From positions 1,865 through 65,864 of the forward strand of contig NZ_KB235933.1 of the NCBI RefSeq assembly GCF_000332315.1: a DNA stretch of 64,000 bases. The letters run 5' to 3'. Position numbers and translations under genes: made by a program. A model generated the notes under the pieces. The model did not search any database, had not been told where the DNA came from, and saw only the letters and a program-made list of their open reading frames with translations. Every line of letters starts with the position of its first letter. Position 1 is the first letter of the stretch. Source of the DNA: Prochlorothrix hollandica PCC 9006 = CALU 1027. Lineage in GTDB: Bacteria; Cyanobacteriota; Cyanobacteriia; Prochlorotrichales; Prochlorotrichaceae. Shown one piece after another: positions 1-64,000 of this stretch.

Positions 1-92
1 ACCGCCGCGTCAATTTGCTCCACGATACCCAGGTCGTCAATGATCCCGGCGACGATACCCAGGTGATCCAGGTTCTCTACTTTGACTCCCAT
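1..92 (-). CDS. IS transposase, N-terminal part (DUF4277 type), runs off the window
   Basis: Reading leftward from an ATG at 92-90, the frame stays open to the window edge. It translates to a start (MGVKVENLDHLGIVAGII) that matches the N-terminus of DUF4277-type transposases, which I associate with the IS1634 group. About 31 codons are visible. The catalytic DDE part would lie outside the window, so activity cannot be judged. The family call is from memory of the conserved 'NLDHLGIVAGIIDxLG' start. Confidence 0.7.
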   Translation of the reverse strand, partial: MGVKVENLDHLGIVAGIIDDLGIVEQIDAA

Positions 93-156
93 TCTCCACT
101 CCCCGACACAACTGACAAATTATAAAAGCTGCACTCCAACCTGCGGAATGTAGGCC
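1..156 (-). mobile_element. End of an insertion sequence interrupting a response-regulator gene
   Basis: The transposase start lies about 64 bp inside the point where the neighbouring response-regulator phosphatase stops matching its family. The host sequence is recognisable up to about 157-175 (residues FLPSKQLG). After that the frame encodes unrelated residues and stops at 37. The exact IS boundary is somewhere between 140 and 160, because the other end and the target duplication are outside the window. Confidence 0.6.
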
Positions 157-720
157 CAATTGTTTGGACGGCAGAAAATAGGACTGAATCCGGATGCCAT
201 GGCGATCGGCGGCGAGGGGAGAGGGCAACAGGGAACTGACATAATCCGCCGCCTCCTTTAGCTCCACCTCCAGCAACTGTTTTTGATCCTTTAACCGCTG
301 GGCCACCTGTTTTAAGGCTTGGGTGGATTGGTAGAGGCGCAAGCCTGCCCGGACCCGTGCCCGCAGTTCCGAGGCATTGACCGGTTTTGACAGAAACTCA
401 TCGGCTCCGGTGTCTAAGCCTTGGATGCGATCGGCCACCTCTTCCCGCGCCGTCAGCAAAATGAAAAAGGTACTGGCTAGGGTAGGATGCTGTTTGACAT
501 AGTGACACACCTCCAAACCCGTCATCTGTGGCATCATCCAGTCACACACAATCAGGGCTGGCTCAATGGTGTCGAGCTGCTCTAGGGCCATGGGTCCGCT
601 CTGGGCCTGGTACAGGTCATAGCCCTGGGATTTCAGCGCCAGGGTCAGGAAGGCCAGCATGGTGCGATCGTCGTCAACAATCAGGACTTTGGGGGGTAAA
701 ACGGACACAGTGAAGGCCAA
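157..720 (-). pseudogene. Response regulator with PP2C-type output domain, truncated by IS
   Basis: Residues 10-130 form a CheY-like receiver: acidic cluster VDDD, phospho-acceptor Asp in 'IVCDWMMPQMTG', Thr in 'LLTA' and Lys in 'LSKPVN'. A coiled linker follows (ALKQVAQRLKDQKQLLEVEL), then 'AADYVSSLLPSPL', the usual lead-in to a SpoIIE/RsbU-like serine phosphatase. The phosphatase normally continues with a GGD motif right after 'FLPSKQLG', but here the sequence switches to IS-derived residues. The gene therefore keeps the receiver and loses the whole catalytic domain. The start is TTG at 720 (GTG at 708 is possible). It is divergent from bioF with only 9 bp between starts, so any bioF promoter must lie inside this reading frame. 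Confidence 0.75.
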
Positions 721-729
721 GGGAGTGAT

Positions 730-1902
730 GTGGATAAACTAGGGTTTATGGTGCAGGCGTTGGCTCGCCGGGACCAACGGCAACAGATGCGGCGGCTGAC
801 GGCGGGGGAACCGGGGGCAGGGATGGATCTGCACCGGGGCGATCGCAGGCTGATTAATTTTAGTTCCAATGATTACCTGGGTCTATCGCGTCACCCGGCG
901 GTGGTGGCTGGTGCCCAGCGTTACCTAGAATACTATGGGGCTGGATCCCCCGCGTCCCGGTTAGTGACGGGCACCTATGGCATACACCAGCAGTTGGAGG
1001 AGCGTTTAGCCGCTGCCTGTGGTCAGGAAGCTGCCTTGCTGTTTAATACGGGTTTTCAGGCTAACGCCACGGTTTTAGCGGCCTTGGTCAACCGTCAGTC
1101 CTTGGTGCTGTGCGATCGCCAGATCCACGCCAGTTTGCTCCAGGGCATCCAAGCCAGTCGCGCCCCCTTCCAGCGCTTTCGCCACAATGACCTCAACCAT
1201 CTCGAATACCTGCTCCAGGGCTGCCGATCGCCCCAGGGATCCGCCGCCCAGGCCGATCGGGTGCTGATTGTCACGGAAACCCTGTTCAGTATGGACGGCG
1301 ATCGGGCGGATCTGCCCGCCTTGGTGGCCTTGGCCGATCGCTATGGGGCACTGCTCTATCTAGACGATGCCCATGGCTTGGGGGTTCTGGGTGCCCAGGG
1401 CATGGGGCTAGCAAGCCATCAGGCTGGGGTGGATGTGGTGGTGGGCACCTTTGGCAAAGCCTTTGGCTCCTTCGGGGCGGTGGTGCTGGGATCCCAGGTC
1501 TTGCGGGATTATCTGATTAACTATTGTCCAGGCTTTATTTACACCACCGCGCTGCCCCCGGCAGTGGTGGGGGCGATCGCCGCCGCCCTGGATCTGATGC
1601 CCCACCTGGAACCCCAGCGCCAGCACCTGCAACACCAAGGCCAAAGGCTACGGCAAGCGCTGCAAGGCCGAGGCTGGGATACGGGATCCTCCAGTTCCCA
1701 CATTGTGCCCCTGGTGGTGGGGGAAGAAGACCGAACCTTGGCCTTAGCGGCCCATCTCCAGGAGGCCGGGTTGCTGGCGGTGGCCATTCGTCCCCCCACG
1801 GTGGCACCGGGTACAGCACGGCTGCGCCTTGCCCTGTCCAGCGCCCATGAACCCAGCCATTACGATCGCCTCTTAGCCGCCTTAGACACCTGGCAGGGCT
1901 AG
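730..1902 (+). CDS. bioF: 8-amino-7-oxononanoate synthase
   Basis: This 390-aa protein belongs to the PLP-dependent alpha-oxoamine synthase family. It condenses pimeloyl-ACP/CoA with alanine in biotin synthesis in the cytosol. Visible motifs are 'FSSNDYLGLSRHP' near the N-terminus, 'LYLDDAHGLGVLG' (Asp and His contacting PLP) and the PLP lysine in 'GTFGKAFGSFG'. The length is normal for BioF. The start is GTG at 730; an ATG at codon 7 (748) is an alternative. No other bio genes are adjacent. The 3' end overlaps the stop of the convergent membrane-protein gene by 4 bp. A related enzyme such as 2-amino-3-ketobutyrate CoA ligase is less likely in this setting. Confidence 0.88.
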   Translation: MDKLGFMVQALARRDQRQQMRRLTAGEPGAGMDLHRGDRRLINFSSNDYLGLSRHPAVVAGAQRYLEYYGAGSPASRLVTGTYGIHQQLEERLAAACGQEAALLFNTGFQANATVLAALVNRQSLVLCDRQIHASLLQGIQASRAPFQRFRHNDLNHLEYLLQGCRSPQGSAAQADRVLIVTETLFSMDGDRADLPALVALADRYGALLYLDDAHGLGVLGAQGMGLASHQAGVDVVVGTFGKAFGSFGAVVLGSQVLRDYLINYCPGFIYTTALPPAVVGAIAAALDLMPHLEPQRQHLQHQGQRLRQALQGRGWDTGSSSSHIVPLVVGEEDRTLALAAHLQEAGLLAVAIRPPTVAPGTARLRLALSSAHEPSHYDRLLAALDTWQG

Positions 1903-3653
1903 GGGCTACCGTCTGGTTCCCGCCTGTCTGATTCCCGCCTGTCTGGTTCCCGAATGCGCACAAAGCGCCCTGGGGAGGCTGGGGCTGGGGCAACCGGGGG
2001 GGCGCTGACCCGATCGGGGGGGCTGGGATCTGGGGTAACCGGATCTCCCCGTACCCGCAGCGGGGGCGCTGTCCGGGGGGGGGTGGCGGCGATCGTCCCC
2101 ACCGCCTCCACCAGACTCTGGTGTTCCAGGGTCGGTAACCGGAAAATGGCTCCAATAAACAGCCAGTAATACACCGCCACCGGATCCACATCCAGGGGGT
2201 AATAGTAGGTTTGATAGCTGATAAACAGCACAAAGACCCACAAACAGGCGGCATAGCTGCGGAGGCTGGGATCTTGTAGCGATCGGTAAACCTTAAAGGT
2301 GGTGACACTCAACAGGGTCACAAACCCCAGAAAGACAATGAGGCCCACAATGCCCACCTCAAAGAGCACCTTGGGAAACCAGGTTTCAATCAGCCACACC
2401 GGCCCAAAAATCCGACAGGAATTAGTAGCCGATCCTAACCCTTTGCCCAAGGGCAAATCCTTGACCGCCTTCCAGACAAACTCCACTTGGGCACTGATCA
2501 TGTCATCGGCAGGGGAGGCTTTCCAGCGTCCGAAAAAACTATCAATGCGCTCTTGGATTAACGCTGGAAAAATGGCCCAGGCGATCGCCCCCGCCACCAC
2601 TGAAGCGGTCCCAATGGGTAAAAAGCGCTTGAGGTTGGTCACCTGTCCCGTTAACACCAACAAAATGCCAAAGGACACGGGCACCAGGGCCAGGGCCACC
2701 CGCTGCCCCGAAATAATCGCGGCCATGGTCACAAACCCCATGCCCACAAACCCCAACACCCGCCCCCACAACACCGGATCCGAAAAGGCGGTGGCAAAGG
2801 TGATATAGGCATTGCCAATGATGAACCAGCCCCATTGCCAGGGGGCCACAAAGGTACTGGGCAGGCGAATCACGCCCTGGGATGGGCTATAGAGCAACGC
2901 CCCCCCCACTAAGCATTTTGCGTCTAAATTGGTGACAAACAAAGCATCGCCACTCAGGTGATCGGTACCGGCACAGCGCCCTGTCTGCAACATCAGTAAT
3001 TGCATCAGGCAGAGGAAACAACAAATAATGGCTAAGACCGTATGGCTGCGCATCAGAAAGAGAAAGTCCCCTTTGCGCCGCAATAGGCTTTGGGTACAGA
3101 AAATCAGGGGAACATAGCCCATGAACACCTTAAAGCCCAATAAACCCTGGAATAGGGGCTGGCCCCGCGCTGCCCCCGAAAACTGGTTGGGCAGACTGAC
3201 CAGTAAGAGACTAAGGCCACAGAGTACTGCCATCATCCACAGACCGGGGACGATCGATCTGGGCTGTATCTTAAAGGAATCTGCATCTTTGGGGGCTAGG
3301 ACTAAGGCCAGCAGGGCGGGGACATAAAAGGCATCCTTCGCCAGTTGAAATAGGGCATTGCCCCCGGCAATCCAATAGGTGACGGTGCCGGCAAAGGGCA
3401 TATAGAAGAGAAAGAACCAGAGGGCTGCCCGAGGGTAGCGATAGGACAGGGCGATGGCAAACAGTCCCCCGCCCCCCGCGAGGGCCAAGGTGGATCCGGC
3501 GGTAACCCAGAAAATCGCCCCCACCAGGGCAGACCCCAGGGCCACGGGCACCGTAAACCGTAGGACTGCTTGGATCGCCTTGAGGCGCTGCTGCCGTTGG
3601 GCTGCTTGCTGTTTTGGATCGGGTTTGGGTTTAGACGCTTTGGCAGAGTCCAT
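1899..3653 (-). CDS. Polytopic membrane protein, O-antigen ligase/polymerase-like (possibly HpsL)
   Basis: This 584-aa protein has a basic cytosolic N-terminus (KASKPKPDPKQQAAQRQQR), about ten to twelve hydrophobic segments between residues 30 and 490, and a proline- and arginine-rich tail. The layout matches Wzy/WaaL-type O-antigen ligases and the cyanobacterial hormogonium-polysaccharide protein HpsL as I remember it. The usual job of such proteins is polymerising or ligating an exported polysaccharide at the inner membrane. No glycosyltransferases are adjacent, so the pathway is not supported by context. The last codons consist of a 15-bp tandem repeat encoding Arg/Asp/Glu-rich residues. 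The start is ATG at 3653. Confidence 0.6.
   Translation of the reverse strand: MDSAKASKPKPDPKQQAAQRQQRLKAIQAVLRFTVPVALGSALVGAIFWVTAGSTLALAGGGGLFAIALSYRYPRAALWFFLFYMPFAGTVTYWIAGGNALFQLAKDAFYVPALLALVLAPKDADSFKIQPRSIVPGLWMMAVLCGLSLLLVSLPNQFSGAARGQPLFQGLLGFKVFMGYVPLIFCTQSLLRRKGDFLFLMRSHTVLAIICCFLCLMQLLMLQTGRCAGTDHLSGDALFVTNLDAKCLVGGALLYSPSQGVIRLPSTFVAPWQWGWFIIGNAYITFATAFSDPVLWGRVLGFVGMGFVTMAAIISGQRVALALVPVSFGILLVLTGQVTNLKRFLPIGTASVVAGAIAWAIFPALIQERIDSFFGRWKASPADDMISAQVEFVWKAVKDLPLGKGLGSATNSCRIFGPVWLIETWFPKVLFEVGIVGLIVFLGFVTLLSVTTFKVYRSLQDPSLRSYAACLWVFVLFISYQTYYYPLDVDPVAVYYWLFIGAIFRLPTLEHQSLVEAVGTIAATPPRTAPPLRVRGDPVTPDPSPPDRVSAPPVAPAPASPGRFVRIREPDRRESDRREPDGSP
1911..1955. repeat. 15-bp tandem repeat, 3 copies
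   Basis: The unit GTCTGGTTCCCGCCT occurs three times with single-base differences. It lies in the 3' end of the leftward membrane-protein gene and encodes its repetitive charged tail. Confidence 0.85.
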
Positions 3654-3862
3654 GGGGTAATCAGGGGCTTAGGGCTGGCGGATAGGGGTTCCGGTGAGAC
3701 TAGGGGGCTAGTGCTCAGTTTCAAGGGGGGGAGGTTCTGATCAATCTATGATGCAAGCTTGGGGGCTGGGTTCGGAGTCCTCCCCTTAACGGTCTGCTCT
3801 TAGAATAAGTCCCAGGGGCATAGCGCTTATCGACAAACAAGTGATAGGGAAGCCGAAGTCTG

Positions 3863-5050
3863 CTAGGGCGTGCAAGTGCCCCCTAAGGCATTGACGATCG
3901 TACAGGTATTGAGCTGCAACATTTCCTGCACCGTGTCTCCCTCCCTTGGCCCTTCGATCTGTAGGGGAGGTTCCGCCACTTTAACCCCGGAATCCTGGGA
4001 TAAGGTGGCTATTAACCGGGGATTTGCCGTTGATTCCGTAAAAATGGCAGTTACCTGGGCCTGCTTCAAGATCTCCACCAACTCCACCAACCGCGAAGCC
4101 GACAGGCTCTCCATCCCACTCAGTCCACTGATGGCCCCTAGATCCTGGAACCCGTAGCGGTGGGCAAAGTAACCGAGGGCGCTGTGGGTGGTGATTAAGC
4201 GCCGATCGTCGGGGGGAACCGTGGCCACCTGGGTTTTGATCCACCCGTCCAAGTCGGTAAACTCCTGCACTAGGGCGCTGGTGGCAGTGCGATAGCGATC
4301 GCCCTCCTGGGGGTTGAGCTGTTGCAACTGGGCACTGATGATAGTGGCAATTTGGCTATTATTAAGGGCATCATGCCAAATATGGGGATCTGGAACCAGA
4401 TTAGTCCCCGATTCCACCTCTAACCCATGGTTAGGGTTATTATCGTCTTGATGGTCATTTTTATCATCATGACTGGGATCATCATGACTGGGATCATCAT
4501 GACTGGGATCATCATGACTGGGATCATCATGACTGGGATCATCATGATTGGGATCATCCCCATGGTCATGGGCAGTGGCAAACAGGGGATCCGGTACCGC
4601 TGCCTCATAGACCGCCACCTTAACCGCCGTATCGTCCCGCGCTGTCACCAGGGCAATCAAACCCGGTTCTAAGTCATACCCGCCATAGAGAATCAGATCG
4701 GCTTGATCAATGGCCTTGCGATCGGAGGGAATGGGCTTGTAGCTGTGGGGATCTTGGCCCGGTTCAATCAGGCAGGTGAGATCGACGGTGGTGGCGGCGA
4801 TTTGTTGGGTCAGGTTACACAAAATGCTAGTGGTGACCACAACGCGGGGTAAGGGTTGCACCGCATCGGGCACGATCGCCCCTGGGGAGGACTGACCGGG
4901 GTTAAGGGTCTGGTTAGACGAAGAACCGGAGCCACAGCCTCCTAATCCTGCCAGTAATAGCACCAGGGCCAGGGTTGGGTGTAGTCTGGCAGATTTGGTT
5001 TTAGGTTTGGTTTTAGGTTTAGTGTTAAGTCTGGTTTTAAGGTGCAACAT
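3863..5050 (-). CDS. znuA: Zinc/manganese ABC transporter substrate-binding lipoprotein (ZnuA-like)
   Basis: This is a cluster A-I metal-binding protein. I chose ATG at 5050 (395 aa) because a basic stretch, a hydrophobic core and the lipobox LAGLGGC follow directly; a TTG at 5101 would add 17 residues. The family pattern is visible: 'SILCNLTQQIA', 'GQDPHSYKP' (metal His), 'DPHIWHD' (metal His) and 'HSALGYFAHRYG' (metal His). A His/Asp-rich loop of repeated DDPSH units sits between residues about 160 and 200 and is typical of zinc-type members. The C-terminus has two Cys (TCTIVNALGGTCTP), possibly a disulfide as in some ZnuA proteins. No znuB or znuC is adjacent. A Fur/Zur-like palindrome lies 128 bp upstream. 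Confidence 0.85.
   Translation of the reverse strand: MLHLKTRLNTKPKTKPKTKSARLHPTLALVLLLAGLGGCGSGSSSNQTLNPGQSSPGAIVPDAVQPLPRVVVTTSILCNLTQQIAATTVDLTCLIEPGQDPHSYKPIPSDRKAIDQADLILYGGYDLEPGLIALVTARDDTAVKVAVYEAAVPDPLFATAHDHGDDPNHDDPSHDDPSHDDPSHDDPSHDDPSHDDKNDHQDDNNPNHGLEVESGTNLVPDPHIWHDALNNSQIATIISAQLQQLNPQEGDRYRTATSALVQEFTDLDGWIKTQVATVPPDDRRLITTHSALGYFAHRYGFQDLGAISGLSGMESLSASRLVELVEILKQAQVTAIFTESTANPRLIATLSQDSGVKVAEPPLQIEGPREGDTVQEMLQLNTCTIVNALGGTCTP
4471..4560. repeat. 15-bp tandem repeat in znuA, 6 copies
   Basis: The unit GACTGGGATCATCAT is repeated exactly five times, with a sixth degenerate copy. On the coding strand it encodes the DDPSH pentapeptides of the metal-binding loop, so copy-number change would alter loop length without a frameshift. 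Confidence 0.9.
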
Positions 5051-5110
5051 AATGGTTTTGACGGATGGGGGAGTGCGGGGTGGTGCAACGCGATCGTCCA
5101 AGGCTGCATA

Positions 5111-5155
5111 GCGTTACCGATAAAAGCGTTGCCTAAGCGTTACCGATAAAAGCGT
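5111..5155. repeat. 19-bp direct repeat, 2 copies
   Basis: GCGTTACCGATAAAAGCGT occurs at 5111-5129 and again at 5137-5155, just upstream of znuA. It may be part of the regulatory region, but nothing ties it to a known factor. Confidence 0.7.
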
Positions 5156-5177
5156 GACCGCCCACAGGCTTAGCTAT

Positions 5178-5196
5178 GAGAATGATTATCATTATA
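5178..5196 (-). promoter_or_regulatory. Fur/Zur-type metalloregulator box
   Basis: GAGAATGATTATCATTATA contains the palindrome AATGAT-T-ATCATT and matches the 19-bp Fur consensus at 16 positions. It lies 128 bp upstream of the znuA start at 5050. Zur control of a zinc-uptake gene is the natural reading, but Fur and Zur boxes look alike and the sequence alone does not separate them. Confidence 0.65.
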
Positions 5197-5623
5197 GTTT
5201 ATACCCCCCTGTCAAGATCCCTACCCTGTACACCCATCTCGACACCAAACGCATTGGCCGCGATCGCCAGGTTAAACCCACCCCTAGCCCCGACCTGGAG
5301 GGGAACCAGAACATAACGGTAGATAACGGTAGGTCAAGACTCTGGAACGGTGCATGGGGGAGGGACGGGGCGATCGCGTACCATGGTTAGTTCACCAGTG
5401 GTTAATGGACGGGTGGTTAATGGACGGGTGGCTAATGAACCTGTGGTTTAGGCACCGTCGATTCGTTCACCGGTTCCAGCACGGCCTTGGTGCGTCCTCG
5501 CCCTGAGGGTTTGGTATTCCCTGCCTTGCTGCATCGGCTCTGGGTGACGGCATCGGTGCTGCCCTAACCTGGAGTACTAATCCCTCCCTCACCCCTTTCA
5601 ACCCTCCCCCTCCCTAAAGTCCT
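5197..5623. other. Intergenic region between znuA and larE
   Basis: I see no convincing gene. The 78-codon frame at 5154-5390 has no family resemblance and crosses the metalloregulator box. A 15-bp unit (GTGGTTAATGGACGG) is repeated three times at 5398-5442. No clear terminator was found. Confidence 0.5.
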
Positions 5624-6532
5624 ATGGTCCCTGCAACTCTGTCCGTTCCCGTCGCCGCTGCTGCCCTTGATATCACCGATTCTGGCTTAAATCCAGTTCT
5701 CGCAGCCAAATATCAACAACTCCAAGCCTTTTTTGCCCCCCTCGATCGGGTCCTCATTGCCTACTCCGGCGGCATCGACAGCACCCTCGTCGCCAAAATT
5801 GCCGTGGATGTGTTGGGGGATCTGGCCCTCGCTGTCACCGCCGTTTCCCCCTCCCTGTTGCCGGAAGACCTGGAGGATGCCCGCCACCAAGCCGCCGCCC
5901 TCGGCATTGCCCACGAGGAAGTCAGCACCCAGGAACTGGACAACCCCAACTACAGCAGCAACCCCGTCAACCGCTGCTATTTCTGCAAAAGCGAACTCCA
6001 CGACACCCTGAAGCCCTTGGCCCTCGATCGAGGCTATCCCTATGTGGTCGATGGCGTTAACGGGGACGATCTCCAGGACTACCGACCGGGCATCCAAGCC
6101 GCCCAAGAACGGGGAGCGCGATCGCCCCTGGCAGAGGTGGGTCTCAGTAAACTAGAGGTGCGGCAACTGTCCCAGTATTTGGGGTTGCCCTGGTGGGATA
6201 AACCGGCCCAACCCTGTCTCTCATCCCGTTTTCCCTATGGAGAGGCCATCACCCCAGAGAAGTTGCAACGGGTGGGGCGGGGGGAGCGCTATCTCCGCAC
6301 CCTGGGTTGGCGCAATCTGCGGGTGCGATCGGTGGGGGACACAGCCCGCATTGAACTCCCCCCCGATCAAATCCAATCTTTTGTGGCCGCGATCGATCTC
6401 CCCAACTTGGTCGCTGCGTTCCAAGACTACGGTTTTCTATTTGTCACCCTCGATCTCGAAGGCTTCCAAAGTGGCAAACTGAACCGCGTTCTGGGCCTCT
6501 CTCCCACTGTGAACTCCTCTCCCGTAGAATAA
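5624..6532 (+). CDS. larE: ATP-dependent sacrificial sulfur transferase, LarE family
   Basis: This 302-aa protein has an N-type ATP-pyrophosphatase loop SGGIDS at residues 48-53 and belongs to the PP-loop superfamily. LarE adenylates and then thiolates the pyridinium carboxylates of the nickel-pincer cofactor of lactate racemase. Three cysteines stand out: the pair in CYFC (118 and 121) and one in PCLSSRFPYG (198), at the position of the sacrificial Cys. Three conserved Cys would fit the [4Fe-4S] subtype rather than the single-Cys subtype; this is an inference. No larA, larB or larC is in the window, so the true substrate is open. The start is ATG at 5624. Confidence 0.85.
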   Translation: MVPATLSVPVAAAALDITDSGLNPVLAAKYQQLQAFFAPLDRVLIAYSGGIDSTLVAKIAVDVLGDLALAVTAVSPSLLPEDLEDARHQAAALGIAHEEVSTQELDNPNYSSNPVNRCYFCKSELHDTLKPLALDRGYPYVVDGVNGDDLQDYRPGIQAAQERGARSPLAEVGLSKLEVRQLSQYLGLPWWDKPAQPCLSSRFPYGEAITPEKLQRVGRGERYLRTLGWRNLRVRSVGDTARIELPPDQIQSFVAAIDLPNLVAAFQDYGFLFVTLDLEGFQSGKLNRVLGLSPTVNSSPVE

Positions 6533-6582
6533 ACCCCAGGGCTTTTGATAATTCAGTCCTAACCACACCTCAGGAGGGGGAC

Positions 6583-7017
6583 ATGATCGAAGATTATCAG
6601 GCTGCCCATGGGCAGCGGGATCAAGATACTGGCGCTTTGCATCGTGGCGATCGTAAAATTGCAGCGATGCATTGGGGGGGCTGTACGATCGAATGTTTGC
6701 TGAAGGCCATGATCCTCGCCCAAATTGGTAACCCCCAACAGCGTCAATGGCACACGAGTCAACAGCCCCAGCCCCATGGTATTGAACGCCCCGGCCATGA
6801 TCTACAGGATGCTTTAAGAAAACATCAAAAACTGGCCGATCGGGTCAATAAATTTCCTGAAGTTAGATCCTGGCTGAGCCGTGTCAATGATCCTGGGGGT
6901 CACTTTATTCATCTGCGATATAGTGCCGATGAGCCAGATTCTGAAGCCTATAAAGAGTGGTGGACGGCCTATGAAAGGCTCTACCGGTGGTTAGTAAAAC
7001 AGACAACACAGATGTAG
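6583..7017 (+). CDS. HEPN-like small protein, partner of the downstream ATPase
   Basis: This 144-aa protein starts at an ATG preceded by a strong Shine-Dalgarno sequence (CAGGAGGGGGACATG). It is helical throughout, with 'HWGGCTIECLLKAMIL' early, 'HDLQDALRKH' in the middle and 'LRYSADEPDSEAYKEWWTAYERLYRWL' near the end. That arrangement (first long helix, H-D-L, then an L-R-Y segment before a last helix) recalls HEPN-domain proteins, which often act as RNases or their regulators. A classical Rx4-6H motif is not evident, so catalysis is doubtful. It ends 10 bp before the next gene and is almost certainly co-transcribed with it. I know no named family for it. Confidence 0.5.
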   Translation: MIEDYQAAHGQRDQDTGALHRGDRKIAAMHWGGCTIECLLKAMILAQIGNPQQRQWHTSQQPQPHGIERPGHDLQDALRKHQKLADRVNKFPEVRSWLSRVNDPGGHFIHLRYSADEPDSEAYKEWWTAYERLYRWLVKQTTQM

Positions 7018-7027
7018 GTATAGTGTC

Positions 7028-9817
7028 ATGGATCGATCCCTTAAAGTTATTCTCAAAGAGATCTTAGAGTCTGTTTACTGTCCCGATGGCCCAGAGTCCT
7101 CTGGGTGGATTGAACTCAACTTCTCCACTGCGGATCTGATCAATCTGACGATCGTTAGCCCACAGTTTGACGGCATGGACTCAGGCACTCGTCTGAAGCA
7201 TATACAGAAACATTTACCCCCTGGAATGCGGGAAAAGCTGGGATTCTTGTCCTTCTATACTCCCAGCGAAGCCCAAGGTCTGGAACTAACCCCCAGCGCC
7301 GCCCTCTCTGCCACCCCTCCCCACACCTGGCAAGATTTAGCCATCCAAGCTGCCAATCCCCAAAATTCTCCCCAAAGCGCCCTTTCACCCCAACGGACCC
7401 AGCCCCAACCCCACACCGTCACCTTTTACTCCTTTAAGGGAGGCGTAGGACGGACAACAGCCTTGATCCATGTGGCTTGGATTTTAGCCCAGCGGGGGCG
7501 TAAGGTGGTCGCTGTCGATTTGGATTTAGAAGCACCCGGTTTAAGTACCTGCTTTTCCCTCACGCCTCCTCTGACCTTGGGTTTAGTCGATTATTTCTAT
7601 GAGCGGGCTTATATGCTCCAGGATTCCTATGACATTAAGGTGGCGGATATTATAGGGGAAGTGGAGATGGCCAATGCTCCAGGACGGTTGTTTGTGGTAC
7701 CAGCGGGAGAGTTGAGTTTAGACTATGTGTCTAAGGTTGATGATTTACGGGCTGTCACGGTGACCGATGGGGGTAGCAGCTTGTGGTCTGTTTTTGTCAA
7801 GGATTTAGAGGAACAATTGCACCCAGATTTAATCCTAGTGGACTCTCGCACGGGCTTAAACCAATGGGGATCGTTTTCCCTCTTAGAAGCAGCCGATGAG
7901 ATGGTCATTTTTCTATTTCCTAACTATCAAAATTCCAAGGGAATTGAAGTCCTTTTGCAATCCCTTCTGCAATCCCTGAGATTCCCAGGAACACCTACTG
8001 TGGTATTTTCCCCAGTTCCTGCCGTGACGGAGGTGGGAATGGCTAAGGTTCGAGAGACGTGGGAGACTCTTGGGCCTCTGGTCGCTCAATTTACTCCCTA
8101 TGATGTTACTCCCGATGATGTTATTCCCGATGATGCGGAAAAGGATCCAGATCAAGACAATTCCGAGGATAACCTAGATGATTATTCAGATGATAAGCAG
8201 AGGGATGATCCCCTGGTCATTGGTTATACCCCTGACATTGCCTTAGCTGATGGCAATCTTGATGCTATAGCCCGATCTTCAGATTATTATCAAAAAATTG
8301 CCAATGTCATCGATCGCTCTTTAGTCCAAGAACAACGCAATGGGCCAGAGGCTCCAGCGTTCGATCGCTGGCAGTTACTCAGCAGCTTAAGCTTCCCTTC
8401 AGCGAATGCCGCACAGCAGTCCCCGCAAGGCGCTGGTTTACTGTTTCAGAAAACTGCAACTTTTCAGCGCTTCCTAGACGAAAGTGTCTGTTTAATCCGA
8501 GGTCGCAAAGGAACAGGCAAGACAGCCCTGTATAAGCTGCTGTTGGATAATCCCCAACAGTTCCATAATCTGTCCAAGGATCAATTAAAACGCTATCAAT
8601 TTGTCTGTGGCCATGGGAAACGGGAGGGAGGACGGCTGACAGGTTCTGATTTTGGCGGGTTGGGCAATGATTTGCAGACGGCCAGTCAGTGGGAGTCATT
8701 CTGGCGGGGCTACCTGTTGATCCAAGCTTATCGCCAGGGTTGCTGCCAGTTTCTGAACCGACTGATCGGTGATTCCCAAAAATTCAAGCCCCTGCAAAAA
8801 TCGATCAAATCCTTACCGTCTGAGGGCTGGTCATCGGAGGTTGTGGAGGGTTTGCGGCGGCTCGCGATCGATCAGTCCCTCAAGTCCCTGGTTTCTGATG
8901 CCTTCGCCCATCTCAAGCCAGCCGAGACAGGAAAACATATCCTCTGTTTTCTCTACGATGACTTGGATGAAGATTTCAGAGAGTCACCCGCTTTGCGTCA
9001 ACAAGCCCTCACGGGACTCTTCCAACTAGTGCAGTTCTGTGATGCTCGTGCCTTTGCCCATCTACGGTTTAAGATTTTCCTGCGAGAGGATCTGTGGCAG
9101 CAACTCAATTTCGATAATAAAAGCCATTTTCGAGGTCGTGATCTATCCCTGCGTTGGGAACGCATTGACTTTATGCGCCTAGCCTATCGACAGGTGAGCC
9201 AATCATCAGCTTTTAAAAATTATGTCAATCGCTTTTATCCCATCGAAGACCTCGATCTGGCTGCGGAAGAAGACATTGAAAATGCCCTAGGGCTATTGTG
9301 GGGGGAAAAACGGCGGCGGGGCAGCAAGGCAAAATATGTATCCCGGTGGATTTACGATCGCCTCACTGACTCCAGTGGCACCACTTTTCCCCGCAGTTTG
9401 AGTGTTTTGTTGAAGGCTGCTACAGATCACGAACTGACTTATCAGAACCAACCCGTACAACCGCCAACGGATCGCCTGTTGCGAAGTAAAGCCCTTGATA
9501 TTGGCTTGAAGGAGGCTTCCCAGGAACGTTGCGAGGCCATCACCCAAGAATACCCTGAACTTGAGGCTTTTCTGGAAAAACTACCTGGTTTTCTGGCCCT
9601 TGCTGATGGTGCAGAGTTGGAGCAACTATGGCGTGAAACTGCCCTAGACGTGGCTGAAACCTTTGATCAATTTGTGAACTTACTCAAGGAAATCGGGTTG
9701 GCGGAGTGGCGATCGCAGACCTATTGGCAATCGCAGACCTATAAAAAAGCAGCCCATTACCGATTTGCTGACATTTATATCTATGGCTTTAAGATGAAAT
9801 ATCAGGGCGCTAGGTAA
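7028..9817 (+). CDS. Multidomain ATPase: BolA-like N-terminus, KGGVGR-motif ParA/MinD-like domain, second P-loop domain
   Basis: This 929-aa protein has three recognisable parts. Residues 1-85 resemble a BolA/KH-like layout: 'TIVSPQFDGMDSGTRLKHIQKHL' parallels the VSxxFxGxxxxxRH core and 'LGFLSFYTPSEA' the final strand with YTPxE. Residues about 128-350 are a SIMIBI/ParA-like ATPase with the variant Walker A 'SFKGGVGRTTAL', then 'VVAVDLDLEAPGLS' and 'LILVDSRTGLNQWG'. An acidic linker (about 355-395) carries two 15-bp repeats. Residues about 470-800 hold a second P-loop 'GRKGTGKTALYK' and a Walker B 'CFLYDDLDEDF', reminiscent of Sll1717-type P-loop ATPases. KGGVGR-motif ATPases are linked to bacterial conflict systems. 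Pairing with an HEPN-like gene 10 bp upstream supports a defence role, as an inference. Confidence 0.7.
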   Translation: MDRSLKVILKEILESVYCPDGPESSGWIELNFSTADLINLTIVSPQFDGMDSGTRLKHIQKHLPPGMREKLGFLSFYTPSEAQGLELTPSAALSATPPHTWQDLAIQAANPQNSPQSALSPQRTQPQPHTVTFYSFKGGVGRTTALIHVAWILAQRGRKVVAVDLDLEAPGLSTCFSLTPPLTLGLVDYFYERAYMLQDSYDIKVADIIGEVEMANAPGRLFVVPAGELSLDYVSKVDDLRAVTVTDGGSSLWSVFVKDLEEQLHPDLILVDSRTGLNQWGSFSLLEAADEMVIFLFPNYQNSKGIEVLLQSLLQSLRFPGTPTVVFSPVPAVTEVGMAKVRETWETLGPLVAQFTPYDVTPDDVIPDDAEKDPDQDNSEDNLDDYSDDKQRDDPLVIGYTPDIALADGNLDAIARSSDYYQKIANVIDRSLVQEQRNGPEAPAFDRWQLLSSLSFPSANAAQQSPQGAGLLFQKTATFQRFLDESVCLIRGRKGTGKTALYKLLLDNPQQFHNLSKDQLKRYQFVCGHGKREGGRLTGSDFGGLGNDLQTASQWESFWRGYLLIQAYRQGCCQFLNRLIGDSQKFKPLQKSIKSLPSEGWSSEVVEGLRRLAIDQSLKSLVSDAFAHLKPAETGKHILCFLYDDLDEDFRESPALRQQALTGLFQLVQFCDARAFAHLRFKIFLREDLWQQLNFDNKSHFRGRDLSLRWERIDFMRLAYRQVSQSSAFKNYVNRFYPIEDLDLAAEEDIENALGLLWGEKRRRGSKAKYVSRWIYDRLTDSSGTTFPRSLSVLLKAATDHELTYQNQPVQPPTDRLLRSKALDIGLKEASQERCEAITQEYPELEAFLEKLPGFLALADGAELEQLWRETALDVAETFDQFVNLLKEIGLAEWRSQTYWQSQTYKKAAHYRFADIYIYGFKMKYQGAR

Positions 9818-9826
9818 GGGCTTCAG

Positions 9827-10112
9827 GTAATGATTCAGGGGGTCACGGGAGAATGAGGGTTTCAGGCTTCAGGCTTCAGAAAACAGACCTGAGGCGATGG
9901 GAGAGGGTCTATTTCACCTGGGCAGATTCCCCGATGTTGGTAGGGGCAATCCCCCCGTGGTTGCCCCGGCTGTGGGTTGCCAAGAGGGTCAGCACGGGGG
10001 CGAGAACCCTACCCGAGGTCGATGCTTCCAAGGTGCAATGCACCCCGTTGATCCGGCTCTGACCGGCGATCGTGGGGCTGAAACCCTACTCACTTTCCCC
10101 CTGAATAGTTAC
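9827..10112 (+). mobile_element. MITE-1 copy A (286 bp, non-autonomous)
   Basis: The element is bounded by inverted termini GTAATGATTCAGGGGG and CCCCCTGAATAGTTAC and flanked by a perfect 9-bp target duplication, GGGCTTCAG (9818-9826 and 10113-10121). It has no plausible coding sequence. Two further copies lie at 31339-31621 and 33792-34075. The parent transposase is not in the window. It sits 9 bp after the stop of the multidomain ATPase. Confidence 0.9.
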
Positions 10113-10459
10113 GGGCTTCAGCCCTTTTCGCTTTGCAGCCAGCACCGTAGCCCTTTTGAACTCAGTCAGGCGGGTGGTGGGTAAACCTGTCCCAGCCCAG
10201 AAAGGCGGGGATCCGTCCAGGGTTGTTGTGCAGCCATCCGTCCTGTTTAGTAAACTAGGTTTGTCCACAAATCCTAATATTTTCCCGCTGTGGGAGGGCT
10301 TACCGCTGTCAGCGGGACAAGGTTAACGGGACAGTCGGGCGCTTCGTGCCCCACTGTCTTGGCTTAAGTTGATACCCTGTGGGAGGGTGTTGGGATCACG
10401 GATGGACAACTCTCAATCGTTGACTATGCTTTAGCGTGCAGAAGGGCAAAACCCAAGCC
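10113..10459. other. Intergenic region before the phasin-like gene, with a small dispersed repeat
   Basis: There is no gene here. The segment 10316-10378 (TTAACGGGACAGT, then GCCCCACTGT, then GGCTTAAGTTGATACCC) recurs at about 34273-34327, so it is a dispersed repeat of about 60 bp. Its halves GGGACAGT and ACTGTC can pair into a hairpin. Confidence 0.55.
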
Positions 10460-10783
10460 ATGGATAGCAATAACTTACTCAAACAACTGCTGATGATTGG
10501 GGTGGGCACCACCTCCCTCGTGGCAGATAAGCTCCGGGAAGTCACGGAAGAATGGGTCAAAACCGGTCGTCTGGATTCCACCCAAGCCAAGGACTTTGTA
10601 GACGATTTTCTCCAGCAGTTTAAAGCGGAGCAGGAAACCTGGGATGGGCAGCTTCAGCAGCAACTGCGCAATATTCTCCAGGACATTGGGGTATCCCGCC
10701 AGTCTGAAGTGGATGAATTGCGGGGTCGTCTCGATCGCCTAGAACGTCAGGTGCGAGACTTGGAAAATCGCCTCTGGCGTTAA
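10460..10783 (+). CDS. Phasin-like family protein
   Basis: This short helical protein has 107 aa from the ATG at 10460; an upstream in-frame ATG at 10436 would add eight residues. The N-terminal 'LLKQLLMIGVGTTSLVADKLREV' amphipathic segment and the heptad-rich C-terminus 'ELRGRLDRLERQVRDLENRL' match cyanobacterial proteins annotated as phasin-family (PhaF/PhaI-like). Phasins coat polyhydroxyalkanoate granules, but in cyanobacteria these short homologues are uncharacterised and no PHA gene is nearby. The coiled coil suggests oligomerisation. Confidence 0.65.
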   Translation: MDSNNLLKQLLMIGVGTTSLVADKLREVTEEWVKTGRLDSTQAKDFVDDFLQQFKAEQETWDGQLQQQLRNILQDIGVSRQSEVDELRGRLDRLERQVRDLENRLWR

Positions 10784-10790
10784 GCCCCCG

Positions 10791-10838
10791 ATCGGGCCTG
10801 CTGTTTATCGGGCCTGCTGTTTATCGGGCCTGCCGTTT
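10791..10838. repeat. 16-bp tandem repeat, 3 copies
   Basis: ATCGGGCCTGCTGTTT occurs three times (the third with one change) in the gap between the phasin-like and FKBP genes. Confidence 0.8.
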
Positions 10839-10894
10839 AACGCGGTCTCATGTGCCCTGCCGTTTTTGCCGTTTAATGAGGAAACTTTGACACC

Positions 10895-11449
10895 ATGCGA
10901 GAAATCTGGATTGCCTTGGGGGTGATGGCCCTATCTGTGGCGCTGTTTTTCACCGTGCAACTGAGCAACAAAAGCCCCGAAGCCACGGCCCTAGACCCCA
11001 CCCCTACCTCCACCCCTGCGGTGGTGGACACCGCCACCCCTGGATCCGCCACCCCTGAACCCGCCACCCCTGGACCCGACTCCCCATCCCCTAGTACCGA
11101 GGACACCGATTTGATTACGACCCCCTCCGGCCTGCAATACCGCGATCTCGTTGAAGGCACGGGAGCCACGCCCCAGGCCGGTCAAACCGTGGTGGTGCAT
11201 TACACCGGTACCCTGGAAAATGGCAAAAAGTTCGACAGTTCCCTCGATCGCAATAGCCCTTTCCAATTCCGCCTAGGAGCCGGTCAAGTGATTAAGGGCT
11301 GGGATGAAGGGTTGGCCACCATGAAGGTGGGGGGCAAGCGTCAGTTGGTGATTCCCCCGGATTTGGGCTATGGCAATCGGGCAGTGGGTCCCATTCCCGC
11401 CGGTTCCACCTTGCTTTTTGATGTGGAATTGTTACGCATTGCCCCCTAG
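10895..11449 (+). CDS. FKBP-type peptidyl-prolyl cis-trans isomerase, membrane-anchored or exported
   Basis: This 184-aa protein has an N-terminal hydrophobic segment (residues 4-22) that works as a signal or anchor. A Pro/Thr/Ala linker (25-72) follows, then a full FKBP domain: '[33 protein letters not shown]', '[40 protein letters not shown]' and 'PPDLGYG'. It isomerises prolyl bonds in exported or lumenal proteins. The linker carries a 15-bp tandem repeat (11033-11077) encoding [10 protein letters not shown] and ATPGP. The start is ATG at 10895 with GAGGAAA upstream. Der follows 75 bp downstream on the same strand. Confidence 0.88.
11033..11077. repeat. 15-bp tandem repeat in the FKBP linker, 3 copies
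   Basis: Units starting GCCACCCCTG at 11033, 11048 and 11063 encode three ATPxx pentapeptides in the low-complexity linker. Confidence 0.85.
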
Positions 11450-11524
11450 GGTCATTGCATCCCAGGGGCGGTTCGCAGTATAGTGGAGTGCTGATCTCTT
11501 GCGCCCCTCCCCCCCTTACCCCCC

Positions 11525-12886
11525 ATGTCCTTACCCGTTGTTGCGATCATTGGCCGTCCCAATGTCGGCAAATCTACCCTCGTTAACCGTATTGCGGGGG
11601 AGCAGGAAGCCATTGTTTTTGACCAACCTGGGATCACCCGCGATCGCACCTACCGCCCTGCCTATTGGTGCGATCGGGAGTTTCAGATTGTGGATACGGG
11701 GGGCTTAGTGTTCGATGACGACACCGAATTTTTGCCCCTGATCCGGGAACAGGTGCTGTTGGCCCTGGCGGAGGCCAAGGTGGCAATTTTTGTGGTGGAT
11801 GGCCAGCAGGGGCTGACGGGGGGCGATGAAACCATTGCCCAGTGGCTGCGGGAAAAGGCGGTTCCCACTGTCTTGGCGGTTAATAAATGCGAATCCGTTG
11901 AAAAAGGGCTGTTTCAGGCCGCAGATTTTTGGGTATTAGGGCTGGGGGAACCCTGGCCCGTGTCCAGTATCCATGGCAACGGCACCGGCGATATGCTGGA
12001 TCAGGTCATTGCCCACTTGCCCCCCATGGACGAGGAAGAAGCGCCCCCAGAAACCAGTGTGGCCATCATCGGTCGCCCCAATGTGGGCAAGTCCAGTTTG
12101 CTCAATGCCTTTCTGGGGGAAGATCGGGCCATTGTTAGCCCCATTTCCGGGACGACCCGGGACGCGATCGACAGTCTAGTGCAGCGCAACGATACCCACT
12201 ATCGCCTCATTGACACAGCGGGGATTCGTAAAAAGCGCAGTGTGGACTATGGACCGGAATTTTTTGGCATTAACCGCGCCTTTAAAGCCATTCGCCGTTC
12301 TGGGGTGGTGTTGTTGGTGATCGATGCGGTGGATGGCATGACGGAACAGGATCAGAAACTGGCCGGACGCATTGAGGAAGATGGGCGGGCCTGTGTGGTG
12401 GTGGTCAATAAATGGGACGCGGTGGAAAAAGACACCTACACCATGGTGGAGTATGAGAAGGTGCTGCGCAGTAAGCTCTACTTTTTAGAGTGGGCACCCT
12501 TTATTTTTGTCAGTGCGGTGACGGGGCAACGGGTGGAGAAAATTCTGGATATGGTGGATGAGGCTGCCGAGCAGCATCAGCGCCGGGTCACCACGTCGGT
12601 GGTCAATGAGGTGATCGAGGATGCCATTGCGTGGCGATCGCCCCCCAGCACCCGCCAAGGTCGCCAAGGCCGCATCTATTACGGCACCCAGGTCACCACG
12701 AAACCCCCCACGTTTACCCTGTTTGTCAATGATCCCAAGCTGTTCAAGGACTCCTATCGCCGCTACATTGAGCGCCAATTCCGGGAAAGCCTAGGTTTCC
12801 GGGGTACGCCTCTGCGCTTTTTCTGGCGGGGCAAGCGGCACCGGGAAATGGATCGGGCCAGTGCTAACCGCGCCACCAAAGCCTAG
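11525..12886 (+). CDS. der: Ribosome biogenesis GTPase Der (EngA)
   Basis: This 453-aa protein has the diagnostic tandem GTPase domains. The first has G1 'GRPNVGKST', G2/G3 '[13 protein letters not shown]' and 'DTGGL', and G4 'NKCE'. The second has G1 'GRPNVGKSS', 'GTTRDAID', 'DTAGIRKK' and G4 'NKWD'. A KH-like C-terminal domain follows and ends with '[11 protein letters not shown]'. It acts in late 50S subunit assembly. The length is normal for the family. The start is ATG at 11525, about 75 bp after the FKBP gene. Confidence 0.96.
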
Positions 12887-13363
12887 CTCTCCGTCGGGGT
12901 TTTTCAGAGCCTAGGCCGGGTTTCCCCCGATCGTTCTGGGTTCGTAGTCAGGACTTCAGTCCTTATCCCCGTTATCTCATGGGTTTGCGTTCTTTCTGCG
13001 ATCGACGATGACCCAGCCCCCGATCGCCGATCGTTCTTCGCTGGGAATAAGCTGTAGGTTGGGTTGAGCTGCCCAACATTCCAGGCACACCACCCCAACC
13101 TAACGGGCGAAACCCAACAGGGGACTAGGGCGATCGCCCAAACTTCTGCGTATTGCAAGGTTTCTCGTTGGGTTTCGTTCCTCTACCCAACCTACGCGAT
13201 GAAAAACCTCGAAACTGTAGGTTGGGTTGAGCTGGCAACCCTTCAAGGTTCATAGGCACAACCCCACAGGGCGAAACCCAACGGATTCGTTGGTAGGTCT
13301 CTGCTTGGGTTTCGTGACTCTAGCCAACCGACGATCGGCAAGCAAACTGGGGAGATCCAGAGC
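12887..13363. repeat. Intergenic block of GTTGGGTT-type dispersed repeats
   Basis: No gene is supported. The region holds several copies, in both orientations, of the common cyanobacterial intergenic motif: GTAGGTTGGGTTGAGCTG at about 13050 and 13219, CGAAACCCAAC at about 13109 and 13273, and GTTGGGTTTCGTTCCTC at about 13167. The inverted copies can form large hairpins. There is no T-run to mark a terminator for der. Confidence 0.6.
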
Positions 13364-13882
13364 CTAACCCGGGCCGCAACCTAGGGAAAAGCGGGTTTTC
13401 GTGCCAGTAATGGGGTTGATACCATCGGCAGTTTCACATAGCTTCCGTTGTTGAGCCAAATCCAGCACCGCATCACTGAAGTCAGCATTCGTGATCGTCG
13501 CCCCGTCTAGGGTCGATTGCATCAAATAACTACCCACCATCAGGGCGTTGGTCAAATCTGCCCCATTAAAAGCCGTGCGGTAGGCCATGCCATAGGCAAA
13601 GTTGACATCTTGGAAATTGGCATGGCTGAGGTCGGTGCTATTGAACACCGTGCCCATCAGATTGGACCCTTGGAAATTAGCCCCTTCCAAATCCAGCTTT
13701 GTAAAGCGCTTGTCTTGCAGCACTAACCCCGCGAAATTCTTACTGGCCACATCCACCCCTTCGCCAAAATCCTGCATCAGGCCATCGGGGGCACTGAGGG
13801 CTTGGGCCGAGGGCACCAGGGGCAACAACGCCAAACTCAGGCAAAGAAAACAAAGCAAACCCAAACGTTTTAAAGTGACCAT
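13364..13882 (-). CDS. Pentapeptide-repeat protein with signal peptide
   Basis: This 172-aa protein starts with a signal peptide ([20 protein letters not shown], cleavage probably after AQA). About 75 residues of A(N/D)LxX repeats follow ('[24 protein letters not shown]', '[14 protein letters not shown]'), which should form a right-handed quadrilateral beta-helix. The tail contains two Cys (LCETADG and LGCGPG), possibly disulfide-linked. Small lumenal pentapeptide proteins of this design are known in cyanobacteria, but their function is not settled. The start is ATG at 13882. Confidence 0.8.
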
Positions 13883-14100
13883 GGCGGGGGCAATGTAGAG
13901 CTAAAAAGGACTGGATCGCAGAGCCTGACCCCCAATCCCGTCAGCCCAGGGCAGGACAGCGTTGGGGGGGACCGTGAACAGAACTAGAACAGAACTAGAC
14001 CGTGAATATCTGTCGTGTCGGTCTGTCGTGTCGGTCTGTTCTTTAGTGTATGTAGTTTTGTAACAAGTTATCAAAAATTTGGGTAAAAACCCCGTCCTTC
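13883..14100. other. Upstream region of the pentapeptide-repeat gene
   Basis: No gene is seen. Short direct repeats are present (GAACAGAACTAGA twice; TGTCGTGTCGGTC twice, at about 14009-14038). AT-rich DNA at 14040-14090 is a plausible promoter zone for the leftward gene. Confidence 0.4.
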
Positions 14101-14203
14101 TACAGCAGTCCTAAATGGGTCGTGTGGTGTGCCCCCGGAGGGGGCACACCACACCAAGGGTTTCAGCCATCGAGATGCCTACAACTGATTTAGGGTTGCT
14201 GTA
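14101..14203 (+). mobile_element. MITE-2 copy a (103 bp including TA ends)
   Basis: The ends are TACAGCAGTCCTAAAT and, inverted, TACAGCAACCCTAAAT, with TA at both borders. A perfect central hairpin (GTGTGGTGTGCCCCC/GGGGGCACACCACAC) fills the middle. It is one of six copies with identical length in this window. TA borders point to an IS630/Tc1-mariner-type mobiliser. Confidence 0.9.
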
Positions 14204-14359
14204 GGACGGCTTTAATATTAAAATATAAATGGTCACAGACCCGCCCGGATTTAAGATACCCCAAAATAAATAGCAAGGTTGAAAGTCCTGTCAGGGTTGC
14301 GATCAGAAACAGGGGAAGCAGAAAAGGCAATGGAAATTCCAACCTTGGAAGCAAACAGG

Positions 14360-14503
14360 TGTTGTACTTGCGTACAAACCAGAAAAGTCGCCATAGGGCA
14401 TTGGGAGACTTAAAACGGACATGGAGAGAAGGTAAGACTGGCTTGCCAGCGATCTCGATGAAGTGTCAAGGATCACCGTCGCTTTAGCTCGGTGAGTATG
14501 TCA
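14360..14503 (+). mobile_element. Right-end remnant resembling an IS200/IS605 (TnpB-type) element
   Basis: The stretch ending GGATCACCGTCGCTTTAGCT then CGGTGAGTATGTCAA carries the hairpin TCACCG/CGGTGA and the 'GTATGTCAA' end that I associate with the right end of tnpB elements, where the guide (omega) RNA terminates. A short open frame leads into it and stops inside the hairpin loop (TAG), as TnpB tails often do. No tnpB or tnpA body is present, so this is at most a relic. The call is by resemblance only. Confidence 0.4.
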
Positions 14504-14506
14504 ACT

Positions 14507-14545
14507 CCCCCCCCTTCGGCTGACTGCCCAGGGGGGGCTTTTTTT
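14507..14545 (+). terminator. Rho-independent-type terminator
   Basis: Eight C (14507-14514) can pair with seven G (14531-14537) across a 16-nt loop. Seven T follow (14539-14545). It lies directly after the IS605-like remnant, so it may terminate an RNA reading rightward through it. Confidence 0.6.
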
Positions 14546-14630
14546 GGGCCATGGCTGCGATCTGAGTCTTTAGGGTGAGGGCGTGGAAATCCCCAGTTTC
14601 TGCTGGAAGGGACAGAAATCGGGGCTGGGG

Positions 14631-16382
14631 TCACGGTTCCGCAAGGAGGGCAAGAAAGCGGGGATCGGTGCGGATGGAGTCGAAACCAGTGTTGGTTTTA
14701 GCCATTGCTTGATATTTTTGAGGATTAAGTGCTATGGCTTTGCTGAGGGTCTTGATAGCCAGATCAGTTTGCTGCTGAAGAGCATAGGCACAGGCTTTGT
14801 TATACCAGGCACTTTCGTAATTGGGTTTGTGCTGGAGGGCTTGGTCATAGCTGGCGATCGCCTCCTCATACCGGCCTAAATAACCCAGAGCAAAGCCCCG
14901 GCTGTACCAGGCTTCGTGGTCGTCGGGTTTGTGCTGGAGGGCTTGGTCATAGCTGGAGATCGCCTCCTCATACCGGCCTAAATTGCCCAGAGCATTGCCC
15001 CGGTTGGTCCAGGCTTCGTGGTAGTCGGGTTTGTGCTGGAGGGCTTGGTCATAGCTGGCGATTGCTTCGCATAACTTCGTTAACGCCTCCTCATACCGGC
15101 CTAAATGAGCCAGAGCAATGCCCCGGTTGTTCCAGGCTTGGTGGTCGTCGGGTTTGTGCTGGAGGGCTTGGTCATAGCTGGCGATCGCCTCCTCATACCG
15201 ACCTAAATGAGCCAGAACAACGCCCCGGTTGTACCAGGCTTCGTGTTTGTCGGGTTTGTGCTGGAGGGCTTGGTCATAGCTGGCGATCGCCTCTTCATAC
15301 CGGCCTAAATGAGCCAGAACAACGCCCCGGTTGTACCAGGCTTCGTGTTTGTCGGGTTTGTGCTGGAGGGCTTGGTCATAGCTGGAGATCGCCTCCTCAT
15401 GCCGACCTAAATTACCCAGAGCAAAGCCCCGGCTGTTCCAGGCTTGGTGGTCGTCGGGTTTGTGCTGGAGGGCTTGGTCATAGCTGGCGATCGCCTCCTC
15501 ATACCGGCCTAACTTATCTAGAATCAAGCCCCGGATAGTCCAGATGAGATGATCGTCGGGTTTGTGCTGGAGGGCTTGGTCATAGCTGGCGATCGCCTCC
15601 TCATACCGGCCTAAAGTAAACAGAGCACCGCCCCGGTTGATCCAGACGTGGTGGTAGTCGGATTTGTGCTGGAGGGCTTGGTCAAAGCTGGAGATCGCCT
15701 CCTCATACCGGCCTAATTTCCTCAGAGCAACGCCCCGGTTGGTCCAGGCTTCGTGGTCGTCGGGTTTGTGCTGGAGGGCTTGGTCATAGCTGGCGATCTC
15801 CTCCTCATACCGGCTTAAATTACCCAGAGCATTGCCCCGGTTGTTCCAGGCGTAGTGGTAGTCGGGTTTGTGCTGGAGGGCTTGGTCATAGCTGGAGATC
15901 GCCTCCTCATACCGGCCTAAATTACCCAGAGCAAAGCCCCGGTTGTACCAGGCTTGGTGGTCGTCGGGTTGGTGCAGGAGGGCTTGGTCATAGCTGGAGA
16001 TCGCCTCCTCATACCGGCATAAATTACCCAGAGCAAAGCCCCGGTTGTACCAGGCTTCGTGGTCGTCGGGTTTGTGCTGGAGGGCTTGGTCAAAGCTGGC
16101 GATCGCCTCCTCATACCGGCCTAAAGTAAACAGAGCAATGCCCCGGATAGACCAGGCTTGGTGATCGTCGGGTTTGTGCTGGAGGGCTTGGTCAAAGCTG
16201 GCGATCGCCTCCTCATACCGGCCTAAATTGCCCAGAGCAATGCCCCGGTTGTTCCAGGCTTGGTGGTCGTCGGGTTTGTGATGCAGGGCTTGGTCATAGC
16301 TGGCGATCGCCTCCTCATACCGGCCTACATTAGCCAGAGCAACGCCCTGGCCATAGAAAATATCTGAATTGTCCAACTCCAT
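14631..16382 (-). CDS. Large TPR-repeat protein (near-identical 34-residue repeats)
   Basis: This 583-aa protein is made almost entirely of TPR units with the pattern 'AWYNRGxALGNLGRYEEAIASYDQALQHKPDDHE'. There are about 15-16 units, nearly identical even at the DNA level (102-bp period). This indicates recent expansion or homogenisation by recombination. One unit is enlarged by extra residues (ALTKLCE). The C-terminus ends with a divergent unit and 'FDSIRTDPRFLALLAEP', a common cyanobacterial TPR tail. No catalytic or signal segment is visible, so it is probably a cytosolic scaffold. The start is ATG at 16382. A partial copy of its 3' end lies at 16587-16815. Assembly of such repeats is error-prone, so copy number is uncertain. 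Confidence 0.85.
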   Translation of the reverse strand: MELDNSDIFYGQGVALANVGRYEEAIASYDQALHHKPDDHQAWNNRGIALGNLGRYEEAIASFDQALQHKPDDHQAWSIRGIALFTLGRYEEAIASFDQALQHKPDDHEAWYNRGFALGNLCRYEEAISSYDQALLHQPDDHQAWYNRGFALGNLGRYEEAISSYDQALQHKPDYHYAWNNRGNALGNLSRYEEEIASYDQALQHKPDDHEAWTNRGVALRKLGRYEEAISSFDQALQHKSDYHHVWINRGGALFTLGRYEEAIASYDQALQHKPDDHLIWTIRGLILDKLGRYEEAIASYDQALQHKPDDHQAWNSRGFALGNLGRHEEAISSYDQALQHKPDKHEAWYNRGVVLAHLGRYEEAIASYDQALQHKPDKHEAWYNRGVVLAHLGRYEEAIASYDQALQHKPDDHQAWNNRGIALAHLGRYEEALTKLCEAIASYDQALQHKPDYHEAWTNRGNALGNLGRYEEAISSYDQALQHKPDDHEAWYSRGFALGYLGRYEEAIASYDQALQHKPNYESAWYNKACAYALQQQTDLAIKTLSKAIALNPQKYQAMAKTNTGFDSIRTDPRFLALLAEP

Positions 16383-16586
16383 CTGGATAGCCTCATCCTA
16401 ATTTGAGAAATGCCTGATCATTGGGTGCATCCCTCGCCCCCTATTCACGCTGTCTATAGTAAGTATAATGTCTTGGTCCGCATTGGTTCTCTGACTATTT
16501 TTTAATGATTAAAGGAGATTTGCCCAATCGCGCCGAGAAACCAGGGGGTGTCCAGGGCGGGGGGGACAGAAGCCAGGGATTTGGGG

Positions 16587-16815
16587 TCACGGTTCCCCAA
16601 GGAGGGTAAGAAAGCGGGGATCGGTGCAGATAGAGTCGAAATTAGTGTTGGTTCTAGCCATTGCTCGATATTTCTGAGAATCAAGTGCTATGGCTTTGCT
16701 GAGGGTCTCGATAGCCGGATCAGGTTGCTGCTGGAGGGCATAGGCACAGGCTTTGTTGTACCAGGCTGTGGGGTCGTCGGGTTTGTGCTGGAGGGCTTGG
16801 TCATAGCTGGCGATC
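16587..16815 (-). pseudogene. Truncated duplicate of the 3' end of the TPR gene
   Basis: This encodes one and a half TPR units plus the tail 'FDSICTDPRFLTLLGEP', parallel to the end of the gene at 14631. The similarity continues past the stop codon (about 16573-16586 matches 14615-14630), so it is a DNA duplication and not a separate family member. Upstream of 16815 the frame continues to a start at 16886 through unrelated residues (IWIDLLSFEAIKPTLW), which suggests a deletion joint. Confidence 0.6.
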
Positions 16816-16851
16816 CAGAGGGTTGGTTTTATCGCCTCAAAGGAAAGCAGG

Positions 16852-17070
16852 TCAATCCAAATCCCCATCGTCCGCAGATTGGGCATTGATCGATCCGGTG
16901 GATTCCTCAGCCTGAGTCGGTGGAGTAACAGGGGTTGCAGGCCAGTTGATAGATTCTTCTTGGGTACGTTGGAATAATTCCTTGAGGGACTGGAGCCAAC
17001 CCAACACCAGCTCGATCACCACATCTGGAGCCTGTTCCAATTCCAGGAGCAGTTGTTCTTTAGGGGTCAT
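16852..17070 (-). CDS. Small protein of unknown function (DUF2281-like start)
   Basis: This 72-aa protein begins MTPKEQLLLELEQAPDVVIE and continues with a hydrophobic LVLGWLQSLKEL helix. The pattern is shared by many short cyanobacterial proteins of antitoxin-like appearance (DUF2281 and relatives). The rest is a polar, disordered tail. Its ATG overlaps the stop of the preceding short frame (ATGA-type overlap at 17067-17070), so the two are translationally coupled. No toxin partner is evident. Confidence 0.5.
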   Translation of the reverse strand: MTPKEQLLLELEQAPDVVIELVLGWLQSLKELFQRTQEESINWPATPVTPPTQAEESTGSINAQSADDGDLD

Positions 17071-17249
17071 GCATAGACCTCAATATTGTCGTTGCCCCGC
17101 ACCGCATGGCAGTCCACATAAAAGCGATCGCCCGGTTCCAAGGGCTGAAACGGGTTAAAGCTGTTGTAAATCTCCGTGATTTGGGCTTCAGTGATGGCTG
17201 CGGGGTCAAAATCCGGGGGGAGCGGGGAGTGGGATGGGGACTGGCCCAT
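17067..17249 (-). CDS. Short protein resembling the N-terminus of a cyanobacterial P-loop ATPase (probable remnant)
   Basis: These 60 residues contain 'ITEIYNSFNPFQPLEPGDRFYVDCHAVRGND', very like the start of large cyanobacterial ATPases. In those the same segment (IYxxLNPxQPLxPGDxRYVDC.xVRG) is followed by a GHRGxGKT P-loop. Here the frame stops before any P-loop, so it looks like a truncated leftover, although it could be translated. It overlaps the next gene by 4 bp. The family memory is not checked. Confidence 0.45.
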   Translation of the reverse strand: MGQSPSHSPLPPDFDPAAITEAQITEIYNSFNPFQPLEPGDRFYVDCHAVRGNDNIEVYA

Positions 17250-17463
17250 GGCAACAGGACTCCAGGCAGGAATGGTTGCCCCGATTGTATCGCACCGCTA
17301 ACCCATCCCTAACCCCTCCTGGGGAGGGAACCAGAACACTGTGAGGGAGATTACTGAAACGGGGGCGGGATGAACCCTAAAGTACGGGATGAACCCTAAA
17401 GTAATAGAAGGGATCGCCCTCTGCCCCTACCCGTTTTCCAATCCCCCCCTTAGGACCCCACCC

Positions 17464-20400
17464 ATGGCTGGCACCGATCGCTACCTCGGCACCCTTGACG
17501 ATGACCTCCTCCTGGCAGAAGATGACTTCCCCGCTGCCAACAGCGTCGTGCTGGGCCTGGGGGGGGATGACGAACTGGACGCGGTTCCCCTGGTGGATAG
17601 CGGCGGCAACAACACCCTGGGAGGGGGCAGCGGCGCAGACGTTTTGGTGGGCTTTCAGGCCGATCGCCTGCTGGGGGATACCGACAACGACGATCTGGAA
17701 TCCGACAGCTTCAGCGGCGAACCCAGCCGCAACCTCCTCTGGGGCGGCGCGGGGGACGACACCCTGCGGCCCTACCGCAACGACACCGTCCAGGGGGGCG
17801 CAGGCCAAGACCACCTCTATCCCGGCCAGGGGAATAACTGGCTGGTGGGAGGTCGGGGCGATGATGTGTTTTGGTTAGGGGACGGCAGCAGCCCCCCCGC
17901 AGCGGGCAACACCATCGCCGATTTTGATCCCGCCGTGGACAGCCTGCACGTCAGTTTAGCCGGGGTTTCCAGCCTCAGCGATCTAGTGCTAACCCAGGGC
18001 AGTGATGGGGTGACCCTAACCCTGGCCAATGGCGGAGCCACCTTAGCCACCCTGCTCCACACCACCGCGTCCGATCTGGTGCTGGGGGTGACCCTGTTCA
18101 TTGCCGAGCCAGAGGGACGCAATCCGGGAGCCTTGGGATCGCCCACATCCCCCGCCCCGATTCGATCGGTCACCGCCATGCACTATTTGGGTCAGGATTT
18201 CCTGGATGACAATGGCCAGGACGGCACCACCGTCGGGGGACTATCGGGCCTGACCTATGACCCTGCCAGCGGGGACTATTACGCCCTGTCGGAGGATGGG
18301 GGGACAGTGGATGCGGCCCGGTTCTACCGCTTTAGTCTCGATCTCAGTGACGGTAGTTTGGCGGATGGGGATGGGGCGATTGCCGCCGTCACCCTCCTCA
18401 GTGACTTGGAGGGGGTGCTGTTGCCTACGGGTAGCCTGAACCCGAAAGCCATGGCTTTGACTGATAATGGCAGTGTTTACATTGCCTCAGAACAGGATGG
18501 GAACGGAATTCCCTGGATTCGGGAGTTTTCCCTGTCGGGCCAGCAACTGGCAGAGCTTGCCCTCCCCGCCGCTTTTCTCGACGACGGCAGCGGTCAGACG
18601 GGGGTTCGCCCCAATCTAGCCCTGGAGAGCCTCGCCCTCAGTCCCACGGGCCAGTTTCTCTACACCGCCACCGAGGAAGCCCTGATCCAGGACGGCGATC
18701 GGGCCAGCACCGAAACCGGCAGTGCGGTGCGCCTGGTGCAGTATGACCTCACGGGAGCCACTCCCACCACTGTCGCCCAGTTTGTCTATGTCACCGATGC
18801 CATCCCCGCCGCCGCCACTGCCACCACCGCCGACAGCAACGGCTTAGTGGAACTGCTGGCCCTCAGTGATCAGGGCTTATTGTTGGCCTTGGAGCGCTCC
18901 GTCACCGCCAATGGGGTTGGAGCTAAGGTATACCAAGTCCAGCTAGACGGGGCGACGGATGTCAGTGCCGTTTTCAGCTTGGTGGGGTTCAGCGGCACCA
19001 CCGCCACCAAAACCCTGGTGTTGGATCTGGCCACCCTGGGCATTGACCTGGAGACCCTGGAGGGCATGACCCTGGGGCAACCCCTGGCCAATGGCAACCC
19101 CACCTTAATCCTGGTGAGTAATGACTATTTTGATGCGGGAGTTGCCCAAAATAACCAGATTCTGGCCTTTGAACTGGAAATAAATCGAGATCCGGTATTT
19201 GAATCGGCAAGTCGCGTTTTTAGTGTCTCTGAGAATAGTCATCAAGGCACGGCGATCGCCACCGTCACCGCCACGGATCCCGATGGCACCACGGGCCTAA
19301 TCTACAGCCTCAGTGCCGGTAACCTGGACCCCGACTCCGACGGCAACCCCGCCTTTGCCGTTAACGCCAGTAGCGGTGCCCTAACGGTCAATGACCCCGA
19401 CGATCTGGACTTTGAAACCAGCCCCAGCTATGGCCTGACCCTGACGGTCACTGATCCCGGTGGACTGACCGCCAGCACCCCCGTCACGGTGCAGATCACG
19501 GATGTCAATGAAGCCCCTAACTTTGCCGCAGCAACGGGCAGCGTCAGCCTGCGGGAACACAGCAGCGGGGGCACCCTGATCCAGAGCCTCAACGCCACCG
19601 ATCCCGACGGGGGGGACAGCCTGCGGTTCAGCATCACCGCTGGCAATGGCGATCGCGATGGGGATGGGGCAGTGGCCTTTGCCCTGGATGCCAGCACTGG
19701 GGCACTGACGGTCAATGATCCCGATGATCTGGACTTTGAAACTGCCAACAGCTTAGCTTTAACCCTAGTCGTTACAGATTTAGCTAATCTCTCTGATTCT
19801 CTGTTGCTGACGGTTAATCTGACCAATATTAATGAGGCTCCAGTGTTGGATGGGGGCGATCGCAGTTTCAGCCTCCGCCACGACAGTTCCCCCGGGACCG
19901 CGATCGCCACCTTCGCCGCCACTGATCCCGATGCCGACGATCGCCTCACCTATGGTCTCGCCAGCGGTAACTTCGATGGGGACGGGGATGGCACCGCCGC
20001 CTTTGCGGTCAACCCCAACACAGGGGAACTGGCCCTCACCGATCCCGATGATCTGGACTTTGGCACCGATACGTCCTATGAACTGACCCTGATGGTGCAG
20101 GATCTGGAAGAACTGGCCGATAGCCTCGCCTTAACCCTGACCACCCTCGCCGTAGCCCCTCCCAGCAGCCGCCAAGACTTTCAGATCCGGGAGCATTTGC
20201 GCCGAGGAACCGCCATCGGCCAAATCCAAGGCCAGGGATCCCTGCCTGCTGGTGCCTTAACCTATGGCCTGGTCAGTAATTTTGATGGAGATGGGGATGG
20301 CCAAAACGCCTTTAGCCTCAGCCCTGGGGGTCTGCTGACGGTGAATGATGGGGGGGATCTGGACTTTGAGCAACAGTCGGTGTTCAGCTTTGCGATCGAG

Positions 20401-20820
20401 ATAGCGGGGGATCAGGGTTTCCGGCAAACCGTCTTTACCACCGTGACCCTGGAGGATCGCCAGGATTTCGGCTTTGACACCAGCGAAGGCACCCCCCCCG
20501 GTCTCTTTTCCCTGGTGGAAGACACCACCCTGCAACTGTCGGTAACGGCCCACAGCACCCCCTACACCAGTGAAGTGGTGTTGTTTTTGGTGGATGATAG
20601 CCAGGGGCGGGTTAACGGCTTAATGGATTCGGATCCGGGCTATTTAGCGGCCCTGCTCCAGGATCCCGACCGCCTGCAAGTGGCCCTGTCGGTTTTGGCC
20701 AGTGATAACCCCAGTGGTCTGCCCAGTGATTTTAGTTTGGGGGAGTTTAGTCGGCTGCTGTCCCTGGCGGGGGGGGGCACGGTTGGGCTTTATGGTGGTG
20801 CAGGATGGCACCCTGGATGA
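17464..20820 (+). CDS. Large RTX/phytase-like/cadherin-repeat surface protein, 5' part, frameshifted near its end
   Basis: I use ATG at 17464 (MAGTDRYLGT); ATG at 17389 would add 25 residues. Parts in order: RTX-like Ca-binding glycine/aspartate repeats ('GGAGDDTL', 'GGAGQDHLYPGQGNN', 'GGRGDDVFWLGDG') within about the first 150 residues; an 'esterase-like activity of phytase' type beta-propeller ('GGLSGLTYDPASGDYYALSEDG', 'LESLALSPTGQFLYTATEEAL'); then four cadherin-like repeats with DxxxG and 'NDPDDLDFET' motifs. The N-terminal methionine is not followed by a signal peptide, which is usual for RTX proteins exported by type I secretion. The frame is lost after 'LLSLAGGG' in a run of nine G (20769-20777), just inside a DUF4114-like domain. 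Confidence 0.75.
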   Translation: MAGTDRYLGTLDDDLLLAEDDFPAANSVVLGLGGDDELDAVPLVDSGGNNTLGGGSGADVLVGFQADRLLGDTDNDDLESDSFSGEPSRNLLWGGAGDDTLRPYRNDTVQGGAGQDHLYPGQGNNWLVGGRGDDVFWLGDGSSPPAAGNTIADFDPAVDSLHVSLAGVSSLSDLVLTQGSDGVTLTLANGGATLATLLHTTASDLVLGVTLFIAEPEGRNPGALGSPTSPAPIRSVTAMHYLGQDFLDDNGQDGTTVGGLSGLTYDPASGDYYALSEDGGTVDAARFYRFSLDLSDGSLADGDGAIAAVTLLSDLEGVLLPTGSLNPKAMALTDNGSVYIASEQDGNGIPWIREFSLSGQQLAELALPAAFLDDGSGQTGVRPNLALESLALSPTGQFLYTATEEALIQDGDRASTETGSAVRLVQYDLTGATPTTVAQFVYVTDAIPAAATATTADSNGLVELLALSDQGLLLALERSVTANGVGAKVYQVQLDGATDVSAVFSLVGFSGTTATKTLVLDLATLGIDLETLEGMTLGQPLANGNPTLILVSNDYFDAGVAQNNQILAFELEINRDPVFESASRVFSVSENSHQGTAIATVTATDPDGTTGLIYSLSAGNLDPDSDGNPAFAVNASSGALTVNDPDDLDFETSPSYGLTLTVTDPGGLTASTPVTVQITDVNEAPNFAAATGSVSLREHSSGGTLIQSLNATDPDGGDSLRFSITAGNGDRDGDGAVAFALDASTGALTVNDPDDLDFETANSLALTLVVTDLANLSDSLLLTVNLTNINEAPVLDGGDRSFSLRHDSSPGTAIATFAATDPDADDRLTYGLASGNFDGDGDGTAAFAVNPNTGELALTDPDDLDFGTDTSYELTLMVQDLEELADSLALTLTTLAVAPPSSRQDFQIREHLRRGTAIGQIQGQGSLPAGALTYGLVSNFDGDGDGQNAFSLSPGGLLTVNDGGDLDFEQQSVFSFAIEIAGDQGFRQTVFTTVTLEDRQDFGFDTSEGTPPGLFSLVEDTTLQLSVTAHSTPYTSEVVLFLVDDSQGRVNGLMDSDPGYLAALLQDPDRLQVALSVLASDNPSGLPSDFSLGEFSRLLSLAGGGTVGLYGGAGWHPG

Positions 20821-21478
20821 ACTGCGCCAAGGGGTGGGGCGATCGGTCTTCTTCTCCCAGGCGGGGGGAATGCAGGTCAGTGAGTTCAGCAGCACTGGAG
20901 TCAGCCTGGACTTTGATGATAATGGCGATGGTGGCTTTGGCAATTTCCGCCTCAACCTCCAAGCCCTTCAGGGCCAGAACTCAGCCATCGGTCTAAACCG
21001 CCCCCGCTTTACCCCGGCTTCAGGGCTGGATCTGTTGCAGTTGGATCAGGATCGTCTGGGCACGGTGACGGTCTATAGCGAAGCCAGTTTTGATAATATG
21101 GTTAGCTTTTTTATGACCAACGATCGCGGCGATGTGGTCACCGCCGAGGGCCAAGTGATCGCGGCGGCGGGCAGCACGGATTACATTGATGCCCTGGTGA
21201 ACCAAGGCCGACTCCTGGGCATTACCTTGACTGCTGACACCTCCTCCGCCTCCTTTCTCTTTAAGGGGGGCGTAACCCTGGCCCCCTTCATCATTGCCAA
21301 TGGCACCTATGACAACTATCAAACCAGTCAGGTCTATACGCCATTCATCGGAACCAATGCCGATGGGGCGGATCACATTCGTCGCTTAGGGGATACGGCG
21401 TTTGGCTTTGAGGATCAAGCCAGTGGCGGCGATCGGGACTTTGACGACCTGATTATTAATATCAAATTGGCTTCATAA
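20778..21478 (+). pseudogene. 3' part of the RTX/cadherin protein (DUF4114-like C-terminus), in another frame
   Basis: In the shifted frame the sequence reads 'LGFMVVQDGTLDELRQGVGRSVFFSQ', and ends with 'TAFGFEDQASGGDRDFDDLIINIKLAS'. The end is the characteristic DUF4114 closing motif (FGFED...GGDxDFDDLI). It has no start of its own; an ATG at 20702 lies in antisense-quality sequence. One G fewer in the nine-G run at 20769-20777 would join both parts into a protein of about 1,340 aa. Either the assembly has a homopolymer error or the gene is really frameshifted or slippage-controlled. Confidence 0.7.
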
Positions 21479-21671
21479 CACCCGCAGGGTTTCTGCTTTA
21501 AGAAGGAAATTCCCGTAGGATGCGTTAGCGATAGCGTAACGCATCAAAACCCGACTCTGCGGTGCGTTACGGCTACGCCTAACACACCCTACAAGCTGCG
21601 TTTATTTTTCCTGTTAAGTTGATACCCCACCCGCACAAACAACCTATCAGACCCAGCCCAGGGCTAACCCT
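21479..21671. repeat. Intergenic REP-like repeat (GTAGGATGCGTTA family)
   Basis: The sequence at about 21514-21595 contains GTAGGATGCGTTAGCGATAG and, inverted, GCGTTACGGCTACGCCTAAC with CACCCTAC. This family recurs at 62988-63096. It is common in cyanobacterial intergenic DNA and folds into a hairpin. No gene is seen here. Confidence 0.6.
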
Positions 21672-23188
21672 GCAGCAATTTCAATTTTAGAATGTAGCGG
21701 GAGATACAGAAATCACAGAGAAGGTCAAGGCGAAGATGAAAAGTGAAGTTCCCCCCTCTACTCTAGTGCCATGGAGCCTCTCCCTCTTAGCCTCGACACC
21801 TTACTGACTGTTTTGAGAGAGACCTTTCGAGGTTGCCCAGACCCCCGTAAACCCAGTAATAACACCCGTTATCCTTTGGTAGATGTGATGCTGGGAGCTT
21901 TTAGCGTGTTTTTCATGCAGAACTCCTCCTTCCTCGAACATCAGCGCCTCCTCAACAGTCGATGTGGACGACATAACCTCCAAACCCTCTTTGGGGCTGT
22001 TCAGATTCCCACCAGCGCTCAAATCCGGAAGATTTTGGATCAACTAGCCGCCTCCCATTTGTTTGGGGTGTTTGAGTGGGTCTATCACGCTCTTCAGAGG
22101 AGAGGGTTCTTCAGACCGTATGAGACCTTAGGGGGACAATTGCTGGTTGCCTTAGACGGCAGTGAGTATCACAGTTCTACGCGGGTTCACTGTCCTTGCT
22201 GCTCTCATCGCACCCACAAGCCAGGGAAGGTGACCTATTTCCATAGTGCTCTATTGCCTACTATTGTCCATCCCGACCAAAGCCGGGTCATTTCCTTGGC
22301 TCCTGAGTTTATCTACCCTCAAGATGGTCATGACAAACAAGATTGCGAGATTGCAGCGGCGAAACGCTGGATTACCAAGGCTTCAGCTCTGTTTGAGAAC
22401 CAAGCGATTACCCTCCTTGGGGATGACCTGTACAGCCGCCAACCCCTGGTGGAGCAAGCTTTAAGCCATCAGTTCAACTTCCTGTTTGTTTGTTTACCCC
22501 AAACTCACAGCACCGTGATGGAATGGGTTGAGTTCTTGGATTCTTCTGGGGAGGTTGGCACCTGGGAACACCGACTCTATCGCCAGGGGCAGGCAGAACG
22601 TTGGTCCTATCGGTATGTCAATGGCGTTCCCTTACGGCAAGAACCCCCCGCACTGATGGTCAATTGGTGTGAGTTGCGGGTGACTCGCGAACGGGACGGA
22701 AAACAGCTCTATCACAACAGTTGGATCACCAACCATGAGCTGACTCCAGACCTTCTGCCCCAGATTGGAGCCGCTGGACGCTCTCGTTGGAAAACGGAAA
22801 ATGAAAATCACAACGTCCTCAAAACCAAGGGCTATCACCTGGAGCATAACTTTGGCCATGGCCACCAGCATCTGTCTATGTTTTTGCTCACCCTTAATCT
22901 CTTAGCGTTCTTGTTTCACACGGTTTTGGAGTGGTCTGATCAGTCCTACCACCGGGCACGGCAACAGCGGGGCAAACGGCAAGGTTTCTTTCAAGACCTA
23001 GTTAGTCTCACGACCTACTTTCTATTTGAGTCCTGGCAGCATTTGCTGGACTTTATCTTGGACGGCTCCCCCCCTCTACAGACTCCCTGGCCCGCTAACT
23101 CCTCTTGAGCCTTTGACCAGGGGTCTCCCTAATGTGCCCCCAATCTCTATTTGTATCCCCTGATACATTCTAAAATTAAAACTGCTGC
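21672..23188 (+). mobile_element. Complete insertion sequence, 1517 bp
   Basis: Imperfect inverted termini of about 40 bp start GCAGCA and share AATTTTAGAATGTA plus GATACA on both sides. They are flanked by a 7-bp direct repeat, TAACCCT (21665-21671 and 23189-23195). One transposase gene occupies the interior. The element looks intact. Confidence 0.85.
21771..23108 (+). CDS. DDE transposase (ISNCY-like)
   Basis: This 445-aa protein has the N-terminal 'CPDPRKPSNNTRYPLVDVMLGAFSVFF' typical of a transposase group that I know as ISNCY-like. Likely catalytic residues are Asp in 'LLVALDGSEY', Asp in 'ITLLGDDLYS' and Glu in 'RWKTENENHNVLKTKGY'. A zinc-binding-like stretch 'HCPCCSHRTH' follows the first Asp. 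The full length and the intact termini suggest the element may still be active. The start is ATG at 21771. Confidence 0.85.
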   Translation: MEPLPLSLDTLLTVLRETFRGCPDPRKPSNNTRYPLVDVMLGAFSVFFMQNSSFLEHQRLLNSRCGRHNLQTLFGAVQIPTSAQIRKILDQLAASHLFGVFEWVYHALQRRGFFRPYETLGGQLLVALDGSEYHSSTRVHCPCCSHRTHKPGKVTYFHSALLPTIVHPDQSRVISLAPEFIYPQDGHDKQDCEIAAAKRWITKASALFENQAITLLGDDLYSRQPLVEQALSHQFNFLFVCLPQTHSTVMEWVEFLDSSGEVGTWEHRLYRQGQAERWSYRYVNGVPLRQEPPALMVNWCELRVTRERDGKQLYHNSWITNHELTPDLLPQIGAAGRSRWKTENENHNVLKTKGYHLEHNFGHGHQHLSMFLLTLNLLAFLFHTVLEWSDQSYHRARQQRGKRQGFFQDLVSLTTYFLFESWQHLLDFILDGSPPLQTPWPANSS

Positions 23189-23195
23189 TAACCCT

Positions 23196-23522
23196 GACCG
23201 CCCCGGCGTTGGTAAACGACGGGTTGAATTTGGGCTGAAACCCTGACAACTTCGTGGGCTAACGGGCTGGGGCTAACGGGCTGGGGCTAATGGGCTGGGG
23301 CTAACGGGCTGGGGCTACCAGGCTGGGGCTAACGGGAAACGTCAAAACGTTAATTTATTCATCTTTGTTCATAAAGTAACAGTTTGGGGGCGATCGATGC
23401 CCTACACTGGTGCCTAACCTTCCAGGTCATTCATAATTTTCGGCGATCGCCAAGGTGGGTTTGCCGAACTTAAACCGAAGGGTCTGGGGGGATCATACCG
23501 TCGCACATGGAGTGAAGAGACC
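23196..23522. repeat. Intergenic region with 14-bp tandem repeat, 5 copies
   Basis: CTAACGGGCTGGGG and close variants run from 23259 to 23336. The rest (23337-23522) is AT-richer and is the probable promoter region of the next two rightward genes. No further gene is seen. Confidence 0.7.
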
Positions 23523-23867
23523 ATGGCCTACAGCTTTAATCTCTTGGGAATTTCTCCCATTCTCGATTTCTTTAGCCACCAACAAAATCGACAAGGCCAC
23601 ATCGCCCAGGGCGGAGCGGCCTATGTGGGCACCCATGAGTGTAAGTTGGATACCTTTATTCGATCGGTGGAAGAAGTTTCCCCCCCCCGAGGCTGGAACC
23701 TCGATCAGGCAGTGGATGCGGTGATTCAGTATTGGATGACCAACGAAGGCTATGTGCGCCACTGGCAGCAACGACTCCAGGACGCAGGGCAGGAAAGTTT
23801 ACTAGTGGCCCGCTTAGCCGATGCCAAAGCTCTCCGCCTCGAACTGGAAGCCCTAGTGGGGCAATAG
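23523..23867 (+). CDS. Conserved cyanobacterial hypothetical protein
   Basis: This 114-aa protein starts MAYSFNLLGISPILDFFSHQQ and contains 'YVGTHECKLDTFIRSVEEVSPPRGWNLDQAVDAVIQYW' and 'LQDAGQESLLVARLADAKALRLELEALV'. I recall similar short proteins in other cyanobacteria but no assigned function. There is no signal peptide or transmembrane helix. The single Cys and conserved Trp/Pro cluster suggest a compact folded domain. It precedes the chelatase gene on the same strand with a 264-bp gap full of repeats, so co-transcription is uncertain. Confidence 0.7.
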   Translation: MAYSFNLLGISPILDFFSHQQNRQGHIAQGGAAYVGTHECKLDTFIRSVEEVSPPRGWNLDQAVDAVIQYWMTNEGYVRHWQQRLQDAGQESLLVARLADAKALRLELEALVGQ

Positions 23868-24062
23868 GCAGGGGAGGGGTCCATAGGCAGAGGCAATAGG
23901 CAGGGGTTCATAGGCAGGGGCAAACAGCCGGGGGGTAAACACCTGGGGTAAACACCTGGGGTAAACACCTGGGGTAAACAGCCGGGGTAAACAGCCGGGG
24001 GTAAACAGCCGGGGGGCAAACAGCCGGGGGGCAAACGGTAGGGGGGCAAACGGTAGGGGGGA
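23868..24062. repeat. Tandem AAACxxCxGGGG-type repeats
   Basis: Units of about 13-15 bp such as GGGGTAAACACCT, GGGGTAAACAGCC and GGGGGCAAACGGTA repeat from about 23917 to 24062, directly upstream of the chelatase gene. Three sub-variants form consecutive blocks, which points to slippage expansion. Confidence 0.7.
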
Positions 24063-24131
24063 GATTGCCCTCGCAATTTCTGTAACATTCCTTAAAATTA
24101 AAGGACAGCCCTCCACGTTCCTGAACTCCCC

Positions 24132-27100
24132 ATGGCTAAAATTGTCCTCATCACCGGCTTTGAAGCCTTCAACGCCAGCCTCTATCGCCAAGCCGCCGAT
24201 CGCGCCCAGGCCCGTTGCCCCGGTCTGGAGATCCTCACCTTCAGCGATCGCGATTTGGTGCCCCAAGCTGAGGCGATCGCCGCCGCCCTCCAAGAGGCCG
24301 ATGTCTTTTTTGCCAGCTTAATCTTTGACTATGACCAAGTGCTGTGGCTGCGGGAGCGGGTGCAGCAGATCCCCATCCGCCTGGTGTTTGAGTCGGCCCT
24401 GGAACTGATGAGCCTGACCCGTATCGGCAAATTCGTCATTGGCGATAAGCCCAAGGGAATGCCCAAGCCCGTGCAATTTATTTTAAGTAAATTCGGGGGA
24501 AGCCAGCGGGAAGAGGACAAACTGGCGGGTTACCTTAGTTTTCTGAAGATTGGGCCGAAATTACTCAAATTTGTGCCCGTGGGTAAGGTGCAGGATCTGC
24601 GCAACTGGCTGATCATCTACGGCTACTGGAACGCGGGGGGCACCGATAACGTAGCCTCCATGTTGTGGATCCTGGGGGAGAAGTACCTGAAGCTGACGGT
24701 GGGGGATATTCCCCCGGTGCTGGAAACCCCCAACATGGGCCTGTTGCACCCCGACTATGGGGGCTATTTCACCAGTCCCCAAGCCTATTTAACCTGGTAC
24801 TATAACCGCCCGTCGGGGCTGGGGGATCCGGTGGCTGGCCCAGCGTCAGCCCCATCTTTAGCCCCATCTTTAGCCCCATCTTTAGCCCCCTCGATCGCCC
24901 CGGCTGGGACATTTGCCTGGGGTGAGACCGATCGCCCGGTGATTGCCCTCCTGCTCTACCGCAAACATGTCATTACCCAGCAGCCCTACATTGCCCAGTT
25001 AATCCGCCAGGTGGAGGCGGCGGGCCTGGTGCCCCTGCCGGTGTTCATCAACGGCGTAGAAGGCCATGTGGTGGTGCGGGACTGGCTGACCACTAGCCAC
25101 GAGCAGCAGCAGCGCCACCAGGGCATGAAAGCGAACCTATCCCTGTCCCCAGAGGCGGTGACCGTTGATCTCATTGTTTCCACCATTGGCTTCCCCCTGG
25201 TGGGCGGTCCCGCCGGATCCATGGAAGCAGGGCGACAGGTGGAGGTGGCCAAGGCGATCCTCACCAGTAAAAACGTGCCCTATCTCGTGGCTGCGCCCCT
25301 GTTAATCCAGGACATTGCTTCCTGGACTCGCCAGGGCATTGGCGGGCTGCAAAGCGTGGTTTTATACGCCCTGCCGGAATTGGATGGGGCGATCGATACT
25401 ATTCCCCTGGGGGGACTGGTGGGGGACGACATTTACCTGGTGCCGGAGCGGGTGCAGCGCCTGTTGGGGCGGGTGCAACACTGGGTTAATTTGCGCCGCA
25501 AGGCCAAGGCCGATCGGAAACTGGCGGTGATTCTCTATGGCTTTCCCCCCGGTTATGGGGCCACGGGCACCGCTGCCCTGTTGAATGTGCCCCAATCCCT
25601 GATGAATCTGCTGCAAGGCTTACGGGATCAAGGCTATGACCTGGGGGATCCCAGCCAGTGGCCCCAGGATGGGGAGGACCTGATCCGGCGGGTCAAAGCT
25701 GCCGACGAAGCCACCCCCGCCGATCGCCCCGATCTGGACACCGTATCTCCCCAGACCCTGCACCAGTGGCTGGGTTACCTCCACACCCACCGCATTGAAA
25801 AACAGTGGCAGTCCCTGACGGGCACAGGTCTCAAAACCTACGGCGATCAGTTGCTGGTGGGGGGGGTGCAATTGGGCAAGGTGTGGATTGGGGTTCAGCC
25901 GCCCCTGGGTTTGGCGGGGGATCCCATGCGCCTGATGTTTGAGCGGGACCTCACTCCCCATCCCCAATATGCGGCCTTCTACCAATGGCTCCAACACCAG
26001 TTCCAGGCCGATGCAGTGGTGCATTTCGGGATGCACGGTACGGTGGAGTGGCTTCCCGGCTCTCCCCTGGGTAATACGGGCTATTCCTGGTCGGATATCC
26101 TCCTGGGCAATCTTCCCAACCTCTACCTCTACGCCGCCAACAACCCTTCGGAGTCCATTCTGGCCAAGCGCCGGGGCTATGGCACCCTCATTTCCCACAA
26201 TGTCCCCCCCTATGGACGGGCTGGACTCTATAAGGAATTGGTCAATCTACGGGAGTTAATCGGCGAATATCGAGAAGATCCGGAGGTTAACGCCGTCTTA
26301 AAAGAAGGCATTTGTAAACTGATCCTGGATACGGGCCTAGAGGCGGACTGTCCCTTCCCAGAGGCCCAACACCTGGGCATTGCCTTCAGCCCGGAAACCG
26401 TCAATCTCTTTAGTGTCCATGCCTTTAATCAGTACCTGCTGACGGTCTATGAATACCTGCAAGTGCTGGAAAATCGCCTTTTCTCCTCAGGGCTACACGT
26501 TCTGGGGCAGAAACCCCATCCAGAGCAACTGGAAACCTATCTTGAGGCTTATTTCGGCGATAAACTCCCGGCTGCGGCCCTCCGTGCCCTCTGTTACCAA
26601 CCGGATCAGCTCCAGCCCTGGCTAGGGGACCAAGGGGCTAGCCTCAAACGCCGCCTGGGGGAAGTGGATGCAGAGCCAGCGATCGTCGCCCTCACCGCCA
26701 TCATTCAAGAAGCGGAGTCCATCCGCGATCTGTTGCACCAAACCCCCGATGAAATCAGCAATTTGCTGCGGGGACTGAATGGGGAGTATATTCCCCCGGC
26801 CCCTGGGGGGGATCTGCTGCGGGATGGCCCTGGAGTCCTGCCCACGGGTCGCAATATCCACGCCCTGGATCCCTACCGAATGCCCTCCCCTGCGGCCTAT
26901 GAACGGGGTCGGGCCATTGGTCGCCAAATCATCGACCAACACCTTCAGGGGGAAGGGACTTACCCGGAAACCGTGGCGGTGATGCTGTGGGGGCTGGATG
27001 CCATTAAAACCAAGGGGGAATCCCTGGGGATTTTGTTGGAACTAGTGGGGGCGGAGCCACTGAAGGAGGGCACGGGGCGCATTGTCCGCTATGAACTGCG

Positions 27101-28022
27101 GCCCTTGGAGACCCTGGGGCACCCCCGCATTGATGTCTTGGGCAATCTGTCGGGTATTTTCCGGGATAGCTTTGTCAATGTCATTGAACTGTTGGATGAT
27201 CTTTTTGTCCGGGCCGCTGCTGCTCCGGAACCGGACGATCAGAACTTTATCCGCAAGCACGCCCTCGCTCTCCAGGCCCAAGGGGTGGAAAATGCCAGTG
27301 CCCGCCTCTTTTCTAACCCTGCTGGTGATTTTGGTTCGTTGGTCAACGATCGCATCACGGATTCCAACTGGGAGTCGGGGGATGAACTGGGGGCCACTTG
27401 GCAGGGGCGCAATAGTTTTAGCTATGGGCGGGGGGACAAGGGCCAAGCGCGGCCTGAGGTGCTGCAAACGTTGCTGCAAACCACCGATCGCATTATCCAA
27501 CAAATCGACTCAGTGGAGTATGGTTTAACGGATATTCAGGAGTATTATGCCAATACGGGGGGGCTGAAGAAGGCAGCGGAACTGAAACGGGGGGGCAAGA
27601 AGACTACCGCCAGTTTTGTCGAAAGTTTCTCCAAGGACACTACCCCTCGCCCCCTGGAGGATCTGTTGCGTTTGGAGTATCGCACCAAGTTACTCAACCC
27701 CAAGTGGGCTGATGCCATGGTGGCCCAGGGTTCGGGCGGTGCCTATGAGGTGTCCCAGCGGATGACGGCCCTCATGGGCTGGGCGGGGACGGCGGACTTT
27801 AAGGAAAACTGGGTCTATGATCAGGCAGCGGCGACCTATGCCCTGGATCCGGAGATGGCGGCGAAGTTGAACCAGGCCAACCCGGAGGCTTTCCGCAATA
27901 TTGTGGGGCGCATGTTGGAGGCCCATGGGCGCGGCTTTTGGAACCCTGAGGCTGATGTTTTACAGCAGTTGCGCCTGTTGTATGAGCAAACGGAGGAGGA
28001 ACTGGAAGGGATCACGGTCTAG
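24132..28022 (+). CDS. bchH: Magnesium chelatase subunit H family protein (ChlH/BchH; CobN relative)
   Basis: This 1296-aa protein is the large porphyrin-binding subunit that, with the I and D ATPase subunits, inserts Mg into protoporphyrin IX. Seen: N-terminal domain 'FFASLIFDYDQVLWLRERV', then 'NAGGTDNVASMLW', 'GFPLVGGPAGSMEAGRQVEVA', 'YGFPPGYGATGTAALLNVP', 'HFGMHGTVEWLPG' and 'DILLGNLPNLYLYAANNPSES' followed by 'AKRRGYGTLISHNVPPYGRAG'. These are core ChlH/CobN motifs. The start (MAKIVLITGFEAFNASLYRQ) differs from the ChlH N-terminus I remember for Synechocystis slr1055, so this may be the second H paralogue. A 12-bp repeat (24849-24889, Ser-Leu-Ala-Pro units) expands a surface linker at about residue 240. 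The start is ATG at 24132. Confidence 0.82.
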   Translation: MAKIVLITGFEAFNASLYRQAADRAQARCPGLEILTFSDRDLVPQAEAIAAALQEADVFFASLIFDYDQVLWLRERVQQIPIRLVFESALELMSLTRIGKFVIGDKPKGMPKPVQFILSKFGGSQREEDKLAGYLSFLKIGPKLLKFVPVGKVQDLRNWLIIYGYWNAGGTDNVASMLWILGEKYLKLTVGDIPPVLETPNMGLLHPDYGGYFTSPQAYLTWYYNRPSGLGDPVAGPASAPSLAPSLAPSLAPSIAPAGTFAWGETDRPVIALLLYRKHVITQQPYIAQLIRQVEAAGLVPLPVFINGVEGHVVVRDWLTTSHEQQQRHQGMKANLSLSPEAVTVDLIVSTIGFPLVGGPAGSMEAGRQVEVAKAILTSKNVPYLVAAPLLIQDIASWTRQGIGGLQSVVLYALPELDGAIDTIPLGGLVGDDIYLVPERVQRLLGRVQHWVNLRRKAKADRKLAVILYGFPPGYGATGTAALLNVPQSLMNLLQGLRDQGYDLGDPSQWPQDGEDLIRRVKAADEATPADRPDLDTVSPQTLHQWLGYLHTHRIEKQWQSLTGTGLKTYGDQLLVGGVQLGKVWIGVQPPLGLAGDPMRLMFERDLTPHPQYAAFYQWLQHQFQADAVVHFGMHGTVEWLPGSPLGNTGYSWSDILLGNLPNLYLYAANNPSESILAKRRGYGTLISHNVPPYGRAGLYKELVNLRELIGEYREDPEVNAVLKEGICKLILDTGLEADCPFPEAQHLGIAFSPETVNLFSVHAFNQYLLTVYEYLQVLENRLFSSGLHVLGQKPHPEQLETYLEAYFGDKLPAAALRALCYQPDQLQPWLGDQGASLKRRLGEVDAEPAIVALTAIIQEAESIRDLLHQTPDEISNLLRGLNGEYIPPAPGGDLLRDGPGVLPTGRNIHALDPYRMPSPAAYERGRAIGRQIIDQHLQGEGTYPETVAVMLWGLDAIKTKGESLGILLELVGAEPLKEGTGRIVRYELRPLETLGHPRIDVLGNLSGIFRDSFVNVIELLDDLFVRAAAAPEPDDQNFIRKHALALQAQGVENASARLFSNPAGDFGSLVNDRITDSNWESGDELGATWQGRNSFSYGRGDKGQARPEVLQTLLQTTDRIIQQIDSVEYGLTDIQEYYANTGGLKKAAELKRGGKKTTASFVESFSKDTTPRPLEDLLRLEYRTKLLNPKWADAMVAQGSGGAYEVSQRMTALMGWAGTADFKENWVYDQAAATYALDPEMAAKLNQANPEAFRNIVGRMLEAHGRGFWNPEADVLQQLRLLYEQTEEELEGITV

Positions 28023-28046
28023 GGGGGTCGGGTCCACCTCGACCAT

Positions 28047-28385
28047 CCCACTTCCCCCTGGGAGAGCCGACTTGTAGTCGGCTGCGGGGAGTCGGGTTCC
28101 ACTCGACGATCCCACTCGACAATCCCACTTCCCCCTGGGAGAGCCGACTTGTAGTCGGCTTCGGGGAGTCGAGTACAACTCGACGATCCCACTCGACCAT
28201 CCCACTTCCCCCTGGGAGAGCCGACTTGTAGTCGGCTGCGGGGAGTCGAGTACAACTCGACCATCCCACTCGACCATCCCACTTCCCCCTGGGAGAGCCG
28301 ACTTGTAGTCGGCTGGGGGGAGTCGAGTACAACAATCCCACTCGACGATCCCACTCGACGATCTTACTTCCCCCGGGGCGATCGC
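28047..28385. repeat. 77-bp tandem repeat, 4 full copies plus partial, each with a hairpin
   Basis: Copies start at 28047, 28124, 28201 and 28278 with a 77-bp period. The last copy is enlarged and a degenerate fifth begins near 28363. Each contains the perfect stem AGCCGACT-TGT-AGTCGGCT, and later copies also GAGTCGAGTACAACTCGA. The array follows the chelatase stop by 24 bp. It is not a CRISPR: the unit repeats without variable spacers. Confidence 0.88.
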
Positions 28386-28541
28386 TGTAACCCTTGACCT
28401 ATGCCATCTTAAGAGTTCTTAAGAGTCCCGCATCGTGGTACCCTTGGCTTGCCTGGGCGTGGTAGGCTATGGCAATTTTGCCCGGTTTACCCGTCCCTGT
28501 CCCCATGCCTCTGTCCTCCCTATAGCCCCCCCTCTCACCCT

Positions 28542-29966
28542 ATGAGTCGCCGCCGTCGCAGTCGTCCCCGGAACAGCCGTAGCAGACAAAAAACCGCCTG
28601 GGGTCCCCTTTTGATCGGGTTACTGGTGGGGGTGCCCCTGGCCGCAGAAGTCTTGGCACGGGTCTTAGTGGCGACCCAGCGCCTAGAGTTGACCACCCCC
28701 GGCACCGAAGTCCCCACCATGGACATTGCCGAAGCCTACCAACTGAAATTCGTCACCGCCGAGGGCAACCCCTACGCCACCCCCACCCCCCCTGGGGAAC
28801 TGAAGGCCCGTCGCCATCCCCTCCTGGGCTATGACCTCGTGGCCAATCAACAGGGACAGTTTTGGACCATTAACGATCAGGGCTTTCGGGAGTCGGCAAC
28901 CGTTCCCCTAGTCAAGGCCGAGGGAGAAATTCGCATTGTGATCCTGGGGGGGTCAGAAGCCTTTGGTCAACTCAGTTCCAGTAATAAAGCCCTGTTTTCC
29001 ACGCAATTGCAGGAACGCCTCAACCAACGGGTTACTGAACAGCGCAATAATCCTGGGCGCTTTCAGCCAGAAATCTTGCCCTATCGCGCCGATCAAGTGA
29101 CCGAGGCGCTGGCCCTTCCCCCTCAAATTCGCTTAGGTCAATATCGGGTCATCAATGCCGCCGTCCCCGGTTACACCTCCGGCAATGTCTTGGGCCGGTT
29201 GTTGTACCAAGTGGCGGCCTACGATCCCGATATTTTGGTGGTGATGGAGGGCTATGGGGATTTGCTGCTGCCCAGTCAGCAACCGGCGGCGGATATTCCC
29301 CAGTTGGATGCTCTGCTGGCGGCCCAAGTCCCGGCAGTGGCAGACGATAGCGCCCTCAAACCTATGCAATGGGGACAGCGTTTGGGGGATGTGGCCCTCG
29401 ATCACCTCTATGTGGTCAAGGTGTGGCACAGCTTTAATGCGCCCCTACCGGAGGAGACAGCACCGGAGCCGGTGAAACTGGTGAACTTGATGACCGACGA
29501 TCCAGAGGTTCCCCTGGTCAACCAGGTGCCTGAGGGTCCAGAGTTGCAGAAACGGGTCGATCGCTACCAACAACACATGCTGCAATTGGTGCGCTGGACC
29601 TCCGCTACCCAAAAACAGCTTATCCTGGTGGTGCCCCCAGAAATCACCGGGCGATCGCCGGATCAGATCACGGACTCCGAAGCGGCGATCGTAGCCGATT
29701 TGGGACAACCCTACCAAACCAAAATCAGCCCCGCCTTCGATCAACTGACAACCGCTGCAGAGGCGGTGGCGGCCCGATCGGCCAATGCCAAGGTGTTCAA
29801 CTTCTACAGCCTCAATGCCCCCGCTAAGTCACCCCTGGCGGAACAACCCCTATTCCAAACCTCCGTTTCCCTCACCGATGCCGGTCAAACCGTGCTGGCC
29901 GATCGCCTTTATGGCTCGATCGTGGCTGACCTGGCCCTGCAACCTCGCCCCTTTGGGAGCCGCTAA
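28542..29966 (+). CDS. SGNH/GDSL-like hydrolase-fold protein, membrane-anchored
   Basis: The protein has 474 aa from the ATG at 28542; the frame is open further upstream, but 28542 gives a sensible start. A basic N-terminus (RRRRSRPRNSRSRQK) and one hydrophobic segment (GPLLIGLLVGVPLAAEVLARVLV) make an anchor with the bulk outside. The SGNH-like core has 'IRIVILGGSEAFG' (GGS in place of GDS, nucleophile Ser), 'YRVINAAVPGYTSGNVLGRL' (block II Gly region) and 'PDILVVMEGYGDLL'. The substrate is unknown; polysaccharide O-acetyl esters are the usual guess for this class. The sulfurtransferase follows 18 bp downstream. Confidence 0.65.
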   Translation: MSRRRRSRPRNSRSRQKTAWGPLLIGLLVGVPLAAEVLARVLVATQRLELTTPGTEVPTMDIAEAYQLKFVTAEGNPYATPTPPGELKARRHPLLGYDLVANQQGQFWTINDQGFRESATVPLVKAEGEIRIVILGGSEAFGQLSSSNKALFSTQLQERLNQRVTEQRNNPGRFQPEILPYRADQVTEALALPPQIRLGQYRVINAAVPGYTSGNVLGRLLYQVAAYDPDILVVMEGYGDLLLPSQQPAADIPQLDALLAAQVPAVADDSALKPMQWGQRLGDVALDHLYVVKVWHSFNAPLPEETAPEPVKLVNLMTDDPEVPLVNQVPEGPELQKRVDRYQQHMLQLVRWTSATQKQLILVVPPEITGRSPDQITDSEAAIVADLGQPYQTKISPAFDQLTTAAEAVAARSANAKVFNFYSLNAPAKSPLAEQPLFQTSVSLTDAGQTVLADRLYGSIVADLALQPRPFGSR

Positions 29967-29984
29967 CTTACCCCTGCTCTACCC

Positions 29985-30827
29985 ATGACCTCTCCCCTGA
30001 TCAGTGCCCCAGAACTCCACGATCGCCTCATCCAGGATCCCCAGTCCGTGGTGGTTTTCGACTGTCGGTTTAACCTCATGGAACCGGCCCAGGGGCGGCA
30101 ACAGTACGCTGTTAGCCATATTCCCGGTGCCTATTACTTGGATCTCAACCAGGATCTGTCTAGCCCCCCCCAGCGCTACGGCGGACGGCATCCCTTACCG
30201 GACCTGGATGCCTTGGCAGCTACCTTGGCCCAGGCGGGGGTGGAGGGGGGCAAAACCTGGGTGGTGGCCTACGATGACTCCCGCTTTGCCTATGGAGCGC
30301 GGCTGTGGTGGCTGTTGCGCTACATGGGCCATGATGGGGTGTCCGTGCTGGATGGGGGCTTTGGGGCATGGCAGGGGCTGGGGTTGCCGGTGACCTCGGT
30401 GGTGCCGGAGCCTCGATCGGGCCAGTTTCTGCCCCAACGGCGATCGGACTGGGTGGTGGATGTGGCAGCGGTTCAGACCCGCAAGGACTGGCCCACGGTG
30501 GCGGTGGTGGACTCCCGGGAACCGGGCCGTTATCGGGGGGAGTATGAGCCGATCGATCCCGTGGCGGGCCACATTCCCGGAGCCATTAACCGCTGTTGGA
30601 CGGAGGTTACGGACGAGACGGGGCGATCGCAAGCGAAGCCTTGGCACCAGGACCACTGGGCCGCGATCGCCTCAGCCGAGGAGGTGATGGTGTACTGCGG
30701 CTCTGGGGTGACGGCCTGTGTCAATTTGCTGTCTTTGGAACTGGCGGGCATCACCACGGGCAAGCTCTATGCGGGCAGTTGGAGCGACTGGTGCGCCTCA
30801 GTGCTGAATTTGACCGAGGGCGTTTGA
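29985..30827 (+). CDS. 3-mercaptopyruvate/thiosulfate sulfurtransferase (tandem rhodanese)
   Basis: This 280-aa protein has two rhodanese domains. The N-terminal one is inactive-type ('VVVFDCRFNL', 'HIPGAYYLDLNQDL'). The C-terminal one has the active loop CGSGVT with catalytic Cys at residue 238. The CGSG(V) loop is the mercaptopyruvate-type signature, whereas thiosulfate enzymes usually have CRKG. It transfers sulfane sulfur in the cytosol. The start is ATG at 29985, and the gene is probably co-transcribed with the SGNH gene. Confidence 0.9.
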   Translation: MTSPLISAPELHDRLIQDPQSVVVFDCRFNLMEPAQGRQQYAVSHIPGAYYLDLNQDLSSPPQRYGGRHPLPDLDALAATLAQAGVEGGKTWVVAYDDSRFAYGARLWWLLRYMGHDGVSVLDGGFGAWQGLGLPVTSVVPEPRSGQFLPQRRSDWVVDVAAVQTRKDWPTVAVVDSREPGRYRGEYEPIDPVAGHIPGAINRCWTEVTDETGRSQAKPWHQDHWAAIASAEEVMVYCGSGVTACVNLLSLELAGITTGKLYAGSWSDWCASVLNLTEGV

Positions 30828-30882
30828 CCGAGGCAATCTACAGCTAGCCCAGGCATTGTTCCCCCCTATCGTTGGAGATTGT

Positions 30883-31316
30883 ATGACGATTGCCACCTCT
30901 CTCCCCACGATGTCCCCGCAGTTCAGTAACCCTCAACCCGTCCTGCTCGATGTGCGGGATACGACTCTGATGGTTACGCCGGAACACTTCGATCGCCTCT
31001 GTCGCAATAACCCTGATTTACGCCTTGAACTCACCCAGTCTGGAGAGTTAATCATTATGGCTCCTGCCGGTGGCGAAAGTAGTAGGCGCAATCTCAATGT
31101 AGCGACCGATAATGTAGCGACCGATAATGTAGCGACCGATGTTGATCTGTGGAACCGGCAAACCAATTTAGGGGAAGCGTTTGACTCAGATCCCCAACGG
31201 CAGCGGGTGGAACTCTATAGAACCTAGCAACAGGTGGAGGTTTTAGACTCCCCTGGGGCGATCGACTGTGGTGAGGTCATGCCCGGTTTTGTCCTCAGTA
31301 TGACCAGAATTTGGTA
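30883..31316 (+). pseudogene. Uma2-family (PD-(D/E)XK) protein, degraded
   Basis: The frame starts MTIATSLPTMSP after a GGAG-type ribosome site. It matches the N-terminal third of Uma2 proteins ('LMVTPEHFDRLCRNNPDLRLELTQSGELIIMAPAGGESSRRN'). The central nuclease core (D...E.K) is missing, a TAG occurs at 31225, and the same frame then continues with a recognisable Uma2 C-terminus ('QQVEVLDSP', 'MPGFVLSMTRIW'). A 15-bp unit (AATGTAGCGACCGAT) is repeated three times at 31096-31140. An intact relative lies at 54786. Confidence 0.8.
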
Positions 31317-31338
31317 GTCTTTTGAGCTTTTGCTGTAG

Positions 31339-31621
31339 GTAACTATTCAGGGGGGGACGAAGTTAGTAGGGTTTCAGCCCGACGATCGCCGGTCAGGACC
31401 GTCTCAAAGGGGTTCAGTTTACTGGGGAACCACCGACCTCGGGTAGGGTTCTTGCCCCCGTGCCGACCCTCTTGGCGACCCACAGCCGGGGCAACCACGG
31501 GGGGATTGCCCCTACCAAAATCGGGGAATCTGCCAAGGTGAAATAGACCCTCTCCCATCGCCTCAGGTCTGTTTTCTGAAGCCTGAAACCCTCATTCTCC
31601 CGTGACCCCCTGAATAATTAC
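31339..31621 (-). mobile_element. MITE-1 copy B (283 bp)
   Basis: The termini are GTAACTATTCAGGGGG and CCCCCTGAATAATTAC, with a perfect 9-bp target duplication, TTGCTGTAG (31330-31338 and 31622-31630). It lies in reverse orientation to copy A, between the Uma2 relic and the DUF1810 gene. Confidence 0.92.
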
Positions 31622-31686
31622 TTGCTGTAGTGTCCCTGGAATATCACGGTGTTATCCGCTATTGTTCTGAAAACCCCATGATTGTT

Positions 31687-32136
31687 TTAATGTGCTTTCA
31701 ACAAATTGAGTGTTTGAGGGTCACAGTCACCCTCAAAAAATTTATTCAAAACACGTTCAAATATAGAATCTGGTTCTGAGATCTGTGCAAATAAGGTCAT
31801 GGAGGATTTCAACTTCTTATTGTCAGGAGAACTGAAAATTTCCAATGCCGATCGCTCTTCAATGGCCAAAACGGTTGTGGTGCATTCCCTTAGTCTGGTT
31901 CCTAGAGTGGGATGGCTTAAGTATGCTTGAGCCTCTGCAAGGCTTTTTATGGCATACTTATTTGCCATAAAACTGCTACCTAATCCGTCAATTTGGGGGA
32001 ATATATACCACATCCAATGGCTTCGCTTTTCCCCCAGCTTCAGTTCTGATAAAGCAGATTCATAGCTTTCCTCTTGTGCAGTGACAAATCGTTCTAAATT
32101 GAAGGGATCATTCATCGTCTTAGTTTGATTTTCCAT
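31687..32136 (-). CDS. DUF1810 family protein
   Basis: This 149-aa protein has the family hallmarks: 'FNLERFVTAQEESYESALSELKLGEKRSHWMWYIFPQIDGLG', 'MANKYAIKSLAEAQAYLSHPTLGTRLRECT' and 'SPDNKKLKSSMTLFAQI'. DUF1810 is structurally related to NADAR-type N-glycosidase folds as far as I recall; its biological role is not established. The length is normal. The start is ATG at 32136 (an internal ATG nine codons in is possible). It is flanked by mobile elements, so it is probably accessory. Confidence 0.85.
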   Translation of the reverse strand: MENQTKTMNDPFNLERFVTAQEESYESALSELKLGEKRSHWMWYIFPQIDGLGSSFMANKYAIKSLAEAQAYLSHPTLGTRLRECTTTVLAIEERSALEIFSSPDNKKLKSSMTLFAQISEPDSIFERVLNKFFEGDCDPQTLNLLKAH

Positions 32137-32296
32137 GATGGTTACCTCCCTAGGTAATAGAATACATGGGTTTATTCGATAAGCAACCGAAGATCTTAAA
32201 ACCCCAGTCCTGATCCCCAGTTTTTGTTGGGCTTCAGGCCAGAATCTTTAAATTCTGGGACAGAAACCGGGGATCTCGGTATCAGGGACAAAACCC

Positions 32297-33412
32297 CTAT
32301 TTCAGGAGTCGGGCTACCTGCATTCGCTTTAACAAACTCGAACGGCTAGAATATTGTCGTTCCAATTGATAGATCTGAGATCTGAACAGAGCCGATGTGC
32401 CTTCTAGTTGTGCTAAATCCCGTAATTCAACTAAGTGTTGAACGGCTTGATCATAGAGGTTTGATTTTTTCTGGTCCAGCAAGTCATGGACTGTCTGCCA
32501 TATCTGCCCTTGTCGAGATTTTAAAGGGGTTAAATGCTTCTGGCGTTTGGCAGTGGCGGCTGCTTCCTCCTGGGCTTTCTGCTGCTGACATCGGATTTTT
32601 GCTTGGGCTTCTAGCTGTGAGAAAGAGCGTCTGTTGGTCTCTGCCCCAGGGATTACCCCAGGGAGTTTAGCAAACTTCTGGCGTAAACGTGCCTGAATCT
32701 GGCCCGCGATCGCCGATTCTCCCTCAACTATTTCCAGTAATAATTTTGTTTTTTCTGCCTCAGAGAGGGCATTAATCCAGTCTTTGAAGGGTTCTTTAGA
32801 ATCCTGTTGATCGGGGCTGTTATCTGCTGCCACCGCAACTAAATTGGGATCTAGTTCCAGCCACGTGACAAATGACTGGACTGGAGCATTGAGGTTTTTG
32901 AGATTGGGGGGAACGGGAGGTTCTTGGCTGTCGTTCTCCAACCATTCCGATCCGGCTGCTGCTTTGAGCCAAGCCAGATATAAAATCCGATAGTCTCCTT
33001 GAAGGATAGCCTGTCGTAAGGGGAGCAAGTCATCAAGCCAATTAGCATCTTCGTCAATCCAGATGCCTTTTTCCTCCTCATAAATGTTAATATTGAGAAT
33101 GACATACTGTTTTGTTGTGGAAACCTCAATGATGTGATCGAGGCAGTAGGGCTGTAGGGCGGCGGGGTCGATCGCTGATGTTGGGAACCGAAATGCTAAT
33201 TGATAACTGGCCCAACTCGCCATGTAGAGCATGGCATCAAAGCAGCGTTCTAAAACAGATAATGGCTTGCCATGGAAATCGCCATGACTGTAGGTAAATA
33301 TTGCCCTATAGGCTGTGGGCTGCACCCGGCTCGATAAGCTTTTAACGTAGTTCTGATCGTCTTTGGTGAGGGGTTTGTCAATGGCCCGAAACTCATAGTA
33401 TTGATATTCCAT
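32297..33412 (-). CDS. Conserved protein of unknown function (cyanobacterial-type)
   Basis: This 371-aa protein begins MEYQYYEFRAIDKPLTKDDQ. It has a well-conserved-looking first 170 residues ('YSHGDFHGKPLSVLERCFDAMLYMASWASYQLAFRFP', 'YVILNINIYEEE', 'LLPLRQAILQGDYRILYLAWL') and a charged, coiled-coil C-terminal half rich in Gln/Lys/Ala. I recall homologues with this start in cyanobacteria but no function; they sometimes sit next to SWIM zinc-finger proteins, none of which is present here. The start codon coincides with the TA border of MITE-2 copy b, which supplies the upstream AGGA ribosome site. Confidence 0.6.
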   Translation of the reverse strand: MEYQYYEFRAIDKPLTKDDQNYVKSLSSRVQPTAYRAIFTYSHGDFHGKPLSVLERCFDAMLYMASWASYQLAFRFPTSAIDPAALQPYCLDHIIEVSTTKQYVILNINIYEEEKGIWIDEDANWLDDLLPLRQAILQGDYRILYLAWLKAAAGSEWLENDSQEPPVPPNLKNLNAPVQSFVTWLELDPNLVAVAADNSPDQQDSKEPFKDWINALSEAEKTKLLLEIVEGESAIAGQIQARLRQKFAKLPGVIPGAETNRRSFSQLEAQAKIRCQQQKAQEEAAATAKRQKHLTPLKSRQGQIWQTVHDLLDQKKSNLYDQAVQHLVELRDLAQLEGTSALFRSQIYQLERQYSSRSSLLKRMQVARLLK

Positions 33413-33514
33413 ACCGTAGTCCTAAATGGGTCATGTGGTGTGCGCCCGGAGGGCGCACACCACACAGAGGGTTTCAGCCGTCGCGATTCTTACAACTGAT
33501 GTGGGATTGCTGTA
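33412..33514 (+). mobile_element. MITE-2 copy b (103 bp), abutting a start codon
   Basis: This copy has the same termini with changes at the left end (TACCGTAGTCC). The central stem is GTGTGGTGTGCGCCC/GGGCGCACACCACAC, differing from copy a by paired changes. The left border TA overlaps the ATG of the leftward gene at 33412. Three TACAGCAGTTAA units follow its right end (33514-33545). Confidence 0.88.
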
Positions 33515-33791
33515 CAGCAGTTAATACAGCAGTTAATACAGCAGTTAGATGGTTAATCCAGTAACGGTGACTGAGTTAATAGTGCCTCATCGGTCAGGAT
33601 TCTGCAATCGCAGCCTTTGAGTTTCAGGGCTGATTGACTGGCAGATCTCCTGAAACCGTTGGAATTTCGTTAGGAGTTTGCGTCGCTTCAGGGACTTGTG
33701 TCAGTCAGTCAGGAGCAAGGGGCTTAAGCCCCTTGTCTAGCTAAGCCCCTTGTCTAGCTAAGTCCCTTGTCTAGCTAAGTCCCTTGTCTAG
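33515..33791. repeat. Repeat cluster: solo IS4-type end, palindrome and 17-bp tandem units
   Basis: Positions 33685-33712 match 28 bp of the left end of the IS4-family element found at 45978, without the rest of the IS. Next is the perfect 20-bp palindrome CAAGGGGCTTAAGCCCCTTG (33716-33735), then about four units of TTGTCTAGCTAAG-type repeat up to 33791. A diverged copy of the same series occurs at 56786-56945. No gene is seen. Confidence 0.75.
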
Positions 33792-34075
33792 GTAACTATT
33801 CAGGGGGGGGACGAAGTTAGTAGGGTTTCAGCCCCACGATCGCCGGTCAGAGCCGGATCAACGGGATGCATTTCACCTTGGAACCATCGACCTCGGGTAG
33901 GGGTCGTGCCCCCGTGCCGACCCTCTTCGCGACCCACAGCCGGGGCAACCACGGGGGGATTGCCCCTACCCAAATCGGGGAATCTGCCAAGGTGAAATAG
34001 ACCCTCTCCAATCACCTCAGGTCTGTTTTCTGAAGCCTGAAACCCTCATTCTCCCGTGACCCCCTGAATAATTAC
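33792..34075 (-). mobile_element. MITE-1 copy C (284 bp)
   Basis: The termini are GTAACTATTCAGGGGG and CCCCCTGAATAATTAC. The flanking 9 bp are CTTGTCTAG on both sides (33783-33791, 34076-34084). Because the target is a tandem array containing CTTGTCTAG, this duplication alone would be ambiguous, but the ends agree exactly with copies A and B. Confidence 0.88.
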
Positions 34076-34250
34076 CTTGTCTAGGTAAGCCCCTTGTCTA
34101 GGTAAGTCCCTTGTCTAGGTAAGCCCCTTGTCTAGGTAAGCCCCTTGTCTAGGTAAGCCCCTTGTCTAGTCAGGGACTTGTCTAGGTAAGCCCCTTGTCT
34201 AGGTAAGCCCCTTGTCTAGTCAGGGACTTGTGTCAGTCAGTCAGGTTTCA
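34076..34250. repeat. 17-bp tandem repeat array (continuation of the array split by MITE-1 copy C)
   Basis: AAGCCCCTTGTCTAGGT repeats about nine times with small variants. It ends in a second solo IS4-type end (TCAGGGACTTGTGTCAGTCA at 34220, continuing to 34244). Confidence 0.8.
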
Positions 34251-34547
34251 GGGGTTCCCACTTTAAGCGAGATAAGATTAACGGGACAGTGGCTCTGCGC
34301 CCCACTGTCCCGGCTTAAGTTGATACCCAAAAAAAGAGGGGTGACTGACGGGCATTGCTGCTGCGTCGAAATCCCCCCACGGCATGACTTGCATTTCCTG
34401 AATACAGTGTGGCCCAGGGGGCGGGTTATGGCGAGGGGATTCTGTGGGGTCCTGGGGGGAGATGCCCTGGGGTACCTTGTGGGTTTAAATTGGGTAAGGA
34501 TAGTTGGGGACAGAGACCGAGACTAGGGCTGAGACAAGGCAATAACC
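34251..34547. other. Upstream region of the AAA-like gene
   Basis: This region holds the second copy of the dispersed GGGACAGT...ACTGTCCC...TTAAGTTGATACCC repeat (about 34273-34327). A 104-codon frame at 34212-34526 has no family resemblance and spans the repeats, so I do not call it. Confidence 0.45.
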
Positions 34548-35990
34548 ATGGATGCAAGGGATAGGGATGGGCCGGATCGAGACGGGAGGGAGGCAGACTT
34601 TACCTGGGGGCAGGCCAGGGACTTTGCCAACCAACTGATCCAGGCCCACAGCGGCAAACACCTGACCGATCTGGAAATTAAGGTGCTCCAAGGCTCCTGG
34701 CAGAACCACACCTACGAGGCCATGGCGGAACAGTACACCTATGGGGCGGGCTACCTCAACCGGGATGTGGGTAATGCCCTCTGGAAAAAGTTATCCCAGG
34801 CTCTGGGGGAAAAGGTGAGCAAAACCAACTTTCGGGAAGCCTTGCGCCGTGCTTGGTGGCAGCAGGGGCGATCGGTTCCTAGTGTGCCCCCTAGTGTGCC
34901 CCCTAGTGTGCGCCCTAGTGTGCTTCCTATGACACCCCCGCTCCCTGCCGTGCCCCTGGCGGAAACCCCCTTTGCCGAGGGTCCCGTGGCTCCCCAGTCT
35001 CCCTTTTATGTGGTGCGATCGCAGGTGGAAGACCTGGGACTGCGATCGCTGCTGAAACCGGGAGCCTTGGTGCGGGTGAAAGCCCCCAGCCTCATGGGCA
35101 AAACCTCCTTCCTCTATTACCTGCTCCAGGGGGTCCAACTCCAGGGCTATGCCACGATTTATTTAGATTTAGGCAGCATTGACCGGGATATTCTCACGGA
35201 TTTGGGGAAATTGCTCCGCTGGCTCTGCGCTAGGGTCAGTCGGCAGCTTAAGATCCCCAATCGCTTAGAGGAGTTTTGGGACTCGGATATTTTTGGCAGC
35301 AACGACAACTGCACCGCCTATTTTGAGGAATATTTACTCCAGGAAGTTCCCCAGCCCGTGGTTTTGGGCTTGGACAACGTCGATCGCCTCTTTCCCCATG
35401 GCGCAGTGGTGGAAGATTTCTTTGGCTTGTTGCGCAGTTGGCATGAACGGGCTAGAATTTCGACGTTATGGCAGCAGTTACGCCTGGTTTTGATGCATTC
35501 TACCGATGTTTATATTCCCCTGGACTATAATCAGTCCCCCTTTAACACCGGTGTTCCCATTGAACTGGTGGAGTTTAGCCCCGATCAAATCCAAGCCTTG
35601 GCCCTGTTGCACCACTGTTCCCTCGATCGCCCTGCCCTGGCCCAGCTCATGGCCGCCATTGGGGGACATCCTTACCTGGTGCGGCGGGCGCTCTATGAAC
35701 TGGGCACCGGATCCCAGACCTTGGGGCAGTTGCTGGCCACAGCGGCCACGGAAACCGGCATCTATGGGGCACATTTGCGGCGGCAGTGGCTGCTGCTGCA
35801 ACAGAATCCGGCGCTGTGGCAGGCTCTGATCCAGGTGGTGCAGGGGACGGAGCCGGTGTCCCTGTCCCCCCTCACCCTCTACAAACTCCACAGCATGGGG
35901 CTAATCCACCGCCACAATAATCGGGTGATGCCCCGCTGTACGGTCTATCGCGATTACTTTCGATCGATGCACCGGGCCGACTCTCCCTAA
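34548..35990 (+). CDS. AAA-like (AAA_35) ATPase with N-terminal vMAP-type winged-helix domain
   Basis: This 480-aa protein has an N-terminal 'LTDLEIKVLQGSWQNHTYEAMAEQYTYGAGYLNRDVGNALWKKLSQALGEKVSKTNFREAL' block, the helix-turn-helix module found at the start of many cyanobacterial vWA-MoxR-associated and effector proteins. A Pro/Ser/Val linker with a 12-bp tandem repeat (34878-34925) follows. The ATPase has 'VRVKAPSLMGKTSFLYYLL' (P-loop variant), 'PVVLGLDNVDRLF' (Walker B) and 'PIELVEFSPDQIQALA' (STAND-like helper). No effector domain is fused. Such proteins probably act as regulatory NTPases in cyanobacterial conflict or signalling networks. The start is ATG at 34548; smc follows on the same strand. 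Confidence 0.75.
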   Translation: MDARDRDGPDRDGREADFTWGQARDFANQLIQAHSGKHLTDLEIKVLQGSWQNHTYEAMAEQYTYGAGYLNRDVGNALWKKLSQALGEKVSKTNFREALRRAWWQQGRSVPSVPPSVPPSVRPSVLPMTPPLPAVPLAETPFAEGPVAPQSPFYVVRSQVEDLGLRSLLKPGALVRVKAPSLMGKTSFLYYLLQGVQLQGYATIYLDLGSIDRDILTDLGKLLRWLCARVSRQLKIPNRLEEFWDSDIFGSNDNCTAYFEEYLLQEVPQPVVLGLDNVDRLFPHGAVVEDFFGLLRSWHERARISTLWQQLRLVLMHSTDVYIPLDYNQSPFNTGVPIELVEFSPDQIQALALLHHCSLDRPALAQLMAAIGGHPYLVRRALYELGTGSQTLGQLLATAATETGIYGAHLRRQWLLLQQNPALWQALIQVVQGTEPVSLSPLTLYKLHSMGLIHRHNNRVMPRCTVYRDYFRSMHRADSP

Positions 35991-36032
35991 TGCCTACCAT
36001 GGGTCCCGTTTCCAAAGGTTGGGCCGATCGGG

Positions 36033-36038
36033 TATAAT
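36033..36038 (+). promoter_or_regulatory. Putative -10 element (TATAAT) for smc
   Basis: GGTATAATG lies about 64-80 bp upstream of the smc start, but no clear -35 box is spaced correctly. Between it and the gene is the interrupted palindrome TAGTAT-N15-ATACTA (36051-36077), a possible operator. Confidence 0.35.
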
Positions 36039-36101
36039 GAAGGGCCAGCTTAGTATTGATGTACTATCGACATACTAGATTGGTGGTAAGCTGTTGCCCA
36101 G

Positions 36102-39100
36102 GTGACCGAGGCGATCGTGGTCCATATCAAGCGCGTTGAACTGACCCACTTCAAATCCTTTGGGGGGACAGCGGATATTCCCCTGTTGCCCGGTTTTACT
36201 GTGGTTTCGGGTCCCAATGGATCCGGGAAATCCAATATTTTAGATGGGCTACTGTTCGCCTTGGGGTTGTCCACTTCCAAGGGAATGCGGGCCGATCGCC
36301 TGCCGGATTTGGTCAACCAAAACGTTGCCCGCAGCCGCTCCACCGTGGAAGCCAGCGTCACCGCCACCTTTGACCTCACGGGGTGGCAGGCGGAGGGCTT
36401 GGGCACATCCCCAGGGGCGAATCTGGGGGCGAATCTGGGGGCGGAGCCAGATCCCCCTGAACCCGATTCCCTGGGTCCTGAACCCACCGCAGCAGACCCC
36501 ACCGGGCTAGATAATCCAGGGCTAGATAATCCAGGGCCAAATAATCCAGAGCTAGATAATCCAGGGCCAAATAATCCAGGGCCAGATAATCCAGGGCCAA
36601 ATAATCCAGGGCTGGAACCCCCGGCGGATAGTGCCAGGGCAGAGGTTACTGCTGACGGTCGTGGGCCGGAGCCAACCGAGCCGGAGCCAACCGAGCCGGA
36701 GCAAACCGAACCGGAGCCGATCGAGTACTCTCCCCTGGAAATCGGTCCCCATTTGCAGGAATGGAGCGTGACCCGAAAATTGCGGGTGACTCCCCAGGGG
36801 ACTTACACCTCCACCTATGCCATCAATGGGGAAACCTGCACCCTCACCCAACTCCATGGCCAACTTAACCGCCTACGCATTTACCCGGAAGGCTACAATA
36901 TTGTGCTGCAAGGGGATGTTACCGGCATTATTTCCATGAATGGCCGGGAGCGGCGGGAGATTATCGATGAATTGGCGGGGGTGGCCCAGTTCGATCGCAA
37001 GATTAACCAGGCCAAGGGCAAGCTGGATGAAGTCAAGGAGCGGGAAGACCGCTGTCGCATCATTGAGCGGGAATTGCAGGAACAGTTGGAGCGCCTTAGT
37101 AAAGATCGCCTCAAAGCGGAAAAATATAAGGCATTGCGCCAGGAATTGCAGCAAAAGGAACAATGGGAAAAGGTGCTGAGTTGGCAGCAACAGCAGCAGC
37201 AGATCCAAAAACTGGAGCAAGCCCTGGCCCAGGGGGCAACGGAACAAACCCAAATCCAGGAGAGCCGCGCCGCCCTCCAGGACACCATTACCGCCACGGA
37301 AACGGTGCTGGAAGCCCTCAACCGCCAAGTGCGGGCCTTGGGGGAAGAGGAACTGCTGGGACTCCAGAGCCAAGGGGCCACCCAGGAGGCAGAACTGCGG
37401 CAGATTTTGCGACAACAGCAGGAACTGGAAACCGCAGGGCAACGTACCCTAGAGCAATTGCAGCAACACCAGGCCAAGGTGGGGGAATATCAGAAAACCC
37501 TGCAACGGGTTCAGGGAGAACGCGCCCACTGGGAAGGTCGGGAACTGGTGCGCCTGGGGGCCGATCGCGACCAAGCCCGCCAAGCCCTGGACGCTAGCCG
37601 GGAAGCGGCCCATGCCATCGCCAGCCGTTCCCAAGCCTGGGTGCAGCAGCAAACCCAACTGCGGCAGCAACTGGATCAGTGGCTGGCCCAAATAGAACCC
37701 CAACGGCGGGAACAGGCCCAATTACAGGAGCGATCGCAGCAATATAACCAACAACGCCAAGATCAGGCGCTAGCTCTGACCCAGGGGGCTGAGGAATTGG
37801 CCCTAGCCCAGGGGCAACTGGCGGAACTGATCCCCCTCCAGACGGAACTGGAAACGGCGATCGCCGCCCTCGCCACCACCCTCGCCCAGACGGAACAGGA
37901 GTTACAGGTGCAGCAGGACACCCAAACCCGACTCCTGCGGGAACAGCGGGAGAAGCAGCGGCAACTGGACAAACTGGAAAGTCTGGCCCAGGCCATGCAG
38001 GAAACCCAGGGCACCCACGCCACCCGCATTCTCTTGCAACTGGGGCTGGCGGGAGTCCATGGCTTGGTGGGGCAGTTGGGGGCGGTGCAGTCCCGCTATC
38101 AACTGGCCTTGGAGGTGGCGGCGGGGGCGCGGTTGGGCTATCTGGTGGTGGAGGATGACGGTGTGGCGGCGGCGGGGATTGCCCTGTTGAAGCGGGAAAA
38201 TGCGGGCCGTGCCACGTTTCTGCCCCTGAACCGGATCCAGGGCCATAAACTAGCCAGTATCCCCAAATGGCAAACCCCGGAAGGGTTCATTGACCATGCG
38301 GTGAACTTGGTGGACTGCGACGATCGCTATGGCGATATTTTCAGCTATGTCTTTGGCAATACGGTGATCTTTGAGTCCTTGACCACGGCACGGCAGCAAC
38401 TGGGGCAATACCGCATCGTCACCCTGGAGGGGGACCTGTTGGAAACCAGCGGGTCCATGACCGGCGGCAGTGTGCGGCGGCAACGGGGGGCGGTGGGCTT
38501 TGGCAGCAGTGACTCGGAAGAGTCGGGGGAGATCAAGGGTCTGCGGGAGCGCTTAGGGCAGATCGAGGCGGTATTGGGCCGCTGCGATCGCCAAATCCAT
38601 ACCCTGACCACCCAGGGGCGGGACACTAGCCAAACCCTGACGGAACAACGGCAGCACCATCGGGATCTGCGATCGGAGGCGGATCTGCTGCGCCAAACGG
38701 TGACCCGCCTGGAACAGCAACAGACCCAGTTACAGCAGCAGCAACAGACCCAGGACACCGCCCTCGGGGAAGCCCAAGTCCGGCTGCAAACCCTAGCCCA
38801 AACTATTCCCGCCCTAGAAGCCCAAATCCAGGAATTGCGGCAAACCCTGGGGCAATTGGAGCAGTCCCCCATCCATGGGGAGTGGCAACAGCGCCAAACC
38901 CAGGTACAAACCCAGGAAGCCACCCTCCAGGATCGGGAATTGGCCCTGCGCAGTGGGGAGCAGCAGCTCCAGGGGTTAATCCGGGAGCAGGAGCGCTGCA
39001 CCAGTCAAATCAGCCAACTCCAAGGCCAAATCCAGAGTTTACGTCAACAGCAAGGGGAACAGATCAACGATCATTCCGCCCTGGGCATTCAACGCACCAC

Positions 39101-40031
39101 CCTGGAGGGCCAACTCCAGCAGTTGCGGCAACACATCGCCAGCCTGGAGGAACGCCTGGGGAGCCAGAAGCAGGAACGGGATCGGGTGGAGCGCCAACAG
39201 CGGGATCAGCGGCAGGAACTGCAACAATTGGACTGGCAGGGCCAAAAACTCCAGGAAACCCAGGCCGAACGCCAGGAAAAACTGGGGCAATGGCGGGAAA
39301 CCTTGGCCCAACAGGAGCGGGAGTTACCCCAGCCCTGGCCGGAGATTCCCCCGGAGGTGGTGGCGGCGGGGCTGGCTCCCCTGAACCATGAGTTGCGTGC
39401 CTTAGCCAAACGGATCCAAGCCATGGAGCCGGTCAATATGCTGGCCCTGGAGGAGTACGATCGCACCCAAGCCCGCTTAACGGATCTCAGTGAGAAACTG
39501 GCCACCCTGGAGTCGGAACGAACGGAAATCCTACTGCGCATCGAAACCTTCACCACCCTGCGCACCCGGGCCTTTATGGAGTCTTTTGAGGCCATTGATG
39601 CTAATTTTCGCGAGATTTTCGCCCAATTGTCCGATGGGGACGGCTATTTGCAACTGGATGACCCGGACAACCCCCTCAGTGGCGGTCTCAATCTGGTGGC
39701 CCACCCCAAGGGTAAACCGGTGCGGCGGCTGGCTTCCATGTCGGGGGGAGAGAAGTCTTTGACGGCCCTCAGTTTTATCTTTGCCCTGCAACGCTACCGC
39801 CCCTCTCCCTTTTATGCCTTTGATGAGGTGGATAGTTTCCTGGATGGGGCTAATGTGGAGCGTTTAGCCCAGGTTATCCGCCAACAGTGCCACCAAGCCC
39901 AGTTTATTGTGGTCAGTCACCGCCGCCCCATGATTGAAGCGGCCCAACGGACGATCGGGGTCACCCAAGCCCGTGGCTCCCACACCCAGGTCCTCGGCAT
40001 CACCCTCGAAGACTCCCCGCCCCTCCCCTAA
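36102..40031 (+). CDS. smc: Chromosome segregation protein SMC, with repetitive insertion in the N-terminal head
   Basis: The protein is 1309 aa from GTG at 36102; GTG at 36117 (VHIKRVELTHFKSFGG) fits the family start better. It has Walker A 'GPNGSGKS' (about 38-45), 'GYNIVLQGDV' in the N-head, long Gln-rich coiled coils, the hinge at about 645-755 ('GVHGLVGQLGAV...AAGARLGYLVVEDD'), a second coil, ABC signature 'SMSGGEKSLTALSFIFAL' (about 1210) and Walker B 'PFYAFDEVDSFLDGANV'. It organises and segregates chromosomes with ScpA/ScpB. It is about 100 residues longer than usual, because residues about 100-210 are low-complexity: seven 15-bp repeats (36506-36610; LDNPG/PNNPG units) and three more (36669-36713; EPTEP units). 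The insertion lies between conserved strands of the ATPase head. Confidence 0.95.
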   Translation: MTEAIVVHIKRVELTHFKSFGGTADIPLLPGFTVVSGPNGSGKSNILDGLLFALGLSTSKGMRADRLPDLVNQNVARSRSTVEASVTATFDLTGWQAEGLGTSPGANLGANLGAEPDPPEPDSLGPEPTAADPTGLDNPGLDNPGPNNPELDNPGPNNPGPDNPGPNNPGLEPPADSARAEVTADGRGPEPTEPEPTEPEQTEPEPIEYSPLEIGPHLQEWSVTRKLRVTPQGTYTSTYAINGETCTLTQLHGQLNRLRIYPEGYNIVLQGDVTGIISMNGRERREIIDELAGVAQFDRKINQAKGKLDEVKEREDRCRIIERELQEQLERLSKDRLKAEKYKALRQELQQKEQWEKVLSWQQQQQQIQKLEQALAQGATEQTQIQESRAALQDTITATETVLEALNRQVRALGEEELLGLQSQGATQEAELRQILRQQQELETAGQRTLEQLQQHQAKVGEYQKTLQRVQGERAHWEGRELVRLGADRDQARQALDASREAAHAIASRSQAWVQQQTQLRQQLDQWLAQIEPQRREQAQLQERSQQYNQQRQDQALALTQGAEELALAQGQLAELIPLQTELETAIAALATTLAQTEQELQVQQDTQTRLLREQREKQRQLDKLESLAQAMQETQGTHATRILLQLGLAGVHGLVGQLGAVQSRYQLALEVAAGARLGYLVVEDDGVAAAGIALLKRENAGRATFLPLNRIQGHKLASIPKWQTPEGFIDHAVNLVDCDDRYGDIFSYVFGNTVIFESLTTARQQLGQYRIVTLEGDLLETSGSMTGGSVRRQRGAVGFGSSDSEESGEIKGLRERLGQIEAVLGRCDRQIHTLTTQGRDTSQTLTEQRQHHRDLRSEADLLRQTVTRLEQQQTQLQQQQQTQDTALGEAQVRLQTLAQTIPALEAQIQELRQTLGQLEQSPIHGEWQQRQTQVQTQEATLQDRELALRSGEQQLQGLIREQERCTSQISQLQGQIQSLRQQQGEQINDHSALGIQRTTLEGQLQQLRQHIASLEERLGSQKQERDRVERQQRDQRQELQQLDWQGQKLQETQAERQEKLGQWRETLAQQERELPQPWPEIPPEVVAAGLAPLNHELRALAKRIQAMEPVNMLALEEYDRTQARLTDLSEKLATLESERTEILLRIETFTTLRTRAFMESFEAIDANFREIFAQLSDGDGYLQLDDPDNPLSGGLNLVAHPKGKPVRRLASMSGGEKSLTALSFIFALQRYRPSPFYAFDEVDSFLDGANVERLAQVIRQQCHQAQFIVVSHRRPMIEAAQRTIGVTQARGSHTQVLGITLEDSPPLP
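36506..36713. repeat. Two 15-bp tandem arrays inside smc (7 and 3 copies)
   Basis: Units GCTAGATAATCCAGG/GCCAAATAATCCAGG run from 36506 to 36610. Units GAGCCAACCGAGCCG run from 36669 to 36713. Both stay in frame. Confidence 0.92.
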
Positions 40032-40082
40032 CCGGGGCAGCAAACGGCCTCCCGTCCCAACCCCTTAAAACGCAATGGGATC

Positions 40083-42851
40083 TCACCAGCCATTGCGCAT
40101 CAAATTCTCGATGCTTCGACGGGAGAGCACCCTGGCGCAGTTACGCCATTCATCTTCCTCAGCGTCGAGGTTTTCGTTATAGCGAATATCAAAGCCATTA
40201 ACCCGCCTTTGGGCATCGATGTACTCATCAAGCTTCTCGTCCAGAGTTTCGATATTTTCGATCCAGGTGTCTTCGATCGTATCTGGCAAGGAGCCGAACA
40301 GATCAAAGCGATCCTTCATCCGAGCTGAGAGCCGTTCGTAGATGGTTTCATCGACGGTGTCTTGGTAGACCAGGTTAAGCATATCTACGGTGGAGCGCGT
40401 TTGGCCGAAGCGTTTGATCCGACCAATGCGCTGTTCAAGTCGGGTGGGGTTCCAGGGTAAATCGACGTTAATGAGGGTGCCCAGGCGCTGGAGGTTTAGC
40501 CCTTCACAGGCGGCATCGGTAGCCACCATGATCCGGATGTTTTGGTCTTCTACCATCTTCTTCAGCGTTTCTCGTTTTTCTCTATTTCGGATATCTGGGC
40601 CACGGAAGAGGGCGCTTTTGTCTGCACCCGCATAGATGCCGACGAGCTGATCAGGGAAGAGGGCGGCTAGATTTTCTGCGACCCAGGCGGCGGTGTCGTA
40701 ATACTGGCTGAAGATGATACAACCATGCTCCAGCCAGTTCTCTTGGGTGAGGTAGTGTTTGACGGCCTTGAGTTTCGGATCTTCTCCTTGCATGTCTTGG
40801 AGAGCATTGATCAGGTCATGGAGGGCTTCTTGCTCTGCGATCGCTAATTCAATGTCTTGCCCCAGTTCCAGCTCGTTTTCGTCTTCGAGGGTTTGCCGGT
40901 CAAGGAGTTTGTGAGCCGTGTTTAATCCGGCCACGCAACTAGAGCAGAGGCGTTGGGTCACAAGATTTTTCATAAACCCGCTCCCACCCACTCGCCTGCC
41001 ATAGGCTTGACCAAAAGCCAGGGCTGCCTCGTAGGCATTGACGAACGCTTGGTCTGTTCTGAGGCCGCGTTGTTGAAATAGGATGGCAACGGTATTGGGG
41101 TCGCGGCATTTTTCTGGGTTGGGATGGAGGTCTACGCCGACTTTTGGGAGCAACCCCGCTTCTTCCAGCACTTTTCGCTTGCGCAGCACCACATGGCGAA
41201 CGATCGGATTATGGCGCTGAAAGAACCGCATGTTAGCCCGCTCGGTATCCAGCAGATGTTCAAGGTCATCACGGACGGCCAGAGGTAGATCGACTAGCGA
41301 GGCAGCGGTGTCAAAATCTTGCGGGGTCATCCCCAGTTCGCCACGAATTTCGTGGATGACCCGGCGAAAGTCGCTTTCTTTGGAGGACTCTAGTGGGGGC
41401 AGGGGCGATCGAAGGTATCGCCACGCTACTTCTGGATCATCAATCTGCTCCTCCCCGGTGACCACCGGAACTACCCGCTCTGGGTGATGCCAGGGGCTGA
41501 AATCGTTCCCTAATACAAAGCGGCCATCGCCTCGGTGGAGAATGCGTAACTGATCCCAAAGGTCTTCGGGTCGAGTTTGCATCGGGGTCGCCGTTCCCAA
41601 CAGAACGTGTTTGGAGCGACCAGCCGCGTCGAGCATAAACTGCAACAGCGCATTGGGTTGATCTACACCATTACCCAGTCCTTGTTTAGTTCGCGATTTG
41701 TGGGACTCATCCAGAATCAGGATTTCAAAGTTGACTTGGTTCAGCAGGTCTCGCTCCCGCGTGGGTTGGACAATCAAGCCGGTTGAAATAATGCCGATTC
41801 GTAGGGGGCAGCGCACAACATTTTCAGGACCAGTCGGGGAAATCGCCCGCTCTTCGGGGTCAAGCCACACTTTTTTTTGTGATGACCAGCGGGCACAGGG
41901 TAATCCTAGCTTGTCGATCAGCTCTGTCTGCCATTGCCCAGTCAGGGTAGCTGGGGCAAAGATCGCGATCGGTCGTCGCCGAGATCGAGGGCCACGCTGG
42001 GCAACCTCTTGTTCATGGATCAGGGTTAAGGTGAGGGCGGCGGTGGCCAAAGAGAGGGTTTTGCCCAGCCCTACTTCGTCGGCAATGAGGAGCCTGACCA
42101 CGCCATGCCAGCGCAGGTGCTTTAGGCATTCAGTCACGAAGGCCCGCTGCCAGGGAGAGAGGGACAGCCCTTCGCGGTACATGGGCGATTCTACCAGGAC
42201 GGCAGGGGCTAAACTATCAAGGTCGGATTGCTCGTCTAGCTCAATCTCGACCCGATGCGCGCGACGACCCACCTCCTGAACGACGGCTCTGGGGAGGGGT
42301 ACGGCCTTGGCCCACAGCGCATCAAATTCTGCCTGGATCCAGTCCACGCCTTCGGGGCTTTCATCGGACCAGACAATTTCGTAGTGGGATTGCCAGCCCG
42401 CGCGGGTTTCGTTCATGGAACCCATAAAGCCAATCCGGCGACCATCCCGCAGCTCAATGACACCTGCTTTGCCATGGACAAAGCCGCAGAAGTCATCGGG
42501 GGCCACGCGAATGGCGTTGGGATGGTTGCCCAAGAATTCGTACAGCCATTGGTAACGGGGTCTGTTGAGCAGGGAGTCTGCCTCGACGGGCAAGCTGTTT
42601 AAGCGTCCCAGCAGTTTAGCTTCCTGAATCTTGGCGACTTTGATATCCTCGGAGCGGACATCTGAGTTGCACACGATCCGGACATCATCGATGCCGTCGA
42701 GGTACTCTCCAGCAATCTCGAATAGAGATGAGGTGAAGTAGCCCGCAATGCGGTGGTAGCGTTTCGCCTGTTTGAGGTATTGAGTGAGGATCGTTTGGTC
42801 TAAGCGATGGGTGCGAGAAGAAAACCGCTGAATCAATGGCTCATTCATCAC
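40083..42851 (-). CDS. PLD-domain SNF2-family helicase (defence-type)
   Basis: This 922-aa protein has an N-terminal phospholipase-D-like domain (residues about 1-165) with 'FVHGKAGVIELRDGRRIGFMGSMNET', the HxK...GSxN form used by nuclease-like or DNA-binding PLDs. A full SF2/SNF2 engine follows: 'LIADEVGLGKTLSLA' (motif I), 'LILDESHKSR' (DESH, motif II), 'LLGTATPMQ' (III), 'CIIFSQYYDT' (IV), 'VATDAACEGLNLQ' (V) and 'RLEQRIGRIKRFGQT' (VI). It is the last gene of the leftward defence-type locus that starts at 52942. MITE-2 copy c sits 24 bp upstream of its ATG and separates it from xisI. It is intact. Confidence 0.85.
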   Translation of the reverse strand: MMNEPLIQRFSSRTHRLDQTILTQYLKQAKRYHRIAGYFTSSLFEIAGEYLDGIDDVRIVCNSDVRSEDIKVAKIQEAKLLGRLNSLPVEADSLLNRPRYQWLYEFLGNHPNAIRVAPDDFCGFVHGKAGVIELRDGRRIGFMGSMNETRAGWQSHYEIVWSDESPEGVDWIQAEFDALWAKAVPLPRAVVQEVGRRAHRVEIELDEQSDLDSLAPAVLVESPMYREGLSLSPWQRAFVTECLKHLRWHGVVRLLIADEVGLGKTLSLATAALTLTLIHEQEVAQRGPRSRRRPIAIFAPATLTGQWQTELIDKLGLPCARWSSQKKVWLDPEERAISPTGPENVVRCPLRIGIISTGLIVQPTRERDLLNQVNFEILILDESHKSRTKQGLGNGVDQPNALLQFMLDAAGRSKHVLLGTATPMQTRPEDLWDQLRILHRGDGRFVLGNDFSPWHHPERVVPVVTGEEQIDDPEVAWRYLRSPLPPLESSKESDFRRVIHEIRGELGMTPQDFDTAASLVDLPLAVRDDLEHLLDTERANMRFFQRHNPIVRHVVLRKRKVLEEAGLLPKVGVDLHPNPEKCRDPNTVAILFQQRGLRTDQAFVNAYEAALAFGQAYGRRVGGSGFMKNLVTQRLCSSCVAGLNTAHKLLDRQTLEDENELELGQDIELAIAEQEALHDLINALQDMQGEDPKLKAVKHYLTQENWLEHGCIIFSQYYDTAAWVAENLAALFPDQLVGIYAGADKSALFRGPDIRNREKRETLKKMVEDQNIRIMVATDAACEGLNLQRLGTLINVDLPWNPTRLEQRIGRIKRFGQTRSTVDMLNLVYQDTVDETIYERLSARMKDRFDLFGSLPDTIEDTWIENIETLDEKLDEYIDAQRRVNGFDIRYNENLDAEEDEWRNCARVLSRRSIENLMRNGW

Positions 42852-42874
42852 GTTGTCTGTCCGTTAGTTATAGC

Positions 42875-42977
42875 TACAGCAACCCTAAATCAGTTGTAAG
42901 GATCTCGATCGCTGAAACCCTTGGTGTGGTGTGCGCCCGAAGGGCGCACACCACACGACCCATTTAGGACTGCTGTA
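42875..42977 (-). mobile_element. MITE-2 copy c (103 bp), just upstream of the helicase gene
   Basis: The TACAGCAACCCTAAAT end lies at 42875 and the inverted end finishes at 42977, with TA at both borders. The central stem is the GCGCCC/GGGCGC variant, as in copy b. Confidence 0.9.
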
Positions 42978-43091
42978 TAGCCATCTTTGTTTAAGCATCA
43001 ACCAGCCTCCAGCCCCCAATATTGGCAGCTTTGAACTCTTTCTCCCCCAGCATTGGGGGTGGGGGGCGATTCAGTCAGGCTTCCTGCTCTT

Positions 43092-43421
43092 CTAGGCAAC
43101 GCTGTACTGGGTGTAGGGGCGTTTATAGGGGGGCTGCAATCCCAGCACAATGTCAGAAGCTGGAACCCCACGATCGACCAGTTCTTGCCCTAGGTCTGAT
43201 TCTGTCATGTTCTGCTGAATCCAGATTTTTCCTTGCTTGATATCCAGGTGAATGTAGCAAACATAAAGGCGATGCAGCCCCTGCCAACCCAGTTCGAGCA
43301 GTTGATAGTGATCGTTCTCCGGATCGCAAATAATCTGACATTCAATGTCCGGATCGTCTTTCGTAGCGTGGCTTTGAAGTAACTCACGAATGATTTTGCG
43401 GTACTGATCTAATGTTTCCAT
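43092..43421 (-). CDS. xisI: XisI family protein
   Basis: This 109-aa protein has the family pattern 'METLDQYRKIIRELLQSHA', 'HYQLLELGWQGLHRLYVCYIHLDIKQGKIWIQQNMTE' and 'LVDRGVPASDIVLGLQPPYKR'. XisI and XisH were first named as factors needed for excision of the fdxN element in heterocyst cyanobacteria, but pairs are widespread and their general role is unclear. The gene overlaps xisH by 13 bp, so the two are translationally coupled. Here the pair lies between the split methyltransferase and the helicase. Confidence 0.9.
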   Translation of the reverse strand: METLDQYRKIIRELLQSHATKDDPDIECQIICDPENDHYQLLELGWQGLHRLYVCYIHLDIKQGKIWIQQNMTESDLGQELVDRGVPASDIVLGLQPPYKRPYTQYSVA

Positions 43422-43822
43422 TCCACAATTTCCTCCTGGGTGGGATTGTAAATCAAGAGTTTCAAGGCATAGCTTTTGACGGCAGATTGCACAAAGCGTT
43501 CTTGAAAGAAGCTGTTAAATACGTCTTCAGGGATTGCCAGATAGAGAGTGCGATCGCGATCAGTCATCTCTAGGGCAAGGCGATAGTTCAGAAATTGTCC
43601 CAAGGCAGCATGGAAGTCATTGATGGCAGAGGGGTTAATAAAGCCTTTGACCTCAACGGCAATTTTTTGTCCGTCTCGTTCCGCCGCAAACACTTTCTCA
43701 GCCGCCAAATCAATTTCTAATTTAACCCGATCGATACGGATGGTTAGGGGATCTCTGGTAATGTTCCACCCTTTTTTGATCAGGGCCGTTTTGACGGCTT
43801 GGTGAAATAAATCTTTCGCCAT
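43409..43822 (-). CDS. xisH: XisH family protein (PD-(D/E)XK-like)
   Basis: This 137-aa protein starts 'MAKDLFHQAVKTALIKKGWNITRDPLTIR'. It then has 'LEIDLAAEKVFAAERDGQKIAVEVKGFINPSAINDFHAALGQFLNYRLAL'. The D...ExK arrangement (IDLAAE, AVEVKGF) is that of the endonuclease-like fold. The start is ATG at 43822, only 6 bp after the stop of the DUF1156 methyltransferase frame, so it belongs to the same transcript. Confidence 0.9.
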   Translation of the reverse strand: MAKDLFHQAVKTALIKKGWNITRDPLTIRIDRVKLEIDLAAEKVFAAERDGQKIAVEVKGFINPSAINDFHAALGQFLNYRLALEMTDRDRTLYLAIPEDVFNSFFQERFVQSAVKSYALKLLIYNPTQEEIVEWKH

Positions 43823-43828
43823 ATTTTT

Positions 43829-45977
43829 TTACCCTCCCAGCCCTTCATTGCGGATGCGGTTGGCGATGATTTCTGCTTTTTCGGCTTCTTCAGGGCGGGT
43901 ATCGCGCCACATATCCGCGAGGTAGTGGGCCATGGCCATCAGGTGGGGGCGCTTTTGGAAGTAGAGGTCATTGAGGCTGGTGCGAAGTTGCCCAATTACA
44001 ACTTTGGGGTCTTTGTCGTTGAGCAATTCTTGAATCGCCATCAGCAGTTCACTGAGCAGGGTTCCCCCCAGGTCGCCACCGGTTAACTCACGGGGCTTGA
44101 ATTGCTGTGCGCCCTTGAGTCGAGCTTCGTTGGGCTTGAGGGATGCCATCAGCGGTTGATACTCGACCTGGAAGGCTTTAGAGAAGTTCTGATAATTGTC
44201 CAGTTTGGCGGCTCCGGTTTTCTCAATGGCGATCATCCGTAGGTAGAACCGCTCGACTCCGCTGATTTCGCCCCAGGTGTCGGGGTTGAGTTCTTTGAGC
44301 CGCTCAGGAATCAGCAGGTTGTTCGCCACCTCGGAGGCATACTCCACAATGTCATCGACGACGGTGGAGTCGCCCTTTTGCCGGGGCTGGAGCGCCAGGG
44401 TGGTCATATCCCGACCATCCACCTCGGTGTATTGGGTCAGGACTTTGAGGGCGGCAGCATAGCCCGCCATTTGTAGGTCAGAGTCGTTAAAGACCGTCTC
44501 GCCATGGTCCTGGGCTTCGTCGTTTAGGTGCATCATCGACTCCATCTGAGCCGTCACCTCCTTGCGGATTTTGGGCAAGAGGCGCTGCTTGAAGGTGGAG
44601 GCCGCTTCCAGGCGCTTGCGGAGCAATAGGGTGACGGTGCCCTGCACATAGCCGCCTTGCTTGAGTTCGGAGGTGGTTTCGGTGGCGATGTACCAAGCGC
44701 TGACGACTTGCAGCCCTGCGGCCCAAAAGATGGACACCATATCGGCCCAAACCCCGGTGTCTTGGTGGGTAAACATGACGCATTGCAAGCCGTTGTCGGG
44801 CATGTGGTGGGTCATGGCGCGGTAGGCATCGACCATGCCCCGGCGAAAGGCTTCACCATCGCCTTTGATGGCTAAGGCACGGCGGGAATCCCAAATCCAT
44901 CGATCGAAGGGGGCATGTGGATTTTTGCGGAGCCAAGCGATAAAGAATTCGGTTATTTCTTCGTAGTTAACAGCATCGGCGTAAGGCGGGTCGGTAATCC
45001 ATATATTTGCTTTTTCTTTAAGAGAGGAGGCATCAATGGCATAAACTTGAGCATTTATATCTAACAACGGAAAGCAAGAGCCTCTATATTCAACGATCTC
45101 TCTAAGAAACAACCATCCTCTTTCTCCTCGATTAAGTAATGTATTAAGCTTCTGTTGAGAGAAAGTATTATTATTTTTATCTCGGTTTGATGGACCGACC
45201 CAGGTGGTCAACTTGGAGTTGAAATCTAGTATTCTGGAAAACAATAGAAAACTACTTGATTTGTTGATAAGTCGTAGAGACGTTGCACCCATGAGTAGCT
45301 GCCTAGGGCTAAACAACTGATGCCAGTATCGCCACCCTCGTTCACGAATAGGCTGGTCGGTGTTATATCCTGGTTCGATCGCCATATCCGGCACTAGTCC
45401 ATGTGTTTGCCAGGTTGCTAGGTTTTGCTCCACAATTGTTTCAACCTTTCTTTCCCGCTCTAAATCAGCGTCCGTAATTGCGGCGAAATAGGTTTCTTGC
45501 CGAGATTGTCCGAGGGTCTCCTTAGTAATCCACTGGATGCAATACAGCCGCTCTTGGAAAATGTCATCGGAGCGAGGCTTAAAGTCGTTCAATTCCCATT
45601 GACGCAAGCGATTCCGATTCTCCCCTTCTTCGGTGCGGTAGTCGCCCCGGAGAGTCTTAATCGGTGTACGGTATACTTTGCCTTTAAGTTCATAGACCAG
45701 ATTGCCATCTTGAACTGTGCCGTTAGTCGCCAGCCTCATTTTAGTAGCGCCAACATTCTCAATAATTTCGATATCAAAGCATTTTTGTTGATGATTTTCT
45801 TTAAGATTTATAATCGTATTTGATCTGGTAGAAACAACCAGTGTGGGCAGTAATGGAACTTGCCAGCCGGTTTCTGGGCAAAGTGTTTCGAGACAATATA
45901 GATAAATTCTTGCTCGATCTCCTTTCTCATTATGCTCAACACCCAATGAGGTTATTTCTCGATCAACAGCCTCGATA
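43829..45977 (-). pseudogene. DUF1156 DNA methyltransferase, C-terminal part (split by IS4-family element)
   Basis: This carries the catalytic motif IV in 'IWITDPPYADAVNYEEITEFFIAWL', then 'GLQCVMFTHQDTGVWADMVSIFWAAGLQVVSAW' and a long C-terminal region. It is the downstream piece of the gene whose first part is at 47312-48177. The frame remains open into the IS up to an ATG at 46129, so a chimeric product with an IS-encoded start is formally possible but would lack the SAM-binding motif I. Counting the 9-bp target duplication once, the joined gene would be 3006 bp (1001 aa). Confidence 0.88.
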
Positions 45978-47311
45978 CTGACTGACTGACACAAGTCCCT
46001 GAAGCCTAGCGTAGAGGGGGTTTTCAAAAGAGGGAAAGTCTGGGTTGATGGATCAGAAGTAATGAATAGAGTATCCATCAACATGAGAACCCAGACGAGA
46101 CTGTATGACCAAGTATATCGATATCTCACCCACGGCAGTGAATTTGTGGATAAGCGCCACTGCCAAGTGCTCAGTTGGATGGTGACAGCGTTGCTGTCGT
46201 GCCTGAACCTGAACCAAAGTCGTTGGGAACCGTATGTGGAGAGTCGTGCTGAGCAAGCCCAGAGCTACCAAAGACGGTGGCACCGCTTTCTGTGCAATGG
46301 TCGTGTGCAAGTGGAAAAGATTTACGTGCCCCTAGTACAAGCAGTGCTGTGTACTTGGCACTCGAAGCGGGTATATGTGGCGTTGGATACGACAGTGTTA
46401 TGGAACCGTTATTGCATGGTGCATCTGTCAGTGGTGTGCCCGGGTCGAGCGATCCCCTTGCTGTGGATGGGATTAGAGCATTCGAGCGCCTCGGTTGCGT
46501 TTGAGAAGTACCAACCCCTCTTAGAGCGAGCCGTACAAGTGTTGTCGTCGTTTGAGGAAGTGGTGCTGTTAGCAGATCGGGGCTTTGCCAATCAGGAACT
46601 GGTGCGTTGGCTTCAGACTAGCCCCTGGCATTGGGGGATTCGAGTACCCAGTGACACGACGGTTTATGGGGTTCATAAGCGAGGGTTTAGTCGTGAGGTG
46701 CGGCAGTTGTATCCCCCAAAGGGACAGGTGAAGCTCTATCATCAGGTGCGGATTTGGACTGATGCGCAGCTTCAGTGCAATCTCGCGTTAGCTTCGATGA
46801 GAGGAGTCAAGGACAAGTGGGCGATTATGACCGATGAAACTCCCACCTTGGAGACCTTTTGGGACTATGGACTGCGCTTTCGTATTGAACAGTTGTTTCT
46901 CGACAGCAAGTCTGGAGTCTTTGATTGGGAAGGGTCTAGAGTCCGCAACGTTGAGGCTCTCGAACGCCTCTATCTAGTGGTCGCCATTTCCCTGCTGTTC
47001 GCGACTATCACGGGCATGGCGGTGCAACGGGCGGACTTGCGTCGTCAAGTCGATACCCATTGGCGGCGGGGCTTGAGCTACCTCAAAATAGGTCTCCGTT
47101 GGTTAACGGGGGTGGTTCACAAAGGCCGTGATTTTCTGCCCTTCGATGCTCTACTCTACCGAGACCCCGAACCTTGTTTTGCTTCTGCTAAGGCCAAGCA
47201 AAAACACCTCGAACAATTCTCGATTGAGCGAGTGCAGACCTTTTACTGTTCTGCTTGAGAAGCCTCTAACCAAGGCTGTCACTATCTTTCACAGATGTGT
47301 CAGTCAGTCAG
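45978..47311 (+). mobile_element. IS4-family insertion sequence, 1334 bp, inside the DUF1156 methyltransferase gene
   Basis: The inverted termini CTGACTGACTGACACA (45978) and TGTGTCAGTCAGTCAG (ending 47311) are perfect over 16 bp. The target duplication GCCTCGATA is perfect over 9 bp (45969-45977, 47312-47320). The single intact transposase and the unmutated duplication imply a recent insertion. Confidence 0.96.
46062..47258 (+). CDS. IS4-family DDE transposase
   Basis: The protein is 398 aa from ATG at 46062 (a second ATG at 46083 is also plausible). Catalytic positions: Asp in 'YVALDTTVLW', Asp in 'VVLLADRGFANQELV', and the IS4 signature Y-x2-R-x3-E-x6-K in 'YGLRFRIEQLFLDSK', which fits exactly. 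It is intact and reads opposite to the interrupted gene. Confidence 0.95.
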   Translation: MNRVSINMRTQTRLYDQVYRYLTHGSEFVDKRHCQVLSWMVTALLSCLNLNQSRWEPYVESRAEQAQSYQRRWHRFLCNGRVQVEKIYVPLVQAVLCTWHSKRVYVALDTTVLWNRYCMVHLSVVCPGRAIPLLWMGLEHSSASVAFEKYQPLLERAVQVLSSFEEVVLLADRGFANQELVRWLQTSPWHWGIRVPSDTTVYGVHKRGFSREVRQLYPPKGQVKLYHQVRIWTDAQLQCNLALASMRGVKDKWAIMTDETPTLETFWDYGLRFRIEQLFLDSKSGVFDWEGSRVRNVEALERLYLVVAISLLFATITGMAVQRADLRRQVDTHWRRGLSYLKIGLRWLTGVVHKGRDFLPFDALLYRDPEPCFASAKAKQKHLEQFSIERVQTFYCSA

Positions 47312-48177
47312 GCCTCGATAAGATCTTTTTGTACCTTCTCAATTTCCCCTCGTTTTTCCGGGCTGGCTCCAATGATATTCAACGCCCCCCAAGTCAACAT
47401 ACAGGCCACCGGGTTCAGATCCGAGGCATAGACATCACAGCCCAACCGCGCCGCCTCAAAGGGGATCGAGCCGCCGCCGCAAAAGGTATCCCCCACCCTG
47501 GGCCGATGCCCATAGCGCAATATCCCCAACTGCTCCACCAGTTGCTCATGGCAATGCGCCGCAATACCAAACGCCCCCAGATGCGCGTTCACCTCATCCC
47601 AAATGGGACCATAGAGCACCGCTGGGTCTAACTCCTCCGGTCGCTTGCACAGTTTAACCTTCTGCTCATAGGACAGTCCGTCCAGGGCTTGGGCTAATAG
47701 CGGGTGTTTCTGTTCCTCCGCCAGTCCCCGCCGCCACCGCAGTTTCAGCTTGGGATACTGGGACAAATCCAGGGGAAATTGCAGTGCCTCAAGCTCATCG
47801 GCATCATAGACAGTTTGAGGATTGGTGAAATCAAAAAAGTCCCAGGGGTTGCTGAGGGTAATGCGTTCCGCGATTGCCGCCACCTTCAGATCTGGCTCCC
47901 GCCGCCCAAAAGCCGCATCATCAATCCCCATCAACTGCTCAAAGATGTGCAGATCCGCTGACCGGTCATCGGTCACGGGCAGCAGACAGCCTAGGATGAT
48001 CGCCCGCACCATAACCAAGGGCTTGCGACCCTTCCAGTAGGAACCCAACGCCGTCAGGGTTTGCCCCGCCCCGGCCTTGCGCTCCTTCTGCGCCTCCGCC
48101 GAAATCTTCTGGGCCGGAAACACCCGCTCGATCAGCGAGGGGGCATCTTGTAGGGATAGAGGAGTAAGCGTGGGCAT
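47312..48177 (-). pseudogene. DUF1156 DNA methyltransferase, N-terminal part (split by IS4-family element)
   Basis: It starts at ATG 48177 (MPTLTPLSLQDAPSLIERVFPAQKISAEAQKE), the typical DUF1156 opening with 'AEAQKERKAGAGQTLTALGSYWKGRKPL'. It contains SAM-binding motif I in 'VGDTFCGGGSIPFEAARLGCDVYASDLNPVA'. The frame runs into the IS after 'KVQKDLIEA'. The order motif I then DPPY (in the other piece) fits an adenine-N6 or cytosine-N4 aminomethyltransferase. Methylation of self-DNA is the expected role in this type of locus. Confidence 0.88.
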
Positions 48178-48205
48178 GGGTTATCTCGTTGACATTAGTG
48201 GTTGG

Positions 48206-48270
48206 CTCCCTAAATCCCCCAATGCTGGGGGACTTTCGATCGGGCTTCCCTAAGTTTGGGGGCTGGGGGG
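48206..48270. repeat. CCCCCTAAATCCCCC-type intergenic repeat
   Basis: CCCTAAATCCCCCAATGCTG...TTTGGGGGCTGGGGGG is a common cyanobacterial intergenic motif. Related copies lie at 48950-49095 and 43010-43070. Confidence 0.6.
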
Positions 48271-48692
48271 CTACTCGATCGGTACCTCCTGATACTCACC
48301 GGCCTGAATAGCATCAACGACAGACTGGATACGATCGGTCTGTTGTTGAATACGAGGCCAGGAGGTAGACAATAAAACGACGATCGCAATTTGACGGTCA
48401 GTTAAGTTTTGTTGATAACGCAGGTTGCGATCGGTAGTCATTAACAGCTCATACAGCAACCCTAAATCAGTTGTAAGGATCTCGACGGCTGAAACCCTTG
48501 GTGTGGTGTGCCCCCTCCGGGGGCACACCACACGACCCATTTAGGACTGCTGTAGTTATTCTGTTCAGCCATCGTTAACAACTCACCATTAGACAATTCT
48601 GACCATCCCCGTTCGTATGCAGTATCAATTGTATGATCTGGTAAATAACGGCGTAACGGCACAGGCGTACCTTGATCGAACAGAATTTTCAT
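48271..48692 (-). pseudogene. DUF5615 PIN-like toxin, split by MITE-2
   Basis: The first part (48692 to 48555) reads 'MKILFDQGTPVPLRRYLPDHTIDTAYERGWSELSNGELLTMAEQNN', the PIN-like start with an early Asp. The second part (48451 to 48271) reads 'ELLMTTDRNLRYQQNLTDRQIAIVVLLSTSWPRIQQ', with the downstream Asp in TTDRNL. MITE-2 copy d separates them, shifts the frame and adds a TAG. Deleting the element and one TA restores 'AEQNNYELLMTTDRNL' without a gap. The gene follows its antitoxin with a 1-nt overlap (TAATG). Confidence 0.88.
48452..48554 (-). mobile_element. MITE-2 copy d (103 bp), inside the toxin gene
   Basis: The termini are TACAGCAACCCTAAAT and, inverted, ATTTAGGACTGCTGTA, with TA on both sides. 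Because the interrupted coding frame is known, this copy proves the target is a single TA that becomes duplicated. Confidence 0.95.
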
Positions 48693-48928
48693 TAACTGGC
48701 TATTTGATTCAATACCGTTAGTTCGTAATCTAAGAGAGCCTCTACCTGTGCCCTGGTTACTCCCGGAAACCATTCCAGAAACTGATCAATAGATGCCCCA
48801 TCCTTAAGATTCTCAAAGAAGGCCGCCACAGGAACGCGAGTCCCCCTAAAGACCCATGCACCACTGACTTTATCGGGATGACGCTCTAGCATATTCAAAG
48901 AGTTTAAGTGTTCCATTGACTTCACCAT
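48692..48928 (-). CDS. DUF433 family antitoxin
   Basis: This 78-aa protein has the DUF433 pattern 'LERHPDKVSGAWVFRGTRVPVAAFFENLKDGASIDQFLEWFPGVTRAQVEALLDY'. DUF433 proteins are small helical antitoxins usually paired with a DUF5615 PIN-like RNase, as here. The ATG is at 48928, with a further in-frame ATG at 48916. It is intact although its toxin partner is disrupted. Confidence 0.88.
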   Translation of the reverse strand: MVKSMEHLNSLNMLERHPDKVSGAWVFRGTRVPVAAFFENLKDGASIDQFLEWFPGVTRAQVEALLDYELTVLNQIAS

Positions 48929-48947
48929 TGTGCGAGCTTTGATGGTT

Positions 48948-49095
48948 TGCCCCCTAAATCCCCCAACTCCGAGAGACTTTCCGATCCGGCTCCCCCAAAC
49001 TTGGGGTCCGGGGGGCAGTCTTAGCCCCCTAAATCCCCCAAGTCCAGGAGATTTTCAGATTTCCGGCCCCCCCAAATTTGGGGGCGGGGGGGGGC
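48948..49095. repeat. Tandem CCCCCTAAATCCCCC-type intergenic repeats
   Basis: Two consecutive copies (about 48950-49015 and 49024-49095) of CCCCCTAAATCCCCCAA followed by TTGGGG...GGGGGG can each fold into a hairpin. Confidence 0.65.
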
Positions 49096-49102
49096 GGCGG
49101 CG

Positions 49103-49717
49103 CTAACTCTGAAATAGGGGCAAGTTTTCGTAAATCTTGTCGTTGGTGACTTGGTGATCTGCCTTCCGAGGTTCGCGGATGGTCGGCTGCGGCGTGTCAC
49201 CTAGGGCATATTTCAGCGCCATGCGCCAGCCTCGCCCCTTGTCATCAGGGCCACCCACCGTTGCCGCTGTCATCCCAAACAGCCACCACCGCTCCTCCGG
49301 GCGCAACGCCAGCCAGTTCCGCAACGCCGCACCGACCTTCTCTTCTGCCAGATCCTCGATCGCCCAGGCCAACACACACAGCTCCTTCCCCATCAGGCGA
49401 TCGATCCGATTTTCGCCCACCTTCCACTGCCCCGGCTTAAGCTGGTGAGCCTTCAGGCGCTCATTAAACATCCGCTTCACCGGGTTAGCAATTTCCGTCC
49501 AGGCAGGGCGGGGCAAAACCACCCGGTCTAGCAACTCACTGTCATCGCCAGCAGTATGCATCCCCAGATCTTCGATAATTTGCACAGGCTGGGTATTGCC
49601 TCGCGGAATACTCACCACAAAATGATGGGGAGCCGCCGTGAGCGGTACCCCAAACCCTTGGGTGGCATGGGCTAGGGGGTTGGCCTTGGTTCGCGTCTTT
49701 GGGGATTGGTTGGCCAT
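49103..49717 (-). CDS. DUF3780 family protein
   Basis: This 204-aa protein begins 'MANQSPKTRTKANPLAHATQGFGVPLTAAPHHFVVSIPRGN' and contains 'MGKELCVLAWAIEDLAEEKVGAALRNWLALRPEERWWLFGMTAA'. I recognise it as DUF3780, a family seen in loci that also carry DUF499 and DUF1156 genes. Its role is unknown. The start is ATG at 49717. MITE-3 separates it from the DUF499 gene. Confidence 0.82.
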   Translation of the reverse strand: MANQSPKTRTKANPLAHATQGFGVPLTAAPHHFVVSIPRGNTQPVQIIEDLGMHTAGDDSELLDRVVLPRPAWTEIANPVKRMFNERLKAHQLKPGQWKVGENRIDRLMGKELCVLAWAIEDLAEEKVGAALRNWLALRPEERWWLFGMTAATVGGPDDKGRGWRMALKYALGDTPQPTIREPRKADHQVTNDKIYENLPLFQS

Positions 49718-49750
49718 TAAGGGATACTCTTGTACTCAAACCATATTACT

Positions 49751-49849
49751 GGGCACCTCGAAAAATTCAGATTTTCGTCCAGTGACCCACGCAAGAATCA
49801 GGGTTGGGTTGGGCGGCTTCGCCGCCCAACCCAACTAATCGAGGTGCCC
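49751..49849. mobile_element. MITE-3 copy a (99 bp)
   Basis: The perfect 11-bp inverted ends GGGCACCTCGA/TCGAGGTGCCC are flanked by the 5-bp duplication TTACT (49746-49750, 49850-49854). The right duplication contains the TAA stop of the DUF499 gene, so insertion happened exactly at its end without damaging the protein. A GC-rich inner hairpin (GGGCGGC-TTC-GCCGCCC) is present. Confidence 0.9.
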
Positions 49850-52800
49850 TTACTGCTCCACCGTGTTAGGTGTTAGCTCAGTACCTGCTAACTCAGCAAA
49901 GGCTTTCAGGTCAAATCCTGTGTTAAAACTAGCCCCATCCCGGATCGTTACCTGCACTAAAGCATCTGGCTCATTTAGATTTTCGCGTAGAGCAGCGATC
50001 ACTTTTTCCAACATAGCAGGGTTAACGGGGCGACTATTGAACCGCACCTGCACCCCTTGCTCCCCTTCGCCCACGGTGAGAATAACGCCGTGAAAGACAA
50101 TACCCTGTCGCTCCCTGAATTTGGCAAAAACGTTGTAGACCACATCAGTGGTTTCTAAGCAGGATTTAACTCGGATTTTGGCTGGTTTGGTTTCATCTAG
50201 CTCGACTCGTGTGCTGCCTTTCTCAGGGATTGTAAAGGTTTCAGTAGCGGTTGCTTCGCCCGCGCTGGCATGGACCTGAAGCAAGATCTGACTATCGGAA
50301 ATGAGTACAGGGCCGTCGTAGATCCGGCCCTCCCGTGGGTTGGTGCCATCAATGGTATAGCGCAACTCGGCATTTGGCGTTACCGCTAGCTCCACCTCCC
50401 GATGGTTAGGGCGATCGTGCACCTGATGTCGGATTTTGAGCTTAGTGACCCAGCGTTTCGCTTCCCCTGGTTCATGGGTACCCGTGGGGTCGATCGCCAA
50501 AAAATATAGCGTTGGCTCCTTAGTGCGGAAGGCATCCAGATCATCCACAATGGGATCCGCTTCACTAACGACAGCGGATGGACTGTAATGCACCCTTGGA
50601 TTGGACCCAGCATGGAGAGGTGTCAGTGTAAACACCGATTCCCCAGTTTGGGTATCTTGCATCTGACTGACAATATTGACGGATGTTTTCTCCTTCGGAA
50701 AGGGACCTTTTTCAATCCAGCCATCATTGCCCTCGCGCCAGCGCCCCTGGGAAAGCGCCTTAACCTTGAGCTGATCTAACCCCTTGATGCCCGGTAGCCA
50801 GGGCCAAGCTGGGTTGCTCTTGGCCCGCATCAGCACATCCCGCCAGGGTGTACGGCGATCGTTCTGGGGCCACAGTTCCTCCTCAGCCATCGCAAAATAA
50901 GGCAGTGGATCGGTTTCGGCATCCAGGGCGAGCTTGTTATCACAGCGCATACTCGCCAGCATGGTTTCAATCTGGGTTTCAACACGGTCTTCGGTCCTCT
51001 GCCCAAACTTTAGCCCATTCTCAATAGTGGCCGGTTGTAGCCCCTCTTCAGAGGGATAGAAAAGTCGATTGTAGGTGCCCTGAAGTGCCTGGAGAAAGGC
51101 TCCCTCAGCCTCTTCTTGGGCATCCTGGGCTTGGGCATAGAGGGCATCGCTGGAGTTGATCCCCTTGGCAATGGTTTCGATCGCGTAGAGTTCCCGTAGG
51201 GATTCTTCGACCCGGCTGGCCATGTGGGTATCGTTACCAGACAGCAGCAGTAGATTGTTCTTCTCAGGAACCGAGCCATAGAACCGATGGATATCCTCCG
51301 GTGGCACACTGTTGTCTGGGGGCACAACAACGAGAATGCGATGGCTACTGAGCCGAATCTCGTCGATTTCTGGCATGACCAAGACCTCTTGATAGGCCCG
51401 CCGCGATCGGGCTTCCAGTTCCCCTTGCAAGCGCGTCCGCAGCGCCTTATCAACCTTGGCCTTGGGCAATCCCTGTGCCTCCCGCTGAATCCGCTTGGTT
51501 AGGTTCTCTGTATCTTTGAAGTAAAAGAGTTCCCCCTCGACATGGAGATACCAGGCACTTTTCCGCAGTCGATCGAATGCTTGGTGAAACTCCTCTGGCT
51601 TCCGGTTGGGCGCGGCTAGGTATTCAATCACCTCCTCCCGCCGTAGCCCCATATGCCCTTTCACCGCCAAGGACAAGGATGCCGAGAGAATCATTGCCGC
51701 CACCTGAGACGCGGCATCACTATTCAAATTGGCATCAATTTCTTCAGCATGGGCGTTGCCATTATCGGCAATATCCTTGGTAATGGCTGGACGCAGGGCA
51801 CGGTTGATATCCGTCACCTCGTTCATCACCTGGCTATCGTTTAGGTTCAGGTGCTGGGTGCCGATCAGAAAGATATCGTTCTGCTCACGGGACCAAACCG
51901 ATCGCACCACCCGGGCGGCGAACTGCAACAAACCCCGAGTCTCCCGAAAGTCAGGATTGTCCTTAAAGAGGGCAACCAGGTGCTTAAAGGCTGGGTGAAA
52001 TGGATAGGTTGCCCGGATTTCGTCAGCAATTTGCTCCAGGCTGCGAGCGGTTAGATAGCCGCTGTCCTCTGCCAGCTTCACCTGAGCCGCATAGGCTTCG
52101 GCCACTTCATCAATATCCTCTTCCGTCGGTAGTTCAGAAAACAAGCGCTTGCGCAAAATCGAGTAGATCTCACTGCCCTCCAGGGAAACCGGGGTAATCT
52201 TCTTGGCCTGCCGAGACGCTTCTCGCTGCACATCGGCCACCAGTTTCCTGACTTCATTGACTTGCTCACGGTAGCTGTCCGAGAGGTTTGCCAGCACCAC
52301 ACAGCAGCGAGGCAGCTCCAACGCCGCCACAAATAGGTTCGACAATGCCCTGGTCAGGACATCCACCATCGAACCTTTGCCCACTAGCACCGTCCGCGCT
52401 TCTAGGAAGTAGGGCGGCAATTCGTCAAATAGGATCAGGGTCGGGAGATCGCCGATGATTTCCTTCCAGTGCTCCTTGCCAGGTGCCTTCGGCCCGTTTT
52501 GCCAGAATTGGCGCATCTGTTCTTCTGCACCAAGCTGCTTAGCAATCTCACCCCACAGATAATGGTCGGGACTATCGCGCCCATCAAACACCGCCACACG
52601 GGCTGGCTGATCATCTAAACGAGCCATGACATCACTGGGCAGCACCTGCGATCGTTGAGGGGGATATTTAGCCAACAGCCCCAGGGCACACATCAGGTGG
52701 GTCTTGCCACCACCCATAGCTTGAGACAGTTCAAATAACGCCTGATCGGTTTGCCCTGACAGTCGCAATAACCCTTCACGGAGCAGCTCCTCCATGCCAT

Positions 52801-52942
52801 TGGTGAGATAGCTTTTTTCAAAGAAGGCTCGACCCTGATCACTGGCATCAATCATCTGAACCAGGCTCTCAACACCGCCAGCCACTTGATAATCCAGCGT
52901 TGATGAACGAACCTTACAGGCATCTTTGACTGTTTTTAGCAT
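49850..52942 (-). CDS. DUF499 AAA-type ATPase (defence-type)
   Basis: This 1030-aa protein opens 'MLKTVKDACKVRSSTLDYQVAG' and has Walker A 'AMGGGKTHLM' at residues 75-84 and Walker B 'LPTLILFDELPPYF'. Then come 'CCVVLANLSDSYREQVNEV' and a long regulatory C-terminal half ending with a Ca/beta-rich region. It is the promoter-proximal gene of the leftward locus. DUF499 (COG1483) proteins co-occur with DUF1156 methyltransferases and helicases in predicted antiviral islands. The ATG is at 52942. MITE-2 copy e lies 3 bp upstream of it, so the native promoter or ribosome site has probably been displaced. Confidence 0.88.
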   Translation of the reverse strand: MLKTVKDACKVRSSTLDYQVAGGVESLVQMIDASDQGRAFFEKSYLTNGMEELLREGLLRLSGQTDQALFELSQAMGGGKTHLMCALGLLAKYPPQRSQVLPSDVMARLDDQPARVAVFDGRDSPDHYLWGEIAKQLGAEEQMRQFWQNGPKAPGKEHWKEIIGDLPTLILFDELPPYFLEARTVLVGKGSMVDVLTRALSNLFVAALELPRCCVVLANLSDSYREQVNEVRKLVADVQREASRQAKKITPVSLEGSEIYSILRKRLFSELPTEEDIDEVAEAYAAQVKLAEDSGYLTARSLEQIADEIRATYPFHPAFKHLVALFKDNPDFRETRGLLQFAARVVRSVWSREQNDIFLIGTQHLNLNDSQVMNEVTDINRALRPAITKDIADNGNAHAEEIDANLNSDAASQVAAMILSASLSLAVKGHMGLRREEVIEYLAAPNRKPEEFHQAFDRLRKSAWYLHVEGELFYFKDTENLTKRIQREAQGLPKAKVDKALRTRLQGELEARSRRAYQEVLVMPEIDEIRLSSHRILVVVPPDNSVPPEDIHRFYGSVPEKNNLLLLSGNDTHMASRVEESLRELYAIETIAKGINSSDALYAQAQDAQEEAEGAFLQALQGTYNRLFYPSEEGLQPATIENGLKFGQRTEDRVETQIETMLASMRCDNKLALDAETDPLPYFAMAEEELWPQNDRRTPWRDVLMRAKSNPAWPWLPGIKGLDQLKVKALSQGRWREGNDGWIEKGPFPKEKTSVNIVSQMQDTQTGESVFTLTPLHAGSNPRVHYSPSAVVSEADPIVDDLDAFRTKEPTLYFLAIDPTGTHEPGEAKRWVTKLKIRHQVHDRPNHREVELAVTPNAELRYTIDGTNPREGRIYDGPVLISDSQILLQVHASAGEATATETFTIPEKGSTRVELDETKPAKIRVKSCLETTDVVYNVFAKFRERQGIVFHGVILTVGEGEQGVQVRFNSRPVNPAMLEKVIAALRENLNEPDALVQVTIRDGASFNTGFDLKAFAELAGTELTPNTVEQ

Positions 52943-52945
52943 GAA

Positions 52946-53048
52946 TACAGCAACCCTAAATCAGTTGTAGGCATCTCGATGGCTGAAACCCTTGGTGTGG
53001 TGTGCCCCCGGAGGGGGCACACCACACGACCCATTTAGCACTGCTGTA
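52946..53048 (-). mobile_element. MITE-2 copy e (103 bp), immediately upstream of the DUF499 gene
   Basis: The TACAGCAACCCTAAAT end starts at 52946, three bases before the ATG triplet at 52942-52940. The inverted end finishes at 53048, with TA at both borders. The central stem is the GCCCCC/GGGGGC variant. A stray TACAGCAGTCC fragment is found at 53115. Confidence 0.9.
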
Positions 53049-53331
53049 CTGCTTCCTAGGGTCTCTGCGTGTCAATCACCAGCAATTCTCAGTCCCCCTA
53101 GAATAACCGACTTGTACAGCAGTCCCCAATCGATTTGCTGATGAAAGTGCTAGCGAATTTCGGGGGGGGACATGGGTTAATGCATGGGCTTGGGTGTTAT
53201 GGGCGATCGATAAGTCTAGCCCGCCCCTCCTGCTCCTCGGTTCCAGGTGAGGGACGGGCGATCGTCACCGCCTCGCAACCTATCTCGTAACCGACTAGGG
53301 GATAATGGGGCAACGTTTTGGAACCTTGCCT

Positions 53332-53451
53332 ATGGACAATGACACACAGCAACCTGACCCTGTTGGGTTAGAGCCGGGACAGGAACTACCCACTCCCCCG
53401 GATCCCCCCACAGACTTTAGCCGTCTGGTGACCCTATTGGAACAGTTTTAG
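53332..53451 (+). other. In-frame upstream segment of the pentapeptide-repeat gene, ended by TAG
   Basis: ATG at 53332 opens a 39-codon frame (MDNDTQQPDPVGLEPGQELP...). It meets TAG at 53449 and continues without another stop into the 53515-54684 gene in the same phase ('AYQEESTAIQQQILAELQHQRV'). A single change CAG to TAG would explain it. The joined product would be 450 codons. Confidence 0.6.
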
Positions 53452-53514
53452 GCATACCAAGAAGAGTCAACGGCCATTCAACAACAGATCCTGGCGGAAC
53501 TGCAGCACCAGCGA

Positions 53515-54684
53515 GTGGCTTCCCCAGATGATAGTGTCCCCGAACCCGCCCCCCTTCCCCCGCCGCCCCCCTTACTCCAGCACCTTTGCGAGATTCCCCT
53601 GTTACAAAAAATCTGGCGAGGTTTCGTGGTTCGTCCTGTCCGCTGGACCGTGGTCAAGCCGCTGCAATGGCTGGTGGTTAAACCTCTACAGTTCGCGGTG
53701 GTGAAGCCCCTGAACTACCTGGTTTTGGCCCCCCTCGGCTATGGCTTCAAGTTCTTGCCCTACTTGGCCGGTCATCCGGTGCGCTGGCTGATTCGCCAGA
53801 CCAATGCCATCGAAGACACCGCCTGGGAGCAGGATCTGGATCGTCTGGCCCAGGCTCTGGAGGATATGGGACTGGTCAAAGTCATGGATGCCGCCGGTAA
53901 GTTAGCCCTGCTGCTGGCCATCATTAGTTGGGTGGGGGGTGGACAGGAACGGGCTAAGGAACGCAACTATCAGGCCTGGGGTGTTGTCAATACGGCAGCC
54001 TCGATCGCCCCTGACTTCGAGGCACTCAAGGACGATCAGGGAAACCCCGTCCTTAACACGGAGGGAGAGCCAGTGATGCGGGCTGCCATTGGCAGTACTG
54101 GGGAAGGGGGCCGGACGAAAGCCATTCAGGAACTGTATGCCGATGGTCAATCCCTGGCTGGTCTTCAGGCTCCAGCGGCCTATCTCCCCGAACTCAATCT
54201 GACGAGCCAGTGTTTTAGTTGGCTGGGGTTTGGTTGTTTGCGATCGGCGGATTTAGCGACGGCCAAACTAGGGGGAGCTTATTTGAGTAACGCTCAACTG
54301 CAAGGGGCTTATCTCTATGATGTCGATTTGCAAGATGCTTTTTTGGCCGATGCCAACCTGGAGGGGGCGGAGCTGAAGGATGCTAACCTGACCAATGCTA
54401 ATTTGTGGAATGTCAACCTTAGTGGGGTTGATTTTACGGGTGCCCAACTGTCAGGGGCTATTCTGTTGCAGGCAAAACTGGGCGGGGCGATCAATCTGAA
54501 CCAGTCCCAACTGGAATCTACCTATCTCTGTGGGACAGCGCTGCCCGCCACCATCGATTTACCCCCTAATCGGGACTGTGACAAGCTTCCCCAAGTCTTG
54601 TTGGCCCGATATAACTGGATGACAATGGACGAAGTCCAGCGGTATATTGACGTTGCCCGCAGTCAAACCCCGCTAACCCCCTAA
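53515..54684 (+). CDS. Pentapeptide-repeat protein with hydrophobic basic N-terminal region
   Basis: The protein has 389 aa from a GTG at 53515, a weak start without a ribosome site; the true start may be ATG 53332 with an amber codon between. Residues about 35-90 are an unusual repeat of 'VVRPVRWTVVKPLQWLVVKPLQFAVVKPLNYLVLAPLGYG', hydrophobic and basic, possibly membrane-associating. 'LALLLAIISWVGGGQERAKERNYQAWGVVN' follows. The C-terminal third has about 20 A(D/N)LxX pentapeptides ('LSNAQLQGAYLYDVDLQDAFLADANLEGAELKDANL') forming a beta-helix, then a short tail with two Cys. The function is unknown. Confidence 0.75.
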   Translation: MASPDDSVPEPAPLPPPPPLLQHLCEIPLLQKIWRGFVVRPVRWTVVKPLQWLVVKPLQFAVVKPLNYLVLAPLGYGFKFLPYLAGHPVRWLIRQTNAIEDTAWEQDLDRLAQALEDMGLVKVMDAAGKLALLLAIISWVGGGQERAKERNYQAWGVVNTAASIAPDFEALKDDQGNPVLNTEGEPVMRAAIGSTGEGGRTKAIQELYADGQSLAGLQAPAAYLPELNLTSQCFSWLGFGCLRSADLATAKLGGAYLSNAQLQGAYLYDVDLQDAFLADANLEGAELKDANLTNANLWNVNLSGVDFTGAQLSGAILLQAKLGGAINLNQSQLESTYLCGTALPATIDLPPNRDCDKLPQVLLARYNWMTMDEVQRYIDVARSQTPLTP

Positions 54685-54785
54685 GGTCACTGAAGGTCAC
54701 TGAGAAGGTCACTGAGAAGGTCACTGAAGGGCACCGCGCTGAATCTCCCTGCATCCATGGTTCCCCGCCCCCCCAGGAGACTCCC

Positions 54786-55358
54786 ATGATTAGCCTCACC
54801 CTCCAACCCAACCTCACCCTCACGGACGAAACCTTTGAGCAACTCTGCCACATTAACCCCGATCTGCGCCTTGAACGCACTGCCCAAGGAGACCTGATCG
54901 CCATGGTCCCTGCTGGCAGCGAAAGCGGCTACTACAACGCTAATCTCAGTGGTCAACTATGGTACTGGAATAACCAAACCCAAACAGGTTACACCTTCGA
55001 CTCCTCCAGTGGCTTTACTCTTCCTAATGGAGCCATTCGCTCTCCTGATGCCGCTTGGATTGAAAAAAGCCGCTGGGACGCTATTCCCATCGGTCAACGG
55101 CGGAAATTTGCCCCCCTTTGCCCTGATTTCGTGATCGAACTCCAGTCCCCCACCGACGAACTCTCGCCCCTCCAGGCCAAGCTCCAGGAATATCTGGACA
55201 ATGGCACTCGCCTGGGCTGGCTCATTGCTCCCGATCGTCAAACCGTTTACTGCTACCAGCCCGATCGAGGGGTGCAGATCCTCCAGCGCCCCCCCAGTCT
55301 TTCCGGTGCAGACGTACTTCCGGGCTTCACGTTGGATCTGCAATTTCTTTGGACTTGA
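54786..55358 (+). CDS. Uma2-family protein (PD-(D/E)XK nuclease fold)
   Basis: This 190-aa protein has the whole family pattern: 'EQLCHINPDLRLERTAQGDLIAMVPAGSESG', 'GYTFDSSSGFTLPNGAIRSPDAAWIEKSRW' (catalytic Asp), 'LCPDFVIELQSPTDELSPLQAKLQEYLDNGTRLGWLIAPDRQTVYCYQPD' (E-x-K-like) and 'LPGFTLDLQFLW'. Uma2/DUF820 genes are abundant in cyanobacteria and related to restriction-like nucleases; their role is not established. The start is ATG at 54786 after CCAGGAGA. It is intact, unlike the relic at 30883. Confidence 0.92.
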   Translation: MISLTLQPNLTLTDETFEQLCHINPDLRLERTAQGDLIAMVPAGSESGYYNANLSGQLWYWNNQTQTGYTFDSSSGFTLPNGAIRSPDAAWIEKSRWDAIPIGQRRKFAPLCPDFVIELQSPTDELSPLQAKLQEYLDNGTRLGWLIAPDRQTVYCYQPDRGVQILQRPPSLSGADVLPGFTLDLQFLWT

Positions 55359-55489
55359 TGGGGTGAGGGGTTACGGGCGATCGGCACCGCCTCGCATCTG
55401 TAAAATCTTGCGAAACAGAAAATCTTGCGAAAAAGAGAATTCTGCGAAAAAGCCCTGGGATCAGGCAATACCAGAGCTTGTAGGTCTGA

Positions 55490-55561
55490 AGCCGATGAGG
55501 GGATTTGAACCCCTGACCGCTCGATTACGAATCGAGTGCTCTACCACTGAGCCACATCGGC
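55490..55561 (-). tRNA. tRNA-Thr (anticodon CGU)
   Basis: On the minus strand the acceptor arms GCCGATG/CATCGGC pair perfectly. The D arm GCTCAGTGGTAGAGC, the anticodon arm CTCGATT-CGT-AATCGAG and the T arm with GGTTCAAATCC are all intact. The CGT anticodon in the DNA reads ACG, threonine. The discriminator base is T on the minus strand. No CCA is encoded. Confidence 0.93.
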
Positions 55562-55635
55562 AAAATTAAACCAGGCCAAATTAAACAAGGCCAAATTAAA
55601 CAAGGCCAAATTAAACAAGGCCAAATTAAACAAGG
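55562..55635. repeat. 15-bp tandem repeat upstream of tRNA-Thr, 4-5 copies
   Basis: CCAAATTAAACAAGG is repeated exactly from 55576 to 55635, with a diverged first copy. It is AT-rich and lies directly 5' of the leftward tRNA, in its promoter region. Confidence 0.9.
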
Positions 55636-55763
55636 CCAAAACAAAAAGCCCAAAACAAACAGGGGATTCTTGCCCTTGCAGCAAGACCCAAGGAACCACT
55701 ATAGCAGACTCTGGCGCTTGCGTCCTGCCCCGGCTCCAAAATCATGGGCCAAAACCGTAGCTG

Positions 55764-55769
55764 TATAAT
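55764..55769 (+). promoter_or_regulatory. Putative -10 element (TATAAT) for rpoZ
   Basis: CTGTATAATGGG lies 35 bp before the rpoZ start, a suitable distance. No convincing -35 box is seen. Confidence 0.4.
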
Positions 55770-55803
55770 GGGCGTTGCCCCCATCAGTCACCCCAGGAGA
55801 TCC

Positions 55804-56031
55804 ATGAGAAAACACATTAGCAATAATTCCAGCGAAATCATCTTTCGTGCTGAAGAACTGATCCGCTACTCTGCGAACCGCTACCGCATCACCGTGCAAG
55901 TGGCCAACCGGGCCAAGCGCCGCCGCTACGAGGACTTTGAGGGGAACGAAGAATCCACCATCAAGCCTGTGAAGCGGGCCATTTTGGAGATGTCCGACGA
56001 ACTGACCCAGCCGGAAATCATCGGCGACTAA
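55804..56031 (+). CDS. rpoZ: DNA-directed RNA polymerase omega subunit
   Basis: The protein is 75 aa from ATG at 55804 ([41 protein letters not shown]), the cyanobacterial form of omega. '[22 protein letters not shown]' is the conserved first helix and '[14 protein letters not shown]' follows. Omega aids assembly of RNA polymerase and, in cyanobacteria, sigma-factor recruitment. The frame is open upstream to 55744, but that extension is not family-like. The DUF1818 gene follows 34 bp downstream. Confidence 0.93.
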
Positions 56032-56065
56032 GGCTCGGATCCATAGACCCATCTTCATTAGAGTC

Positions 56066-56479
56066 ATGACCCACGATCGCGCCCCCCAATCCTCCAGTTC
56101 CCCCGTTGCTCCCAGCCGTCTGGTGAAGGAGGGGGAGGGCTGGCGCTTGGGCTGGGATCCTGCCGCCCCGGTGTTCCAGGGGTTGGTGGGGGGATCGGAC
56201 TGGGCCTTTGAGCTAACTGCCGCCGAATTGGCTGACTTTTGCCGCTTGGTGCAGGAATTGGCCACCACCATGGCGGAGATGGAGGGTCTGGTGATGGCGG
56301 AGGAACAGTTGACCTTGGAAGCGGCCAGCGATCGCCTGGGCCTGGAAGCCGAAGGGTTTGCCCATGCCTATGACCTCACTTTGATTTTGCATCAGGGGCG
56401 AGGCGCAGAGGGCCATTGGTGCCCTGGGGCGGTGGCGGAACTGGTGCGGGCAGTGCAGGGTCTTCAGGTTTTCTGTTAA
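56066..56479 (+). CDS. DUF1818 family protein
   Basis: This 137-aa protein contains 'LVKEGEGWRLGWDPAAPVFQGLVGGSDWAFELTAAELADFCRLVQELATTM' and 'GFAHAYDLTLILHQGRGAEGHWCPGAVAELVRA', the pattern of DUF1818, a cyanobacterial and plastid-lineage family of unknown function. Proximity to rpoZ on the same strand suggests co-transcription. The start is ATG at 56066; the first 17 residues are poorly conserved. Confidence 0.85.
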   Translation: MTHDRAPQSSSSPVAPSRLVKEGEGWRLGWDPAAPVFQGLVGGSDWAFELTAAELADFCRLVQELATTMAEMEGLVMAEEQLTLEAASDRLGLEAEGFAHAYDLTLILHQGRGAEGHWCPGAVAELVRAVQGLQVFC

Positions 56480-56686
56480 GGCTTGGATCCGGGGTGGGCT
56501 GAGGGGCACTGTCCTTATGGGTCGTACCTTGTGGGTCGTACCTTATGGGCTGCATCCCGCTTTGGTTGCCCTCACCCTAAATCCCTCTCCCAGAACGGGA
56601 GAGGGACTTTGAACATTCTGGTAGTGATCCAAACGTAGTCAAGTTGTAACGACACGACAAGGTTTACAGCCTGTCTTTTCACTACT
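56480..56686. other. Intergenic region with a REP-like hairpin
   Basis: CTCACCCTAAATCCCTCTCC followed by CAGAACGGGAGAGGG (56568-56605) contains the stem CCTCTCCC/GGGAGAGG and is a frequent cyanobacterial intergenic motif. No T-run follows, so I do not call it a terminator. No gene is seen. Confidence 0.55.
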
Positions 56687-56785
56687 GGGCACCTCGAAAA
56701 ATCCAAATTCTCGCCCCTGTACCAACGCAAGAATAAGGGTTGTGGCGGACGGCTTCGCCGCCCAACCCCATTAATCGAGGTGCCC
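56687..56785. mobile_element. MITE-3 copy b (99 bp)
   Basis: This copy has the same perfect ends GGGCACCTCGA/TCGAGGTGCCC and the same length as the copy at 49751, with several internal differences. No flanking duplication is visible, so it is probably older. Confidence 0.85.
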
Positions 56786-56945
56786 CCTTGAAATTTCGTT
56801 ACGAGATTGGGTTGCTTCAGGGACTTGTCTCAGGCCGTCAGGACAAGGGGCTTAAGCCCCTTGTCTAGCTACTTGTCTAGCTACTTGTCTAGCTACTTGT
56901 CTAGCTACTTGTCTAGCTACTTGTCTAGCTACTTGTCTAGCTAGT
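56786..56945. repeat. Palindrome and 12-bp tandem array
   Basis: This is a diverged relative of the 33640-33790 cluster: GCTTCAGGGACTTGTCTCAG, then the 22-bp palindrome ACAAGGGGCTTAAG/CCCCTTGT (56843-56864). CTACTTGTCTAG then repeats about seven times (to about 56943). Confidence 0.8.
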
Positions 56946-57047
56946 TGTAGCGTTGGCAGCGTTTTTAGGTTTACCGTTTTTGGTTTTATCGTCTGTGGTT
57001 TTATCGTCTGTGGTTGTCTCGATCGGGAGTGGTCTCCCCCTAACCCT

Positions 57048-57989
57048 ATGATTCGTAAACGTCAAATTCCCTGGATCCACCGCTGGTCCCGCCTGATTTT
57101 CATTATCCTAGGGACGATCGGAGCCATCGGCACCGCCTATTTAACCTACGAGAAACTTGTCCAAGGGGAAGTGGCCTGCCCCACCTCCGGCTGTCAGGAA
57201 GTCTTGGCTAGCCCCTATGCCACGGTGTTTGGCCTGCCCCTGACCGTGTTTGGCTTTGCCGCCTATGTAGCCATGGTGGTCTTTGCAGCGGCCCCTCTCC
57301 TCGTCAATGGGGAAACCCAGAAAGATTTGCGGCTGCGCCTCGAACAGTGGACGGGGTTGTTCCTGTTCCTGGGGGGGACCGCCATGGTGGTGTTCAGCAC
57401 CTACCTGATGTTTGTGCTGTTCACCGTGATTAAGGCGGCCTGCATTTACTGTCTGGTGTCCGCTGCCTTTTCCCTCATCTTCTTTATTGTGGGCATCATT
57501 GGCCGGGAGTGGGAGGATGTGGGGCAACTGTTCTTTACGGGAACCCTGGTGGCGATCGCCATGGGGGTGGGAGCCTTGGGGTTATATGCCCAGGTCAATG
57601 CCCCCGTTACAGAGGATCCCGGAGCCGGTCCCCCCATCACCACGGCTTCTACGTCGGGATCGATCGAACTGGCGAACCACCTCAAACAGGTAGATGCCAA
57701 GATGTATGGAGCCTACTGGTGTCCCCATTGCCATGAGCAAAAGGAACTGTTTGGCAAAGAGGCGGTGAAGCTGGTGCCCTATGTGGAGTGTGATCCCCAG
57801 GGCGTTGACCCCCAGCCGGAGCAGTGCCGGGAAGCGGGGATTACGGGCTATCCCACCTGGGACATTGGGGGGGAACTCTATTCCGGTCGTCAAACCCTAG
57901 ATCAGTTGGCGGATGCATCGGGCTACCAAGGGGTTCGGGATTTCGATCGGTCTCCGCTGCCCGTGGCTCCTCCCCTGGGTCAACCCTAG
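57048..57989 (+). CDS. Vitamin K epoxide reductase (VKOR) fused to a thioredoxin-like domain
   Basis: This 313-aa protein has four to five transmembrane helices in the first 190 residues carrying the VKOR cysteines ('VACPTSGCQEVLASPYATVFGLPLTVFG' and the active CxxC in 'KAACIYCLVSAAFS'). A periplasmic or lumenal thioredoxin-like domain with 'MYGAYWCPHCHEQKELFGKEAV' and cis-Pro 'GYPTWDIGGELYSG' follows. It reoxidises or introduces disulfides in exported and lumenal proteins with quinone as acceptor. This fusion is the usual cyanobacterial and plastid form (LTO1-like). The start is ATG at 57048. ftsX begins 54 bp after it. Confidence 0.93.
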   Translation: MIRKRQIPWIHRWSRLIFIILGTIGAIGTAYLTYEKLVQGEVACPTSGCQEVLASPYATVFGLPLTVFGFAAYVAMVVFAAAPLLVNGETQKDLRLRLEQWTGLFLFLGGTAMVVFSTYLMFVLFTVIKAACIYCLVSAAFSLIFFIVGIIGREWEDVGQLFFTGTLVAIAMGVGALGLYAQVNAPVTEDPGAGPPITTASTSGSIELANHLKQVDAKMYGAYWCPHCHEQKELFGKEAVKLVPYVECDPQGVDPQPEQCREAGITGYPTWDIGGELYSGRQTLDQLADASGYQGVRDFDRSPLPVAPPLGQP

Positions 57990-58042
57990 GGGCTGGCTGC
58001 TGTCCTGTTCTCGATCGCCTTAGCCCCTCGCCCCCTATTGCC

Positions 58043-58996
58043 ATGACCCAACGCCCTGTCCCCAGCCGCCCTAGCACCAGCCGCACCACCTACCTGCTCC
58101 AGGAAACGGGGCGCAGCCTGCGGCGGGGGGGCTGGATGAATTGGGCCGCCATCAGTACCATCACCGTGCTGTTGCTGCTGTTGGGGTTGAGCTTGCAGGT
58201 GGGCTGGCAATTGGATCGCCTGGTGGGGCAATTTGGCAACCAACTGGAGATTAATGTTTTCCTCAGTCCGGGGGTGGCGGGGGAGTCCTTGGTGGACTAT
58301 GTGCAGCCCCTGCCGGGGGTGGGGGAGGTGCTGGTGATTACCCAGGATCAAGCCTGGATCAGCTTGAGTCAGGAGTTGGATCTGCCGGATCTGGCCACCA
58401 TTACGGCCCAGTTCCAGGGCAATCCCCTGGTGGACGAACTGCGGGTTAAGGCCCGATCGGCCCCAGTCATTCCTGGCTTAGTGGCCGCCCTGGAAGCCTT
58501 GGGGGGGGTGGAAACGGTGCAATATCGCCCCGATCTAGTGGAGCGGCTGGAGCAGGTAAACCGGGGTCTGCGGGGCTTCGGGCTGGGGACGATCGCCCTC
58601 CTCACCTTCACCGCCCTGACGGTGATCACCACCACCATTCGCCTGGTGATCCTGGCCCAACGGCGGGAGGTGGAGATTATGCAGTTGGTGGGGGCTACGG
58701 CCACCTGGATTGCCTTGCCCTTTCTGCTCCAGGGGGGCTTTTTTGGCAGTGTGGGCGGGGGGGTGGCCTGGGTTCTGTTGTTGGGGATCCAGCAAGGACT
58801 GGGCCAGATCCTCAGCCAACAGCCGGACTTTCTCCAGGTCTTGGCCACGGGCCTACAACTGAGCTGGACTGAGTGGTTGCTGTTGCCGTTGATTTTGGTG
58901 GGGTTTGGTACGGCAGTGGGCTTATTGGGCAGTTTGCTAGCGGTGCGGCCCTTGGTCTGGGGCGATGGCACGTCCCCGTCGTCTGGGGTCCTGTGA
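58043..58996 (+). CDS. ftsX: Cell division ABC-transporter-like permease FtsX
   Basis: The protein is 317 aa from ATG at 58043; the frame is open back to 57824, but that part overlaps the VKOR gene and is not family-like. Topology and motifs are those of FtsX: cytosolic N-terminus, TM1 'WAAISTITVLLLLLGLSLQV', an extracellular domain ('EINVFLSPGVAG', 'AQFQGNPLVDELRVKA'), and three more TMs with 'QRREVEIMQLVGATATWIALPFLLQG'. With FtsE it regulates peptidoglycan hydrolases at division. ftsE is not in the window. Confidence 0.92.
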   Translation: MTQRPVPSRPSTSRTTYLLQETGRSLRRGGWMNWAAISTITVLLLLLGLSLQVGWQLDRLVGQFGNQLEINVFLSPGVAGESLVDYVQPLPGVGEVLVITQDQAWISLSQELDLPDLATITAQFQGNPLVDELRVKARSAPVIPGLVAALEALGGVETVQYRPDLVERLEQVNRGLRGFGLGTIALLTFTALTVITTTIRLVILAQRREVEIMQLVGATATWIALPFLLQGGFFGSVGGGVAWVLLLGIQQGLGQILSQQPDFLQVLATGLQLSWTEWLLLPLILVGFGTAVGLLGSLLAVRPLVWGDGTSPSSGVL

Positions 58997-59305
58997 ATCA
59001 GACAGCACGTCCTGGGGGTAGCAGCTACGGTGTACCCACCTATTGATCTCAACCTCGAAGTCCTGATCTTGGCCCCCCGATGCCCCCAATTCTGAGGAGA
59101 AATGCAATCTTGTTCCCCTCCGGGTCGGGGCTAGGGGTGGTTTCTTGTTCCCCACCGGGTCGGGGCTAGGGGTGGGTTTAACCTAGCGATCGCCGCCGTC
59201 AATTAGCAAGACTTCGAGTGATGTGTCCACGGTAGCGCCAGAGGGGGAGACTATCGTTGCAGCGAAGTACCCTTAAAATCAGATCTTTAAAAAGTGGGGA
59301 TAACC
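58997..59305. other. Intergenic region with a 34-bp direct duplication
   Basis: CTTGTTCCCC followed by CCGGGTCGGGGCTAGGGGTGG occurs twice in tandem (about 59109-59175). No gene is seen. The upstream region of the permease operon lies at about 59200-59300. Confidence 0.55.
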
Positions 59306-60286
59306 ATGGCTTCCGATAACCTGACCCTTGTGGGCCAAGCCCTGTTAACCCTGGGAGTGGGGTGTGGGGGCATGGTGGCCCTGTTTTATGGCTTAAACCG
59401 GGGGGTGGAGCGCTTGCCCGATCCCTGGCGATCGCGGTTGCTACCCTGGGTTTACCTAAGTCCCGCCCTGGGGGTGCTCCTGGCCTACCTGGTCTTGCCC
59501 ACCCTCAACACCCTTTATCTCAGTGTCCTCGATCGCAGTTCCAGCCAATTCGTCGGCTTGAGCAACTACCAATTTGCCTTCAGCGATCGGGCCATGGTCA
59601 GCGCCTTTGGCAATAACCTGGTGTGGTTGGGGGTGGTCACCAGTGTCAGCGTCGGCCTGGGGTTAGGGCTTGCGGTCATGGTCGATCGGGTGCGCTACGA
59701 AACCCTGATCAAAACCACCATTTTCCTACCCATGGCCATCTCTTTTGTGGGGTCCAGCGTCATTTGGAAATTCATCTATGACTTCCGGCCCCAGGGATTC
59801 CCCCAAATTGGACTCCTCAATGGCATCATCACCCAAATCGGTCTCGATCCCGTGGGTTGGCTAGTGATTCGCCCCTGGAACAACCTGGCCCTGATGGTGA
59901 TCATGATCTGGCTGCAAACGGGGTTTTGCATGGTGCTGCTGTCCGCCGCCATTAAGGGCATTCCCTCGGACATCCTGGACGCGGCCCGCATTGATGGGTC
60001 CACGGAATGGCAAATTTTCTGGCGCATTATTGTGCCCATGACCCGCTCCACCCTGTTGGTGGTGGCCACCACGGTCATTGTGGCGGTGTTGAAGGTGTTT
60101 GATATTGTCTTTGTGATGACCGGGGGCAACTTGGGAACAGAGGTGATCGCCAGTCGCATGATTAAGGAAATGTTCAACTACCGCAACTTTGGCCACGGTA
60201 GCGCCATCGCCGTGATTCTGTTGCTGGCGGTCATTCCCGTGATGGTGACCAATATTCGCCGTTTTCAACAGCAGGAGTCTGCCTAA
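59306..60286 (+). CDS. Carbohydrate ABC transporter permease, MalF/GgtC type
   Basis: The protein is 326 aa from ATG at 59306 (GTG at 59294 is an alternative, but GGGGA serves as a ribosome site). Eight or so helices, 'FVGLSNYQFAFSD' in the periplasmic loop and the EAA motif 'DAARIDGSTEWQIFWRIIVPMTRS' that docks the ATPase mark a sugar permease. The long N-terminal extension resembles the glucosylglycerol/trehalose/sucrose permease GgtC as I remember it. The substrate cannot be fixed without the binding protein and ATPase, which are absent. It overlaps the next gene by 1 nt (TAATG). Confidence 0.85.
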   Translation: MASDNLTLVGQALLTLGVGCGGMVALFYGLNRGVERLPDPWRSRLLPWVYLSPALGVLLAYLVLPTLNTLYLSVLDRSSSQFVGLSNYQFAFSDRAMVSAFGNNLVWLGVVTSVSVGLGLGLAVMVDRVRYETLIKTTIFLPMAISFVGSSVIWKFIYDFRPQGFPQIGLLNGIITQIGLDPVGWLVIRPWNNLALMVIMIWLQTGFCMVLLSAAIKGIPSDILDAARIDGSTEWQIFWRIIVPMTRSTLLVVATTVIVAVLKVFDIVFVMTGGNLGTEVIASRMIKEMFNYRNFGHGSAIAVILLLAVIPVMVTNIRRFQQQESA

Positions 60287-61152
60287 TGGCCCGATCGTTA
60301 TCCCTCCCTGACTGGCTCAACCGCAGCCTGCTCCATGGCACCCTGATCACCCTGGCCCTGGTCTGGAGTTTGCCCACGGTGGGGCTGCTCATTAGTTCCT
60401 TCCGTCCCCCCGCCGATCTGGCCCGCAGCGGCTGGTGGACCGTCTTCCAGCATCCCTTTGACTTTACCCAATATCAGGTGGGCAACTACCTGGAGGTGTT
60501 GGGGCGCACCGGCATCGGCCAAGCCTTCATCAACAGCCTGGTCATTGCCATCCCCGCCACCCTGTTGCCCATTGCGGTGGCCACCTTTGCCGCCTATGCC
60601 CTGGCTTGGATGCGTTTCCCCGGTCGTCAGGGGCTGTTTATGGTGATCGTGGGGCTGTTGGTGGTGCCCCTGCAAATGACCCTGATCCCGGTGCTGAGAA
60701 CCTATAGCGCCCTGGGGTTATCGGGCACCTTTTTGGCGGTGTGGCTGGCCCATACGGGCTATGGAATGCCCTTTGGTATTTACCTGTTGCGCAATTACAT
60801 CGGGGGACTGCCCAAGGACCTCATGGAAGCAGCGGCCATGGATGGAGCCTCTCACCTCACCACCTTTAGCCGCATTGTCCTGCCCCTGTCGGTTCCCGCC
60901 ATTGCCTCCTTTGCGGTGTTCCAATTTCTCTGGGTCTGGAATGATTTACTGGTGGCTTTGGTCTATCTGGGGGGCAGCAAAACCGTGGCCCCGGTGACCC
61001 TGGCCCTGCGCAATCTGGTGGGCGATCGCGGCCAAGATTGGCACCTACTGACGGCGGGAGCCTTTATCTCCATGGCGGTGCCCCTGGTGGTGTTTCTCCT
61101 GTTGCAACGCTACTTTGTGCGGGGTCTCTTGGCCGGTTCCGTCAAAGGTTAG
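60286..61152 (+). CDS. Carbohydrate ABC transporter permease, MalG/GgtD type
   Basis: This 288-aa protein has six helices, with 'LISSFRPPADLARSGWW' after TM1 and the EAA motif 'LMEAAAMDGASHLTTFSRIVLPLSVPA'. It is translationally coupled to the upstream permease and completes the heterodimeric channel. 'RPPADLxxSGWWxVF' is shared with alpha-glucoside (AglG) and GgtD permeases, so compatible-solute or alpha-glucoside uptake is likely but not proven. Confidence 0.87.
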   Translation: MARSLSLPDWLNRSLLHGTLITLALVWSLPTVGLLISSFRPPADLARSGWWTVFQHPFDFTQYQVGNYLEVLGRTGIGQAFINSLVIAIPATLLPIAVATFAAYALAWMRFPGRQGLFMVIVGLLVVPLQMTLIPVLRTYSALGLSGTFLAVWLAHTGYGMPFGIYLLRNYIGGLPKDLMEAAAMDGASHLTTFSRIVLPLSVPAIASFAVFQFLWVWNDLLVALVYLGGSKTVAPVTLALRNLVGDRGQDWHLLTAGAFISMAVPLVVFLLLQRYFVRGLLAGSVKG

Positions 61153-61200
61153 GGCTAACTGGGAATGCCCTACGCTGAACCGCTGAAAAGAACAGGCTGG

Positions 61201-62442
61201 TTATGCAGCGGCAACGGCGGGCAAGAGAAAGGAAAAAGTGGAACCTTTTTGCACATGACTTTCCAACTCCAGGCGACTGTTCAAATTGAGTAAATAGGAT
61301 TGACACAACATTAACCCTAGCCCTGTTCCCTGTTCCCGTGCTGTGCCTGGGGTGGAGATCCCCATTGTATTGTCTAGGATGTTCTTGATCTGATACTGAT
61401 TCATCCCTAAACCCCGATCGCGCACCCCCACTCGAACAGCTCCATTACTTTCTCGGTGGGCAAAGGCTAAGACGGGACTTCCCCGCAGACTATATTTAAT
61501 GGCATTGCTGAGAAGATTGCGCAAGACAATTTCTACAATATTCATATCCCCTAGGGCCACGATCGGCTCATTGAGAAAACGAGCCAGGGCCACCCCTTTT
61601 GTACTGGCCGTGGGCCGAACCCAATCCAGGCTGTTATCGAGAACCGTGTCCAGGGGAAAAGGATTAACGCTCTGGTGGGGTTGCTGGGATTGTTGTTTAA
61701 CCCAATCCAAAACCGTTGTCATTTTAGCTTGAGTGACTTGTAACTCTGGACGGATGTCTTTAATGAGATCTGTGGCAGTTTCAATCGTTAGAATCTTTTG
61801 ATCGAAGAGACTTAAAACCTGACTCAAAGAGCCAATGGGTCCTCGCAAATCATGGGCTAAAACCCCTAGGGTTTGGTTTTTAATTTGATTAAGGGATTCC
61901 AAGTTATCCCGTTGCTGTTCAATTAACTGCTTACTTTGTTCGAGCAGTTGTACCTTCAAACGCAACTCCAACAGTCGCTCCAACTGTTGCCCCAGGGTTG
62001 TGAGGACGAAACGCTGGTTGTTGTTGAGGTGATGGGCATGGCGATCGATGATGCAGAGGGTTCCCAAGCGGTGGCCCTGGGTCGAGGTGAGGGGTTGCCC
62101 CGCATAAAAGCGAATCTTGGGATCCCCCACCACCAAGGGGTTGTCATGGAACCGCTCATCCTGGGTGGCATCGGGTACTTCCAAGATCTCCCTGCCCTGG
62201 ATGGCATGGGCACAAAATGCCAATTCGCGGGGGGTCTCCCGTGGGTCTAAGCCCACACGGGACTTAAACCATTGCCGCCGATTGTCCACCAAACTGATCA
62301 GGGCAATGTCCGCCCCACACATCAGCGCCGCCAGTTGGGTGATCTGGTCAAACTCGGTCTCGTCGTCGGTATCCAACAAATCGTGGGCCAACAGATCGGC
62401 GAGGCGATCGGCTTCATTGGGAGCCAGGGGAGCAGGAATCAT
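61201..62442 (-). CDS. GAF-domain sensor histidine kinase
   Basis: This 413-aa protein has an N-terminal GAF domain (about 20-165: 'ALMCGADIALISLVDNRRQWFKSRVGL', 'FCAHAI', 'FYAGQPLTSTQGHRLGTLCIID'), then a coiled linker and HisKA with H box 'GVLAHDLRGPIGSL'. HATPase_c follows with N box 'LRNLLSNAIKYS', G1 'VRDRGLGM' and G2 'GTGLGLMLCQ'. No transmembrane segment is present, so it is cytosolic. The GAF lacks an obvious bilin-attachment Cys motif. No response regulator is adjacent. The start is ATG at 62442; it is convergent with the sugar permeases. Confidence 0.9.
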   Translation of the reverse strand: MIPAPLAPNEADRLADLLAHDLLDTDDETEFDQITQLAALMCGADIALISLVDNRRQWFKSRVGLDPRETPRELAFCAHAIQGREILEVPDATQDERFHDNPLVVGDPKIRFYAGQPLTSTQGHRLGTLCIIDRHAHHLNNNQRFVLTTLGQQLERLLELRLKVQLLEQSKQLIEQQRDNLESLNQIKNQTLGVLAHDLRGPIGSLSQVLSLFDQKILTIETATDLIKDIRPELQVTQAKMTTVLDWVKQQSQQPHQSVNPFPLDTVLDNSLDWVRPTASTKGVALARFLNEPIVALGDMNIVEIVLRNLLSNAIKYSLRGSPVLAFAHRESNGAVRVGVRDRGLGMNQYQIKNILDNTMGISTPGTAREQGTGLGLMLCQSYLLNLNSRLELESHVQKGSTFSFLLPAVAAA

Positions 62443-62609
62443 AGGTCAGTCGTCAAAATCTGTAATAAGTAGGTCAGGATAATTAATCCGAGGTAGAGAT
62501 GACGGCAGAGTGAGGGTTCCAGCCGCTTTTGACCCTGTTTGTTTTCCCCCGCCTACTTAGGACACCACTGGAGCAGAGGGTTGGGGAGAGAAAACCATAG
62601 TAACTCATC
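62443..62609. other. Upstream region of the histidine-kinase gene
   Basis: No gene or recognisable promoter is seen; this is the presumed promoter region of the leftward kinase gene. Confidence 0.35.
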
Positions 62610-62712
62610 TACAGCAACCCTAAATCAGTTGTAAGGATCTCGACGGCTGAAACCCTTGGTGTGGTGTGCCCCCTCCGGGGGCACACCACACGACCCATTT
62701 AGGACTGCTGTA
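62610..62712 (-). mobile_element. MITE-2 copy f (103 bp)
   Basis: It is identical in length and ends to the other five copies, has TA at both borders, and its central stem is the GCCCCC/GGGGGC variant. It lies in intergenic DNA upstream of the histidine-kinase gene. Confidence 0.92.
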
Positions 62713-63195
62713 ATGTTCAGTCTGCTATTGAGGGAATCGGGAACCGTTACCTGATCCGGAGCTTACCTGTGTTTAGACTGGCAGTGGTCATAACTCCGCT
62801 AAGGGTAGTTTTGCTATGGCAACCCTGATCTAGCATTGAACGATCGTTCTGCTGGAATTCTGGTTCTTTTGGTAGACTTCTGAGGCTCCCAACAGCCGCT
62901 AAGGGTGTTAGCCTTGGGGGTTGCAGATGGGTCTACAACGCACCCTACCAGATCTAAGAAATTTGCAAGAAAACAATGCCCCAATTCGTAGGATGGGTTA
63001 GGCGACAGCCGTAACGCATCGCCAGTAGTTTATTGTCACCCAAACCTTTTGCCAGTAATCAGGTGGTGCGTTACGCTATGCTAACGCACCCTACAAGATC
63101 GGCGACTCTCTGGGAACGTTTGTGCGGAAACAGAGGTCAGAGTCTGCGATCGAGGGCGGCAGCGACCGGGATCCCCAAAAGTAGTGTTCATCGCC
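62713..63195. repeat. Intergenic region with REP-like GTAGGATGxGTTA repeats
   Basis: Inverted copies of GTAGGATGGGTTAGGCGACAG (about 62988) and GCGTTACGCTATGCTAACGC/ACCCTAC (about 63066-63094) belong to the same family as 21514-21595. No gene is seen. The integrase promoter probably lies at about 63100-63190. Confidence 0.6.
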
Positions 63196-64000
63196 ATGAA
63201 TCAGGCTGATGTAACCCAGACTGATATAACCCAGACTGATGTAACCCAGACTGATATAACCCAGACTGATGTAACCCAGACTGATGTAAATGCAAACCGA
63301 ACTGATGCAAACCAGACTGATGCAAACCAGACTGATGCAAACCAGACTGATGCAAACCAGACTGATGTAAATGCAAACCGGACTGATGCAAATGCAAACC
63401 AGACTGATGCAAACCAGACTGATGCAAACCAGGCTGACGCAAACCGGACTGATGCAAACCGGACTGATGCAAACCAGGCTGAGACCACACCGGATCCGGT
63501 TCCCCAGACCCGTACCCCTCGCAACACCACCAGCCCTCAGACGAACCAGAGCAAAGTGGCCAAACAACTGGAAACGGTGAACCTGCGGCTGAAAGTGGCC
63601 CAACTGGGGGTGCAGCTAGAGCAACGGGGGCAGAAATTGAGCCTGCGGGGAACCTTTCCCCCTCGCCCCAATAGTGGGCGGATGCGATCCCATCAACAGC
63701 GGTTGAGCCTAGGCATTCCCGCCACCCTGGCCGGCCTGAAGGAAGGGGAACGACAGGCTAAAATCATTGCCGCCCAACTCCTGGCGAAAACCTTTAACTG
63801 GCACCCCTACCTGGTGTGGTCCCCAGAGGCCCGCCGGGGGGAAGGGGGGTTGCAACAGCAACTCAAGGACTTTGAGGACTACTTTTGGCAACAGCCCCAG
63901 CGATCGGCCAAACCCGCCGCCAGCCGCACCACCTGGACCTCCGCTTATAGTCCCTATGTACGCAAGTTGGCCACGATCGCCGCCGCCAAACCCCACCTCA
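63196..64000 (+). CDS. Tyrosine-recombinase-like integrase, N-terminal part, with pentapeptide repeat extension (partial)
   Basis: The frame opens at ATG 63196 and runs off the window (268 codons visible). The first ~95 residues are Asn/Gln/Thr/Asp repeats (DVTQT, DANQT units, 15-bp period). The folded part begins 'KVAKQLETVNLRLKVAQLGVQLEQRGQKLSLRGTFPPRPNSG' and 'QQRLSLGIPATLAGLKEGERQAKIIAAQLLAKTFNWHPYL', which matches the arm-binding N-terminal region of cyanobacterial site-specific integrases as I know them. The catalytic R...HxxR...Y region is outside the window. No attachment site is identified. Confidence 0.7.
   Translation, partial: MNQADVTQTDITQTDVTQTDITQTDVTQTDVNANRTDANQTDANQTDANQTDANQTDVNANRTDANANQTDANQTDANQADANRTDANRTDANQAETTPDPVPQTRTPRNTTSPQTNQSKVAKQLETVNLRLKVAQLGVQLEQRGQKLSLRGTFPPRPNSGRMRSHQQRLSLGIPATLAGLKEGERQAKIIAAQLLAKTFNWHPYLVWSPEARRGEGGLQQQLKDFEDYFWQQPQRSAKPAASRTTWTSAYSPYVRKLATIAAAKPHL
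63202..63485. repeat. 15-bp tandem repeat at the start of the integrase gene, about 19 units
   Basis: CAGACTGATGTAACC and GCAAACCAGACTGAT type units repeat with a 15-bp period, interrupted by a few GTAAATGCAAAC variants. The frame is preserved throughout. Confidence 0.9.

Follow-up and report, generated by a model that had tools for sequence, protein, structure and literature searches.

What kind of system is formed by a small gene and the large ATPase gene directly downstream of it in Prochlorothrix hollandica? We refer to the two as gene A and gene BC, and to the whole 64,000-nucleotide stretch of DNA that was analysed as the window. The earlier note, made from the letters alone, had described a small gene with a strong ribosome site, 10 bp before an ORF for a 929-aa protein. 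Both ORFs, the spacing and the site were confirmed, and the following parts were assigned on the evidence given in brackets (window positions):

6572..6577, + strand: AGGAGG, ribosome-binding site of gene A (read in the sequence, 5' of the first ATG)
6583..7017, + strand: gene A, 144-aa HEPN-superfamily protein, PDC-M28A-like (PADLOC, Pfam of homologues, conserved residues)
7028..9817, + strand: gene BC, 929-aa fusion of PDC-M28B and PDC-M28C types (PADLOC)
7049..7297, + strand: BolA-like domain, BC residues ~8-90 (PDB profile search, Pfam, hhalign, AlphaFold2/Foldseek)
7409..7966, + strand: KGGVGR-type ParA/MinD-like ATPase domain, BC residues 128-313 (NCBIfam NF047398, 6.5e-49)
7436-7459, + strand: P-loop KGGVGRTT of the KGGVGR domain, BC residues 137-144
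8438..9757, + strand: Sll1717-family ORC/CDC6-like AAA+ ATPase, BC residues 471-910 (NCBIfam NF047389, 8.4e-38; AlphaFold2; Foldseek)
8501-8524, + strand: Walker A GRKGTGKT of the second ATPase, BC residues 492-499
8954-8968, + strand: Walker B YDDLD of the second ATPase

The domain order of BC is BolA-like, KGGVGR ParA-type ATPase, Sll1717-family ATPase. Both P-loops that had been called from the sequence are real, but their positions had been slightly off (138-145 and 489-497 instead of 137-144 and 492-499). Near the C terminus of BC there is a short tandem duplication (window 9711-9756, WRSQTYWQSQTY) that homologues do not have. The host genome contains a single copy of the pair, surrounded by housekeeping genes, which from reading of the ORFs we take to be a LarE-like gene before it and, following it, ORFs for an FKBP-type isomerase and a Der-type GTPase. 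Elsewhere in the window (3863-5101), a ZnuA-type zinc-binding protein has a long repeated SHDDP loop encoded by a tandem repeat.

Gene A and the ATPase domains of BC

All three components of PDC-M28 in PADLOC-DB were matched in order, HEPN A by gene A (1e-6, covering residues 1-65 only), and KGGVGR B (5.4e-39) and Sll1717-type C (8e-25) by BC; the combination is therefore a candidate defence system already in the catalogue, except that B and C form one protein here. PMC12988326 traces the PDC systems to the guilt-by-embedding study of Payne et al. and calls them unvalidated; PDC-M28 in particular would, judged by its name, stem from that work.

The ParA-like ATPase with a KGGVGR motif reported in the earlier note was borne out by NF047398 (KGGVGR ATPase), which BC matches with 166.8 bits against a curated cut-off of 90. 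In 66 aligned fused proteins, K137, R142, D164, D166, E168 and D272 of this domain are invariant; the usual Walker A lysine is an arginine in all 66, which makes hydrolysis by the KGGVGR domain uncertain. The second ATPase matches NF047389 (Sll1717 ATPase) with 130.6 bits against a curated cut-off of 75, and its residues G492, G495, G497, K498 and D644 are invariant in the 66 proteins. With the AlphaFold2 model of this C-terminal ATPase (pLDDT 88), the top Foldseek match was Cdc6/Orc1 (2qby, E 1.3e-5), with BrxC, RdrA and TnsC lower and the apoptosome lower too; Pfam STAND matches of BC were below cut-off. Of the former description of this domain as a STAND-like ATPase, the P-loop ATPase stands, but profile and model point to an ORC/CDC6-type AAA+ ATPase of the Sll1717 family; STAND, which the Foldseek ranking did not favour over ORC/CDC6, is not proven. 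The BREX-related Hma/DUF499 is alike in combining HEPN with an ORC/CDC6-type AAA+ ATPase in a defence setting (PMC12839542), as is BrxC in being a match of the C-terminal model, but the A-BC module comes without the methyltransferase or helicase, and the ATPases are only distantly alike.

The small protein had been called HEPN-like, which is right at the family level. Gene A alone gave E=0.09 against Pfam HEPN (PF05168); 14 of 32 homologues match this family (best 5.9e-8), and four of the 32 match Pfam AbiV weakly. The HEPN assignment rests on these Pfam matches because a PDB profile search with the family alignment returned no HEPN structure. Among the 32 members D15, E37 and H72 are invariant and R12, C38, K41, R112 and Y113 near-invariant, so that E37xxxK41, H72 and R112-Y113 are kept, and the canonical HEPN Rx4-6H motif is not conserved. 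Anantharaman et al. (PMC3710099) described an Ex3[KR] motif of HEPNs and, for AbiV and AF0298-type HEPNs, a retained arginine, a lost histidine and another conserved histidine upstream, perhaps as an alternative site. Gene A fits this description, with the histidine of Rx4-6H lost, the arginine kept and an upstream histidine conserved, and a putative RNase activity is therefore plausible by analogy; it differs from those HEPNs in being linked to a two-ATPase partner.

The lack of a conserved Rx4-6H would also suit a reading in which HEPN A binds RNA or nucleotides without catalysis and the effector role falls to BC, which might for instance bind DNA as an AAA+ protein and block phage replication; the resemblance of the C domain to Cdc6/Orc1 and BrxC agrees with this. 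Against it stands the (near-)invariance of E37xxxK41, H72 and R112, the pattern of those AbiV and AF0298 HEPNs for which PMC3710099 considers another active site possible. We consider BC fairly unlikely to be the effector; this reading is itself a version of defence, and the likelihoods that we attach to it and to an NTP-gated switch (below) are not exclusive.

The BolA-like domain and other N-terminal domains

A BolA layout had been claimed for the first ~85 residues of BC, and motif residues, Pfam, PDB profiles and hhalign agree with this claim. When 26 diverse N-terminal domains of BC proteins were aligned, F47, R55, T78 and E81 were invariant in all of them. Scanned singly, 14 of the 26 matched Pfam BolA (best 3.4e-4), other Pfam families being matched by one domain each; the window's own domain as a single sequence scored under the curated BolA cut-off. 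With a cut-off of E=10, a PDB profile search with the alignment found 18 distinct sequences, every one of the BolA family (best 8.5e-5), and hhalign against 20 canonical BolA proteins of the cyanobacterial phylum gave a probability of 97.2% (E 2.8e-11). The AlphaFold2 model has a core pLDDT of ~90 and the order helix-strand-strand-helix-strand-helix, and its top 15 Foldseek matches are BolA structures (probability 0.99-1.00, none with E <0.001). The search of a predicted structure against known folds, proposed in the earlier note, returned BolA and not an unrelated fold.

Profiles and model confirm the N terminus of BC as a BolA-like domain with a predicted class-II KH-type fold. It shares this fold and the VSxxFxG..R and TPEE motifs with the BolA family, but is fused to ATPases and has other residues at the positions of both conserved BolA histidines (QH/RH and HAL) in a joint alignment with canonical BolA. 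These histidines bind Fe-S clusters in BolA proteins, which have roles in Fe-S trafficking and stress. Such roles would favour a cyanobacterial gene pair for housekeeping or stress regulation, linked by BolA to Fe-S/redox or cell-shape control; the missing histidines argue against this, as does a separate canonical BolA beside a glutaredoxin-like ORF in the same genome.

Relatives of BC have other N-terminal domains. In seven split A-B-C loci (one pair being the same locus twice), B bears a different one; this three-gene form is found in cyanobacteria at L072 (4060-7379), L161, L162, L164-L166 and L170. Beside the fusion of B and C, A-BC differs from PDC-M28 in that the N-terminal domain of the split cyanobacterial form is unrelated to BolA. 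A third form of ~920 aa, at ten fused or formerly fused loci (L171-L180), has a HEPN gene upstream, the match at L175 falling under the stricter cut used in a wider count, and an N-terminal domain of its own, in which the motif LLTWLDIRR...CFSDA.EI...PVEF was seen. BolA identity was rejected for the split-form and third-form domains (~1% probability each, with shallow profiles); profile comparison, with profiles equally shallow, found no likeness between the two, and a PDB profile search with them gave no identity. Judging by these profiles, BolA is one of no fewer than three unrelated domains that the core carries at its N terminus, and the N terminus looks like an exchangeable part.

The earlier note had known no named system of this composition. 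Minus BolA the combination is already the PADLOC-DB candidate PDC-M28, of which A-BC is a fused, re-headed variant, but BolA as one of at least three N-terminal domains is new. Among the papers searched, which took in neither preprints nor subscription journals, there was nothing on PDC-M28, KGGVGR or Sll1717, no BolA head or head-swapping on such a core, and no report of a BolA domain in immunity.

Pairing, mobility and surroundings of the pair

One scan of bacterial genomes from several phyla yielded 80 loci; in 74 of them the gene directly upstream of BC is A, which upholds the proposed two-gene module through the neighbourhood survey suggested with it. Of the six others, L051 and L095 keep a remnant of A, L102 and L107 are broken off at the end of a contig, and L096 is a fragmentary module; L060 is the only one of the 80 with an intact BC and no trace of A. 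A wider count, in which some genomes appear twice, found A with 77 of 79 BolA-bearing fused proteins, often in a 4-bp overlap, and with none of the four KGGVGR proteins that lack an N-terminal domain, a built-in negative control. Distances of A and BC correlate with r=0.955 over 41 loci, a value to which shared vertical descent contributes and which none of 2000 permutations reached.

The pair is conserved and horizontally mobile, with defence-locus contexts at some copies. Its presence is patchy within genera, and the tree mixes phyla (with long-branch warnings). A Chloroflexota copy lies inside a BREX operon, brxC-pglX-pglX-(A-BC)-brxH-pglZ-brxA, on one strand and with gaps or overlaps of <20 bp, and a Nostoc plasmid copy adjoins hsdR and a recombinase. 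Most of 14 IMG/VR contigs carry split A-B-C relatives together with HEPN genes; on L183-L194, predicted to be viral or proviral, the split form mostly has a HEPN-like gene upstream. Annotated phage genomes gave no match. A neighbour scan for defence families ran without a matched control, many of its matches being two BREX genes of one locus, and we claim no enrichment from it. The link to defence drawn in the earlier note survives through the PDC-M28 match and the BREX, PD-T4-2 and hsdR contexts.

In Microcystis, the slot between ileS and a RidA-like gene contains A-BC alone, A-BC with PD-T4-2, or A with PD-T4-2 and a B truncated near residue 400. PD-T4-2, a defence system in PADLOC, thus directly adjoins Microcystis copies. 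Among 12 Microcystis genomes, the pair is full in 3, truncated in 5 and missing from 4. At L116, L118 and L123 the C half of BC is cleanly lost, the A and B frames are kept and PD-T4-2 is directly downstream. Truncations that lose C but keep A and B argue against BC as the effector; A with a truncated B and no C, in five genomes, also counts against the explanation that we favour, as do the unconserved Rx4-6H, the Walker A arginine of the KGGVGR domain and the housekeeping neighbours of most cyanobacterial copies, the window's included.

Small-then-large gene order, tight coupling and mobility would fit a toxin-antitoxin module as well, with the HEPN as toxin, the ParA-like BC as antitoxin and no dedicated phage sensing. 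Counted in its favour is the dyad of HEPN (MAE_18760) and ParA/Soj of Anantharaman et al. (PMC3710099), alike in pairing a HEPN gene with a ParA-like ATPase; but that HEPN is of another family with the canonical motif present, and neither a Sll1717 nor a BolA domain is described for the dyad. The MAE_28990/MAE_18760-like HEPN family is absent among the Pfam matches listed at E<=1 for the 32 gene A members, BC with its two conserved ATPase cores and its swappable N-terminal domains exceeds the needs of an antitoxin, and the BREX embedding of the Chloroflexota copy points to defence over toxin-antitoxin. We judge a toxin-antitoxin module unlikely.

Most cyanobacterial copies adjoin housekeeping genes such as groESL, obgE and ileS, as a housekeeping or stress-regulation pair might. 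Patchiness within genera, spread across phyla and the copies in BREX, on a plasmid and, in split form, on viral contigs speak against such a role, which we hold to be quite improbable.

A candidate NTP-gated defence switch

From what the domains are, how the two genes pair and diverge together, their mobility and the defence loci around some copies, we regard A-BC as probably a fused, BolA-bearing variant of PDC-M28, a candidate anti-phage system in which BC would be an NTP-gated switch that activates HEPN A. The ORC/CDC6-like AAA+ and KGGVGR ATPases of BC would engage either nucleic acid of the invader or a state induced by the phage; the exchangeable domain at the N terminus, BolA-like in this case, may be an adaptor or recognition head. 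On this trigger, an NTP-driven change in BC would release or activate the co-encoded A; as an AbiV-like HEPN, A may use an alternative site (E37/K41/H72/R112) for cutting or binding RNA, so that growth halts. The anti-phage function, its trigger, RNA cutting by A and which of BC and A controls the other are inferred.

The wider claim, possible but somewhat doubtful, is that PDC-M28 is a true anti-phage system, in which a constant core of HEPN, KGGVGR ParA and ORC/CDC6 ATPase would carry swappable recognition heads, one of them being a BolA domain recruited from Fe-S or regulatory biology into immune sensing or signalling. Head-swapping logic is known from other immune ATPases. If the claim is true, the unvalidated candidate PDC-M28 would gain a concrete architecture, residues to test and a distribution over the phyla, the swapping of heads on a constant ATPase/effector core would be shown, and a BolA domain would be placed in immunity.
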